Assembly (NCBI GenBank): GCA_031763025.1
Contig: JASSKH010000036.1
Location: forward strand, 3,211,001-3,275,000
DNA: 64,000 bases
Direction: 5' to 3'
From: Macrocystis pyrifera
Taxonomy: Eukaryota; Sar; Phaeophyceae; Laminariales; Laminariaceae
This document shows, one piece after another, positions 1 to 64,000 of the stretch. How positions within the stretch are numbered: position 1 is the stretch's first letter; the number at the start of each line of letters is the position of its first letter. The position numbers and the translations under genes are program-made. Below the pieces are notes generated by a model. It did not search any database. It was not told where the DNA came from and was given only the letters and a program-made list of their open reading frames with translations.

Positions 1-300
1 GTGCCTACACACGTTGCCACACCTAGCTCGAGCTGCTGTGAACGACTTACCACCGCACCAGCACCAGGAGGTCTGTTTTGTGTGTGCGCGTCCACAGAGC
101 CCGCCGGGACTGGAATTGGTGCGGTGTGCGTCGAGGGCGGTGGTCAAACGTTGCCCAAAAAAATGTTGAATCACACACACACACACACCCCACCACACAC
201 ACACATACAGAGAAACTCAAAACAAGGCACCCCACGCTCGTATCCGAGCCGCTACTAGTAATTGGTGGTAATGAGGCGCGACCTCAGCAATACCTGCAGT
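1..300. repeat. ~2 kb tandem unit, copy 1 (partial)
   Basis: The sequence from the first base matches the segments starting near 1947 and near 10310 almost base for base, including the same (AC)n microsatellite at about 171-205. Direct reading gives a unit period of about 1.95 kb between copies 1 and 2, and about 2.1 kb between copies 2 and 3 once the LTR element is removed. The open frames here are shared only because the copies are nearly identical, so they are not evidence of coding. This copy carries the empty site (GCCGCTA|CTAGTAATTGG at about 251-261) for the 80-bp palindromic element found in copy 2. Confidence 0.85.
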
Positions 301-839
301 AGTCATATCTGCGATGCATCATGCACAAAACATTTATTTGACTTGTGCTGAACCAACACGAACGAACATCTACTGCTGCTGCTGCTGTACCTACTACCTA
401 TCGCCGTCGTTGGTGAATCTCATAACCGTAAATATTCTTGGCATCATATCCTGCTCTTGAAAAACACAGACAGCACAGCAGTACGGACACACCTGAAACA
501 AATACCAGGTACTGGATTTTGTCGTGTGTATCCTGGTATTTCCACCTCGAAATCCGGCATAGTAATTTGAAGACGAAAATATGTACTACTGCTGTGTGAC
601 CACGGAACTGGCTGTCGACGGGTGGAAAGAACAAGACGACAAATAGACACACACCTGATATTTTTCCGTTTTTCCAACAGCAAGTGTTTTCTGGTTGAAA
701 TTCGGCATAATTAATTTGAACACGAAAAATCTGCATCTGAAAATATTTGTCCAACAGAAGACGCTTCTTTCTCGTAGCACGTGCCACCACTACTTGCTTG
801 TACTGATGTACGACATCTACATACAGCAGCTGTGTTTCT

Positions 840-1790
840 CCAGCAACAAAAACAGCAGCATCAGCAGTAGCAGTGGGACGCACGAGGCCAGGGTCAGCGT
901 CGATGTACGCTCGGCGGCTCGGCTTGTCAATCTAACCCTTGAACCCTTTGTACACATCAGATTCTACAGCAGCAGAAGTGTTTCTCCAGCAACAAAACAG
1001 CAGCAGCAGTAGCAGTAGGACACACGACGCCAGGGTCAGCGTCGCTGTACGCTCGGCGTGTCAATCTCACCCCTTGAACCCTTTGTACACGTACTCGATT
1101 TTGTCCTGTGTTGGTTTTGAACTCGAAATTCGGCAAAATAATTTCAAGATGAAAAATCTGCACTCGACGTGCTCTGTCCAAGAGAGAACTTCTCGTAGCA
1201 GGTAGCAGGTGCCACCGCTACTACTGATGATGTACGACATCTACAGCAGAGCTTCTCCAGCAGCAAAACAGCAGCAGCAGTAGGACACACGAGGCCAGGT
1301 CAGCGTCGCTGTACGCTCGGCTTGTGTGTGAACCCTTTGTACATGTGTTTCCTTGTCCCGAACTCATAATTTGAAGACGAAAAATCTACAATCTGACGTG
1401 TGTCCAGCAGAGCGCAAAATAATTTCAAGACGAAAAATCTGCACTCGACGTGCTCTGTCCAAGAGAGAACTTCTCGTAGCAGGTAGCAGGTGCCACCGCT
1501 ACTACAGATGATGTACGACATCTACAGCAGAGCTTCTCCAGCAGCAAAACAGCAGCAGCAGCAGGACACACGAGGCCAGGTCAGCGTCGCTGTACGCTCG
1601 GATTGTGTGTGAACCCTTCGTACATGTGTTTCCTGGTCCCGAACTCATCATTTGTAAGACGAAAAATCTACAATCTGACGTGTGTCCAGCAGAGCTTCTT
1701 CTAGCAGTGCCACCACTACTACTACTGCTGTACAACAACTATTATACAGCAGATACTCTCCTGCTTCTCAGTCCCCTCATCAGCAGGAGG
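840..1790. repeat. Nested sub-repeats with CAG/CTG tracts
   Basis: Within the ~2 kb unit, a sub-repeat recurs with the words GTCAGCGTCGCTGTACGCTC, CCTTTGTACATGTGTTTCC and CGAAAAATCTGCACTCGACG. Two long copies lie at about 1142-1375 and 1430-1655 (period about 288 bp), with shorter ones around 890-1080 and, in the next unit, 3450-3660. CAGCAG runs and TACTGCTGTAC palindromes separate them. No coding signal is convincing; the open frames change with each copy. The 300-840 stretch upstream is the same unit and matches 2414-2945. Confidence 0.75.
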
Positions 1791-1946
1791 GTGGGCCTGC
1801 AGCATGTCTCGGGGACATGACCCGAACGCTCGTTGCTGTGGACAGGCACAGTCTGCCTACCTACGAGTACTCGTAGAGCTAGCTGGGTTTCAAAATATGA
1901 TGTGTTGTTGGTTCTGTGTTTTTTCAACATGGCCCAGCACCAACAT

Positions 1947-3781
1947 GTGCCTACACACGTTGCCACACCTAACTCGAGCTGCTGTGAACGACTTACCACC
2001 GCACCAGCACCAGGAGGTCTGTTTTGTGTGTGCGCGTCCACAGAGCCCGCCGGGACTGGAATTGGTGCGGTGTGCGTCGAGGGCGGTGGTCAAACGTTGC
2101 CCAAAAAAATGTTGAATCACACACACATACACGCCTCACCACACACACACACACACATACAGAGAAACTCAAAACAAGGCACCCCACGCTCGTATCCGAG
2201 CCGCTATGAAGAGGCTTTTTTTTTCTTGGAAAATTCCAAGAAACAAAAGGCTCGCCCGCTTTTAGCGCGCTTCGCGCGCCTCATTATAAAGAGGCTTTTT
2301 TTTTCTTGGAAAATTCCAAGAAAAAAAAGGCTCGCCCGCTTTTTGCGAGCTTCGCGCGCCTCATTACTAGTAATTGGTGGTAATGAGGCGCGACCTCAGC
2401 AATACCTGCAGTAGTCATATCTGCGATGCATCATGCACAACATTTGTGCTAAACCAACACGAACGAACATATACTACTACTACTGCTGCTGCTGTACCTA
2501 CTACCTACACGCCGTCGTTGGTGAATCTCATAACCGTAAATATTCTTGTCATCATATATATCCTGCTCTTGAAAAACACAGACAGCACAGCAGTACGGAC
2601 ACACCTGTAACAAATACCAGGTACTGGATTTTGTCGTGTGTATCAGGTATCCTGGTATTTCCACCTCGAAATCCGGCATGTTAATTTGAAGACGAAAAAT
2701 ATGTACTACTGCTGTGTGACCACAGAACTGGATGTCGACGGGTGGAAAGAACAAGACGACAAATAGACACACACCTGATATATATTTTTTTTTTTCTGTT
2801 TTTCCAACAGCAAGTAAGTGTTTTCTGGTCGAAATTCGGCATAATTAATTTGAACATGAAAAATCTGCATCTGAAAATATTTGTCCAACAGAAGGCGCTT
2901 CTTTCTCGTAGCAGGTGCCACCACTACTTGCTTGTACTGATGCACGACATCTATGAAAAGAAACAGAATATATTTTCAAAAAAGAAATAAATGGACATAT
3001 ATATTTTCACAATGAGTAGGAGGGTGGAAGTGACGAGCTGTGGACAGGACCAGTATGCCCGCAGCAGTATACTGTGGACAGGCCTAATGTGCCTCCTGTG
3101 AGCTGCTGTGGACAGGACCAGTATGAGCTGCTGTGCCCAGTAAGGTTCCCGTGGAGATTCCGTGGACTGCTGTAGACGGCTTCTCCGTCCCCTCATCTGC
3201 AGGAGGGTGGGCCTGCAGCATGTGTTTCGTTGGTAGAACTCAAAAAGCAAAAACCGTTACTCGACGATTTTGTCCTGTGTTGAACTCGAAATTCAACATA
3301 ATAATTTCAATACAAAAAGTATACTTGCTCCGTCCAAGAGGGAACTTCTCGTAGCAGGTAGCACGTACCATCGCTACTACTGATGTATGACATCTACAAC
3401 AGCACAGCTTATCCAGCAGCAAAACAGCAGCAGCAGTAGGACACACGAGTCCAGGTCAGCGTCGCTGTACGCTCGGCTGGTGTGTGAACTCTTGGTACAT
3501 GTTTTTCCTGATCCCGAACTCATAATTTGGAGACAGAAAAATGAGCTTCTAGCAGTGCCAGTCCAGGTCAGCGTCGCTGTACGCTCGGCTGGTGTGTAAA
3601 CCTTTCGTACATGTGTTTCCTGGTCCCGAACTCATAATTTTAATTTCAATCTGACGTGTGTCCAGCAGAGCTTCTAGCAGTGCCACCACTACTACTACTG
3701 CTGTACGAAAAGTATGCACTCTACTTGTTCTGTCCAAGAGAGAAATTATCGCAGCAGGTGCCACCACTACTACTATACTAC
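1947..3781. repeat. ~2 kb tandem unit, copy 2 (interrupted)
   Basis: This is a second copy of the unit that begins at position 1. It has the same order of segments: the AC microsatellite at about 2119-2160, the block at 2414-2945 matching 300-800, and the CAG-rich sub-repeats. The LTR retroelement cuts it at 3782, and its tail resumes at 10021. It differs from copy 1 by a double insertion of an 80-bp palindromic element. The stretch 3010-3230 holds several short GTGGACAGGACCAGTATG words not seen in copy 1. No gene is supported. Confidence 0.8.
2207..2366. mobile_element. Two tandem 80-bp palindromic mini-elements
   Basis: Two head-to-tail units (2207-2286 and 2287-2366) each run from T(G/A)A(A/T)GAGGC to its near-complement GCCTCATTA. 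Each contains two internal palindromes: T8-CTTGGAAAATTCCAAG-A8 and GCGCGCTTCGCGCGC (one copy varies to GCGAGC). Copy 1 of the surrounding repeat has an empty site at position 254, so the units are insertions, with an apparent TA duplication. The size and double-hairpin shape suggest a MITE or foldback element with no coding capacity. Confidence 0.8.
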
Positions 3782-4236
3782 TGATATGGATCGGGAGCGT
3801 ATAGGTCATGAGGTCTTGGGTCAGGATGAGGCAAGCAGCACGGGCATGAGCCTATTTTAAAAAATCAGCCGTCGACAGTCCGCTTCAGATACAGGATAGA
3901 ACAGGATTACAACACATGCCTAAAATATACAAATAATAAGACCAACCTCAAGTCTGGCCACGATCCAACCGAGTCGAGACGTGGGCTCGCACGTGTCCCA
4001 GAGGGGTATAGCGTGCTTCTGACGCTCGGGAGAAGGTCTCCCAGGTATGTAGATGGTAAACTGATTGCTTTGAGCCTCCGGTCGAGAGCGATGACCGAGG
4101 CAACACGTAGGACCGCCGAAGAGGAGCGAGAAAGAGTGGCAATCCACAAATGGGGGAGGGGCCGTAAATGACGCGGCCCCTGCTGATACAAAAACGCAAG
4201 TCGTCGTAACTCCTGAAACGGTCTAAACCCATAACA
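3782..4236 (-). repeat. Left LTR (3' LTR of minus-strand element)
   Basis: A 455-bp direct repeat matching 9567-10020. Its boundaries are set by the loss of identity on both sides and by the TG...CA termini. The purine-rich tract for plus-strand priming lies just inside it when read on the minus strand. I could not identify a TATA box or polyadenylation site with confidence. Confidence 0.88.
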
Positions 4237-4907
4237 TCCCCCCTAGCATAATGCGAATAACTGAGCAATATGCTATAGCAATCTTTGACTATAACCAAGG
4301 GTAAGGAACCGCAAGGCTCTATACAAAAATATTGATCTCGGGGATAGGCGAAAACAAACAGAAAACGCAGGGGCCATCAGAGGGAAATCCCCGATAAAAA
4401 CCCTCACCCCCGCCTTTTCACTGCGAGTTTGACTGCCTGACCAATAATCAATGGTTTATAGTCATCCTACCACACTTCTTCAACAGTGAATAAGCGCAGT
4501 ACACTAACGCCTAAGCTTAAACCGCCATCTCTGCGTTCTCTGAACGGGTCAAAAGTCAATACCCATGGGATTTGAGTCCCCCAAATCGGGTGGAAACATA
4601 CGAGGAAGCCGAATCGTCAAAACAAGTTAGCCCACTACCAGGCACGGAAGCGCAAACCCCCATACAAAAAAATACCCAACTAATCCACGCCAGACCGACT
4701 GGCTGTAACAAGCAGGTACCTCTCAATCTCTCACAAAAACACGTAGCCTCGAACAACAGAACCAGAGATTTTTGCGTCCTCGGCGAACGCTCATTATCGC
4801 TGCCGATCTGGAACTGCTCCTCATATCACTTAACTACGAAATTGTAACCCCACCATTCACGGAAGAGTACGCCTCTTCCCAACCCAAACACACAAACATT
4901 CACGAAG

Positions 4908-5573
4908 TCACAACGTACATCCAACACCCCACAAGTCTATACCTAACAGTTTCACGCCAAAACGACCAGCTGTTGCGGGCAGGACCCCCACCGTTTCATA
5001 CAAAACACAAAACAACGAAGGGCAGAAGTCGAAGATCTTCGCCTCCTCGGCGAACGCACAGTATCGCTTTAGGTCTTCGACCGCTCCGTATAGCGGCTGG
5101 TCAACTCCTTCCAATTCTGGTCGTTGGGCAGTACCTCGTACGATCAAGGCATCGGGGCAAGAAAGCAGCGCACGGGCGCAAGCGAGCGATGGGACGACGA
5201 GATACCGGAGCGAGGGAACGGCGCAGCGAGCGGCGGACGGGCAAGATTCCGGGGCGAGACAACGCACGGCGTCGAAGTGAGGGAGTGGCGCACGGACAAG
5301 ACATCGGTGCAAGGGAGCGGTACACGGGAAAGCGAGGCAATAGCGTACGCCGAGTATAGAGGGAACAACGCGCGGAAAAGCGAGGGAACGGTATACCGGC
5401 AAGCGAGACAGAAAGGAAACGGCGCATGGGAAGGAAGCGAGGAAGCGGTCCACTGCGCTTGACGCTCGATAATCGCTTCCGCTCTTCAACTGCTCCATCT
5501 CGCGGCTGGTCAGCTCCTCCCAGTTCTGGTTGCTGTAGCGTATTCGCCAGTAGCGGTCTCTGCAATCGTACAC
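4908..5573 (-). pseudogene. Degenerate repeats resembling a Tudor/chromo-like tail
   Basis: Inside the LTR element, the minus strand has an open frame of 221 codons that begins with a WRIRYSNQNWEELTSREMEQL segment (5480-5570). A second copy of the motif (QNWKELTSRY) lies at about 5040-5110, and a weaker third near 4760-4830. The W-x-I/V-x-Y...W/D-EEL-T pattern resembles the small Royal-family-type domain found at the C terminus of some retrotransposon integrases; that assignment is inference. The middle (5150-5440) is a low-complexity Arg/Ser/Pro stretch from a purine-rich repeat. I read this as a relic of pol, not a functional gene. Confidence 0.3.
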
Positions 5574-6185
5574 CTGATTATGCCGTCTGAGATCGCCATT
5601 AAAGTATTTTCATAGAGCGACACCTACTGCCTAACGGAAACAGGGGCAAGGCTGACCCAGATGGGTATCGTTCCGGTGCCTTCGCGTGAAGGATATCGGG
5701 TTGGTGATATTTGAGCCACTTGGTTGATCTCGGTGACTTCATGCCGTTGCAGGCTTCCGACGAACGCGTCGCCCTCCCCCCGTCAACGAGAGTGGAAACG
5801 AAAAAGGACGCGAACGGGAGAAACAAAGAGAACTTGAGAACCTGACAGTCAGGTCCAGGCAACTGGCGAGCCTAACGGTCAGGTCCAGGCTATAACACAC
5901 ATATCAGGGCAATAGTTTCCTTGATGTGTCCTTCACCCGCCAAACAATGAACAGAAAAGAACGTAGTGATAAGGAACTAAAATAACCACGATGGACACGC
6001 ACGCACAGCGCACACGGGACGGCATCAAACTGCGGGACACATGCGACGGAGTGCGGGCGTCTGTAAAGGTCACAGTCAGTGCGAGCGGATGCACGGGCAA
6101 GCGGGTTCGCAAGAAACAAATACACAAGCAAAACAACAAACAAACAATAAAAGCGAATAGAACAAACAAGAACAAACAGAGGAGC

Positions 6186-6668
6186 AAAGAAACAAACGGA
6201 CAAACGACATAAAATTGAACGACACACAGGTAGAAGCCCCGTGGCTAAGGCACAGACCTAGAGGGGCCTGGTTGCCGTCTCCCTTCAGCATGGGAGGCAG
6301 CAACAACGGTCCCAATAGGCGCAGACCCCAACCACTCTGGACATCCAAAGAAACAAACGGACGAACGACACAAAACTAAACGACAAACAGGTAAAAGCCC
6401 CGTGGCTAAGGCACAGACCTAGAGGGGCCTGGTTGCCGTCTCCCTTCAGCATGGGAGGCAGCAACAACGGTCCCAATAGGCGCAGACCCCAACCACTCTG
6501 GACATCCAAAGAAACAAACGGACGAACGACACAAAACTAAACGACAAACAGGTAAAAGCCCCGTGGCTAAGGCACAGACCTAGAGGGGCCTGGTTGCCGT
6601 CTCCCTTCAGCATGGGAGGCAGCAACAACGGTCCCAATAGGCGCAGACCCCAACCACTCTGGACATCC
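6186..6668. repeat. Three tandem 161-bp repeats
   Basis: Units start at 6186, 6347 and 6508. Units 2 and 3 are almost identical, and unit 1 differs at several bases near its start. Each contains GGCACAGACCTAGAGGGGCC and CATGGGAGGCAGCAACAACG. They lie inside the LTR element. The matching minus-strand frames of 74 and 90 codons are a by-product of the repetition. Confidence 0.9.
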
Positions 6669-7569
6669 ACTCTCTATCCGAGGAATGGACAAATAGTCAA
6701 ACAGACACACAAACGAAAAAAAAAAACAAACACAGAGCATAAAACAAGAGATGCCGCGTTCGCAGCGACGCAGAGTCACGCGTCGCGCCATCGACGAGTG
6801 GCGTACGGCGACAGCAGCGGAAATGAAGACAGGCATGGCAAGCGAATGTCAAGATAAGACAAAGAACGCGAACAGTGGAACACGGGAACGTCGGCAAATT
6901 AACAGCTGGTAAGCACATTAATATACGCGGTAATACGAGAGTGCTCATCTTTAGCTGCCCGCACAGCATGCTGGAAGCGGCGGGGTATATTAGCCGAACG
7001 TTTCAGTATTCCAGAGACCTTGTTGCTATCTCTCTGCCTAATGGAGACAGCAACAACGGTCCTCCCAAGCTGAGACAAACCCATAAAATATGCGTGCACC
7101 CACAAGATGAATTAGGAAAATTATTAATGCATGCGGCCGCCACTCCCGCTCGCCCGTCATTGCAGAAACATGTTGCGATGACGGAACATAAAAACGATGA
7201 AAATGTCAGTACCGATGAAAGCGGGAATAATAGTGCAACCAGCAGCAGAGCCGCATAACGAGATAAGCGCGAATATCAGCACCGATACACGCGGAAATCA
7301 GTGCAACCAGCAGCAGAGCAGCATAACACACCAACAATGTATAAACGAATCGACAAGTAATTATAATCCAGGTGGGAAATGCATAAAACTAAATTGACCC
7401 CAATTTCAATTTAATTATTTCGTACTGGAAATAGAGAGAATTATTTATTCTCCGTCTTCGGGCACACGAAATGGATAGGTGCACCTAAAAATTACAAATA
7501 AAAAGGGAAAATATTTTTGTCCTGAATAAAAGAAGTATAATTGTAGAGAGCATACTAACAGACCGTGTA

Positions 7570-8150
7570 AGTAGGACAGGCGCAGACCTCGTGGAAGTTC
7601 GTTTCTGTCTCCCGCGACGGGTAAAGACACGGCACCACTTCCACGAGGCACAGACCTATCTCTCCCATGCAATAATAAACAGGTATAGGTAGGACAGGCA
7701 CAGACCCTGTGGAGGCTCGGTTCAAGACCATAGCCATGTCCCCACAAGGCACAGACCCATCTCAACAACAGGTGCAAGGAGGACAGGCACAGACCTTGTG
7801 GAGGCTCGGTTCAAGACCATAACTATGTCCCCACAAGGCACAGACCCATCTCCAACAAAAACAAAACGCATGCCAGATAGGTAGGATAGGCGCAGCCGTG
7901 AAATATTATAAAGGTACAGGTACGACAGGCACAGACCCTGTGGAGGCTCGGTTCAAGACCATAGCCATGTCCCCACAAGGCACAGACCCATCTCAACAAC
8001 AGGTGCAAGGCGGACAGGCACAGACCTTGTGGAGGCTCGGTTCAAGACCAAAATTATGTCCCCACAAGGCACAGACCCATCTCCTATAAACACAAAACGC
8101 ATGCCAGATAGGTAGGATAGGCGCAGACCCCGTGTAAGCTTAGTTGACGA
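7570..8150. repeat. Tandem ~90-120 bp repeats with CAAGGCACAGACC
   Basis: At least four variants of a unit with GTGGAGGCTCGGTTCAAGAC and GTCCCCACAAGGCACAGACC follow each other. The core GGCACAGACC is shared with the 161-bp repeats upstream, so both arrays probably derive from one ancestral module of the LTR element. No coding function is supported. A further duplicated block inside the element pairs 6750-6850 with 8925-9025 (GAGTGGCGTACGGCGACAGC). Confidence 0.8.
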
Positions 8151-9566
8151 AACCATTCGCTTTCCACGAGGCACTGGCCTATCTCTCCTTTCTGACACCA
8201 TGGCAGATGAGGGCATAAAGGTATAGCGCGAAAACAAGAGGAAATACATAATAAAACAAACAGGACCAACAGCGACAAACAACACGTACCAGGTACCAGG
8301 TACCGGGTATAATACTATTTATTGAAGAAGACGTAACTTCCGCGGAGCGCATCATCTCGATGCAATTTCTTGGCGTCCTTGAAACAGTGAGCTTCTTGTT
8401 TCCATCAGGTTCTTATTGGTGGGTCTATACTGCTGTATACTTGAGTAATAATTAACAAGTGCCTTACCGAGGTCCCAGGTATTCTCATGTCCTGCGACCA
8501 CGAACTGCATTGTTTTTTATTATAGCGATGAATTAAATGTGAGAACAACGACAACAACTTTGACGAAGTAGGTCGCTCCTACTTGTCACTTTTACCGCTG
8601 GAAAGCAAGATATCTGTAGGATCTTGATATCGTAGTCATTTTTCTGTCGTATTGATACGTCACAACTCGACCCAAAAGATACGTCGTACGAGCTGGATCT
8701 TTGATACTATGTTCACGTCGAACGCAACCAACCAACATTTCGAGACCTGACCTCGATCTACAGCACTAGTATTAATAGTAGCTCGCACAACATAAATATA
8801 TGCATACCTGGTACAGAGTAACTACTCTGTAAAAATAATCGTACATTTAGACCAAGAGGTATCTCCCCGTGAATCCTGCTGCAGGCACTTGTGGGTAGTG
8901 CCCACAGCAGAGAAAGTGGAGCAAGTGCCGCGTTCGCAGCAATGCAGAGCCACGCGTCGCGATAGCGACGAGTGGCGTACGGCGACAGCAGCGGACGCGC
9001 AGACAGACAGATGGCAAGTGGATACCCGGCCCGGGAGTCACTAAAGCGAGCACACTCGGGGCCGCACAAACCACAGGTCACATCACGTTCGGGCTTTTGC
9101 TTTTCATTCATTTTTATCGCTGCCGGTGGAAAGAAAAGGGTGGGGCCCTAACGAGTGTGCTGCAAGCTTTGGACTCCCACCTGTGCCATCCCAACAAAGC
9201 CTCAAAGTGCAAAGGGGCAAACAGAACTGGATAGGGTAGCCGTTAGAACCAAGAGATAAGACACACGCCAGGGCATTATATGCTCCTGAGTGTGTCCGTT
9301 GCCTCCCCCGAAAAACAAAGCGAAAACATTCGAGGCAAAACGAAAAAATAAAAAACAAAACAGCAGGACTGCTATTTTAATACTGCTGTAGTACAGCAGC
9401 ACAGCAGCAAGTATCGCATGCTATACGTATTGCTGCTGTACGTATCCTCGTGTGCATAAAACCCACAGAGATCTCAGGGTCCCGCACAAATAAAAAAAAC
9501 AAAACAGAGTGGGATGCGTAGAACGATCCCCAGTGCGTGCAAGCGCGTGTCTCGGATTGGACACCA

Positions 9567-10020
9567 TGATATGGATCGGGAGCGTATAGGTCATGAGGTC
9601 TTGGGTCAGGATGAGGCAAGCAGCACGGGCATGAGCCTATTTTAAAAAATCAGCCGTCGACAGTCCGCTTCAGATACAGGATAGAACAGGATTACAACAC
9701 ATGCCTAAAATATACAAATAATAAGACCAACCTCAAGTCTGGCCACGATCCAACCGAGTCGAGACGTGGGCTCGCACGTGTCCCAGAGGGGTATAGCGTG
9801 CTTCTGACGCTAGGGAGAAGGTCTCCCAGGTATGTAGATGGTAAACTGATTGCTTTGAGCCTCCGGTCGAGAGCGATGACCGAGGCAACACGTAGGACCG
9901 CCGAAGAGGAGCGAGAAAGAGTGGCAATCCACAAATGGGGGGGGGCCGTAAATGACGCGGCCCCTGCTGATACAAAAACGCAAGTCGTCGTAACTCCTGA
10001 AACGGTCTAAACCCATAACA
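9567..10020 (-). repeat. Right LTR (5' LTR of minus-strand element)
   Basis: A 454-bp copy of 3782-4236, with only a few differences (for example one base near 9809 and a shorter G-run near 9945). The putative primer-binding site is at about 9548-9566 on the minus strand, directly abutting the LTR. Confidence 0.88.
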
Positions 10021-10660
10021 CTACTGCTGTACACCAACAGCAGGTGCCACCACTACTACTACTGCTGTACACCAACAGCAGGTGCCACCACTACTACTAC
10101 TGCTGTACACCAACTATACTACTGCTGTATACCAACTATACAGCAGATACTCTCCTGCTTCTCCGCCCCCCCATCGGCAGGAGTGTGGGCCTGCAGCATG
10201 TCTCGGGGACATGGCCTGAACGCTCGTTGCTATCGTTTTGTGTGTGCGCGTCCACAGAGCCATGTGTTGTTGGTTGGGTGTTTTTTCAACATGGCCCAGC
10301 ACCAAAATGTGCCTACACACGTTGCCACACCTAGCTCGAGCTGCTGTGAACGACTTACCACCGCACCAGCACCAGGAGGTTTGTTTTGTGTGTGCGCGTC
10401 CACAGAGCCCGCCGGGACTGGAATTGGTGCGGTGTGCGTCGAGGGCGGTGGTCAAACGTTGCCCAAAAAAATGTTGAATCACACACACACACACACCTCA
10501 CCACACACACACACACACACACCTACAGAGAAACTCAAAACAAGGCACCCCCCGCTCGTATCCGAGCCGCTATGAAGAGGCTTTTTTTTTCTTGGAAAAT
10601 TCCAAGAAAAAAAAGGCTCGCCCGCTTTTTGCGCGCTTCGCGCGCCTCATTATAACTTCT
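10021..10660. repeat. End of ~2 kb unit copy 2 and start of copy 3
   Basis: After the LTR element the interrupted repeat resumes with TACTGCTGTACACC direct repeats. It passes into a third copy of the unit at about 10300, with the same CTCGAGCTGCTGTGAACGAC block and an AC microsatellite at 10481-10525. A single 80-bp palindromic element lies at 10573-10652. The unit ends there, and the following sequence is unrelated to copies 1 and 2. Confidence 0.8.
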
Positions 10661-13600
10661 TGCTAAAATTATTCAAATAAGATCCCGCCAGTACGACCTG
10701 GCGTAGATCTTCGACATATATATCTTGACACATACATACATATCTCGTATACACTACTTTCGAATCCACACAAAAAGCCATATAAAATAATATCTAGACA
10801 TTAAAACAACAGAAGTAGCAAAAACAGCAGCAGCAAGAACAGCAACATTATTCACACTTAGAACCATACTAATAAAAACAACAGAAGTAATAAAAACAGC
10901 AGAAGCAAGAACAGCAGCAGCTCATCTCCGAAAGAATTATTCCCACTTAGAACCAAATCAACAACACTCAATCAATCTATAAATATTTGTGAAATGCAAA
11001 GGTTTCAACATGTTGCAACATCATATCAATAGGCTCTCACGAGCTATGAGCACACAGCTCAGGCATATGCCAGGTACACAACAGACAACATGCACAGATC
11101 CCACCGTTCCAACGCTGCCGTCCCCCCGCCCACCCGCCGTGCGTGCACGACACATCCTTATGCGCAGTGTTGCTGTGGTTGGTTGCGTTTGTCGGAGCCT
11201 GCAATCCGCATTTTTGATCCGTATATACCCATGATGATGTATATATCCCTGTACATATTTTTTGTGTTGCTCGGAGCACGGACCACCGCCTAGAGAACAA
11301 TATAGCCACAGCAGTTAACAGAGCGTGCTTATACCTCCAGCTTCCTACAGCACCACAACCCTGCTGCCCTGCTGCCCAGCAGCAGCAGCAGTGGGCACAC
11401 CTTGCGCGTATGGATGATCGTACTGCGGCTATCACAGTTGGTTTATTCGATCAATCACTTGACCACGCCACGAACACACCAACCAGCATCACACACCTCT
11501 CTCCCTGCTTCAGAATCCTCTTCTTCTGCTTATTGCTGTGTGTGATCCAAACTTTGCCACTGCTCCAGCTGTGCTCAGCACAGTGCGCCAACAGCAGCAG
11601 CAGGCAGGGTACTATGCGCATGTAGAAGATCCGCGCTGTAAGCTCAGTACCACTGTAGTTCGTTGTTGTCATCGGCATTGGCCGATGCACGTACCTTCGG
11701 CAGTGTGTGACCCATTATCCCCGGATCGATATATTCGTCGTCTCGAGTACAACAAGAACAAATCGTTCGTGATTATTCGTACAGCAGCGTTCGTGCATAA
11801 CATACTTGCAGCAGTAGTTCTCATTGCTGTGTGTCCTACATTGCTGACCGATAGATCCTAGAGCCAGCTGAAAGGGGGGTCAATACACGTACGTTTCTCG
11901 CGTGGCATTCTACAGCAGTATTGCTGTATATCCAGTCGTACCTGTACAAAGCTACTCTACTGCTGTGGGAGATCGTGCAAAGTGTTTTAGATTGCGTAAA
12001 AATCGCGACGTGCCAGTTGTTCGAGCACTGTAATAGCATAGACGTCTATACTGCGCGCGATAAAAAATTCGTTTCCGAGGTTCGACTCGCACCATCCACC
12101 CTTTTTATTTAAGTCACTTTTTGTTACTTTTTTTGTACCAATAATAAGACTACAACAGTACTATTAATATTAATAATAATACATTCGTCCACACCTTGCT
12201 TTTGTGAACGTGTGCGTAGTATGATATTTTTTTTTTTATTTTGTTATAAATTTTGAAATACGTCAGCTGTGAGTTCGACTGATTAAATATTAATATAATA
12301 AGTTGTGTGTGTTAATTTTCCACCTTTGGCTTTTTTTGTACCGACCAGTACATTCATCCACCTTGCTTTTCTGAACGTACAATATGATGTTGTAGTTACT
12401 TGTGTGTTTTTTTCCAAGGAAAAGAGTTTGGGCGCGCTCACGTGTGGCGTGCGTTCACACCTCAACATTTCACAGCTACTCCTAATAGTTGGGAGTAAAG
12501 CAAAGTATGTTCGAGAGAATACTGCTCTTATTATCGTAGGTATAATACTTCGTACACTCGCGGTACTTCGGGGTTTTTGCAGTCGAGATACTGCGAGTTC
12601 TCGCAGTATTTTAAGGTTCTCTGTCAATATGCTACTTCGTATACTTTCGGGCTCGCACTATTAAAAATATAAAATAATAATGCTGGGTTCGCTACTGCTG
12701 CTAGCGTGGATACCCCCTGTTGTGCTTCAAGTGTCTCGGGGTTCTGTACCGCGGGTACTACTACAAGTATTCTAGTCTACACAGTAGTAGCAGTATTTCG
12801 TCCGTTGGTAGTGTTCGTACTGCTGCTTCTGCAAAAGACTCAGTACTCGCAGTTATGAAATACCCTCAATATGTCCAGTATACTTCGAGTGAGTACCATG
12901 TATACTTCAACCGTATGTGCACCGCGTCGACAATTACTTCTCAGGCCCAGCGTTCGGCACCAAACACACCTAGGTAATCCCACACGAGTGGGAGTTGGAG
13001 CAAACCACTTTCGCCGGAGACAACTTGAGTACGTAAAGCAGTCTGGCAGTATTTCGAGATACGCTTTTGCAAGGAATATATATGCATGTACTGCGAATAC
13101 TCTTAAGTATCTCGAGGTTCTGTACTACTGCGCATATTGCCCTTTTACTCCAAGTATTTCGTGTTTCGATACTACTGCGGGTACATATTTTCTTCCTGTA
13201 TTCTCGGGTTCGGTACTGCTCACACCCTCATTACTCTCGGTGTTTGGGCCTTCTCAGTGCTGGCAATATTTTTGCCGCCAGTACTCCAATACTCTCACAA
13301 TGCTCGGACTACGGTTCTCGCCGAGCATTTACCTGTGAAACATTGATGTTACCCTGAGCACCAAGAAACATTTATTTTGGGGAACATATATATACATTGT
13401 AACAGTATGTATGTGCTGTACCTTACTCAACCGGTCACAAAGTATTATGGCGCAACCTCGACTTCGCGCAACATTTTTGTATGAATTAATCGCCGCGAGT
13501 CGGCTGGATCAATTTATTATCCACTTATCGCTACCTTATTTTATTCTATTGTACTAATGGTGCCACACTAATTCCGCGAATAGCAGTATCTAATAGTCTG

Positions 13601-13790
13601 TCCTCAAAAATATGTAGTGTGTCTTCACGTTAAAATGATGGGTGGATGCAGGTACTACTTCTACACACAACAAGTGTGCAGGGTTGCATACGAATATTAT
13701 TTCGCTCTTGCGCCACTCCCCTATTCATACGGCACCTCCCGGAGGGGAACCTTGTATGTATTATTAATATGATAGTATTTTCATAGAGTG
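10660..13790. other. No gene recognised; short degenerate repeats
   Basis: I see no supported gene in these 3.1 kb. Structure visible: a ~59-bp A-rich repeat with AACAGCAGAAGCAAGAACAG at 10800-10960; a duplicated CACCTTGCTTTT(G/C)TGAACGT block at about 12190 and 12360; and from about 12540 to 13330 a diffuse series of AGTATTTCG / TACTGCGGGTAC words, including a hairpin ACTGCGAGTTCTCGCAGT near 12592-12610. Open frames of 100-155 codons in the last part have unusual composition and no recognisable domain. Confidence 0.6.
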
Positions 13791-14302
13791 TTGAGTGATT
13801 CTCGGGTACTCTGTTTTCTTCATTTCGTCTCCCCGAGTTCAGCAAATGTACGTACCGGGTATGTGTGTATACAAATGAAGAGTACTATCAATACACACAG
13901 CAGGAGTACAAGGTCTTATTCCTCAATGTTTCAACCCTTTCAAGTCTCTGCCTTATAACCTTGATCCGGGGTGGTCGTATAGAGCAAGCTCTTTTCCTCC
14001 CTCCCCACTACTATGCTGTCGAGCATGCGGTCCTTTCTTTGATGCCTGCACGTTGCTTTGAGTAATACGTATTATTTTATTATAGTGTATAATAATCTGT
14101 GTTTCTCGGCTATTTGTGTATTTCGGTCGTGCGTGTCTTTGCGTGCCACATGCGTGATGCTGTTTCCTCCCACCACTGCCTTTCAAGTCTCTGTCTTATA
14201 ACCTAGATCCGGGGTGGTCGTGCGTGTCTTTGCGTGCCACATGCGTGATGCTGTTTCCTCCGACCGCTGCCTTTCAAGTCTGTCTTAAAACCTAGATCCG
14301 GG

Positions 14303-14638
14303 GTGGTCGTGGAGCAAGCTCTATGCTGTCGAGCATGTGGTCCTTTCTTGGATGCTTGCGTGTTTGTTGCTTTGGGCGTAGTACCATTACTGAAATTCTC
14401 CAACGAGCTACACTATATATTCTTTATCGCACTTGTTGCTTTTTTCTCCACATCAAACCGTTCTTTCTACCCGTCGACATCCAGCACAACCAGTGTCCGT
14501 GCCGATTCTTCAATCCTAGAGAGATACAAGTTCGGTGGTCACAAACTGCCTGGCCACCACCGGAGTTTTGTTTTTCGTATGTACGTGGCAACAAGCGTCA
14601 TCACTCTCATGGCTATGCTACCAGGTATTAATATATAA
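14303..14638 (+). other. Repeated open frame within array unit (doubtful gene)
   Basis: A 111-codon frame with a hydrophobic start and the string RYKFGGHKLPGHHRSFVF is preserved in the units at 15276-15611, 16118-16534 (138 codons, extended start) and 20068-20484. In the unit at 17263, a short insertion (ACACCAGG) moves the same downstream sequence into the overlapping frame. A second frame of about 102 codons overlaps it and is equally open. As the copies are nearly identical in DNA, open frames say little about selection. I leave it as a repeat by-product, with a small chance of a short secreted or membrane protein. Confidence 0.2.
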
Positions 14639-17600
14639 CATTGTTACTAAATATATGTATTATTCTTAATACAATAGTAATTTAATTGAGTGTTGTGTGA
14701 TTCTCGGGTACTCTGTTTTCTTCATTTCGTCTCCCCGAGTTCAGCTAATGTACGTACCGGGTATAGTATGTACGTGTGTATACCCATGAAGAGTACTATT
14801 AATACATACAGCAGGAGTACACGGTGTTCTTCCTCAATGTTTCAACCCTTTCAAGTCTCTGCCTTATAACCTTGATCCGGGGTGGTCGTATAGAGCAACC
14901 TCTTCTCCTCCCTCCCCACTACTACTCTGTCGAGCATGCGGTCCTTTGTTTGATGCCTGCGTGTTGCTTTGGGAGAGTAATACGTATTATTTCATTAGAA
15001 TGCATAGAGAGCAAGCTCTTCTCCTCCCTCCCCGTATAGAGCACTTCTCCTCCCTCCCCCCCACTACTATGCTGTCGAGCATGCGGTCCTTTCTTTGATG
15101 CCTGCATGTTGCTTTGGGAGAGTAATACATATTATTTTATTATAGTGTATAGTGCATATTCTGTGTTTCTCGGCTATTTGTGTATTTCGGTCGTGCGTGT
15201 CTTTGCGTGCCACATGCGTGATGCTGTTTCCTCCGACCGCTGCCTTTCAAGTCTGTCTTAAAACCTAGATCCGGGGTGGTCGTGGAGCAAGCTCTATTAT
15301 GTCGAGCATGTGGTCCTTTCTTGGATGCTTGCGTGTTTGTTGCTTTGGGCGTAGTACCATTACTGAAATTCTCCAACGAGCTACACTATATATTCTTTAT
15401 CGCACTTGTTGCTTTTTTCTCCACATCAAACCGTTCTTTCTACCCGTCGACATCCAGCACAACCAGTGTCCGTGCCGATTCTTCAATCCTAGAGAGATAC
15501 AAGTTCGGTGGTCACAAACTGCCTGGCCACCACCGGAGTTTTGTTTTTCGTATGTACGTGGCAACAAGCGTCATCACTCTCATGGCTATGCTACCAGGTA
15601 TTAATGTATAACATTGTTACTAAATATATGTATTATTCTTAATACAATAGTAATTTAATTGAGTGTTGTGTGATTCTCGGGTACTCTGTTTTCTTCATTT
15701 TTCGTCTCCCCGAGTTCAGCTAATGTACGTACCGGGTATAGTATGTACGTGTGTATACCCATGAAGAGTACTATTAATACATACAGCAGGAGTACACGGT
15801 GTTCTTCCTCAATGTTTCAACCCTTTCAAGTCTCTGTCTTATAACCTTGATCCGGGGTGGTCGTATAGAGCAACCTCTTCTCCTCCCTCCCCACTACTAT
15901 TCTGTCGAGCATGCGGTCCTTTGTTTGATGCCTGCGTGTTGCTTTGGGAGAGTAATACTTATTATTTTTTTATAGTGTATAGTGCATATTCTGTGTTTCT
16001 CGGCTATTTGTGTATTTCGGTCGTGCGTGTCTTTGCGTGCCACATGCGTGATGCTGTTTCCTCCCACCACTGCCTTTCAAGTCTCTGTCTTATAACCTAG
16101 ATCCGGGGTGGTCGTGCGTGTCTTTGCGTGCCACATGCGTGATGCTGTTTCCTCCCACCGCTGCCTTTCAAGTCTCTGTCTTAAAACCTAGATCCGGGGT
16201 GGTCGTGGAGCAAGCTCTATGCTGTCGAGCATGTGGTCCTTTCTTGGATGCTTGCGTGTTTGTTGCTTTGGGCGTAGTACCATTACTGAAATTCTCCAAC
16301 GAGCTAAACTATGTATTCTTTATCGCACTTGTTGCTTTTTTCTCCACATCAAACCGTTCTTTCTACCCGTCGACATCCAGCACAACCAGTGTCCGTGCCG
16401 ATTCTTCAATCCTAGAGAGATACAAGTTCGGTGGTCACAAACTGCCTGGCCACCACCGGAGTTTTGTTTTTCGTATGTACGTGGCAACAAGCGTCATCAC
16501 TCTCATGGCTATGCTACCAGGTATTAATATGTAACATTGTTACTATATTTATGTATTATTCTTAATACAATAGTAATTTAATTGAGTGTTGTGTGATTCT
16601 CGGGTACTCTGTTTTCTTCATTTCGTCTCCCCGAGTTCAGCTAATGTACGTACCGGGTATAGTATGTACGGGGTGTATACCCATGAAGAGTACTATTAAT
16701 ACATACAGCAGGAGTACACGGTGTTCTTCCTCAATGTTTCAACCCTTTCAAGTCTCTGTCTTATAACCTTGATCCGGGGTGGTCGTATAGAGCAACCTCT
16801 TCTCCTCCCTCCCCACTACTATTCTGTCGAGCATGCGGTCCTTTGTTTGATGCCTGCGTGTTGCTTTGGGAGTATAATACGTATTATTTCATTAGAATGC
16901 ATAGAGAGCAAGCTCTTCTCCTCCCTCCCCGTATAGAGCACTTCTCCTCCCTCCCCACTACTATGCTGTCGAGCATGCGGTCCTTTCTTTGATGCCTGCA
17001 TGTTGCTTTGGGAGAGTAATACTTATTATTTTTTTTATAGTGTATAGTGCATATTCTGTGTTTTCTCGGCTATTTGTGTATTTCGGTCGTGCGTGTCTTT
17101 GCGTGCCACATGCGTGATGCTGTTTCCTCCCACCACTGCCTTTCAAGTCTCTGTCTTATAACCTAGATCCGGGGTGGTCGTGCGTGTCTTTGCGTGCCAC
17201 ATGCGTGATGCTGTTTCCTCCGACCGCTGCCTTTCAAGTCTGTCTTAAAACCTAGATCCGGGGTGGTCGTGGAGCAAGCTCTATGCTGTCGAGCATGTGG
17301 TCCTTTCTTGGATGCTTGCGTGTTTGTTGCTTTGGGCGTAGTACCATTACTGAAATTCTCCAACGAGCTAAACTATACACCAGGTATTCTTTATCGCACT
17401 TGTTGCTTTTTTCTCCACATCAAACCGTTCTTTCTACCCGTCGACATCCAGCACAACCAGTGTCCGTGCCGATTCTTCAATCCTAGAGAGATACAAGTTC
17501 GGTGGTCACAAACTGCCTGGCCACCACCGGAGTTTTGTTTTTCGTATGTACGTGGCAACAAGCGTCATCACTCTCATGGCTATGCTACCAGGTATTAATA

Positions 17601-17944
17601 TGTAACATTGTTACTATATTTATGTATTACGAGCTGGGCTGGCCAAGAGCAGCTTTTTAGTTCGTGCGTTCATATCTCATGAACGACGACGAAGTAGCCA
17701 GAGCTGATCATATCCTCTTGATCGGCCAATCAAAGCGGTCATGCACGTCTATGTTGTGTGCTGATTGGGCACGATCGCACAAATGCTTTCTTTTTTCGAG
17801 TAGTTTATTGAACTTTTTCACATGAAAACGTCTTTTTTATGCGGCGAAATATATTAAAAAATAAAAACTCGAGACAAAGCAACCCATCCCACATCCCACC
17901 TCGTGCAACAAGCGCACGCCAGCACCTATACGAGCGCGAAACAC

Positions 17945-19078
17945 ATGGCGCCCAGCTCGCCTACGAGTACGGACACGAGCAGCCGCCGGCTGAAGACTTC
18001 CAGCGTCCGCCATTACGTAGAGAGTGGGTCTGGGAAGCACAGGCTCTGGGTCAACTTCACTCCAGCGACAGGAAAGCGATCGGTTTGGAAAACGTCCAGC
18101 AGATTTGATTCCCATGAGGAGGCTCTCGAGGCTAGCGATGCCTTCAGGGCCATCTGGGAACACAGCGTGAGGGGCTTAGCTGCCAGTGCTGACGTGGTCC
18201 ACCGTGTGCTAGGGTCGACTCCAGCGGCGGAGATTGCGGAGCTACCAGCAGGCAAGTGCCGCACGCTTTGCGTGTTCGCGGATACCAAATTTGAATCGCA
18301 TTTTTTGTGGTTTTTGTGCTGTGTTTTTTGTCCGTTTGGACCAAGATAGACTGGAATGTAAATATCGTTTGTGTACTATAGTGAAGATCATAATATCATT
18401 ATATTTTCGTCCAGATTGGTATATGTACTGCTGTACGTAAACCTTGCTTGGTATCGGAGCATGCTCTTTTCGATTATACTCGTGCTTGCACTCGTACTCG
18501 TACAGTGGTCGTGCTGCTGTGCGCGTGCTGCCATCTGCACGCACTGCTATCTGCGCGTGATGCTTAGTGTACGTACGACGTACCTGGAACCTCGTATAAG
18601 TTTGTCTGTGTTGCTGGGTACGTACTGTCGATATGGACACCACTCGTGCCGCTGTCTGTGTGTACTGTGCAACCTGCGCGCCTGCTTGCTTTGGTATTTG
18701 CATTGAGACCTCACACAACCCCTCTGCCCTCTTGCAACCGCCCGCAACACCCCCACAGGGAAATCTCTCAACAGTCTCGGCTACCTGAACTGCGCACAAG
18801 CGAATCAGTTCAAGCGTCAGCGCAAGTGCGGCTCGACCTTGACCCGCGCACGATTCATAGCGGCAACGTGCTTGTCTGCTCGACAGAGGCGTTCCATTGT
18901 GCGGGGTCTGCAGGGGAGAACCGCAAGCGACACAGAGACTGGGACCGTTACCATCCATGACGTAATTCATATATCTGTCTTCTGGTACCGAAGTGTGACA
19001 CTTTATTCTCCCTTCGTACGTGTATCTAGCCGGGTGTACAGCGATGCTGGCCTCGGGCTCTTGCGGACAGGGGTATAG
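17945..19078 (+). CDS. AP2-like DNA-binding protein carried by a transposon (two exons)
   Basis: Exon 1 (17945-18251) starts at ATG and encodes a Ser/Thr-rich leader. An AP2/ERF-like segment follows, from SVRHYVESGSGKHRLWVNF to a helix-like SHEEALEASDAFRAIW at about residues 20-75. A CAG|GCAAGT donor and a CCCCACAG acceptor give a 507-nt GC-AG intron (18252-18758). Splicing keeps the frame and yields a Cys/Arg-rich C-terminal part (NQFKRQRKCGSTLTRARF), ending at 19078; about 208 residues in all. The AP2 fold binds DNA through a three-stranded sheet; here the match is by pattern only. Both exons lie wholly inside the TIRs. The short basic tail could serve nuclear targeting. No transposase motif is present. 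Confidence 0.5.
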
Positions 19079-19337
19079 GTTTTAGGTAACCGCTTCTTTG
19101 CGGTCTCACCTGAGTTCTCACGTGACTGTCGCCTGTTACTAGTACCACTATTTGCACGCATCACTCGCGCTCGTACTTGACCGCCAGCCAAAAAAACAGG
19201 TCGAACAAGTCCGGAGCGTGTTAGCTCGTATCGCGGCTTTCCCCCAGTTTCGCGGGAAATCGAAAATGTAGGATTCTCACACCAATTTTTATTTTTTTGA
19301 CCTGAAATTTTAATGCCCCATTCGCACTGGCAAGACA

Positions 19338-19475
19338 AAGGGATTACTTTCTGCACCACTTGAATTTTTTTTTTTTTTTCGTCAGTTTTGGTCGAATTTG
19401 TTTTTCGGTGATTCTTATAATGTGCCTTTAGCTCCCGAAAAAAAAAAAAAAAAAGTGGTGCAGTAATCAGTCCCT
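19338..19475. repeat. Nested hairpin with poly-T/poly-A arms
   Basis: Two arms are inverted copies: ATTACTTTCTGCACCACTT followed by a T15 run, and a long A run followed by AAGTGGTGCAGTAAT. The loop is about 60 bp. The structure lies near the right end of the AP2-carrying transposon. It looks like a small MITE or foldback element nested in it; no clear target duplication was found. Confidence 0.6.
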
Positions 19476-21348
19476 CGGGAAGACTACGATAAGGCACCTG
19501 TCAAAAATTCAGATCAAACTTCGAAAAAACGGACTGAGAATGTGCGTGACCAACTAAAAAGCTGCTCTTGACCAGCCCAGCTCGTATTCTTAATACAATA
19601 GTAATTTAATTGAGTGTTGTGTGATTCTCGGGTACTCTGTTTTCTTCATTTCGTCTCCCCGAGTTCAGCTAATGTACGTACCGGGTATAGTATGTACGGG
19701 GTGTATACCCATGAAGAGTACTATTAATACATACAGCAGGAGTACACGGTGTTCTTCCTCAATGTTTCAACCCTTTCAAGTCTCTGTCTTATAACCTTGA
19801 TCCGGGGTGGTCGTATAGAGCAACCTCTTCTCCTCCCTCCCCACTACTATTCTGTCGAGCATGCGGTCCTTTGTTTGATGCCTGCGTGTTGCTTTGGGAG
19901 AGTAATACTTATTATTTTTTTATAGTGTATAGTGCATATTCTGTGTTTCTCGGCTATTTGTGTATTTCGGTCGTGCGTGTCTTTGCGTGCCACATGCGTG
20001 ATGCTGTTTCCTCCCACCACTGCCTTTCAAGTCTCTGTCTTATAACCTAGATCCGGGGTGGTCGTGCGTGTCTTTGCGTGCCACATGCGTGATGCTGTTT
20101 CCTCCCACCGCTGCCTTTCAAGTCTCTGTCTTAAAACCTAGATCCGGGGTGGTCGTGGAGCAAGCTCTATGCTGTCGAGCATGTGGTCCTTTCTTGGATG
20201 CTTGCGTGTTTGTTGCTTTGGGCGTAGTACCATTACTGAAATTCTCCAACGAGCTAAACTATGTATTCTTTATCGCACTTGTTGCTTTTTTCTCCACATC
20301 AAACCGTTCTTTCTACCCGTCGACATCCAGCACAACCAGTGTCCGTGCCGATTCTTCAATCCTAGAGAGATACAAGTTCGGTGGTCACAAACTGCCTGGC
20401 CACCACCGGAGTTTTGTTTTTCGTATGTACGTGGCAACAAGCGTCATCACTCTCATGGCTATGCTACCAGGTATTAATATGTAACATTGTTACTATATTT
20501 ATGTATTATTCTTAATACAATAGTAATTTAATTGAGTGTTGTGTGATTCTCGGGTACTCTGTTTTCTTCATTTCGTCTCCCCGAGTTCAGCTAATGTACG
20601 TACCGGGTATAGTATGTACGGGGTGTATACCCATGAAGAGTACTATTAATACATACAGCAGGAGTACACGGTGTTCTTCCTCAATGTTTCAACCCTTTCA
20701 AGTCTCTGTCTTATAACCTTGATCCGGGGTGGTCGTATAGAGCAACCTCTTCTCCTCCCTCCCCACTACTATTCTGTCGAGCATGCGGTCCTTTGTTTGA
20801 TGCCTGCGTGTTGCTTTGGGAGTATAATACGTATTATTTCATTAGAATGCATAGAGAGCAAGCTCTTCTCCTCCCTCCCCGTATAGAGCACTTCTCCTCC
20901 CTCCCCACTACTATGCTGTCGAGCATGCGGTCCTTTCTTTGATGCCTGCATGTTGCTTTGGGAGAGTAATACTTATTATTTTTTTATAGTGTATAGTGCA
21001 TATTCTGTGTTTCTCGGCTATTTGTGTATTTCGGTCGTGCGTGTCTTTGCGTGCCACATGCGTGATGCTGTTTCCTCCCACCACTGCCTTTCAAGTCTCT
21101 GTCTTATAACCTAGATCCGGGGTGGTCGTGCGTGTCGTCGCGTGCCACATGCGTGATGCTGTTTCCTCCGACCGCTGCCTTTCAAGTCTGCCATACAACC
21201 TAGATCCGGGGTATTCGTGGAGCAAGCTCTATGCTGTCGAGCATGTGGTCCTTTCTTTGATGCTTGCGTGTTTGTTGCTTTGGGCGTAGTACCATTACTG
21301 AAATTCTCCAACGAGCTAAACTATACACCAGGTATTCTTTATCGCACT

Positions 21349-23436
21349 GTTGGGGATGGGAATGGATTCGTTATGGTACGTTAAAAAAACAAAGGATGTC
21401 GCATGGTCGTTATCGGGGGGAAAAAATCTTTAGGAAATTAACCAATCCGTGATTGGGAAAAAAAAACGTTTGCGACCAAAAAATCCGTTCTATGACGCTG
21501 CCTCTCAAAACAGAAAAATAAAATAAGAAGCAGCGCCGGCATCGATGTTGTGGCGTTGAGCTGTAGTTGGAAAAAAGTCAGCCTTGCTTTTTGCACGACA
21601 CGTGTTGCAGGACAACGCACAACCAAGCCCAGAGGATGGAGTTGCAGCGTAGACACGGACGCGCGAGCGTGAACGAATCGCACGTTCCTGGGGAGCCTTG
21701 GGATTGGCGACCGGCAGCACGAGAAAGCTGCCCCCCCCTGTGAAACACATTGTACAGATCAAGTCGCAGCATGCGGTCCTGTTTTACTGCTGTTAAATAG
21801 TAAACAAGAAGAACGTACCTCGTACCTACACACAGAGCATGGACACTCGGCTGCGTGTTGCTATACTGCACTTCGCCGAGACTGGGAGTTCGACGGGGCT
21901 GCCTGCACCTCCGTGGCAGCGCGCACCACTTCTAGCTCACGGGCGAGTTGTTGTTGTGTTACAGCAGGGTACAGCTCTCAGACCGTAAAAAGGAGCTGCG
22001 CTCGTTAGATCTCTGAGGCCGGCTCACCTGTTGTTTGGGAGTTCGAGGAAGTGCCTTCAAGCAGTAATGATCGGGTCACACAGAACGTGGATCGATGCAA
22101 TGCGGTAGATGCAAGCAGTCAGCGTTAATACTCAACGAAGCACCACAGACACGATGACGGGCACGACGGGCAAGGAAGGGCGCAAGGAGCTGGGGGTCGA
22201 TAGGACAGGTATCACAGACCACTTGGCGTTGACTTTCTTTCTTCACTCGTGGTGTTTTGTAAACACCGGGTGGTCCCGGAACCTCGTTACCGGCTCTGTA
22301 CCCGAGACCGAAGGCGTTCCCACACCGGGGATCCTCCCAGCCCCTATAAGATCCGCCCAGAGGATGCTAACCAAAGCTTGCCCTCTGCCTATCGAATAGA
22401 CCCGACGCGTGACCCTGATCAGGACAGTGGTCTCGCGCCGTATTATCCTCCCCATAGCGCTGGTCACGACAGTCACAGCGCTATGAACCTCCCTCCCTGG
22501 CGCCACCCGCTGTAACAGTTGTGCGTGCAGCTAGGCTTGAGCCTTGTGGCCAAGGCTGCATTCACCACGCGCCTGAAATATGCATGCTGCTGCTGTATGT
22601 ACTCGTACGTACGTCGTACCACTATGTCCGGAAATGTAAAGAACAGCTCATTTTCACATTCATGATTAAACCATTCCTATATTTCCGGACAGGGTGGTAC
22701 GCTAGAGTATTTTTACTCCGTCGTTTCCTCACGTGAGACAACAATAGTGATGCGTTCGCATCTGAACGCTAGGGGTAACTCGCTTCCTGCTGCATCAAGG
22801 CCCGATCACAGATGGTCTTCGCTGCTGCGATGACACCGGGTGTGATGGCGATCGCTCGGCGTGCGGCCGCTTTCATGTCTGGCACCGTTTGCGATACCAT
22901 GAAGACTGGACGTCCTTTGTTTTTATCTCGGGATACTTTTTTTCGAATTTCCCATCAACGATTGACTCTTCAAAAGAGGGTCAACTCGTGCAACAGATTT
23001 CATGTCGGCTACTTGTCGGATTCAGGTGCGGATTGCATTGCTGTGTGCGCAAAGTCATTCCGCATCGATTGACTAGTTTAGATTTTCGAGTATAGTCAAA
23101 TAGACAGAAAGATACGAATACAACCTAAAAAAATCGAGTTTTCCCGCGTATTTCCACAACAACTTAGCGGAGCAAAAATCTGCAGATCAAAACACAACCA
23201 GTCAGTGGATCATTCTCCATCGATGGGAGGTATCTGCCGAACTTTATCATCCAATTCGTTTTCCTGGTCGAGTAATCAGGTGCTCGGTGCTACACGTGAA
23301 TGTAATCTAAAACCAAGTAAATAGGGTGGTGGCAGACTACTTAAAAAAAATGTTCTTTCGACATTTTTTGAACGGACTCTCGAATAGACTGGACATTTTT
23401 TTACGTCTAAAACGAATCCATTCCCATGCCTAATCC
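21349..23436. mobile_element. ~2.1 kb TIR element without recognisable transposase
   Basis: The array sequence ...CTTTATCGCACT|TGTTGCTTTTTTCTCC is interrupted here. The inserted DNA has imperfect inverted ends built on GGGATGGGAATGGATTCGTT (left) and its complement (23410-23430), with a further similar ACGT(T)AAAAAAA part inside each end. Target duplication is unclear because a GTTG/(TTG)n tract lies at the right edge. Interior open frames (22109-22515 and others) show no transposase motif. An 88-bp hairpin with GTACCAC...GTCCGGAAAT arms lies inside at 22614-22701. Confidence 0.65.
22614..22701. repeat. 88-bp inverted-repeat mini-element
   Basis: CGTACCACTATGTCCGGAAAT at the left is matched by ATTTCCGGACAGGGTGGTACG at the right, about 21 bp with two mismatches, around a ~45-bp A/T-rich loop. 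It fits a short MITE nested in the larger TIR element. Confidence 0.6.
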
Positions 23437-24564
23437 GTTGTTGTTGTTGTTGTTGTTTTCTCCACACTAAACCGTTCTTTCTACCCGTCGACATCCAGCA
23501 CAACCAGTGTCCGTGCCGATTCTTCAATCCTAGAGAGATACAAGTTCGGTGGTCACAAACTGCCTGGCCACCACCGGAATTTTTTTTTCGTGTGTACGTG
23601 GCAACAAGCGTCATCACTCTCATGGCTACGCTATTAATATATAACATTGTTACCATATTTTTGTATTATTCTTAATATAATAGTAATTTAATAGAGTGTT
23701 GTGTGATTCTCGGGTACTCTGTTTTCTTCATCTCGTCTCCCCGAGTTCAGCAAATAAATGTACGTACCGGGTATAGTATGTATGTGTGTATACCCATGAA
23801 GAGTACTATTAATACATACAGCAGGAGTACACGGTCTTCTTCCTCAATGTTTCAACCCTTTCAAGTCTCTGTCTTATAACCTTGATCCGGGGTGGTCGTA
23901 TAGAGCAAGCTCTTCTCCTCCCTCCCCACTACTATTCTGTCGAGCATGCGGTCCTTTGTTTGATGCCTGCGTGTTGCTTTGGGAGAGTAATACATATAGA
24001 GCGTATAGTGTGTATTCTGTGTTTCTCGGCTATTTGTGTTCTTGATTCCGTCTCCCCGGAATCAGCAATTTTACGTACCAAGTATGTATACCCATGAAGA
24101 GCACTACATACAGCAGTAATAAGTATTGTGGTCTTCTTCCTCACACTACTGTTTCAACCCTTTCAAGCCTCTCTCTGTCTGATAACCTAGATCCGGGGTG
24201 GCCGCAGAGGACGCTCTTCTCCTCCCCCTCCTCACAACAACATTGTAAAGCGTCATCACTCTCATGGCCATTGCTGTTAATAAATAACATTATTACCATT
24301 CATTATATATATGTATTATTAAAAGTGATTCTCGGGTACTCTGTTTTCTTCATTTCGTCTCACCGAGTGCAGCAAATGTACGTACCGGGTATAGTATATA
24401 TGTGTGTATACCCATGAAGAGTACTATCAACACATACAGCAGGAGTACACGGTCTTCTTCCTCAATGTTTCAACCCTTTCAAGCCTCTCTCTGTCTTGTA
24501 ACCTAGATCCGGGGTTGGTCATAGAGCAGGTTCTCCCCCCGCCTTCCCGCTGTTGTAAAGTTTG

Positions 24565-26158
24565 CACACCTCGGATAACGTAACACTTAACGTTTTTTGT
24601 TGATGTTAGGCGTCAGCGAAAAAAAACGTAACATTACGTTACTACGATAACTACTTTCTCGATTTTGTGATAACATGGTGTTAGTGTGATAAGATATTGT
24701 CGGGCGATCGCGTAACATTTAGGTAGAGTATCACCTTGATCTCGTACTGACCGCAGTATATGTTACGGTATGCAGCCCATATAGCGAGTGACACTATGTT
24801 AGCGTGTTGGCGGAATTCCTGGTGGCTATCGTAACACACGTTGAAGGGATAACGTACGTAATCACCTTAACGTTAACATTATGTCACCGTGTTAGCGGCA
24901 TCAGCCCGTAGCGAGTAACTTTACGTTAGCGTGGCAGCGGGATTCTTCGTGCTACCCCCGTGGCACCCTTTCGACGGCCAACGTACACGGCCAAATAAAC
25001 GCGTACATAACACTGTGTTAGTTTATTAGTGAAATTCCTAGGGGCTCCACAAAAAATGATGATTTTTTAGGGGGGATCCCTCCAAAATATACCCTGTTCC
25101 GGGGTTATGAAATATGGAGTTTTTTTTTGCGAGGAAGCTATGCTATCCTCCCCCCCGGGGATACGTTGTAGGTATCCCCTACTGGGATGTCGGCGAAATT
25201 GGATAACACGGCTACGCTATGTTACTCCCACACGCCTGCTTTACCACTAACACAGTTAACACGTGTTAGATCTCGGGAAGATCCAAAGGGTAACGTAGTA
25301 ACATTGCGTTAGAACGACTTCGGCCCCAACGGTAACTCAGTAACCCGGATTGGGTTTTATGGTAACACGGTAACGGAATGTTACCATCATCAGATCTTCA
25401 CTGACGGTAACACCGTAACATAATGTCACAGAGACTTCCGCGTTAAGGCTAACATCCTAACATAATGTTACGTATGGGCCGGCTAAGACTGTAACGTATC
25501 GACCGTACGTTAAAAGTGTTACGTTATCCGACCCTGAGGCAATCAGATGGGGGATCCAGATAACGTAGTGTTTGTAGTGATGGCCATTGCGTTATGCCAC
25601 GTTAGTGTGTTATCTGTAACACGATGTGATGTGTTAGTAGTGCTGGCGAACATGGTAACGTTATGTTAGGGTGTTACGTATACCACTCCTCCTAAGGGTA
25701 ACATAATGTTTGTGTGTTACGTTAAACGCTGCGTCGACAATACAATTATGTTATCGTGTTATTGCGGGGGGCCATAGTAGTTAGGACCAATTTTTGTAAG
25801 TAAATATATGGAAATATAAGGGTGTTTGTGTGTACCGTAAGTCCTATTAACTATGGTCCCCCTTAATAATAAATATGTGGATAACGATCTGGGCATGTTA
25901 GAGTGATAACGTACGTGTTTGGTCACAAGGACTGATCACAGCATAACATACTGTTACTGTATTAGAGCTGGAAGAGACCGAGAAGCAACATAACGTCAAG
26001 GCAAGTGCACGTTCGTGGGTTTCCAGTTAACACTGTGTTACCGCGCCACCGTGATCGCTCCTCTAGTGCTAAGACTATGTTAGTACGTTACCACGTTCCT
26101 GTGTTAGGCCCCATAAAGTAGATACGCGTTATCCGAGTGTTACGTTATCCGAGGTGTG
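24565..26158. mobile_element. hAT-like element packed with GTAAC/GTTAC words
   Basis: Perfect 23-bp inverted ends begin CACACCTCGGATAACGTAAC. The flanks are AAAGTTTG (24557-24564) and GAAGTTTG (26159-26166), an 8-bp target duplication with one mismatch, which is the hallmark length of hAT elements. The 1594-bp interior has no long open frame. It is instead crowded on both strands with variants of TAACATAATGTTAGTGTGTTA, several dozen TAAC/GTTA words in all. Such words resemble subterminal transposase-binding repeats, but here they span the whole element. A 105-bp MITE is nested at 25762-25866. Confidence 0.8.
25762..25866. mobile_element. ~105-bp TA-target MITE, copy 1
   Basis: Ends are TTGCGGGGGGCCATAGTAG and its near-complement, flanked by TA. 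The family consensus end is TTACGGGGGACCATAGTAAA. This copy lies inside the hAT-like element, so it inserted later. It has no coding capacity. Other copies are at 40233, 48762 (outer), 48831 (inner), 49182 and 49644. Confidence 0.85.
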
Positions 26159-26436
26159 GAAGTTTGATCACTCATCAAATGCGTCAGCGATAAAAATATA
26201 AGTGCAATAATTGGTATCGATGTCCATCAGCCGAGCCCCGAGTCACCAGGCGTCTGTCGCTCATCATTGTCGCTCATTATTCTTCCCTCTGGCTACTGCT
26301 CACGTTCCCGTCGGGGATTCGTCCAACATGTGTTACGGGCCCTTGGCATCGAAAACTGCCATCAAATTTGGAGTGCGGGGCCTTAAGCGTCGACGGCGGC
26401 AATCACGGCGGCAATCACGCCGCCGGCGAAAGCCCC

Positions 26437-26618
26437 CTCGTACTCTTAATAAGATTACCATGAGGTTTGCTAGGACTGGTGAATATTGTTTTTGTGGGTA
26501 ACAGGAAAATAATTATCCAGGAGAATTATATTCATTGAAATGTGATGAAGAAAAATAAAACGGATGTACTATGATAGAATGTTGCTTTTATATCAGGTAC
26601 CTGGTACATGATATAAAT
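26437..26618. repeat. Dispersed ~183-bp repeat, copy 1
   Basis: The segment from TAATAAGATTA to CAGGTACCTGGTACATGATAT is nearly identical to 43214-43399. It contains AGGACTGGTGAATAT and an AATAAA. Outside it the two loci share nothing obvious. It may be the end of an older element; no terminal inverted repeats were found. Confidence 0.75.
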
Positions 26619-26969
26619 ATTAATACAACCATTTTTACGATTTTTGAGGTCGTTGTCACTTGCTAACTCTTGGCAGGCAGACCGACAGATAGACAGCTCT
26701 TCGCCAACAGCCATTCTTCTTTGAAACAACCGAACAGCCAAACAGCCACACCACCTTTCTTCTTTCTTCTTCGCAAACTGCAACCAATAGACACCTCTTC
26801 GCACAACGCCTAGAAGAAGAGGCGTCTCGCCTTCGACGAACGGCATCTAGATGCAGCTGTAGGCGACCAAGCTGCTTGCTGCTGTCGGTGGCGAACCTGC
26901 TGGTGCTGCAACCCCCGCCTCTCCCTTCTCCACGCCTCCTAAGCTCACCTCCCCCTCGTCGAGAGGCGC

Positions 26970-28151
26970 GTGGTTCTCGCCCTCTGGCAAGAGAGCGGCA
27001 ACGACAAAGACCGACCTGGTGCCGACTGTTGTTTGCGACCGGTGCACGGACCAGCACTTACTCACTTGCCCAAGAACTCCGCGCCTGGTGGCAAAAACGT
27101 GGCCTTCGCCACCTGCGAGGGTCTCATGTGCGATGGTGGCGGGATCATCCTGTATTGGGCAACCAACTGCGAGTTCTGTGCTCGCCCGATCAAGGAAGGG
27201 ACTGTCTCGTACTCCCTCGAGACTGCTGACAGTTGTGAGTGTCTTGGGTCTATTGTTGAATGCTGTCTGTTGCCAGTACGTTTTTTTGGGGTTTTCAAGT
27301 GCCTTTTTGCATACAAACCTACCTCAAAGCGTTTATTATTATTTTTTGGACTCATCCATGCTCGTTCTTTCCCGTTCGTGCGTTGCGTCGGCTCCTCTTA
27401 CACAGTGCACGCGAACGCGCACATGCACAACTGTTTGCGGGATGTGAACGAAGGAACGGAGGATTCAGCTGTCGCCGTCACCGCTGCACCGAACGATGTG
27501 AGTGCTGCTGCTACTGTGGTGCATTTTAAGTGCACACGATTTCTGTGTGTACAGGAGCCGCCTCCGACTTCTCATTTCCTGGACCTGCTCCGTGCCCCCC
27601 CTGCGACGAGAGCTGCGCCCGGCACATCAGCACATCCACATGGTCGATTCTTCCTTGGAGTGCGGACAACGCCCCAGATCTCGTTTTTCTTCGCGTCTGC
27701 ACGTGTAGATATCTACGAGGACGCCGGAGAGCCGCCAGCATCGTCACCCATTTTGATGATAGGCGTTGAGTACTGCCTCGTAGCTGTTATCTACTCCATT
27801 CCGAACCATTTCGTGATCCAGTTGCGTTCGAGAGGGCGGTGGTTGAAGTACGATTGCATGCTCGGGGGGATTACCACGTCTTGCGACGATTTCGACTATG
27901 ACTGGTATCATGGTTTCCAGCATATGTATGTCTACCTTCGAAAGTCTATGACCTTGTCTGTTCCCCAGGCACAAACGACACCATACTGTAGTGGTAGCTA
28001 CCATGAGCGCGCAAGCCAAGAACGCGCGAAGATAATCGAGGCGACAAGACAAGGACCCATCATGCCTCCGCCTTACCGAAGTCCTGGCCACTACGACGTG
28101 GGGAGCGCAGCTGTGCCTTGCCGACTCGACTCTAACGTACCGCCGCCTTGA
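26970..28151 (+). CDS. Hypothetical Cys-containing protein
   Basis: A 393-codon frame, unusually long for this window. The early part has clustered cysteines (ATCEGLMCDGG, NCEFCARPI), which could be a small zinc-binding module. Splice-like sites suggest introns at 27235-27405 (AGTT|GTGAGT ... CACAG) and 27498-27554 (GAT|GTGAGT ... ACAG). Both are multiples of three and keep the same frame, so the frame is open with or without splicing. Upstream, a different frame reads TKTDLVPTVVCDRC just before a possible one-base frame change near 27070, so the true start may lie earlier, around 26890. The C-terminal part (ERASQERAKIIEATRQGP) looks protein-like. I recognise no family. Confidence 0.35.
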   Translation: MVLALWQESGNDKDRPGADCCLRPVHGPALTHLPKNSAPGGKNVAFATCEGLMCDGGGIILYWATNCEFCARPIKEGTVSYSLETADSCECLGSIVECCLLPVRFFGVFKCLFAYKPTSKRLLLFFGLIHARSFPFVRCVGSSYTVHANAHMHNCLRDVNEGTEDSAVAVTAAPNDVSAAATVVHFKCTRFLCVQEPPPTSHFLDLLRAPPATRAAPGTSAHPHGRFFLGVRTTPQISFFFASARVDIYEDAGEPPASSPILMIGVEYCLVAVIYSIPNHFVIQLRSRGRWLKYDCMLGGITTSCDDFDYDWYHGFQHMYVYLRKSMTLSVPQAQTTPYCSGSYHERASQERAKIIEATRQGPIMPPPYRSPGHYDVGSAAVPCRLDSNVPPP

Positions 28152-28159
28152 GCGTCTCA

Positions 28160-31100
28160 CGTGTTCTTCACATGTGTGTTGAAACGTTTTGATTTTTGAT
28201 GTGATATGGCTTCTCGATTAGGACTGCCTGTCTTCTTTTTTCCCTCTTTTTGCTAGAAAGAATTTTGTAGAAATGTTGCACGGCGCGTCCAGCCTTTCGA
28301 GTTCTGCGCGGCTACATTTTTATTAACTGTTCGGTCGACAGAGTGTTGTTTACGGGGTGCATGTACGTGACGATCATCGGCGCAAAGTCTACTTGTATGC
28401 CTTTTGTCATCTTTGACTTCACGGCAGCGTTTTATTTGGTGTGGGGTGTGTTCGCGACACGTCGAGGTCATCGCAATCTGCGCGATGCGACTGTGACGTT
28501 TTGTTTATGTTTTTTGCTTCGAAATAGCGGCAACAGCAGCATCTGCAAACAAGTAATATTTTACGTGGCAAATATCGACGTCGCGAGAGAATTGTCATAT
28601 CGCCGGCCAACCCTTTTGTTATATGGTAAAACCCTAGGGAACAGCGGGGCAACCCTTGCCCTGCCCTACAATAGTACATTCCACGAGGTATCACTTCCAT
28701 CGGTCACGTTGCGTTGAGTATCTCATGTGTGATCGTTCTGTGTCGTCAGAGATAAAATTCTAGCGCAGCAGCTAGCTGCAGTAGCAATACGTAATATATT
28801 TTCTAGTTTTTTATTGCCTATCTTTGTGACGACACCCCCACAACCCTTCACCTGCAACAAGTATACCGGCACTGCCAGACTACCCGGAAAGTACCACGTA
28901 ATCCAACGTCAAGAACCGTTTGACAATCGGATTTTATCTCGAACATATATGCACTATTACGTGAAGTCGACTTTTAACGTTGAAAACAAATTCTTTCCTT
29001 CTACCGGAACACAGGCAAAGGAGCCCACCGTAAGAGTAAATGACAGGAACATACAAAATTTGGTAGCGGTTATACTGAAGTCAGTATAACAACGCACCTT
29101 TCCTGAACAAGAAAGTCGGACTGGGCCAGCCTTCCTGCTTCTTATTTTCCCCACTACTATGAGGTGTTCTACATTGTAGCTCGCCCGGGAAAAATGCCTT
29201 TTTATTTTTTCTATATATATTTCTTGACCCCTACCCATGGTCCCTGAGCCTTTTCGTACGTGTTCATACGAATAGCCAAGCGTAGCTTATATTTCTGAAC
29301 AAATACCTCACGAATTAGAAACATACCAAAAAAGGACGAAACCGAGGAAAAACCTTGAGAATTGACAATAAAACCAAAAAGAAAAAATATGCAGCATCTT
29401 CAAACAAGTAAAATTACACCTAGCAAATATCTATGTCGCGAGTCGCGAGGGAATTTCCATACTTCCGTCCAACCTATTATTAAATGGTAACACCTAGGGA
29501 ACAACAGGGCAACCCTTGTCCTGCTCTACAATACCATAACACGATTAATTGCAGTCCTGTGAACCGTCCTCCATACATCTCCACTCCTAGTTCTAAATAT
29601 TCCGACTGCAAGACTCGGCCCTTCAACCCCCGCCCCCCGGCACCTCTTGAGCTTTGAGCGTGTACGGTAGCTCGAAACACAACAGGGAACTTGAAGAAAG
29701 CGTGCGCCCACATTCGGTTGAAAACGACCGAATGCCAAAATAATGTTTTTGCCGCTGGCAAGAGGGCCCCGGGGGAGGAAAAATCCATCACATGCATGGG
29801 GAGATGAAAGGGAGCAACAACCCTGTCCTATATAATACGGTGCAATGATATACACTGATGTACCAAGCCTATCTAAGTATACGGTTCAGGGAGGACGCAG
29901 CCACTAAAGTATTGTGATGTACCGTAGAAACCCCATCTAATTCGGCGAGACACTGGGGAGGGGGGGGGGAGCATACCAGGTACCAAGCATAACACATGAA
30001 GAGAAGGGCGAGGCACGTCTGGCGCAGTATCCCATGACAACAAGGAGGGTGCAAAAATCAGTTGCAGACATAAATTTAGAAACCACCCAGCACAGCTATT
30101 CCCTACAAGGTAGGCGTTAACCTAGGTTCTGTATTATCAGGAAGTCCAACGTGCCCGATCATTTACGCGTAGTGCGCGGTTGTCGGTGGTGGCCTTGACA
30201 ACGAAGTAGCACGAAACGTGTTTAGAGTTTTGATTAACTTATGTGGTTTCGTCGCTTCTGCTATGTCTTTCAGTTGTTGTAGCCAACATTTACCTGTTTC
30301 TAGCTTCCAAGTGCCCAGGTGTACATTGTTTTGGCCCGCCGCCCTATTTTGAAGTAAAACAAAATCCAGAAAATACTACGCCTCCATCACGCCATAAATA
30401 TAGCACGAACGGAAAAACCAGCCAATGCCATATACTGTAGATTTACACTTGGTATATAATACAACATAAAAATAAAGATAAACAGTACCGCCCCTCCAGA
30501 GTCTGTTCTAACCACGCTCTCCCGACGCTAAGATGGCGATCACATTGAAACAAATGTAATTATGGTAACTCAGTCGCATCGTTTCAAACAACCAGCGCTA
30601 ACATCCCAAGGCGACTTCCAGCATAACTAACAAACACGACGTTTTTTCACAACAAGCAACTGGAGGAATGAACGAATCTCGCAACGTTCAATCCTAGAAG
30701 AGCGAGGGGGCGGGAAGCGCACACCTTCAGTATATCGCCATTTTTTCCTCGTTTGTGCGAAGGAACTCAAAGCGGGGGGGGGGGGGGGGTACTCAAACAT
30801 CGTGTCCGGATGCGCTTACCGGTGCGATAGTCCCCAAGAAGTGCTATACCATCTTTTGTACAACCCACAGACGATGTAAACAATCACTTTCCAGCCTTCA
30901 TCACCGCCAAGGAAGGCGGAGTGGAGGAACGCAGCACTAAAACATCGACGAGAATAGAGGCTAATCTCGATTTACAAACTGGTTAAACTCCTGGTAAAAC
31001 TTAACATTCGGACGACGTCTTTCTGCATATCTGGTGCTTACGGCTGTACACCCATGGCAGGTGGGCGTGTATTTAGGGTGACATCTCCTGAAAGCAGCTC

Positions 31101-31280
31101 GGTGCCACGTTCTCACGGAAAAAACATTCGACGGACGCTCTAAAGGCTACTCCAAGAACAAACATGTATTTCACACCAACGCGCAACAAGCCTGCAGGGT
31201 ACCTTTTACTGGGACAGCCTCAACCTTGCGGCGAAATGGCATGTTCTAGTCTTCGGGCACGTTTCCTCCAGAAAAGGATG
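28160..31280. other. No gene recognised; one diverged duplicate
   Basis: The only clear structure is a ~150-bp block at 28530-28680 that recurs, diverged, at 29390-29540; both contain CTAGGGAACA followed by GGGCAACCCTTG. A run of 14 G lies near 30774-30789. Open frames of 90-125 codons here have no recognisable domain. The first 150 bp may include the 3' untranslated region of the preceding hypothetical gene, and the last 100 bp that of the convergent receptor-like gene. Confidence 0.6.
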
Positions 31281-31282
31281 AT

Positions 31283-34200
31283 CTACTTTGTGCGGCGAAG
31301 CCTCCTCGGCAATATCGTCTCTTGCACGGTTTCCTTCAGTGAACATACCATCACGCCGGTCTCGACTATCACCGCCAGTATCATGCCCAGATGGGCGGCA
31401 ACGAGGACACCTTCGAAGACCTTTTGGCCTCTAGCTCTTTCGTCGGAAACGTCTACCTTCAGCAGGAGAGCGACGTAAATGGTCACAAACACGACAACAT
31501 GTCCCATGCGACTTATCCACGAGTCCCATCTCGACGCAAACGGGGCTAACCCTTCCGATATCATCGCGAATACGAACGAAATAATCAGCGTCACCGCAAT
31601 CTGAGCCGAGGTGTTGGGATAGATGAAAACGACTGTCCCCGTCAGCAATACCCGTCGACCGCATTCGATTACCTCGTAGTAGAATATCGCCGGCTTGTAT
31701 GGCTTCCACAAGTCGGAAAAAAATTGGGTGCGCTGGCTCTCTTCGCGACCAGCTTCGTCCGTCAGCACCCCACGATTCCTATACAGCAGGCTGGTGTACA
31801 GGGTTGGGATTCCCACTGTGTAGAGCAAAACCATGAAGCCTGCGTAAACCTGGAACCCTCTGTGCTTTGAGGAATTACACTCAACACGATAGTCAGCGCG
31901 GAGATACGTCTTGCCATCCTCAAGATCATCACACGCAAACATCTGAAACAGAATAGAACTAACGCTCGAGTACACCAGAAATGTCAGTAACAGCACCATC
32001 GACATGTGCTTGTGCCGGATCCAATGGAGGGCTTCGGTTGGTCCTCGGTTACCTCTTGCCGCCACTAGGTACGTCAATCCAAGGAACATTGTGGCGATGA
32101 TAGGACCCATCGTTGCCATCAACAATCGGCCGTGGATGCCAATGTCGAACAAACAGCCTACCGACAGTTGAACGATCCAGCCGAGGTCGAAGGTGAGCAT
32201 GTTCACAGTGTCGAGGGAGCGCTGGTACACGTGAGGGTAGGTGACGTTCGCAATAGCGGTGAACTGGACAGGAAAACGAAACGGTTTGAAAAAACAAATG
32301 GGCAGGTATTACGTTGCAGCAGGTTGTTGAAAGGGTTCTTGCGTCAGCGCTATCGGCGTCGATTATGCATCGTGTCTAGCAATTATGTTGTTGTATCGTG
32401 TCTAGCAATTATGTTGTAGTTCCCTGGGACATATAGTGTCCCCTTCGTCGTGCTATTGGCCAAAGGCTTCCTCGTCAAACATCACAGGCATAAGCTAGAA
32501 TGCCGTGAAGGCCCAGCTCTGTGCACACATTGTTGTACTTCCACCGATCTCACAGAGACGATTAAATGATACCCTGTTAATGTGTATGCTTATGACAGCG
32601 TGTACTAGGCAGTACCGGTGCCGATTAAAGCCAGACGGCAATATCCATCTTATCAGGGGCCTTCACAATTGGGCAGGCACTATCCAAATCCTGATACCAA
32701 GTCAGTGTTACTCTCTATTATAATCGGCATTTTGTAGAGACGACCCTGACCTGTGTCACGATCTGCAACGTGACGATGATGATCTTGATAGATTGAAGGG
32801 GAATGAACCGCGTCACCCGCTCGATGGTCCCGCGGCCATCACCTTCCAGTTGGCTCGACATCGTGTACGACGCGATGACAACCGCAGCGACCAGGCCGAA
32901 CAAGACAAGAACGACCGCGATCACGATTCTGCCTGCTTTGTCCGAGCACTTCTCGCAGGCGAACCCGAAACTCGCGGCATATCGATCGCTGCAAACCGAA
33001 CAGTCTGTTGCATAGCGACACCCAGCATGGTTGGATAATCAGCATGTCAGGACATTGTATAGACCACTCACTGGCAGGGGCAACGAGCGGGGGAGATTAG
33101 CTAGGGATATTCCGATCTGTAATGATAGGCGTTGCCCTCTCCACCCATGTGGTATCAAGCTCATGGACCAAGGTATTTCACAAGATGGAGAAACCCCTCT
33201 CCCCAGCGCTGTGTAAAAAATGTGAATGCGTCAAACGCAACAAAATAACGCTTGACTTGCAACTTTGTGTTTGAGCCGTAAACGAGCGATGCGCATGTAC
33301 CACTGAGATTTGCACGGTGCTCGTTTCGACCTTGTTCCAACTTCAACCATCGTATGGTCCACATTTTTCAAAGTTCAATTTACTCTAGGATGCCGCTCAC
33401 ATGGTCCTTCGTGGCCGTTAAGACAGTAGCCAGGTGTCCCAGTCACACCTCCGAGGCAGACATCTTCTCTGAAGCATGCCATCACTTCCTCACTGGTCGG
33501 GGTGGCTCGCCAAAAGCCGCGGTCGATCAAGATTGTTTCCAATGTGGTTGCCCCGCCGACGCTAGTGGCATGCAGCATGAGCTGGGCGCAGATAGGAACC
33601 TCGACCGGTTCCTCAAAGGGGCATCCTTGACAAGAAGTCCGGCATCCGTTGCAAGCAACCTCATAGACATTACCCGACTGATGCGCAGAGCAACAAAAAT
33701 ACACGTTTCAGGTGATATTCCAACAACGATGTTGGCAGCTTTAGTTCGAGATAGAAACTTGTTCATGTGTCACACGGCGGGTGATGTTGTCGCACGGAGG
33801 GTTGTGTTGGTTCAATGCAACGAGCCCCAGTCTTGACGAGCGGCGAAACAGCCACTTGCAGAAGAGAGTGCGTACCTGTGATGTCTGCCACGTCTACCAG
33901 ACCCGAATCTCGCGCCACATGTCTATGAGGTGTTGCTTCGATCAATGCATCGCGACCGTAGAAAGCTTCTGCTTACCTCGTTGAAGTCCAGGTAAGTACC
34001 CGGTTGACAGTCGAAGACGTTGCCGATGAAGGAGCTGCCCGCTATCCTTCTAACGAAGCCAACGTTGTCTACGGCAGGCCCTTCCCCCTCGCCTGATCTG
34101 TTGTCCACAAAGGAGCAATTGTCTATGGACGTTTTGCCTCCTAGTCTCAAAGCCCCGCCAATGGCCGCTGTGTTACTCATGAATATTGTGTTGGAGATCT

Positions 34201-37200
34201 GATCTTGGCCAGCTACGCTTTCAATTGCCCCGCCAGTTGCTGTTGCCCGGTTGTCCACGAACAGGCATCCATCGAATTTAGTTGCAAATCCCGATGTTAT
34301 CTCGAACGCATTGAGGTTTTCATTGCCCGAACCAGTGACGTACGCACCACCGCCGGCCTCAGCGAAGTTGGAAACAAACCGTACAGCGGGGAATACCGGG
34401 CCAACACCAAAACTAGATTCGAAGACCGCCCCCCCCCACGACCCCGGCAGAATTACCATTGAACAATGCGTTTGGCCATTGAAACTTGATGGACAACATC
34501 CCGTTCAATGCTAAACCACCGCCGGTTGTCCCGGCTGTATTGTTCGTAAACGTAGTGGACCCTTTAATGACAAGCGTTGAACTCCGAGGGTTGAATACCT
34601 CGTCTAGAAACAGTGATCCAATTGCTCCTCCAGAGAAAATAGCGTTGTTGGATGCAAAATCCGTCCGTCCACTCCATTCCACTGATGATCCGTCTACGAG
34701 GTAGAGGGCACCGCCGAAGACTGCCGAACAGCTTTGAAATGCTGTATCTCCGCTCCAGGTCATATTAGAGTCACCTACTACGTATGCCGCCCCCCTAGAT
34801 ACAATAGCGGAATTGTTGTAGAACAAGCTCTCTCCGTTCCTGGAAATCCTAGAACCTTTGCTCATCCACAAAGCGCCACCAGCTCCGCCTTGAACCGCAG
34901 ACGCACGGTTATCTGCCAGCGTCGTCTTCCCACTCCACGAAACGTTAGAGTTTACCACACTAAGAGCACCTCCATTTGTGGCCGAGTTATTGACAAACTC
35001 CACACCTCCGTCCCACGAAACACTAGAATGCTCGCCAGCGTGCACTGCCCCTCCACCGAAGGCGGTATTCCCATGAAAATGTGTGCTCCCGAGAAAGACG
35101 ACACTCGAGTCAAACAAGGACACCCCCCCCCCCATTGTGGTCACCCAAGTTGTTGACAAAAGTCGACCTCCCTGTCCAGACAGCGGTAGTGCTATCCACG
35201 AAAACAGCACCACCAGACCCCAGGGCTTGGTTCTCGGCAAACATGGTCTCCCCGCCGAACGTAACAGCGGAATCCACCATGGTAAGGGCACCACCTGCCG
35301 GTGTGATATCGGATTTGTTCGCACCCAAGGCAAGATTCCCGTGAAAGGTGGTCCTCCCGTCTAAGGAGAGGTTTGAGCGATGTTGTGCATAAGCAGCACC
35401 CCCTTGTCCGGCCACGTTGCTTGAAAACGTCGTCTCCCCGTCCCACGCAATGTTTGAGTAGTCGGAGCCATACACAGCACCTCCTAGGGCTTCGGCGGTG
35501 TTGACAGAGAATGTTGTATTACCGCTCAACGTAACAGTGGACTCCATCACTCCAAGGGCACCACCTGATCGTGGAATAACCGATATATTCACACCCACGG
35601 CCATGTTCTGGTGGAAGGTGGTAATCCCGCCCATGGAGAGGTACGAGTTCGATTGCACAAACATGGCACCCCCGTCCTCTGCTAAATTTCTTGAGAGCTT
35701 TGTCTCTCCACTCATTACAACGATCGCGTCGTCGAAAACCGACACAGCGCCTCCCTGTATTGCCACGTTGCTTGAAAACGTCGTCTCACCGCGCAAGATC
35801 ATATTGGAGTAGTCGGTAACAAACACAGCGCCCCCCCTTTTTCCGGCGGTGTTAGCGGAAAATGTTGCGTTCCCACTCGAGGAGGCAGCGGATCCGCCGC
35901 TTATCATCATCGCACCTCCACTCAAGCCACTGTTTTCTATAAATCTCGTGTCCCCACTCCAAAAAGCACTGGAGCCGTTGGTCACCCGCATGGCGCCCCC
36001 GGTGAAGCCGGCTGTGTTGTTCCTAAATATTGTGGTCGAATTCCAGAAAACGTGGGAAGCGCCTAGTACATGAAGCGCACCTGCAAACTGCAATGCACTG
36101 TTCTGGTCAAATATGGTATCCCCGTGCCATTCAGTATTAGCGCTGCTCTGGACTGCAAGAGCCCCTGCGCTCCCCACCGCTCGATTTCCACGGTATGTGA
36201 CCTTTCCACTCCAAGACAAGCTAGAACGCTCCGTGATCATCACAGCGCCTCCATCGCCGCCAGCCGTGTTGTTGAAGAACGTTACACTCTCCCCAGTGCA
36301 GACGCTGTCCAGCACGAACATGGCACCACCGTCCATGGCCGCGGTGTTATCAGAAAAGCTGTTCTGCCCAACGAATGACACCACCGAGCTATCGGACGCA
36401 TACACAGCACCCCCGTGGCCGGTGGCAGCATTGCCGAAGAAAGTTGAATCGACGATAGTCAAATTCGATCGCGCTGCAGCGATTGCTCCGCCGACGGTGC
36501 CAGCACCATAGCTCACATTAATACCGGTCACGTGAACGGAAGCGTCCACGACAGTTAACAGCCGAATAGCAGAATCCCCATTCATACCAGCGGTTGAACC
36601 GTCGCCCGTCATACTCAGAACAGTCCCATTGAACACGTAAATCGTCTGGTCGACGACGACCTCTCCACGCCACAACACCTCGAACGACCCACCAGAGCAA
36701 TTCACAGCTTCGGCTAGAGCCCTGGCTTGTGCCGAATCCTCGACAACCCACACACGCTGGCCGTTCGCTGGGCAAGGCACAGAGGTAGATGGCGGCGGCG
36801 GCGGCTTGCAGTCGTAGATTTCATCACCAGCGCTCGGGTCCAGGCAGTCGAACTCGCTATAAACACAGGCACGGCCACTGCAGGTACACAAGCAGCAATC
36901 CCCTCCGTCGTAGCCGCAAGCCTGATTGTTGTTCTCAGCGGTACACACTCCGTCACCTATCGATAACACATTGCCTGCACATTCAGGGTATTGGATGGCG
37001 GTGGTTAGGTCGAAACAGGCTGAATCTTCGCAACTGAAGCCGTTAGAGCCACAGGGGTGCAAAGGGCCATCCGTGCAGGCACATTCACAGCAGTCTCCCC
37101 CATCGTAGCTGCAACCCAAATTGTTGGTTTCCGGATGGCACTTTCTGTCATGTAACCATGTGATATCCCCGGTGCAATTTTGGGTATTGAGGTGGATCTT

Positions 37201-37441
37201 CATCAGGACAGGCCGGGTCCCGGCAGTCGAAGCCGACGGAGCCACACTCATAAATACCATCAACGCACGTACACGCGCAGCAGTCGCCCCCGTCGTATTC
37301 ACAAGCCAGGTTGTTGGTTCCAGAGTCACAGTACCCGTCATTCAGAAAAGTCAAGTCCCCGGAGCAGGTCGTCGTCTGGGATAAGCACTGGCCCAACACC
37401 AGGACAAGGACGCCAAGGACGACGGCGACGCACCGGACCAT
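31283..37441 (-). CDS. LNR/Notch-repeat, Pmp-repeat, multi-TM receptor-like protein (frame-disrupted)
   Basis: Four exons on the minus strand: 37441-33977, 33677-33401, 33004-32751 and 32263-31283. The junctions are GT-AG and keep phase (for example GP-Y-CSVC across exons 2/3). From the start: a signal peptide (VVLGVLVLVLG); LNR modules with the C...YDGGDC pattern (three clear, at least one in each early segment); a PPPPP linker; then about 25 Pmp-type beta-helix repeats (GGA-x-x-V-x-x-S...W-SG-x-T-x-F-x-x-N). A Cys-rich GYW/CLGG/EGPYC module follows, then TM helices, and a last exon with five or more TMs and SSILFQMFACDD...YLRADY. It is probably a surface receptor or channel-like protein; ligand unknown. 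Exon 1 needs three one-base frame changes (about 37178, 35123-35133 and 34429-34437). Confidence 0.8.
34429..35133 (-). pseudogene. Two homopolymer frame breaks inside the Pmp repeats
   Basis: At the C11 run 35123-35133 (G11 on the coding strand) the frame stops after NNLGDHNGGGG, while the next frame continues VSLFDSSVVFLG. At the C9 run 34429-34437 the frame leaves SAGVVGGGG and the next one continues AVFESSFGVG. A third break, at the T4 run 37178-37181, separates DPPQYP from NCTGDITW. Each is corrected by removing one base, in the same direction. This is either homopolymer error in the assembly or decay; the otherwise intact repeats favour the former. Confidence 0.75.
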
Positions 37442-37499
37442 CCGCGAGCCTCGAGTCCACTCTCCCCCGATGAAGACACCCTGTAAATTCAACATAGAA

Positions 37500-40230
37500 A
37501 CAAAATCGTTCGCTCGAATGAGGGGGCAGGCCCTTGGTCATATGGGTTTCAAGATTGCACGAACCAGTAAAGGCGAAGGTGATCTACCATAGCAAGGAAT
37601 CGATTCGTGGAATATACCCTCATACCCTGCAGTTGCAAACGTTGAGCGGCAATTCCCAACAAGTCTTACAACCAGAAAGAGATTTGACCATACGCCCTCA
37701 AAATCGCGGTCAACGTGAATCCATGTCTCGTATGATCAAGTTTTACTGTACTCCGAGTAAAAACATGCACCATTATAGGGGGTGGGAGGTAGTACAAAAT
37801 ACCTCGTATCCATTTTTGATGATGCTCAAGCTCTTTCGGCCTTTTTCGAAAATGTGAGAGAAGTAAAAAAAGCATGAGCGCCGTCGAAAAATAATTTTTG
37901 CTCTAAACAAATTTGGATCATGATCGTATAGGCTGTCACTAAGATCGCTCGAAAAAAGAACTTTGACATCGTGTCTACCAATGTATTTTTCTGGGTATAT
38001 GGGATGATCATATCTTGAAAATAGCTATTTTGAATCTTGACCACCGAAGTTCGTACTTGAAGGTGACCCCAAAAGGCAAAACATTAACAATTAAAAACGT
38101 CGAGAAGTATAATTTGGAATCTTACTCGGGGCATCGTGGGAAACAAACGGTGGGCGAATTGTTGTCTTGGTTCTTGCATCATGATGACAATCCGCAGTGG
38201 AGCAGGTGTTTCTATGTTGAGCACTACTTACCAAAACAAACAGGAAAACTGACCCAGGCTGGACTATTATTTTCGAATGGGGGCGTTCTATACTAAACTC
38301 AGTACCACAAGTTCCGAATTTATTCTCCGTCCTGTAATGTAAACATCAAACTGCCTTTCATATTGTTCCCTTTCATACAATAGTGTTAATCTTGACACGT
38401 GTCCCGCACTACCGTAGGCGCGTGATTGCACGTGTGTGGTTGCCAGTACCGTACGGCACTCCCGTATATATCTTCTCTCTCATCTACAGCAAGCTGCAGA
38501 GCGAGGCTGGAAGGTTTTGTAACGATGTGGAGGCCTGAACCGGCACCATTCACAGCCCCCGTAGTGCAACCGGCATTAGTGAGAGGCCGCTCCCAATAAC
38601 ACCCGTACCGCCATTAGTGACGGTTTCGGTTGTGCTAAGCGATTTCACCGTCTATTGGGAGCAGTGGCACTATTGAACCGGCACTATCGGGAGCCCCCCG
38701 CTGTACTTGTGTCTACAAGGTTTCACTTCGGAATTATTTTGACTTGGAGTTCCGGGGGTGTCGCAAGCTGGAAAGGGAGAGAGAACACAGCCGACGTTCG
38801 TTCCTTGCGCTACTCGTACGTAGCTGCCGGGCAAGAACGAAGAACATCAAAAGGTCTTGAATACCAAAAAAATTCAGTCCGGGGAAGAAACGCCGACCAG
38901 CCTAAACAAGTTTATAGTTTATAGTTGAGATCTATTGTGGAATCTGCATTTTATATAGAGCTGCACCCCGCGTGGGGTATCCGCCACTAACGTGTACCCG
39001 CTAAAGTTGGACCCATTACTAGACCCGGGTAACGGGTACCCGGCGGGTATTACGGGCTGTTAGGGGGTAGCCGCGCCGAATTGGCGGGTACCCGCCCACC
39101 AATTACCCAGGTATTATTCACGGGTACTCGGCGACTATAGAGGCGATCATACGTCTGACGTGGCAGTGATTTTACTCGGTAACTGACACAAAGAATGGGT
39201 AATAGTATGGACTTCGGTTTGATGTTCAATGTTAAATATTGGGTGCCACTTATAGTCGATATTATCACAGAAGCAGGAGATTGGCCGTCGACAGAGTTCC
39301 TGAGTATACATAGTACCTTATGATATCTCGTGTACTTATATTAATAGCATACACGCCCGTGTGTACAGTTTGATTGAGATAAAGCCTTCAAAGTTCAAAC
39401 TGAGATTGAGAGGGCGGTGCAAAACCACTCCCTACTCCACATGAAACATTCGAGAACGAACACCCCTACATGGATAGATACATGCCGGGTACCAGTACTG
39501 CGTATCAAACGCAGGGAATCAAAAGTTTAATCATAGACACAAGCGAGAGCTATTTACTACTGCTGCTGCCAACGAGTAGGAAGCGTCGCAAACTAGGGAA
39601 ACGCCAGTGGGGTGCATGCCAAGAAAACATGAAACTCGGGGAATGGTGCACACGGCACCCGGCGTAGGATATATCCACGGTATGTATCGACACACGTGAG
39701 GACGGTACGACACCATCAGGTACAATGCGTACCTGGTGTAGACTAGACCAGAAACATGTGAGTGATATTCCACAAAAATAAGTCGAGGCACGTGCCCGAG
39801 GCGTACGAAATGATGCAGGAAGAAACATGCCTAGTGTCTCTTAATAAACCCCGGACCTTGACTCTCGTGTGAGTGCTGTAACGAATCAAACTGACCAACA
39901 CGAATTGACTAGTGTACTGTACCCCAATCAACCCCCTGTAACTGACTTGACGACATTTTGTTTCGGTATCCCCTCTCCCCTTTTGTGGAGTTTTGATTTG
40001 TTGTAAGCGTCCCCTCATCATGCCTGACTGACGAATGCCTCGCCCCTTCGTTCAAAAGACATCCGCCGAGGCAAGCAGCAACTACTAATACTAGCAATAC
40101 AAGAGTCTATTGCTTTCAACATCGTCAAGCACTTTGTGTGAGTGACCAGAGCAGAGCTAGAGGCACACCTGCTAGCAGTAGTCGGTCCCTAGGTCCACAC
40201 TTACGTACACTCAACACTGGCATCGTCGAC
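37500..40230. other. Upstream region of receptor gene; weak ORF, palindromes
   Basis: There is no recognised gene. A 93-codon plus frame at 38015-38296 (ending LTQAGLLFSNGG) reads like protein and could be an isolated exon or relic, but I know no family. Two inverted repeats stand out: GCTCCCAATA / TATTGGGAGC around 38592-38660, and a cluster of GGGTACCCG-type palindromes at 38990-39130. The promoter of the minus-strand receptor gene should lie just right of 37441; I see no clear TATA or initiator to report. Confidence 0.5.
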
Positions 40231-40232
40231 TA

Positions 40233-40337
40233 TTACGGGGGACCATAGTAAATAGGACCTACGGTACACACAAAAACCTATATATTTACCTACTATTACC
40301 AACAGTATTTGGTCATATTTAGTATGGTCCCCCGTAA
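40233..40337. mobile_element. ~105-bp TA-target MITE, copy 2
   Basis: Ends TTACGGGGGACCATAGTAAA and GGTCCCCCGTAA. TA lies at the left and TT at the right, so one side of the duplication has drifted. The interior has TACGGTACACACAAAAACC, shared with other copies. Confidence 0.85.
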
Positions 40338-40339
40338 TT

Positions 40340-43210
40340 GACGCTTTTGGCAACTGTTCGAGGTCTTTTATTTCTCGGCGTAAAATTTAGCTATTCGCTC
40401 TTGCAGCCTGCTTTTTCGGCTTCTTGCTGTTTATTCGATGGCTTCTCTTTTGGTGATTGCGTTCGAGAGTATAGCATCCACCCCTTCTCCGGCGCGTCGC
40501 GCGGTGTGACTGGTGCAACAGCCGCTGTAGGCCGATGCGATGTTGGCCCGTGGAACGTAGGGGACTTTTCGTGCTCTCCCGGTCCGCCTGCAAATTCGCT
40601 TGCTGGTACTGTAACACGAGCGTTTGTGTTGGTGCTGCTGTATTTGGTGGTATCATAGCCCCGCTGTCACTGCTTGCAACAGGTAGATACTCGTTCCCTT
40701 TACCCACGCTTGCCGCTGGTTCGATTCTGCAGCCCGCTGCAATCTCGGACAGCGGCAAGCGCGCTGGCCCCAGTACATCACTCCGGGCAGCCGGTTCCGT
40801 TCTGGGCGCAGCAGAATGTTCGTTTGGTCTCTTTAAATGACAGTTACGTACCGGTTGATAACATTACCTATTGTAGATTATGTGACTTTTGACATCTGAG
40901 AATGTAAGAGGTGACGCACGAGGCTCACTTCTTCTCTGCGCCTACCCGGTGGGAGGCCTATATAGCGTACATGGCCTGAAACATTCATCCATAGACCGCC
41001 AGGCCTTAGGGGGTTCCGAGCCACCGAAGGGTCAACGGAACTTGCCCCCTCAAGTGTTTGAAGTTGAGACAGCACTGTGGTCCACTGCTGCAAAAAAGGC
41101 GGGGAACCGGTACCGCGGGGTCCTCGAAGCAGCCGAAGGGTTCATGGTGAGGTGGTACGAAGATGCGGCACAGCTGAGAAGGCAGCGCCGCGCATCCGCA
41201 GTGGGTGTGGTGTCCAAGGGAATGGGGGGAGGGGGGGTAACAAGAGGAGTGGGAGGAAACTCGACCAAGGGAATGCGGGGAGGGGGGGAAATAGGAGGTC
41301 CAAGAGTAGAAGGGAAACCGCGGTGGACGAAAGTAGGAAGCAGATGGCAGACAGGGTAGCAAGGCACCAGACCGACTAGGAAGTAGAACAACATGCCTAT
41401 GCTACTCGTGCCGCCAACTGGTGCAGCTGGTTCGAACGTGGTCTTCCTTTGTCTTCTTTTTTCTTTTTGCGCTTGATGCTCTATGATTTTTGTTTTACGA
41501 GTATTTTCTTTCTCTTCCTTTCTTCTATTGATAATCTCCAAGGGGACGCTGGCACCCAAGCGTCCCCTGGTTCACGGGGTTTCCGTAGATGTTTTATCGG
41601 AAGATAAAAAACATCGCTATCTTCACACGCTGCGTTTAGAACTTCGGCTGGTTCGTGCTCACCAGAGAGCGACGATGACTTGTTATGGGTTCGTCACAGC
41701 AGCTTGTGTGGCTCTCGAGATTGACTCCCCGCAGGTTCTCAACAGAGGCCTATACCTCGACTAAGCGGTGCTCCAGTGGTCGGAATGGGTCGAAAATTGG
41801 GGTGCACGAAATGAGACAAAAAACAACCCCCAACTGAACGTTTGTGCTTCACTTGCGGACAACTACAACAGCTCTACACAGGAAACTACAGCCCGCGAAA
41901 TTGAGGGATGCTCCTGATGGAGTCTATGAGGGCGTCAGGTGCACCAGGCGGCAGTCGTAGGCAGCGAGAAACGACTCACGAGGTGTTTTCATGTATTTGA
42001 AGTTACGAGCGAGTAGCACAAAAAGCTGGTAAAACGCTAAAGTGTTTCATTTCACGCAAGGGAGCATATCACGATGGCTACATCATCACCGATGAAGAAA
42101 TAGCCTTCACTAGAAGAAGATTGCTGTTCTGCAGGCGGATGCTATATCAAGTTGAGAGTCGTCGTCGAAGATGCTGCTGGGCGCAAAACTACGTTCTCAT
42201 GATGGTAGTAAGTTATTAGGCCCCAAAAAGTGCAAAGAAGTGCTAGAAAGGGAAAAAAAGCTCAGGATTCTCGTACCTTTGCGTCGACCAGTATACAACC
42301 ACGAACCACGGATCTTGGTTGCAAATCTCACACTCTAATTCCAAGTCGTATGCATATGTTGCCCAAACGCCCACGCGTGGGTACCTGGCGAAGCATTCCT
42401 GAGCGTGTCAGTGTCCCCTTAAGAAAGGAGTCGTGCGGCGTGGGTAGATGGCGAGCCTGCTATGCTTGTTTCGTATTTTCTGACGCCGAGGGGCGGGGCA
42501 AAGCTGAAGAACGCAGGACGGAGACGGCAGACAGGGTAGCAAGGTCCCAAGGGGACTATTAATAGTAGGGACAACCTGGCTATGCTACTCGTACCGCAAA
42601 CTGCTGCGGCTACCTGGAGGGTGCTTTGTGCTTCGGTTTAGCTATTGCTTTCCCCTGGTCCTTAGTCTCACTCTGTTTATAAGTAGAGTGGTGTTTTTTT
42701 ATTTCTTTAGCAGATTTTTTTCAAGTGTCTGCCACATCCCCTGCGGGGAGGAACGACAGTTTTTTCCTTTTTCTTTTTTCCCTTTCTCTCTTTCGATGGT
42801 GTTTTCGTTCTTGGTTCTTTGTTTTCTTTTCTTTTCTTTCGTTTTCTCTCTTTCATAGAATATGCATGCCGTACCTGTCATATCCAGTATCAACTTCTTC
42901 CGTTCTTCTTGCTGTGGTCTCGACCAACTACTCCCATCCTTCTATTACCCTACCTAGCTCCTGCATCATCCCTCTCTATATCGTTCCTTGTTGTACCTAT
43001 TCTTTCCAACGTCCTGGTAGGTTGAACGATGATTTGGAGGAAAAAGTTAACTTGGTAGTGGTCTGTTTAATTTATTTTATTTATTTATTTTGTACGGTGA
43101 TACATATATTTTATTTTTACGTGGAGTTTTCTTGTGGGTTGTCTACGGAGTTTTTCGTGCTTGTTTATTAATTCATGGAGGGATGGGGGGATGGGGCATA
43201 CTATTAATGG
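40340..43210. other. No gene recognised; one dispersed duplicate and low-complexity tracts
   Basis: The segment GGCAGACAGGGTAGCAAGG...GCTATGCTACTCGT occurs at 41345-41420 and again at 42527-42600, about 1.18 kb apart, each followed by a pyrimidine-rich tract. A purine-rich tract (GGGAGGGGGGG words) lies at 41220-41300 and a T-rich tract at 42690-42870. Open frames such as 40889-41359 have a plausible-looking start, but dissolve into the Gly/Arg-coding purine tract. Nothing is recognisable as a known family. Confidence 0.5.
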
Positions 43211-43213
43211 TAC

Positions 43214-43399
43214 TTGTTGTACTATTAATAAGATTATTTATCATGGGGTTTGCCAGGACTGGTGAATATATTTTTTTGTGGGTGACAGGAAAATAATTAT
43301 CCAGGAGAATTATATTTATTGAAATGTGATGAAGAAAAATAAAACGGATGTACTATGATAGAATGTTGCTTTTATATCAGGTACCTGGTACATGATATG
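43214..43399. repeat. Dispersed ~183-bp repeat, copy 2
   Basis: Nearly identical to 26437-26618, including GTGATGAAGAAAAATAAAAC and the closing GGTACCTGGTACATGATAT. It lies directly before the TATTTGCGACA repeat family. Confidence 0.75.
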
Positions 43400-43483
43400 C
43401 TGTATATTTACCCCGAATGGGTAATGCTATTTGCGACACCGGTGTCGTAATTTCTTATTTGCGACACTCGCAAATAAGCGGCA

Positions 43484-43665
43484 TATTTGCGACACCGCGC
43501 CACGTTCGCGGCTCATACCTCAAATTGGCTCCACACCGTCAGGGATGTGTTGGCATGGTGCAGAGTCATCATTGAAGCTATCGCATTGCCGAAACGGGCC
43601 AGGACTCGAGGAAATATCTGGCCTCTTGGTGCACCCGCAAAACGTTCAGATCGGTGTCCCAAATA
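43484..43665. mobile_element. TATTTGCGACA TIR mini-element, copy A
   Basis: It begins TATTTGCGACACCGCG and ends TGTCCCAAATA, about 182 bp. The interior words GCATGGTG, ATTGAAGC(T/C)ATCG and AACGGGCCAG are shared with copies at 43700 and 50599. Extra TTTGCGACAC / GTGTCGCAAA pairs lie on both sides, so end fragments of further copies may be present. Confidence 0.7.
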
Positions 43666-43699
43666 AGCCTTATTTGCGACACGCGTGTCGCAAATACCA

Positions 43700-43892
43700 T
43701 ATTTGGGACACCGCGACGTGGTTTCCGCACACGCTCCGGATCGGCAAAGCACTACCAGCAGAGTCTCAGCATGGTGTAGGGCTACCATTGAAGCCATCGT
43801 GCAGGCATCGTGTAGCCAAAACGGGCCAGTACTCGAGGAGATATAGGGTATTCTGGTACAACACCCGCAGAACCTTCTGGCTGTCGCAAATA
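43700..43892. mobile_element. TATTTGCGACA TIR mini-element, copy B
   Basis: It begins TATTTGGGACACCGCGACG and ends TGTCGCAAATA, 193 bp. It directly precedes the 339-bp tandem repeats. Confidence 0.7.
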
Positions 43893-43893
43893 T

Positions 43894-44846
43894 GTTATGA
43901 TATTGCTTTGTATGAGGTTCAAAGCCCGGTAACTACCTGGGTTCAGCCACGGGGAACGTATTTGTAGTACTTGGAAGGCGTATCTTAGATGGAAAACCAG
44001 GGGTTTTCCGGAGGCGCACGAGCTTGGTCTCAGTCTCCGCGTGCACGAAAGGAATGAAACTGCTCTTCTTCCATAGCTAAGCAAACAACACATGTGAGTA
44101 CCAACGTTTATCGACTTAAAAGGCAGACCTGTCCAGAGATACAAGGTGTCCCGCAGCTTGATCTTAACAAGTGGCGTCGTCGGGTTAGGACTTTCCGCTT
44201 TTTTGTCGGTTTGCAGTTGTGGGTGGGCTAGTGTTATGATACTGCTTTGTATGAGGTTGAAAGCCCGGTAACTACCTGGGTTCAGCCACGGGGAACATAT
44301 TTGTAGTACTTGGAAGGCGTATCTTAGATGGAAAACTAGGGGTTTTCCAGAGGCGCACGAGCTTGGTCTCAGTCTCCGCGTGCACGAAAGGAATGAAACT
44401 GCTCTTCTTCCATAGCTAAGCAAACAACACATGTGAGTACCAACGTTTATCGACTTAAAAGGCAGACCTGTCCAGAGATACAAGGTGTCCCGCAGCTTGA
44501 TCTTAACAAGTGGCGTCGTCGGCTTAGGACTTTCCGCTTTTTTGTCGGTTTGCAGTTGTGGGTGGGCTAGTGTTATGATACTGCTTTGTATGAGGTTGAA
44601 AGCCCGGTAACTACCTGGGTTCAGCCACGGGGAACATATTTGTAGTACTTGGAAGGCGTATCTTAGATGGAAAACTAGGGGTTTTGCAGAGGCGCACGAG
44701 CTTAGTCTCAGTCTCCGCGTGCACGAAAGGAATAACACTGCTCTTCTTCTGTAGCTAAGCAAACAACACATGTGAGTACCAATGTTTATCGACTTAAAAG
44801 GCAGACCTGTCCAGGGATACAAGGTGTCCCGCAAGCTTGATCTTAA
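43894..44846. repeat. 339-bp tandem repeats (2.8 copies)
   Basis: The word GTTATGATA(T/C)TGC starts copies at 43894, 44233 and 44572, an exact 339-bp period. As 339 is a multiple of three, it leaves a long minus-strand frame (43782-44852, 356 codons) made of a 113-residue repeat. Codon use and composition give no sign of a real protein. The third copy is cut at GATCTTAA by the next element. Confidence 0.9.
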
Positions 44847-45649
44847 GGCCACGGTGGCACGCTCAGGTCCTTTCAGATCCTTTCATCCCCTACTGGTGAA
44901 AATCGACATCATTTCATAAAAAAAAAGCTACAGTTACAAAACGAGACTGTCAGGTTTCGGACCAATGGAAGGCTGAGGGTGACTTGAGGCAAAGCACAAA
45001 TCACTCTGGAAACTATGCGAATCGCTATCTGGCTTGTCGGCGTGGTCAGCGGTGCTCGGGCATGCGGATCTATGGCGGCCCCACAAGGTAAGAGGGTTAC
45101 CAGGGTCGTGAGACATGTCGCCTGCCAAAATTTGGTGGTATCCAGTGCACTGTGTGTCGAGAGCTGGTGTGGGCGTGTTCTAGTCACCGACAACCCTGGT
45201 TAGGCCGCCTCTTGAGCCCGTGGCTCAGGCGTCCTACCCCTGTGCTCGTCTCACAGACCGCGTAGACCACCAGAAGAAGGCTTCACCTTACCGCCATGTT
45301 GTTTGAAGGTGATTCCTCCCCCGCAGCCTCGCAAACGAGCATGTATAAGTCGACTTTGGGCCCGAAAGGTCTGATTTTGGTCCGAAATCTGGACCGGAGG
45401 TGTGGCAAGGGTTATCGAGGCGTACTTGTACAAGTATTCACGCTGCACCCACAACACAAACACACACCACCAACCACGGCAACCACTGTCGCTGCCCTGA
45501 TGTGTGGTCTATCACCTGCGGTGGAATTGGCGCACGAGGTGCCGTACAGCAGTAGAAATTCATGTTTTGGTTATGCAGGTCTGGTAAGGTAACATTGTGC
45601 TTAGGACCCACCCACGCGAAGACAGGGCCAGATGTACCCGTTTTGAGGC

Positions 45650-46260
45650 CCGCCGTTCTCTTTGGCTTTGGCATACTCGGCCAAATGTCTCGCAGACCAA
45701 GGTAGCTGACATCCAGACGAATCTGTAGACCTAAGTTCCTGCGATGTACCCCAACGCGGCGGGCCTGGTTGGACCAATACCGTCAACCTAGCCTGCCAGA
45801 AAAAGCGTCTTATATCGTTCAAAAATGTTATTTTTTGTACCAGTTTTAAGTATGTGCAGGCTCCCCTACCGGTAAGGAAAGCTTGCTGGATTCACCCGTA
45901 TTGGGGGCAGCCATTCTTCTATGGTTTTTTTCCCGTTGGACAGAATGCCTACTCCATAGAACATGGTAATTTACACGTAGATGATTCTGTAGGCCTCTCT
46001 TGAGTCTTGCAGCCCAAGGTAGCGGAGCGGTTTGATCCGATGACGTACCTAGAATGCTCGAAAAAATGTCGTAAAATCCTTGAAAAAATGATGTTTTTGC
46101 ACCATTTTTAGTATGCGCAGGCTAGCCTACCGGTAAGAAAGCTTGTCGGAACCACCCGTAACGGGGGCAACCATTCAATGTTTGTTCGTCTTGGACAGAA
46201 CGCCTACTCCATAAAATATGGCTGAATTCCGGACGGATCCATGAACCCGATGCCCATGTT
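45650..46260. repeat. Diverged ~265-bp tandem duplication
   Basis: A block containing CAGGCT(C/A)(C/G)CCTACCGGTAAG, then GGACAGAA(T/C)GCCTACTCCATA, occurs at about 45838-45965 and 46100-46222. The preceding CCAAGGTAGC segments (about 45700 and 46015) also match. It sits inside the ~5.7 kb element. Confidence 0.7.
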
Positions 46261-46613
46261 ATTGCATTATCCTGCAATGAAGAAAAATACAGTACCACAT
46301 ACCTACTGCTGTTTATAAACTGCCTTTTCCACCATTCAAACGGTGCTGTGGTACCGTTATTCGCATGTGCAAGCTTGCCCACCTGCTGCAAAACAAAAGA
46401 ACGTCAGGTGCACCCGCTTTTGCGCTGCTGTTCATCGTGATCTCGATACAGTGCTCACAAGGTCAGGGATGGGATATAGATGACGTGAAGACGGTCCTAT
46501 CAATAGCCCTCAAGTATATTTGCATTATGATGTTGTCAAGAAAACACCAAAACCGTGAGTGTGACATACTGCAAACACCGGCGTAGCGTTCAATAACAAA
46601 ACCGCATTTTCTT

Positions 46614-46856
46614 GTGCTGTGGGGATCATACGCAAGCGCGCACACAGCGCCTGTTCCGGTGAATGCTTCGGCGATGGATCTTCCTGCGATGTTGTGCGCT
46701 CAGCCACGACCGAGTCACTGGCGCAAGCAGGAAGAAGCTGAACGTGACCTGGGGCTCGAGGAGCAGGCCGTCAGCAAGTATTTTAGGAATTTGTGCGGAG
46801 GCACGCATGGCAGGAAGAATTACGACGAGGCCGTTTCGCTCCCGCGGCATCAATAA
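46614..46856 (+). CDS. Hypothetical short ORF
   Basis: An 80-codon plus frame whose second half (HWRKQEEAERDLGLEEQAVS then KYFRNLCGG) looks like a charged helical segment. It could be an exon or relic within the TTAA-flanked element. No start context, splice sites or family could be established; the assignment as coding is tentative. Confidence 0.2.
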   Translation: MLWGSYASAHTAPVPVNASAMDLPAMLCAQPRPSHWRKQEEAERDLGLEEQAVSKYFRNLCGGTHGRKNYDEAVSLPRHQ

Positions 46857-47439
46857 TAAAAAAAGCATTCTTATTTCTCGTCCTGGGGGGGGGTGCATGG
46901 TGTACTACCAACACATGAACGCTTTGCTTTGCTCGCACCGCAAACATGTTGTAAACAATTTAACTTTCGACTTGATTAGTTTTCGTGTTTCGCGGATGCC
47001 ATTGCCAATAACCAAGCGTATCCCTTTTTATTTGGCTACGGAAACAAGAAGGAACGCGTTCGTCGCTAAGCCCAAACACCAAAACCTTGTCAGACAATCG
47101 GAAAATTACAGCAAGTTTTAGCCCTGGCGTCCAAACTAGACCCTGCTCGCTCACCCGCCTAACTACCACCCACGAAAACATTTCCATCGATTTCAAAGGA
47201 CAAAACAACTTCAGCTATAGCGCATGCGTTCATACCACCAAAGCGCCAGCATCCGTTCTACGAGCAAACTCCATCTTACAACAAACATCTCCATTGCGCC
47301 CAGCAGTAACTGAACATAGGCACACACTGCTTATCCCTAACCCAAGACACAATGTGCTCAGACACAATGTACTGCGGCGAATCTGGAATTATTACTCGCA
47401 ACGAAGTACAACACGTTTTCGTCTGCGCTGCATCTCTGC

Positions 47440-48540
47440 TTGTGGTGCTCGAAAACGCCAGTGGGGGGGGAGGTTCGGGGGGGGGGGTGACGAGGATACC
47501 CTCCACCCCACCCCCCCGAAAAAAACAAATTAAAACGCCTATTGAGATTCTTCATCACTTCTGCCTAAAAAACGCCAGCACGACCTCCTGGGGAACAACC
47601 TCCGTCATGCCGGGTGGGGATGTTTGGGGCGGGGGCGGGGGGGGGGGCACGAGAGTGGACCCCCCTCATAAAGAAAACATGCTCGCTCAATCAGATTCTC
47701 AATCACTCATGCCTAAGCAACGCCAGGGGGGGGGGGTAGCTGGGGGGGAAGGAGGGGAGAGGTGTACTCATTTTCTGTTCGCCTCACATCAATTGAACAC
47801 TGACCACTCCTCCCTTCCGAGACGGAGCACCGTTCATGCTCGTAATGAAGCCACCACCACCAGCAGTTGGGCGCTCACTACGTTTTCTTGACTATAATTC
47901 ATAGGTACCTTTTGCTCATCTTATCCCCTTGCTGTTTCGCCGTCTGCGGCCATCGTCTCTCTCCTACAATACAAGTCCTTTAGTCACTGCTATCTAGTGT
48001 ACCTAATGTAAAAGCGACGAGGGTATAGCCCCTACCCCCCCCCCCCCCCCCAAGAAAAAAACCCCCTACACTTTCTTCATCAATTCTGTCCAAGTAACGC
48101 CAGCGCAACCTCATTGGGAACACCCTTCGTGTGCTCGGGCGGGAGTGTTTGTAGGAGGGGGGGCGACGAGGGTAGACCCCCTCAAAAACAAAACTTACTA
48201 GCCTAACGAGATTATTCACTTGTGCCTAAGCAACGCCAGCACAACCTCCTTGGGAATACCCTCCATACCGTCCCCACTAAATTCTAAATATCCCCATCAT
48301 GCGCTTCAAGCACCGGCCACGCCTGCATTGATTGCCGGCACCCCTGCACCCAATCCCACCAGCCGCGTTGTACTTCAAATAACTTCTCACGGTGCGTGCG
48401 AGGATGTAGGGCACAGCGTCATCACCTCCGCGCTTTTTGTGGTGCTCGAAATTGGCCTGCACACGGGCCGGACGGCGGATGGGGGGTGGGGAGGGGGGGT
48501 GGGGGAGGGGGGTGCACTCAATATCATGCATGCCCGTAGT
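47440..48540. repeat. G-run-rich interspersed repeats
   Basis: A unit with ACGCCAGC(A/G)C(G/A)ACCTC followed by TGGGGAACA / TTGGGAATA, and a G-run tract, recurs at about 47570, 47720 (partial), 48100 and 48230. Each is followed by runs of 7-14 G or C (47465-47515, 47630-47650, 47727-47750, 48036-48050, 48480-48512). Frames through these tracts code only poly-Gly/Pro. Strong quadruplex potential is expected from the sequence. Confidence 0.75.
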
Positions 48541-48761
48541 CGTATGACCATACACCCTCGCATCCCTGCAATGCCGGTACGGAGCGCGTCGGGTTTCCAA
48601 CGACCAGGCAGACGGTGCTTGCACCAAGCGCCAAGCGCCGTGAGGTGTTGGGCAAGTCGCATGAAGGGTGAGCTGCATCCTACTAACAACCGCTTGAGAG
48701 GCGGATTTTCTTGCATATTGGTCACAGCATCAATGCATTTATGGAATTTCTGGTGTGGCCA

Positions 48762-48973
48762 CCTCGATAGACTATAGCAAATAGGACCTGCGGTACGCCC
48801 AAAAAACTATACATTTTCATCTTTGTACTATTACGGGGGTCCATAGTTAACGGGACCAAATTTTGTTAGTAAGAATAGGTAAATATATAGGTTTTTGTGT
48901 ATACCATAGGTCCTATTAACTATGGACCCCCGTAATAACAATATTTCGTTCTATTTACTCTAGGTCCCCCGTA
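48762..48973. mobile_element. TA-target MITE, copy 3 (outer, interrupted)
   Basis: The left part AGACTATAGCAAATAGGACC and right part CTATTTACTCTAGGTCCCCC are the two ends of the same MITE family. They are separated by a full younger copy at 48831-48935. The left terminal bases are degraded. Confidence 0.75.
48831..48935. mobile_element. TA-target MITE, copy 4 (inner)
   Basis: A 105-bp copy with ends TTACGGGGGTCCATAGTTAA and ACTATGGACCCCCGTAA, flanked by TA on both sides. It is inserted inside copy 3. The near-perfect ends suggest it is young. Confidence 0.9.
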
Positions 48974-49181
48974 CTGACTCGACACTGCGGCGCACTATGC
49001 TCCCCTCTTGTAGTGTCATGCGTGTACTACTGCTGTACAATACGACAGATCATCGATCCCTACTTCCTGATCGACATACATGAGAACTGATCTGTTACGA
49101 ATCTTGTACGAGTATGGTATAGATGACGTCCGCGGCAGCTCGTTACAAGGGAGGCACGAGGCGTGCAATCTGAATGAACTA

Positions 49182-49289
49182 TTATACGGGGGGCCATAGT
49201 AAACAGGACCAGCGGTACACACAACAATTTATGTATTTACCTGTTTTGAATAAAAAAAATTGGTCCTATTTTTTATGGGTCCCTCGTAA
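49182..49289. mobile_element. TA-target MITE, copy 5
   Basis: Ends TTATACGGGGGGCCATAGT and GGGTCCCTCGTAA, with TA on both sides, 108 bp. The interior GCGGTACACACAAC matches the family. Confidence 0.85.
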
Positions 49290-49643
49290 TAACACGACTA
49301 CTGCTGATACTAGTAAAATCTGCGCCAACTAAAAAAAATGTATACACAGATCCCGCACAGCATCTTACAACGGAAGGTTAGGTCAGTCAAATATATGCCG
49401 CAGACCATGAACTACTGTTGTTGCACACCGTGCAAGGTGTTTGTACAAGCATGGTTTTCAACACGGCGGTGTCTTGTGTTTCGGGCCATTTGCGTACGTA
49501 CGTACGTACACGTCTCTGCTCCTGGTATAATAGACCACTGCACAAAAAAAGCCTGGGGGAAAAAGCGCGTAATAAAACAAGGTCGATCGATATACATTTC
49601 CCCAGTCATGTTTATTTTTCTCTGCTGCAAGGCAGGTAATCTA

Positions 49644-49752
49644 TTATGTACGGGCGATCATAGTAAATAGCACCTGTGGTGCAGACAAAAACCTACATAT
49701 TGATCTATTTTTTCTGACAATATTTGGTCCTGTTTACTATGGACCCCCGTAA
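49644..49752. mobile_element. TA-target MITE, copy 6
   Basis: Ends TTATGTACGGGCGATCATAG (degraded) and TACTATGGACCCCCGTAA, with TA on both sides, 109 bp. Confidence 0.85.
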
Positions 49753-49858
49753 TAGAACCAACACCACACAAGACAGTGAGCAAATACCAGTGGTGTGATC
49801 ATTGTTCCGTCCCACCCCACGGCGGAACCTACGCACGACGAGGCATCGATCACGCACC

Positions 49859-50307
49859 TCAATGTCTAGCTACCCCAGAGATGATGTCCACCTGCTGGCG
49901 GCTGCAAGTGCCGGCACTCGGCCGGGAATCCTTCCTCTGCTTCTGCAGCGGCGTCTCACAAAGACAGTCGCCAGCTTGTTCCTTGGCACTTGTTTGTGTT
50001 CCTCCGCCATCTCCTCCCAGAGTGTTGGGGCCGGTATCCCAATCATCGGCACTCTCCTTGCTGGTTGTGAACACGTTGACTATGGCTCCGAGTACCATGT
50101 ACGCTTCTCTCGACCTTGCATCCTCGTATCTGCTGCTCCAGGAGAGGCAACTTCACCCGAAAGAGAAGCCGGGAGACCATCCTCGACCTTGCTGCGCGTA
50201 GACGGTGGCTGCTGTCCATCGGCCATGGTCACGAAATCTGATGATAGAGTGGCTATTTGCTTGGTGGATTCAAAGCGCTGTGCAAGTACGAGTATCTCTC
50301 TTGCCAA
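49859..50307 (-). pseudogene. Possible degraded gene, family unknown
   Basis: Two consecutive minus-strand frames look protein-like. One starts MAREILVLAQRFESTKQIA at 50307 and stops near 50080. The other contains MVLGAIVNVFTTSKESADDW and runs to 49859. A single frame change near 50090 would join them. A competing frame (WEEMAEEHKQVPRNKLATVF) overlaps. I recognise no domain, and the plus strand also has open frames, so this could be chance. Confidence 0.2.
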
Positions 50308-50598
50308 TGTGTGTTGTTTCTATGGGTATGATGGGGACGGCGTGCATCGTGTTCGCTCTCGTACTGCTGTACTGCTGTACGAACCAGGTATATCGTGCAT
50401 AATCGCCCACTCTATTTCCTAGTCGATTTTATTTTTTTACGTGATTTCTAGCGGGAGTACTTTTGCGATACGTATTATTTTTTTTGGGCGAATAGACCGG
50501 TCGGAATAATCACGCCGTTCTTTTAAAAACCCGGGGTCGTCCTTTTACCGGCCAGATCGGATTCCTGAGCGTGCCACCGTGGCCTTAACAAATACAGT

Positions 50599-50770
50599 AT
50601 TTTTGCGACGCCGCGACGTGGTTGCCGCACACGCTCCGGATCAGCGACGTACTACGAGTACAGTCTCAGCATGGTGTAAGGCTACCATTGAAGCTATCGT
50701 GTAGCCAAAACGGGCCAGTACTCGAGGAGATATAGGGTATCCTAGTACACCCAGGCTGATGTCGCAAATA
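50599..50770. mobile_element. TATTTGCGACA TIR mini-element, copy C
   Basis: It begins TATTTTTGCGACGCCGCGACG and ends TGTCGCAAATA, 172 bp, closely matching the copy at 43700. It lies just outside the right end of the TTAA-flanked element. Confidence 0.7.
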
Positions 50771-51255
50771 AGCCTTATTTCGCGTGTATCCAGAGCGGGT
50801 CATCCTGGTGTACTGTCAGAATAGTCACAATGGTGTCGTAAAGAGTCGCATTTGACGAGATCGCACGACGTTCGTCGGGCGCGCCCCGTTTAGACCAGGA
50901 CAACCACGGTGGCTTATTTATAGCATGAGCTCGGACTATACCACTGTACAGCATGTTTCCACGAGTACATCGATCGTTAGCCACGTCATCGTGAACCGAT
51001 GGATTAAAAATTTAACTTGGTTATATTGCCGCGCCATGTTCTAATAAGTCGCGCTTACTATAATTGAGAGCGCTGGTATCGTCCAAAGCGCCAGGTGCTC
51101 TGTTTACGCGTCTATTAACATGGGCACAAATGAAAGGCACATAGTTTGTGCACGCTGCGCTCTGTATATGGTTTTTTTACTTGTCTGTGGATGCTATCGA
51201 AATAGGTGGGTGTATATCATCTACAGCAGTAGTATTATAATACCGCAGTAAAATC

Positions 51256-51667
51256 GGCTCAGGATGAAAGATTACTTCAGGATGAAATGCGAAAGAAATG
51301 GAAATTTGTGAAAAAATACCAAGGAAGCCAACTCTTTTCTTTTCGTTTCTGGGGTGGGTAGATATCACCAAAAGGCACCACCTCACGATTTTTTGGGGTC
51401 GTAGGACCCAGCGTCGCCGCTCACTGTCGCAAACGGCTTTTCACCTATTTCCGCCGTTCTCGGTGCGGGCAAGAATTTGATTTTTCGTTTTTGCGGTGGT
51501 GAGAGGCGATGCGAGATCGTATGACACCAAAAATTCGCGAGGTGGTGCTTTGTGGTGACGTCTACCCACCCTAAAAAAAGAAAGACAAAAAAATGTTTCC
51601 TTGGTATCTTTTCATCAATTTCTATTTTTTTACGTTTCATCCTGAAGTAATATTTCATCCTTAAGTC
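51256..51667. mobile_element. Foldback element with ~140-bp inverted arms
   Basis: The left arm (about 51258-51400) contains CAGGATGAAAGATTACTTCA, TACCAAGGAA, GGGTGGGTAGA and CACCACCTC. The right arm (about 51525-51665) carries the same words inverted, in reverse order. Arms are imperfect but continuous, with a loop of about 120 bp. TTCAGGATGAAA is repeated within each arm end. AGTAAAATCGGC occurs just outside the left arm and again just beyond the right arm, in direct orientation, and may be part of the flanking duplication. Confidence 0.75.
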
Positions 51668-51699
51668 CGAAAATATCCTGTTAGTAAAATCGGCGTTCG

Positions 51700-52490
51700 T
51701 TCCGTGCAACCATCATCACCCACCAATGTGGTTGTGTATTTGACCTTGAACAGCCGTGTAAAAGCGCCTATCCCTCAGGCGTTTACCAACGCCTATCGTT
51801 TTCCAGCACAGGACTGAACAAACGTTCGAAACGCTGTGCACAAACAGTTTTTGTCGAATTAGTTAAGGCAACGAACACACCCCATAGATGCACAGAGGGC
51901 GGCCATGCTGCAGCTTGCCTAGCTATGCACCATCTTCGTTGTACGCGTTCTTTCCGACACATTATCCTGCTTGTTGTTGCACCAACAGCAGTCCACAGTA
52001 TCCGCACTGCTGTAGTGTTGACATATAAAAATATTAATATTAATAGTCTAACTTAGGGCACATGCGTAGCATGTAGTTTGTAAACGGATTCCCGATGTGA
52101 AACATACAATAGAAACCCACAGCGGACTGCATGAGTTCAATGTTAACGGCAGAGGGGTTAGCCGCCTTGTTCATGGTGACGAAGAAATCGATATGTATAA
52201 CGCGTGTAGAAGATCGTTGAGTTCGTAGGCTGCTTGGAAGGTGTCCTTCGATGCCCTGCAGTATTGTGTAGAGTTCCCACCGTGCTGTTGTATGCTGTGT
52301 GGTCACAAAGCTACGCCACAGAGATGCTACGTTGCCACGTATGCTATGCAATGCATCCCTGCCATCATACTGCGTACGACAGGCACGACATACACATTCC
52401 ATGACCTAGAGAAACGAAACAAAACAAATAGAGAAACAAAAACAAAAACAAAGACAATTCGAAAGAGAAAAATAAACGAGAAGAAAAACA
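51700..52490. other. No gene recognised
   Basis: Unique-looking sequence with no supported gene or repeat. A minus frame of 120 codons (52040-52402) lacks any recognisable feature. The 50790-51250 stretch to the left of the foldback element is equally unremarkable. Confidence 0.5.
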
Positions 52491-52498
52491 GGGTTTTT

Positions 52499-53392
52499 AC
52501 CAAAGTCAGGTATACCTGGCCACTTTTGTGCCAAAAACAGGTACATACTGAAATCAAGTACAAAACACACACCAGGAGCCCTGCGATTGGTCAAGCTGAC
52601 ACTGAAACTGATTTTGGCACGAAAAGGCCAAGGTACACCTGATTTTTTCTACTCTGTCTAGCTTTCAACTGATTTTGGCCAACTTTGAACCAATCAGAGA
52701 GGCCATACGTACACTGTGTTTTCTCTCCGTATGCGTCTGCCCTCCCTCGGTTGAAATTCTTCTGTATTGAGGTATAAACTCTGTACTCGTACGTCGTACG
52801 TGAAAGTACGTGTATACATGCATACCTGGTACATGCGTACGCATGTTTCACTTTTTCTCCTTCGGGGTGTGCGATGTGCTCCATTCAGTTATTAATAGTT
52901 GTTGTGTGTACTCTGTTGTTTTCTATGTCCACAGCAGTCTTTACAGCACTATGGACACTCGGCGTTTCGTCTGCACCACCTCGCGTCGAGGTGGTCTCAG
53001 GTTTGGTACGTACGTCAAGATAATTTCGTGCCGAACAGGTGGTTCCGCGAGGCCGGTCTGGAAGCTTTGAAGCTGTCAACGTGGGGGGGGGGGGTGCCAG
53101 AGTAATTAGTCTTGGCGCTCCTGCCGTGGCGAAACAAACAAGCGAAGCATATTTATAGTGACTCTTTGCAGGTCCAAGTGGAGCCCGCGGTACCTACCTG
53201 CTACACCCTGAAGGACACAAAACTATTTAGATTTTGGAGGCCATGTGGCACGCTTAAAATGCTTTAGGCGCATTCTTTTTTTACCGGATTGTCATGGACA
53301 TCGCACCGCTCGTGGCGCGCGTTTTTTACTTGGTTTTAGCTTGTACCTGATTTTGGCTCAAACGGATTAGGTATACCTGATTTTGGCATTTG
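52499..53392. mobile_element. ~0.9 kb element with ~70-bp diverged TIRs
   Basis: The left end runs (G/A)CCAAA(G/A)TCAGGTATACCT..., then GCCAAAA(A)CAGGTAC and GAAATCAAGTAC. The right end, read inverted from 53392, gives the same series of words with perhaps a quarter of positions changed. Extra CTGATTTTGGC words lie inside at about 52609 and 52668. The interior has no recognised transposase. An end of another family (AGGCCATGTGGCACGCT) is at 53238. Confidence 0.65.
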
Positions 53393-53850
53393 CCCAAAAA
53401 ATATATATATCAGAAACAAACCATCGTAGGTAGATTACGTACAAGTGTTTGTTCCCAATAGCAACATCACCACTTGATGTTGCATGTGTTTCTTGTTTCT
53501 TGTTTGAATAAGTTTTAGCATGTACAGTAGCAGTGTAACGCAGAGCAAGAAGAAAGTGAGGAGGAGGTATTATTAATAGAGATGATACTTGTCAGTAACC
53601 ATTATAGTCGTTACTCGATAACACTTGGTCATCTGGTACACATTTACTCAGTTTTCCAGTCTGTGAGTTATAGCAGTATACAGCAGCAGCAGCCATACAA
53701 TATTTACTGCTGTGCACTCGTAGCTCGTACACATTGCAGGATAGGTCTCAATATCAAGGAGTATCGTGGATCTACTGTATTACGTACGTACATGATCTAC
53801 AGCAACATGTTACACATGTACAGTAGTACCTGGTACGTGCGCACATGGGA

Positions 53851-53890
53851 CCCTAACCCTAACCCTAACACTAACCCCAACCCCAACCTA
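53851..53890. repeat. Interstitial telomeric tract (CCCTAA)n
   Basis: Three CCCTAA units followed by degenerate CTAACCCC units. The next ~200 bp (53900-54090) is a tract of alternating CCATGG / TGCCGTGG words, which forms many overlapping hairpins. Confidence 0.85.
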
Positions 53891-54499
53891 GGTGCTGTGG
53901 ACATTGGGGTGCCGTGAGGGTTGCCATGACATGCCGTGGGGTTGCCATGGAGTGCCGTGGTGGTAGCGGCGGGGGTTCATGGCATGTCGTGGCAACCCCC
54001 ACGGTGTGCCATGGAATCTTATGCCACACCATGGGATGCCGTGGTGATGCCTCGGCGGTACCACCGCAATGCCACGGCATGCCCACGACATGGTCAAATA
54101 GTGTAGAACCCTGTTATGAACCCGTTCTAGAGACCACAAGTGTACCACTTATGGAACATAAGTACGACAAAAAACCGGCGCGTACCTTTAGAACGTGGAG
54201 TAGACCCGGGAAACCGGCACACACGCCTTCTGTCCAGCGATGAAACAAGAGGTACCTGAAGACCTCTCCCCGTGCACTGTTGGCGTAGCGGCTTCAAAGC
54301 TCTTTGCTCGGTCTCTTGCTATTTTGCGAAAGCCACGACTACCTTGCTACTATAAACTGACTGCATACCTGTTTCCGTAACGAGAGCGACTACTCCTCAC
54401 TGCTCATCTCTGCTGCAGGCTGAAGGAAAAGAGACCGTATGTATGTTCACCACATCAATCCGATTTACAGCTTGGTGCCGGTTTCAGCGGACAGGTGAT

Positions 54500-54532
54500 A
54501 TATATATATAGGGTTAGGGTTTATATATATAT
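54500..54532. repeat. Telomeric dimer between (TA)n arms
   Basis: TATATATATA, then GGGTTAGGGTTT, then ATATATATAT. The arms are self-complementary, so the telomeric words sit in a hairpin loop. Confidence 0.75.
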
Positions 54533-54655
54533 GAAATATCGTGCGTAGATTCTTCAAGATTTCACACTTTCGTTTTCGAGAGTTCGAAAACTCAATCTGG
54601 CAGGGTCGTTCCATGGCAAGGCGTTCATGGAATGTGCCTGTCGTATCCAGTTGTT

Positions 54656-54740
54656 GTCGTTGTTTTCTTCACATTAAACCGTTCGTTCTATATACCCGTC
54701 GACATCCAGCAAAACCAGTGTCCGTGCCGATTCTTCAATC
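54656..54740. repeat. Detached fragment of the 13.8-24.5 kb array unit
   Basis: CACATTAAACCGTTC through ACCCGTCGACATCCAGC and GTGTCCGTGCCGATTCTTC matches the array unit, with a small insertion (TATA) and scattered changes. It stops at ATTCTTCAATCC. Confidence 0.85.
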
Positions 54741-54841
54741 CACGAATGCAATGCAATGCCATGTCATTATACTCCATACGCATTTTTTGGGTTTTTTTTG
54801 GTTTTTAAAACAAAAAAAAACAGAAAAAAACGCATGTGTGA

Positions 54842-54990
54842 GCCGGCGTCCCCGGTGGCTTGGTAGGTGGTCCGCGTGCCTATCAAGATCAATTTAAGGG
54901 GTTCAAGTCTCACCGAGTGCATGCTCGTAGGGACTTTTTCTTGCATAAAAAATTGATTAGCGGAAAGCGCGAGAGCGTGAGTTAGCTAAC
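54842..54990 (+). repeat. tRNA-like SINE, copy 1
   Basis: A 149-bp unit with a pol III box A-like GTGGCTTGGTAGGTGG and a box B-like GGTTCAAGTCTCACC. It lacks a matching acceptor stem, so it is tRNA-derived, not a tRNA gene. The tail runs GGGACTTTTTCTTGCATAAA to GAGTTAGCTAAC. An A-rich tract precedes it. Confidence 0.7.
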
Positions 54991-55086
54991 GCCGGCGTCT
55001 CTTGTGGCTTGGTAGGTGGTCCGCGTGCCTGTCAAGATCAATTTCGTGGGTTCAAGTCCCACCGAGTGCATGCTCATAGGGACTTT
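54991..55086 (+). repeat. tRNA-like SINE, copy 2, left part
   Basis: It repeats copy 1, with a better T-arm (GTGGGTTCAAGTCCCAC). It stops after GGGACTTT, where the PAT/Ngaro-like element begins. Its remaining tail (TTCTTCCATAAACAAATGAT and on to GAGTTGGCTAC) reappears at 61572-61627. Confidence 0.75.
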
Positions 55087-55343
55087 GGTTGTCCACTTCC
55101 ACGAAAAAATGCTTGATATTAATTGAAGAAGCCGAAATGGTGGGAGGGGGGGCTGCCCTGGACCGTCCCCCCCCTGCATGCGTACGCCTTCGTTACCCCT
55201 ATATAAAATAGCCGGAGGGAAGAGAAAAAGGGGGGGGGGGTCGCCTCGTCCCTTTTCGCTTGCTTACGCCTCGCCCCTCCTCCACACAAACGAAACGCGG
55301 TCGACCTCCTCACCGGTCGCGCTCCGCTAGTGGAACGCCTCCC
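55087..55343 (-). repeat. Split repeat B2 (outer)
   Basis: 257 bp, matching 56054-56313 with few differences. It starts GGTTGTCCACTTCCACG at the outer edge of the element. From 55344 to 55744, four copies of CCGTTTC(A/T)AACGGCCCG with TCGGGATTA and AATCGACCAC lie between B2 and A2; these are not in B1. Confidence 0.85.
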
Positions 55344-55744
55344 CAGACGCCTCCACGCCGGGGACCCACCTCGACTGCCAAACGATTACGAGTGTAGTGA
55401 TTCCGTTTCAAACGGCCCGTGCGATCGGGATTAAACCACTACTAATCGACCACTATGTGCCTGTGCTTTCGGGTGGTTACGTTTCTAACGGCCCGTTCGT
55501 ACCGGGAACCCACCGCGATTGCTGAACGATTATGTGAGGATTCCGTTTCTAACGGCCCGTGCGATCGGGATTATGCCACCACTTAATCGACCACCACTTA
55601 CGCGTGCTGTCTAGTGGTTCCGTTTCAAACGGCCCGTGCGATCGGGATTAAACCATTTCTAATCGACCACTGTGTCTCCTTGCCCTCCGTTTGCCCATCC
55701 GCCGTGGAAATTTGTTGCGGGAGGGTGGGGGGGGAAAAAAAAAA

Positions 55745-56053
55745 AAACAACTAGACGACTCCCTGACGTCCCTTGCCCGGTTCTATTGAGCTCGTGCAGG
55801 GCCTTGCCCGTCAGCTATCTATCCTGGATACTCGCTGCATCGACGACCCCGCTTCACACCGCTCTACCGCTGCTTGCTCGTATCTGAACTTCGTTGGTCT
55901 TTCTTCATCAAACATCCGGAACTTGTATTATTTTTCATTCTTACCCCCGTACTAAACATCCCTTGTTATTATATGGGAAACCCTCCGAAACCGCCTCATT
56001 CCTTCACTGGTTTATCTTTTCTACCAGGTGCCCCTACGACAACCTTCCTCTTT
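55745..56053 (-). repeat. Split repeat A2
   Basis: About 309 bp matching A1 (60838-61092 plus 61493-61571), with scattered changes. It begins at CAACTAGACGACTCCCTGAC and ends CCTTCCTCTTT. Confidence 0.85.
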
Positions 56054-56313
56054 GGTTGCCCACTTCCACGAAAAAATGCTTGATATTAATTGAAGAAGCC
56101 GAAATGGTGGGGGGGGGGGGCTGCCCTGGACCGTCCCCCCCCTGCATGCGTACGCCTTCCTTACCCCTATATAAAGTAGCCGGAGGGAAGAGAAAAAGGG
56201 GGGGGGTCGCCTCGTCCCTCTTCGCTTGCTTACGCCTCGCCCCTCCTCCACACAAACGAAACGCGGTCGACCTCCTTACCGGTCGCGCTCCGCTAGTGGA
56301 ACGCCTCCCCTCA
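56054..56313 (-). repeat. Split repeat B1 (inner)
   Basis: About 260 bp matching B2. Its end overlaps the 3' end of the recombinase coding region. Confidence 0.85.
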
Positions 56314-57601
56314 CGAGACCGCGGTTCCTTTCCCCCTTCGTCCGGATATGTGTAAGGACTGTTCGGGCACTTTGCAGCCTCCCAAGCGGTCCTTACTATA
56401 CCGGGCGGAGTAGCACCTATAGTATTTACCCCATCTCGTCCCTTGTCCTGGCTGTCTCTCAAACTCCCCCTCCCCATGCTCCAACACCTCTGATACCCAT
56501 ACCGGGTCTTCCATGTTAGCCCTAACGTACACCATAAACGAGTCCGACGACCATCTCCCTTCTTTCCTAATCACTGCCTCTGGCACTCTTCTCGCGGCCA
56601 GTCTGGTTGCCCCCCCTATTCTCCCCGAATGCAACGCGAATTCTTCCGGAATCAGACTTGACCCCGCTCCTCTCCTCTCTTCCATCCACCTCCTCCATAC
56701 ACTGGCGAGACCCTTCCTCCAGCACTGGGTTGCCTTCCCCCTGGCCCGACCCTCCAACCGTCCGTTCCTCGATATGACATCAAAGGGGCTTCCCTTGTCA
56801 ACTCCCCGTCATTGTACATTTCAAAAGCTCCACCAATAGCCCCACTGCCCCTCCTTCCTCTCCTCCACCCCGTCCTGATCTTGTCCTGACAAGTACCGCT
56901 CCTTTTCTTCCTTGGTCTACCTTCGATCCCCTGAACCTCACCTCTACCTTGTTTGCTTCCGAATGCTACCCTCCGCCAGTTGATCGTTATCACTGAAAAA
57001 CGCAACATCCCCCCTCCTTATGCAGTATACCTTGTGATACACCCCTCTCTCCTTGGCAAACAATTCTGACGCTCGCAACATAAAAAAATAGGACAGTGTC
57101 AGACCTATCCCCCATGATGCAGTGCTTCCTTGCATCCCCTTCAGCATCCCCCGAGTCAATGGTCTTCTTACCCTCTGCTGACTACCCGTCTCTATGTGTG
57201 CCCTCTTGATACCTTGCCTCGCCGATCTGATCAATGGGTTACTCATGGGCAACGAAAGCCCCACGAACTGCTCATGGTAGAAATTAATCGCCACTAACTT
57301 GCCTACTACCGTCGACTCCTTGTTCCCTTTTTTCTGCGCAGCAGTACCCCATGAGCTCGACCAACTCCCCCACTAACTCCATCTCCCCCACGTCTTTCTG
57401 CAGCCAACGCCCCTTCCCGACCAACAATCTCCAGCTTCGACTCGTAAGTTTTTCGAGACGAAGCTGCAACTCTTTCAAATGCGTACTCTCTCGCAATATC
57501 TCCGAACACACTAGCTGCTCCCCGATCCCAGTTCCTGCACCCGCCAAGCGATTTCGGGACATTCTGCGTTCTGTTTCGCGGGAACCTGTTCCTCTCGCCA
57601 C
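56311..57601 (-). pseudogene. Tyrosine recombinase (YR) of the retroelement
   Basis: The N-terminal SAM-like part lies at 57601-57284 (SRSWRLLVGKGRWLQ). The catalytic part starts at 57294 with YFFMLRASELF, giving the first Arg. At 56757-56311 comes HSGRIGGATRL (the H-x-x-R pair), then EGRWSSDSFMVYVR with the nucleophilic Tyr. The R-H-R-Y tetrad is thus present across three frames. The enzyme would integrate the circular cDNA without target duplication. Frame changes near 57290 and around 56760-56950 leave it broken in this assembly. Several breaks lie in homopolymer-rich DNA, so some may be sequence error. Confidence 0.75.
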
Positions 57602-57769
57602 CTAGTCAGACCATCTGCCAACCTGTTATCGACCCCCCGTACGTGCCTTGCCTGAAACACCACCTTCCCCTTGCTTCCAACGCCCCCATCATTCTCATCA
57701 ATGCCCCTACCCTCGCTTGTTTCTTACCCCCCCCCACGACACCTCTTTACCTAGGTTACAGCTGCTTCG

Positions 57770-58290
57770 TTATCTGCCCTCATCAAAACTGCCTCCCCCT
57801 TCCTTCCTACCCGGTCTCTCCCCCCTCATGTCTACCATTACGAACGCCGTCACCCCCATGGCCATGACCTCCAACAGGTTAATGGAAATCAAATCAGCTA
57901 CCGCCTGCCCCCCCTTTATCGTACGTTTCTGCACCTCTTCTGGCAGGGCGAATCTCCAGTACACCCCCGTTTCCATGCACAACCCCCTATCGCTGTCAAT
58001 GAAGCGTCCGAAAACCAGGTTCTACTCGGCCGCTGCTTCACGAAGCTGAAAGACGGTGCTCTTATGCTCTCTCCCCCGTACCCTCCCCCCGTCTCCAAAA
58101 ACCATCTCCACCCTCCCACGTCTGCCATGAACTCCCGCGACAACCGTAGAACTCGTCTCGCTTCCTTCTGCTTTCTGAACCTACCCCACGCACCCCCCCC
58201 TCCCCGGCCCGCTCCACCCCATCAAGATGCAGATTAGATAACTGCAGAAGCCGACGGACGAAGTACCGTCCGGGCCGGATTACAAAGGAT
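57770..58290 (-). pseudogene. RNase H domain of the retroelement
   Basis: 58143-57916 contains WFSDASLTAIGGCAWKRG, the usual W-x-D-A-S start of DIRS-type RNase H. 57982-57770 gives YWRFALPEEVQKRTIKG, then DLISINLLEVMAM, the second conserved block. The two lie in different frames. A preceding stretch (YFVRRLLQLSNL) matches the RT/RNase H connection. It acts after reverse transcription to remove the RNA strand. Confidence 0.65.
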
Positions 58291-58333
58291 GCGTGGTACA
58301 ACTTCCCTGCTAACACTAGCACCTCCCTCACCG

Positions 58334-59203
58334 TTACCGTCTGCCGCCCTGCTGGCCAATCTGCCAATGGCGCGCGTAATTCTTCCACTTTCGTTTCGGG
58401 AGGGCAATAGTCATGCTCTCTGTGTCAACATCGTACCCAACACCTCTTGTTGCGTTGCCCAGCCTGTCACCTTTTTTTTTCGAAAGTAACGGCTCCTCCC
58501 CTTCTGACCTCTCGCCCATAGCCTGCTCGTGGATTCCCGCTAGCGATCGAGACAAGTCCAAACACCGCGCCTCTTCCGGATCCCACTGAATTTCTGCTGA
58601 GATGGCATCATCCATAAAAAAATAAAAAAATAAAACACAAAGGATGGGTCGTCCTGCCCTCCCCCGTTCGCTGGCCGCACTACGCACTCTGCCGGCCACT
58701 GGGCTACTGGACGCCCCGTTGCCTGCGCAACCATCACGTGCTCTACCGCGCGGTTCCCGCCCTCGAGAACGAAGCGGATGCTCTCGTGGTGTTGCGTTGC
58801 GCATGCTGCATCACAGCTGATATCACGCCCCACCACCCCGGACTACCTCTCCACCCAAACTGCAAGCACAAATCGACGTAAAGGTACTCCCCCCAATACG
58901 TACTCGGGACACCCGCAGTCCCGGACCCTTCTCTGCTTGCTTCTTTGGGAAACAATCGCCCTGCCCCCTGCCACGTCCGCAACCGCTTTTTCCCACACTG
59001 CGTCGCTAAATTTCCGCGCGCTTAAAGGGTTTCCGTATGCAAGTTCCTGTGTAAGGTCCCCCCCTGGCCCAACGTCTACCGGTACCCCCACGCGCGCTAT
59101 GTGCTTCAACTTGTCGATTTCCGGGAATTGGTGCTTGTCCCCGAAGAAGGCTTGTACGCGCTCTGGGTCCATGTGGGGTGCTGTCAACGAACCCCCCAAC
59201 CAT
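58334..59203 (-). pseudogene. Reverse transcriptase of the retroelement
   Basis: 59199-58843 has the pre-RT block ELAYGNPLSARKFSDAVWEK. 58982-58743 carries YVDLCLQFGWRGSPGWWGV, the palm region before the active site. 58804-58334 carries FMDDAISAEIQW (an F/Y-x-DD active site), then YDVDTESMTIALPKRKW, typical of the thumb. At least two frame changes are needed. An A-rich (A6T)n tract at 58615-58635 lies directly before the DD motif. The family is DIRS/PAT/Ngaro by order and motif style. Confidence 0.7.
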
Positions 59204-59628
59204 TACACAACCCTCCCTACCCCCTCTTCCCCCCCCCGGTTACCCGCGACGAAACTGCCCCAGCCGTCGTAGCTAAACTCGCACTAAGCTTGCCGCCTTC
59301 ACCGATTTCCCCGACACCTTCCCCAACAACCCCTGTGCAACCTCCCAACGCTTCTGATCTTCAACGCGCCGGCCGGATATCGCACCTGTTTCTGACAAAA
59401 CCACCCCGCGCTCCCTCCCCCGAAGCCAAAATGGTCCCTCTGCGCGAAATTCCGCACATCAACGTTGCTCTGCGCTGCTACCTGCTGTGTCCCTTCCCCC
59501 TTGACGATGAAAGTCCCTATAATCGTACCCAAGGCATCCGCCGAATCAAAAGGGTGGGGATTTCCCATCCCCGCGCAGTGATGACCAGACCACTGTTGTG
59601 CGGTTGCTCTTGCGCCACGTCGTCTCCG

Positions 59629-60103
59629 CTACTGATGGCTTGCTTCTCCGCTCCCCGCCTCCCCACCCCCATCCTTCCCCCCCCCCCCCCCCCCCCCCCA
59701 ACCTTGCAACCCGGACGAGAAATTCGATGCTCCCCCCTCCCCCCACTGCGGCCTGGTGCTGAGTACTGAACTGATGCCGTCCCCCCACCCCGGAGTTGCT
59801 TCGTGCTGCGGCTGCCGGTGCAACCTCCGTGTTCCCCTCTCCCACGGACTTGTCTCCTCCCCCGCCCACCCCCACTGTCCTTCGGGTGCCCCCGTCTGCC
59901 GCTGTCGCGACCCCGACACGTCTATCTCCCACTCGCTTGCATCACCGAACCCCCCCCCAGGCCTGACTGCTGCTGCTGCTGTAGCCGCATGCTTGGCCGC
60001 TGTTGCTGCTGTCGCGGATTCGGTACTCCCCCCCCCCAACCTATCCCCCCCCCCCCCCCCCTCCTTCCCTCCGCGTTTTCCCTGCCGCATTGCTCTGATG
60101 CCC

Positions 60104-60144
<41 letters not shown>

Positions 60145-60781
60145 GCCCCCCCCCCCCCCCGTATGCCCACCCTTCTTGCTGTGGTGCCCACTCTTGCTGT
60201 AGCTGCTGTGGTGTGCCCCGGCTATGCGGCTGCTGTAGTGCCTACCCCTGCTGCTGCTGCTGCTGCGACGGGCCTCCCGGGCCCCAGGGTGCATGTGAGG
60301 GCTCGTTAAAGGTCGTGAGCTGATGGATAGCCCGCCTCCCCCCCGCCTCCTGCTGATACGAACTCCCTCCCCCCGACCATAGGGGGCCCTGAAACTCGTT
60401 TCCGGGAAAAAAAATTGGTCGTTGCGCTGCGATGGGGCATGTTGCATGGACTTGGACTGCTCGCGGTTCCCATACGGGCCGTTCCCCCGCCCCCTACCCG
60501 ACCGCATGTGAGCTCCTTGGTGTACTGTCTGGCTACCCTCAAAGTGCACGTTCCTACTCGTACCGAGGCTACTCAGGGTATTGCTCGCACTCTACCGTCG
60601 TCGTTGTTGCCCGACCCTCCTGCTGAAGACTGATCGTCCTCCGCGTTACCGGCCGCCCCGTTCCCTTGGGTCGACCCTCGCCTTGGCCCTGGGCCTCCCA
60701 CACGATTGTCGTGCTCCTCGTCCTGCTGTTGTATCGCGGTAAGAGGTTCCCCCCTCCTGATCGTCGACCCTCCCAACGCAC
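59629..60781 (-). pseudogene. gag-like ORF1, low complexity
   Basis: A 306-codon frame (60549-59629), rich in Gly, Ser, Ala and His, with a poly-Ala run from GCN repeats near 60110-60142. It is preceded at 60776-60573 by an acidic/Gln-rich frame (GNAEDDQSSAGG). The position before RT is where DIRS-type elements keep gag. No zinc knuckle is visible. C/G homopolymers (for example 59680-59699 and 60040-60062) make the frame unreliable. Confidence 0.4.
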
Positions 60782-60837
60782 AGGCTCAATGACTGCTGAC
60801 CACTTGACGATTCCTTGACGTCCCTTCCCCTGTCAAA

Positions 60838-61571
60838 AACAACTAGACGACTCCCTGACGTCCCTTGCCCGGTTCTATTGAGCTCGTGCAGGGCCTTGCA
60901 CGTCAGCTATCTATCCTGGATACTCGCTGCACCGACGACCCCGCTTCACACCGCTCTACCGCTGCTTGCTCGTATCTGAACTGCGTTGGTCTTTCTTCAT
61001 CAATCATCCGGAACTTCTATTATTTTTCATTCTTACCCCCGTACTAAACATCCCTTGTTATTATATAGGAAACCCTCCGAAACCATCTCATTGGCAAATT
61101 TTATACGTCACGGGACAGCTTACGCGGACTTTAATTGCGCGCCGCGCAATGTATGTAAAACCCCTGTTTTGGCAGATACTGGAGCGATGTATAGTCATTC
61201 CCAGTGACTAGAGCCAACTTTTATGAGAATCCTCGGCAGACATCGATCGACAAAACCAACGACACCGTCATGAAATCTGAACGGAATGCGCTGGTTAAGG
61301 TCTCCGACCCAGCCTAGTGTCACAGTGCTCACACCTCGGTCGGTGATATGTGGCGTGGGCTGACCAGGCGTCTGATAAAAAAACATTTTGGCACTGATCT
61401 GTAGAAGACAGACGACAAAAAATCTCTACCGCAAAAAATAGGCAATTTCTCAGAGTTAGGGTTAGGGTTAGGGTCACGAACTCTGAATGACGTCTCATTC
61501 CTTCACTGGTTTATCTTTTCTACCCGTTACCCTCCAAACACCAGGTTGCCCCTACGACAACCTTCCTCTTT
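60838..61571 (-). repeat. Split repeat A1 (outer), interrupted
   Basis: It matches A2, but a 400-bp insertion separates TCTCATT (61086-61092) from its duplicate (61493-61499). A2 has the uninterrupted CCTCATTCCTTCAC. The outer end ...CCTCTTT at 61571 abuts the tail of SINE copy 2. Confidence 0.85.
61093..61492. mobile_element. 400-bp insertion with 7-bp target duplication and telomeric hairpin
   Basis: Bounded by the direct duplicate TCTCATT. It starts GGCAAATTTTATACG and ends GAACTCTGAATGACG. Near its right end TCAGAGTT-(AGGGTT)n-...AACTCTGA places about three telomeric repeats in a short hairpin. There are no clear terminal inverted repeats, and the family is unknown. Confidence 0.75.
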
Positions 61572-61627
61572 TTCTTCCATAAACAAATGATAAGCGGAAA
61601 GCGCGAAAGAAAGCGTGAGTTGGCTAC
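61572..61627 (+). repeat. tRNA-like SINE, copy 2, right part
   Basis: TTCTTCCATAAACAAATGAT through AAGCGGAAAGCGCGA to GTTGGCTAC corresponds to the tail of SINE copy 1. It confirms the right boundary of the PAT/Ngaro-like element. Confidence 0.75.
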
Positions 61628-61822
61628 ATTCGATGAAAATCGACGAGCAGTGGGAATGCTGAACCCTATGCGCGACAAAAAATAAAGGCACGTACCGGGG
61701 GGGAGAAGGGACGACACCTGTGAACACGGCTTGTCCAGAAGATCGTCGAGGGTAAAACCTCCTACGAGTGGGCTGGGAAGTAAAAGTGATGGATAAAAAT
61801 AAAAAGTAAAAAAACTAAAACA

Positions 61823-61855
61823 TAGGGTTAGGGTTAGGTTAGGGTTAGGGTTAGG
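61823..61855. repeat. Interstitial telomeric tract (TTAGGG)n
   Basis: Five GGGTTA-type units, one with a shortened spacer (GGTTAGG). It is followed at once by the 5' part of the non-LTR element. Confidence 0.9.
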
Positions 61856-61997
61856 CGCGAACCGGGCTACAAAGCGGAGAGCCAATATTATCATAGAGAC
61901 AAAGAAGAGACAAAAAAAGCAAAAAAGGAGGAGGGGACGAGCCTCTCGTCGGCTGGCTAAAAAAGCAGCACGCGAGGCTCGTAAGAGACAGAAGGCA

Positions 61998-62840
61998 GCA
62001 CTTGTGGTGGTAGCGACCTACAATGTGCGTACCCTGGCCGTAAAGGGGAAGAACGGGTACGGGCATTTCGAGTGCGTACTTGCGAAACGACAGCAACTCG
62101 GTTGTGACTTCATTGGTCTGCAGGAAACCCGATGGTCCGGCAACGCGAGATTTGGTGCAGCTGGATACCAAGTTTTTTGTTTCAGGCCAGGAAAACACAG
62201 CAGCGAGACAAGGGTTATATTGGGTAGGTTTAGCAGTAAAAGACTCAATATGCCGTACGTCTAAGTTCACTCAGCAGTTTTTGACGAACGACTTATGTCT
62301 ATGCGCTTTGAGTTGGACGGTCGGTGCGATGCGGTCAATTTCGTCGTTGCGTACGCCGCAACTGATTGTACCAAAGATGCCAAGCAGAAAGGCATGTTTT
62401 GGCGAAAGTTGGAGGACCTGGTTGAGCAGATTCCTGCTAAAGAGTGTTTGTTTGTGCTCATAGATGCCAATGGGCGAACTGGGGGGAGGATAGAAGGGTG
62501 CGGTGATGATGAATGTAGGGTGCTCGGAGCATACGGACGAGATGTTCGTAGTGATAACGGCAAACGGCTTTTTTCGTTCGCTGCCAGTTGCAAGCTAGCG
62601 CTCACCAACACATTTTTCAGCACGCGCAAGGGCGGGATATCGCATACGTACAACCGCACCAGCCTGAATGATCGTAAGCGAATCGACTACATCCTAACTC
62701 GTCAAGTCCATCGACCTAGAGTACATACTGTTACAGTCGTCCCACAGCCCCCACCACCTGCTAAGGCTGATTCAGACCATAACATCGTGTACATCAAGGT
62801 CCGACTTAGTGGTCACTTTCGTCTAACCGAAGATTGTTGA
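61998..62840 (+). pseudogene. EEP-type endonuclease domain of the LINE
   Basis: 61998-62215 gives ATYNVRTLAVKGK and FIGLQETRWSG (the catalytic Glu). A frame change near 62215 leads to LYWVGLAVKD, and another near 62290 to 62295-62840 with LIDANGRTG, RIDYILTR and SDHNIVYIKVRL, the closing Asp-His motif. The domain nicks target DNA to prime reverse transcription. At least two frame changes break it. Confidence 0.8.
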
Positions 62841-63334
62841 AACCCCCAAAACGCCGAGAATTCGACAGGCAGCTTTTCCTATCCGATGGAGAGCGTCGAC
62901 ACCGAATAGTCGAGAGGGTCGTTTCCACTCTTAACCAACCTACCCAGCCTCGTAACAGGTCTGGCATGGTTGACTTTTTCACCACAACAACTGTCATGAA
63001 TGCTGTTGAGAAAGAGGTGCCACTTCCACCACGTCGACACCGCCGAAGCGGTCGGTGTGAGACTCCCGAAACGTTGGCCGCTTTCAAAGTAGCATGGACA
63101 GCGAGGGAGGATGCGAGACAGCTCTTGCGTGCCTACCCCCGAGATAGTACAGCGTGGAAAAAGTTGAGATCCGCCTGTGCGAATCTGCAGGAAGTGGTCG
63201 CCGCAGGAGTCAATGCGTATTTTGAAGAGTACCTCGCTGAAACCGAGAGATTCCTCGCGAGTTCCGATCAACGAGGGTTCTACAAGCACCTGAAGACTAC
63301 GGTAGGGTTGCAAGGTACGAAAGCGAGGAGTTAA
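62834..63334 (+). pseudogene. Linker between endonuclease and RT
   Basis: A 166-codon frame with a charged, helix-rich sequence (RVVSTLNQPTQPRNRSG; WTAREDARQLLRAYPRDS) and FYKHLKTTVG, as in the region before the RT core in LINE ORF2 proteins. It overlaps the end of the previous fragment in another frame. Confidence 0.6.
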
Positions 63335-63463
63335 CAGTTTATCATGGACGAGGATGGCACGCTGTTGCGGGATCAAGCGCGAATTCGTGAAAGATGGGCG
63401 GGGCACTACCACAAACTATTGAACACTAAATAGCTGAAACTTTACCCCACGATCATCGGCCTA

Positions 63464-64000
63464 GTGCCACCACGACCGCTGAAACTATCCCTTGGAAGTG
63501 AACCATCCATTGACGAGATGATGGAAGAAATGAAGGGTATGTCAAACTGGAAAGCCGTTGGACCAGATGGTCTCCCGGTCGAAGTACTGAAACTTGACCA
63601 CCCCGCTTTCGTGCAGAATTTTCGTAGTATCTTTGTTAACGTTTGGGTATCGGGAGAAGTCCCCCAGCAATAAAAGATGCGATCATAAAAACCCTTCACA
63701 AAAAGAAGGATAGAACTGATACAACTACAGAGGCATTTCGCTTGTTGCCCACGCGGGCAAGGTGTTGCTGAAAATCGTTGCGTCCCGTCTAAGCAGCTAC
63801 TGCGAGACCGAGCATATACTTCCTGAAGAACAGTGCGGCTTTCGCCCCGCACGGTCGACAGTCGATATGCTGTTTGTCGTGCGCCAGTTGCAGGAGCTAG
63901 GACGGCAGAAGAAAATCCCGCTGTACGTGTGCTTCATCGATCTGCAGAAAGCGTACGACTCTGTCGACCGAGAACTGTTTTGGGAGGTACTCACACGCCT
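63464..64000 (+). pseudogene. Reverse transcriptase domain of the LINE (partial)
   Basis: 63464-63673 has NWKAVGPDGLPVEVLK, RT block 1, and stops after GEVPQQ. After a frame change the 63740-64000 part has [32 protein letters not shown] and [12 protein letters not shown], the block with the first catalytic Asp. A stop at about 63431 and at least one frame change mark it as inactive. The YxDD block would lie beyond the window. Confidence 0.85.

Follow-up and report, generated by a model that had tools for sequence, protein, structure and literature searches.

How does a transposon with inverted ends and a TA target come to carry, as its only recognisable gene, a small spliced gene for a DNA-binding-like protein? 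The question is raised by an element in a stretch of Macrocystis pyrifera DNA of 64,000 nucleotides (the whole of which we call the window) on contig C126 of the genome searched here, which comprises 537 Mb in 223 contigs. A sequence-only reading of the window had proposed that the element carries no recognisable transposase but an AP2-like gene, perhaps as captured cargo or as a helper for binding its ends. Our comparisons with longer copies and related families lead us to a different answer, which we hold with high confidence: the window element derives by internal deletion from a TA cut-and-paste transposon of ~5.4 kb, is itself non-autonomous, and was probably spread in trans.

Structure of the window element

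The element was found in an array of tandem units, each roughly 0.9–1.1 kb long (window 12000–24000). The target site is vacant in sister units at 14663, 15636, 16559 and 20509, exposing the TA duplication directly, and because the unit sequence is vacant elsewhere in the array the element could be delimited as CGAGCTGG...CCAGCTCG plus the TA duplication (Table 1). Counting the TA, the left and right inverted ends were 38 nt long (17628–17665 and 19549–19586), with a complementarity of 95%. A pattern derived from these ends had only two matches within the window, both of them the element's own ends, and 100 shuffles averaged 0.00 matches. The transposon with inverted ends and a TA target, as first read from the sequence, was thus confirmed by the 36-bp ends, the TA duplication and the unoccupied sister sites. 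Terminal inverted repeats such as those of the window element are a feature of the IS630-Tc1-mariner (ITm) group.

When exons 1 and 2 were joined, 208 codons stood open as far as a TAG stop at 19076–19078. The unspliced exon 1 frame passed the donor site and stopped only inside the intron. We also considered a transposase hidden inside the window element and rejected it, as six-frame translation of the element found none; the longest frame besides the gene was antisense (18242–18970, 242 codons) and lay across exon 2 and the intron.

Table 1. Features of the window element, in window coordinates
Feature	Position	Strand	Basis
TA target-site duplication, left	17628..17629	.	sequence and unoccupied sister units
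Left terminal inverted repeat, starts CGAGCTGGGCTGG	17630..17665	+	inverted-repeat comparison, pattern search
Exon 1, 307 nt, phase 1: N-terminal domain of the putative transposase gene	17945..18251	+	
Predicted beta-beta-beta-alpha domain ("AP2-like"), residues about 17–77	17993..18175	+	structure model
GC-AG intron, 507 nt	18252..18758	+	GC donor at 18252, AG acceptor before 18759
Exon 2 start of the putative transposase gene, as far as the deletion junction	18759..18924	+	
Internal-deletion junction	18924..18925	.	L034 holds 2,702 bp here, including the putative transposase body
Reading frame past the junction to TAG; tail varies among copies	18925..19078	+	
Right-hand end region common to the window element and long copy L034	18925..19548	+	
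Right terminal inverted repeat	19549..19584	-	inverted-repeat comparison, pattern search
TA target-site duplication, right	19585..19586	.	sequence and unoccupied sister units

Short and long copies in the genome

A DNA search of the genome revealed partial copies and, counting the window's own, 22 full-length ones; the latter number is a lower bound, 40 of 196 candidates having been scored. The other 21 full-length copies were taken with 300-bp flanks. TA flanked every one of the 22, which occupied 21 distinct sites: two copies (L025 and L026) had common flanks, hence the 21 distinct flank pairs. Pairwise identity among the 22 was 98.5–100% (gap columns ignored), and the family of short copies is young. 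All of them shared one junction (window 18924/18925), with L018 and L024 differing by a single base just past it, and no clear microhomology was found at this junction. Every one of the 22 had a frame open up to the junction and had kept its GC-AG sites. Beyond the junction the tail was not uniform. The predicted stub ranged from 169 to 209 aa (208 aa in the window copy), and the ATG was missing from two copies, again L018 and L024.

The material missing from the short form was seen in L034, first met as a partial match in the DNA search. L034 is a 5,378-bp element on contig C135 (L034:1386–6763, minus strand), flanked by TA and bearing the ends of the window element. Compared with the window copy it contained 2,702 bp extra, placed exactly at the junction of the short copies, and in its intron 742 bp replaced 57 bp of the window copy. 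The short form thus shares its ends with a longer copy and lacks one internal stretch of it, as expected of an internal-deletion derivative; the intron differs in length as well. The body of L034 included a frame of 548 codons (L034:2723–4369) with the motifs GQDES and EVDHLSGH, and GIEYSWG followed further on in another frame. L034 was the only close long copy found. Because its gene shifts frame several times, no source of active transposase was seen for the window family. A diverged copy, L045 (4,895 bp, TA-flanked), was 78–86% identical over the three longest aligned stretches, and here exon 2 continued past the position of the window's junction in a single open frame, leading on to the part of the protein that follows.

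An unusual arrangement was observed at L036:1209–3662, where two right-hand ends lay face to face with remnants of the body between them. A frame resembling tubulin by eye lay ~200 bases away from this element.

Related families and the putative transposase

Besides L034 and L045, a search of the genome with the body matched nine more distant loci, which were taken as L047–L055. Seven of these (L047–L049, L051, L053–L055) were elements 5.2–5.8 kb long in which each end showed TA and CGAGCTGG; all seven had the order exon 1, exon 2, body. In L053, 886 codons were free of stops from exon 2 through the end of the body. For L056, L057 and L058 the body was known from a protein search alone and the upstream parts were fetched, which in L057 and L058 showed exon 1, exon 2 and the CGAGCTGG left end. 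Exon 1 was present in 12 of the 14 fetched loci with body sequence (L034, L045, L047–L051, L053–L055, L057, L058), although broken into pieces in L045 and represented by its second half only in L050; about ten further body matches from the protein search lie outside this count of 14 loci. The two loci from which exon 1 was absent were L052, a worn fragment, and L056 (C203:8735600–8738700). In the latter a related body opened with an exon-2-like stretch, and the 2.9 kb upstream contained neither a recognisable exon 1 nor an exact CGAGCTGG end; the first exon of this locus may be different or farther away. By our grouping the loci fall into five families (the window element with L034 and L045; L047–L050; L053–L055; L051; L057 and L058), and the order exon 1, exon 2, body was observed in five families, the window's counted. 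In L051 the body was in two pieces of opposite direction (L051:3497–6278) inside one 5,770-bp element.

GC donor, AG acceptor and phase 1 were found in all eight elements checked (window, L047–L049, L051, L053–L055; four families), and the exon junction read G-K-(S/A/N)-(L/Q)-N-S in each of the eight. Intron length in the seven related-family elements (three families) was 886–1232 nt. The GC-AG intron and the in-frame join of two exons, both read originally from the window alone, are backed by this recurrence in three related families and seven elements. Judged from sequence, the conserved intron indicates that exon 1 and the body belong to one gene, and exon 1 would be spliced onto the long body in the cell. 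The longer copy L034 and the exon order of the related families identify the "AP2-like gene" as the 5' end of the putative transposase gene; the proposal that such a gene had replaced the transposase, or had been captured as cargo, did not survive this comparison. Comparing L047 with L053, which represent two families, dN/dS over the 655 codons of exon 2 plus body was 0.29 and over the 104 codons of exon 1 was 0.40, the exon 1 value being approximate because synonymous change was high (0.90).

In the long second part of the parent gene one can make out by eye a basic/coiled-coil stretch, another that resembles a helix-turn-helix, and a putative D-D-E catalytic body. Among 11 loci, D2 and E were present in ten, and D1 was D in eight and N in one (L045); D1 was not found in the other two (L051 and L052). 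The spacing in L053 was 115 residues from D1 to D2 and 210 residues from D2 to E. The three acidic motifs are a candidate catalytic triad, and presumably their order is that typical of the ITm group, whose transposases have a D-D-E/D triad in an RNase H-like fold and an N-terminal helix-turn-helix region that binds DNA. The TA duplication, also an ITm-group feature, was seen in all 22 short copies, in L034 and L045, and in L047–L049, L051 and L053–L055. One long gene was recognised in the long elements (the frames of L047–L055 being listed on one strand). From the motif pattern, the TA target and the fact that no other gene was recognised, we infer that this long frame is the transposase.

Profile libraries returned little for the body. 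Pfam and NCBIfam gave nothing significant, the best relevant row being HTH_29 (E 0.09, a single member out of 12), and a PDB profile search found no transposase. A genome search with PF13358 gave no match at these loci and two sub-cut-off rows elsewhere. The structure model of the body had a mean pLDDT of 38, too poor for use. The two sub-cut-off rows of the PF13358 search (DDE_3, best E 0.038) both lay in one frame of 417 codons at G000:C206:9819777–9820307, possibly another, unrelated transposase of the genome.

Sailor (DD82E), a member of the IS630-Tc1-mariner group, occurs in stramenopiles with some elements >4 kb, and is described as having a D-E spacing of 78–111 residues and a target duplication that is mostly TATA (PMC8533490). 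The present elements resemble Sailor, so described, in the long spacing from the second D to E, but this spacing is 210 residues in L053 and the flanks are TA. With its extra N-terminal domain and very long D-to-E spacing, the parent family may be new.

The exon 1 domain and the history of the short element

AlphaFold models of nine exon-1 sequences placed strands at residues 22–25, 32–39 and 47–50 and a helix at 57–76, with block-mean pLDDT values of about 70–83 within the domain and a value of 62 overall. The predicted beta-beta-beta-alpha fold upholds the earlier guess of a small DNA-binding-like domain and fits AP2, among others. The AP2 label itself could not be kept: none of the exon 1 versions submitted to Pfam matched AP2, and a genome search with PF00847 gave four rows among its best seven candidates, none above cut-off and none at these elements. 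Because this search had no match above cut-off among its best candidates, no AP2-type host donor was seen either. Structural searches gave only non-significant rows, with dsRNA-binding domains and small bacterial or phage proteins among those at the top and an integrase arm domain lower; an AP2 entry was absent from the rows listed, an absence that excludes nothing. Compared with five AP2 domains, the exon-1 profile scored 16.7 against 9.1 ± 1.9 for 200 column shuffles (maximum 15.0), at a probability of only 4%, and this weak similarity spanned the second strand to the helix. The model shows the strand-strand-strand-helix order of AP2/ERF (PF00847), whereas the Pfam match is lacking, and we would call exon 1 AP2-like in predicted topology rather than an AP2 domain.

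The deletion history most probably ran as follows. The gene of the parent began with a short exon for the predicted beta-beta-beta-alpha domain, which a GC-AG intron separated from the long second part and its putative D-D-E body. A single 2.7-kb deletion, which possibly arose in repair following excision, took away all that followed the initial 166 nt of exon 2. With both ends intact, the short form was probably mobilised by the transposase of other copies, and it now occupies 21 distinct sites.

Capture of a host AP2-type gene, unrelated to the transposase, by a non-autonomous Pack-TE-like element agrees with what the window alone displays, since no transposase is visible there, and giant transposon families of Ectocarpus are described as carrying only genes without transposase homology (PMC12477816). 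However, five families (the window's among them) have the same exon ahead of the body, and L034 and L053 already contradict such an origin; captured AP2 cargo was rejected on the evidence of L034, the exon order of the related families and the single 2.7-kb loss in the window copy, and we regard it as extremely improbable. We consider it very unlikely, too, that the parent was a transposon of two genes in which exon 1 is a small accessory gene adjoining a separate transposase gene. Exon 1 does have its own ATG, and the intron is long (507–1232 nt), but in the window the exon 1 frame crosses the donor to terminate only in the intron, and donor, acceptor and phase are all retained in the eight elements from four families.

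A further reading would add to the deletion history rather than replace it. The stub of the short copies, being the N-terminal domain alone, might bind the ends or the transposase and so damp transposition in the manner of KP; only in this form does the earlier idea of an end-binding helper live on. Small internally deleted P elements provide a precedent, encoding for example the 207-aa KP protein (PMC7776569), and the open frame and GC-AG sites of all 22 short copies would suit such a role. We nevertheless think it unlikely, as open frames are expected of young copies regardless, the start codon is gone from two copies, the tail is variable, and the stub is without the helix-turn-helix-like stretch of the body. 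Nor do the substitutions argue for it: up to the junction, the unique changes of the 22 copies numbered 8 synonymous and 20 non-synonymous, with no stops (pooled pN/pS 0.82 on 28 changes), and unique changes per site were higher in exon 1 (0.075) than in the intron (0.053). The corresponding values were 0.029 for exon 2 (5 changes) and, outside the gene parts, 0.062 for the 5' region and 0.058 for the 3' region. There was no clear sign of selection keeping the stub, in a family too young for a firm negative. A broader version is distinctly unlikely in our view, namely that the elements form an undescribed TA lineage whose transposase gained a beta-beta-beta-alpha putative DNA-binding exon (AP2-like or dsRBD/integrase-arm-like), and whose short form would be a stand-alone end-binding regulator of the whole CGAGCTGG-tip group.

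As an internally deleted derivative, the window element is of a known kind. Like other deleted DNA transposons (Ds, MITEs, the P-element KP type), it retains its ends and has lost the body internally; its short form outnumbers the long copy and may encode an N-terminal stub. It differs from P and Ac/Ds in belonging to a different superfamily. For the window, "cargo without transposase" gives way to an ordinary and well-supported history of deletion and then spread in trans. We see the parent family as a likely new variant. It targets TA and combines an additional domain at the N-terminus and a conserved GC-AG intron with very long spacing from D to E, and it escapes the profile libraries searched.

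An Ectocarpus element invites comparison, in so far as its published description goes. TcMar-2_Ec32 is described as a Mariner-Tc1 element of 4.4 kb; its transposase has acquired at the N-terminus a domain named EsV-1-7, which may be a zinc finger. TcMar-N1_Ec32 is described as a 217-bp derivative of it with 27-fold higher copy number (PMC12477816). By this description the two systems are alike in their similar length, the added N-terminal domain and the driving of a short derivative; they differ in that the domain here is predicted to be beta-beta-beta-alpha and that the short derivative retains it. Because the Ectocarpus transposase added another kind of domain, the gain or exchange of N-terminal domains may recur.

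Other observations concerned the rest of the window. Telomere-like short repeats (ACCCTA / TAGGGT) were present internal to the contig at window 53850–53888 and 61823–61855. On the minus strand, window 33923–37341 contained long short-repeat frames rich in GG and NN, by eye similar to a large repetitive surface protein, and a forward frame of 181 codons at window 62295–62840 resembled by eye the endonuclease part of a LINE-type retrotransposon.
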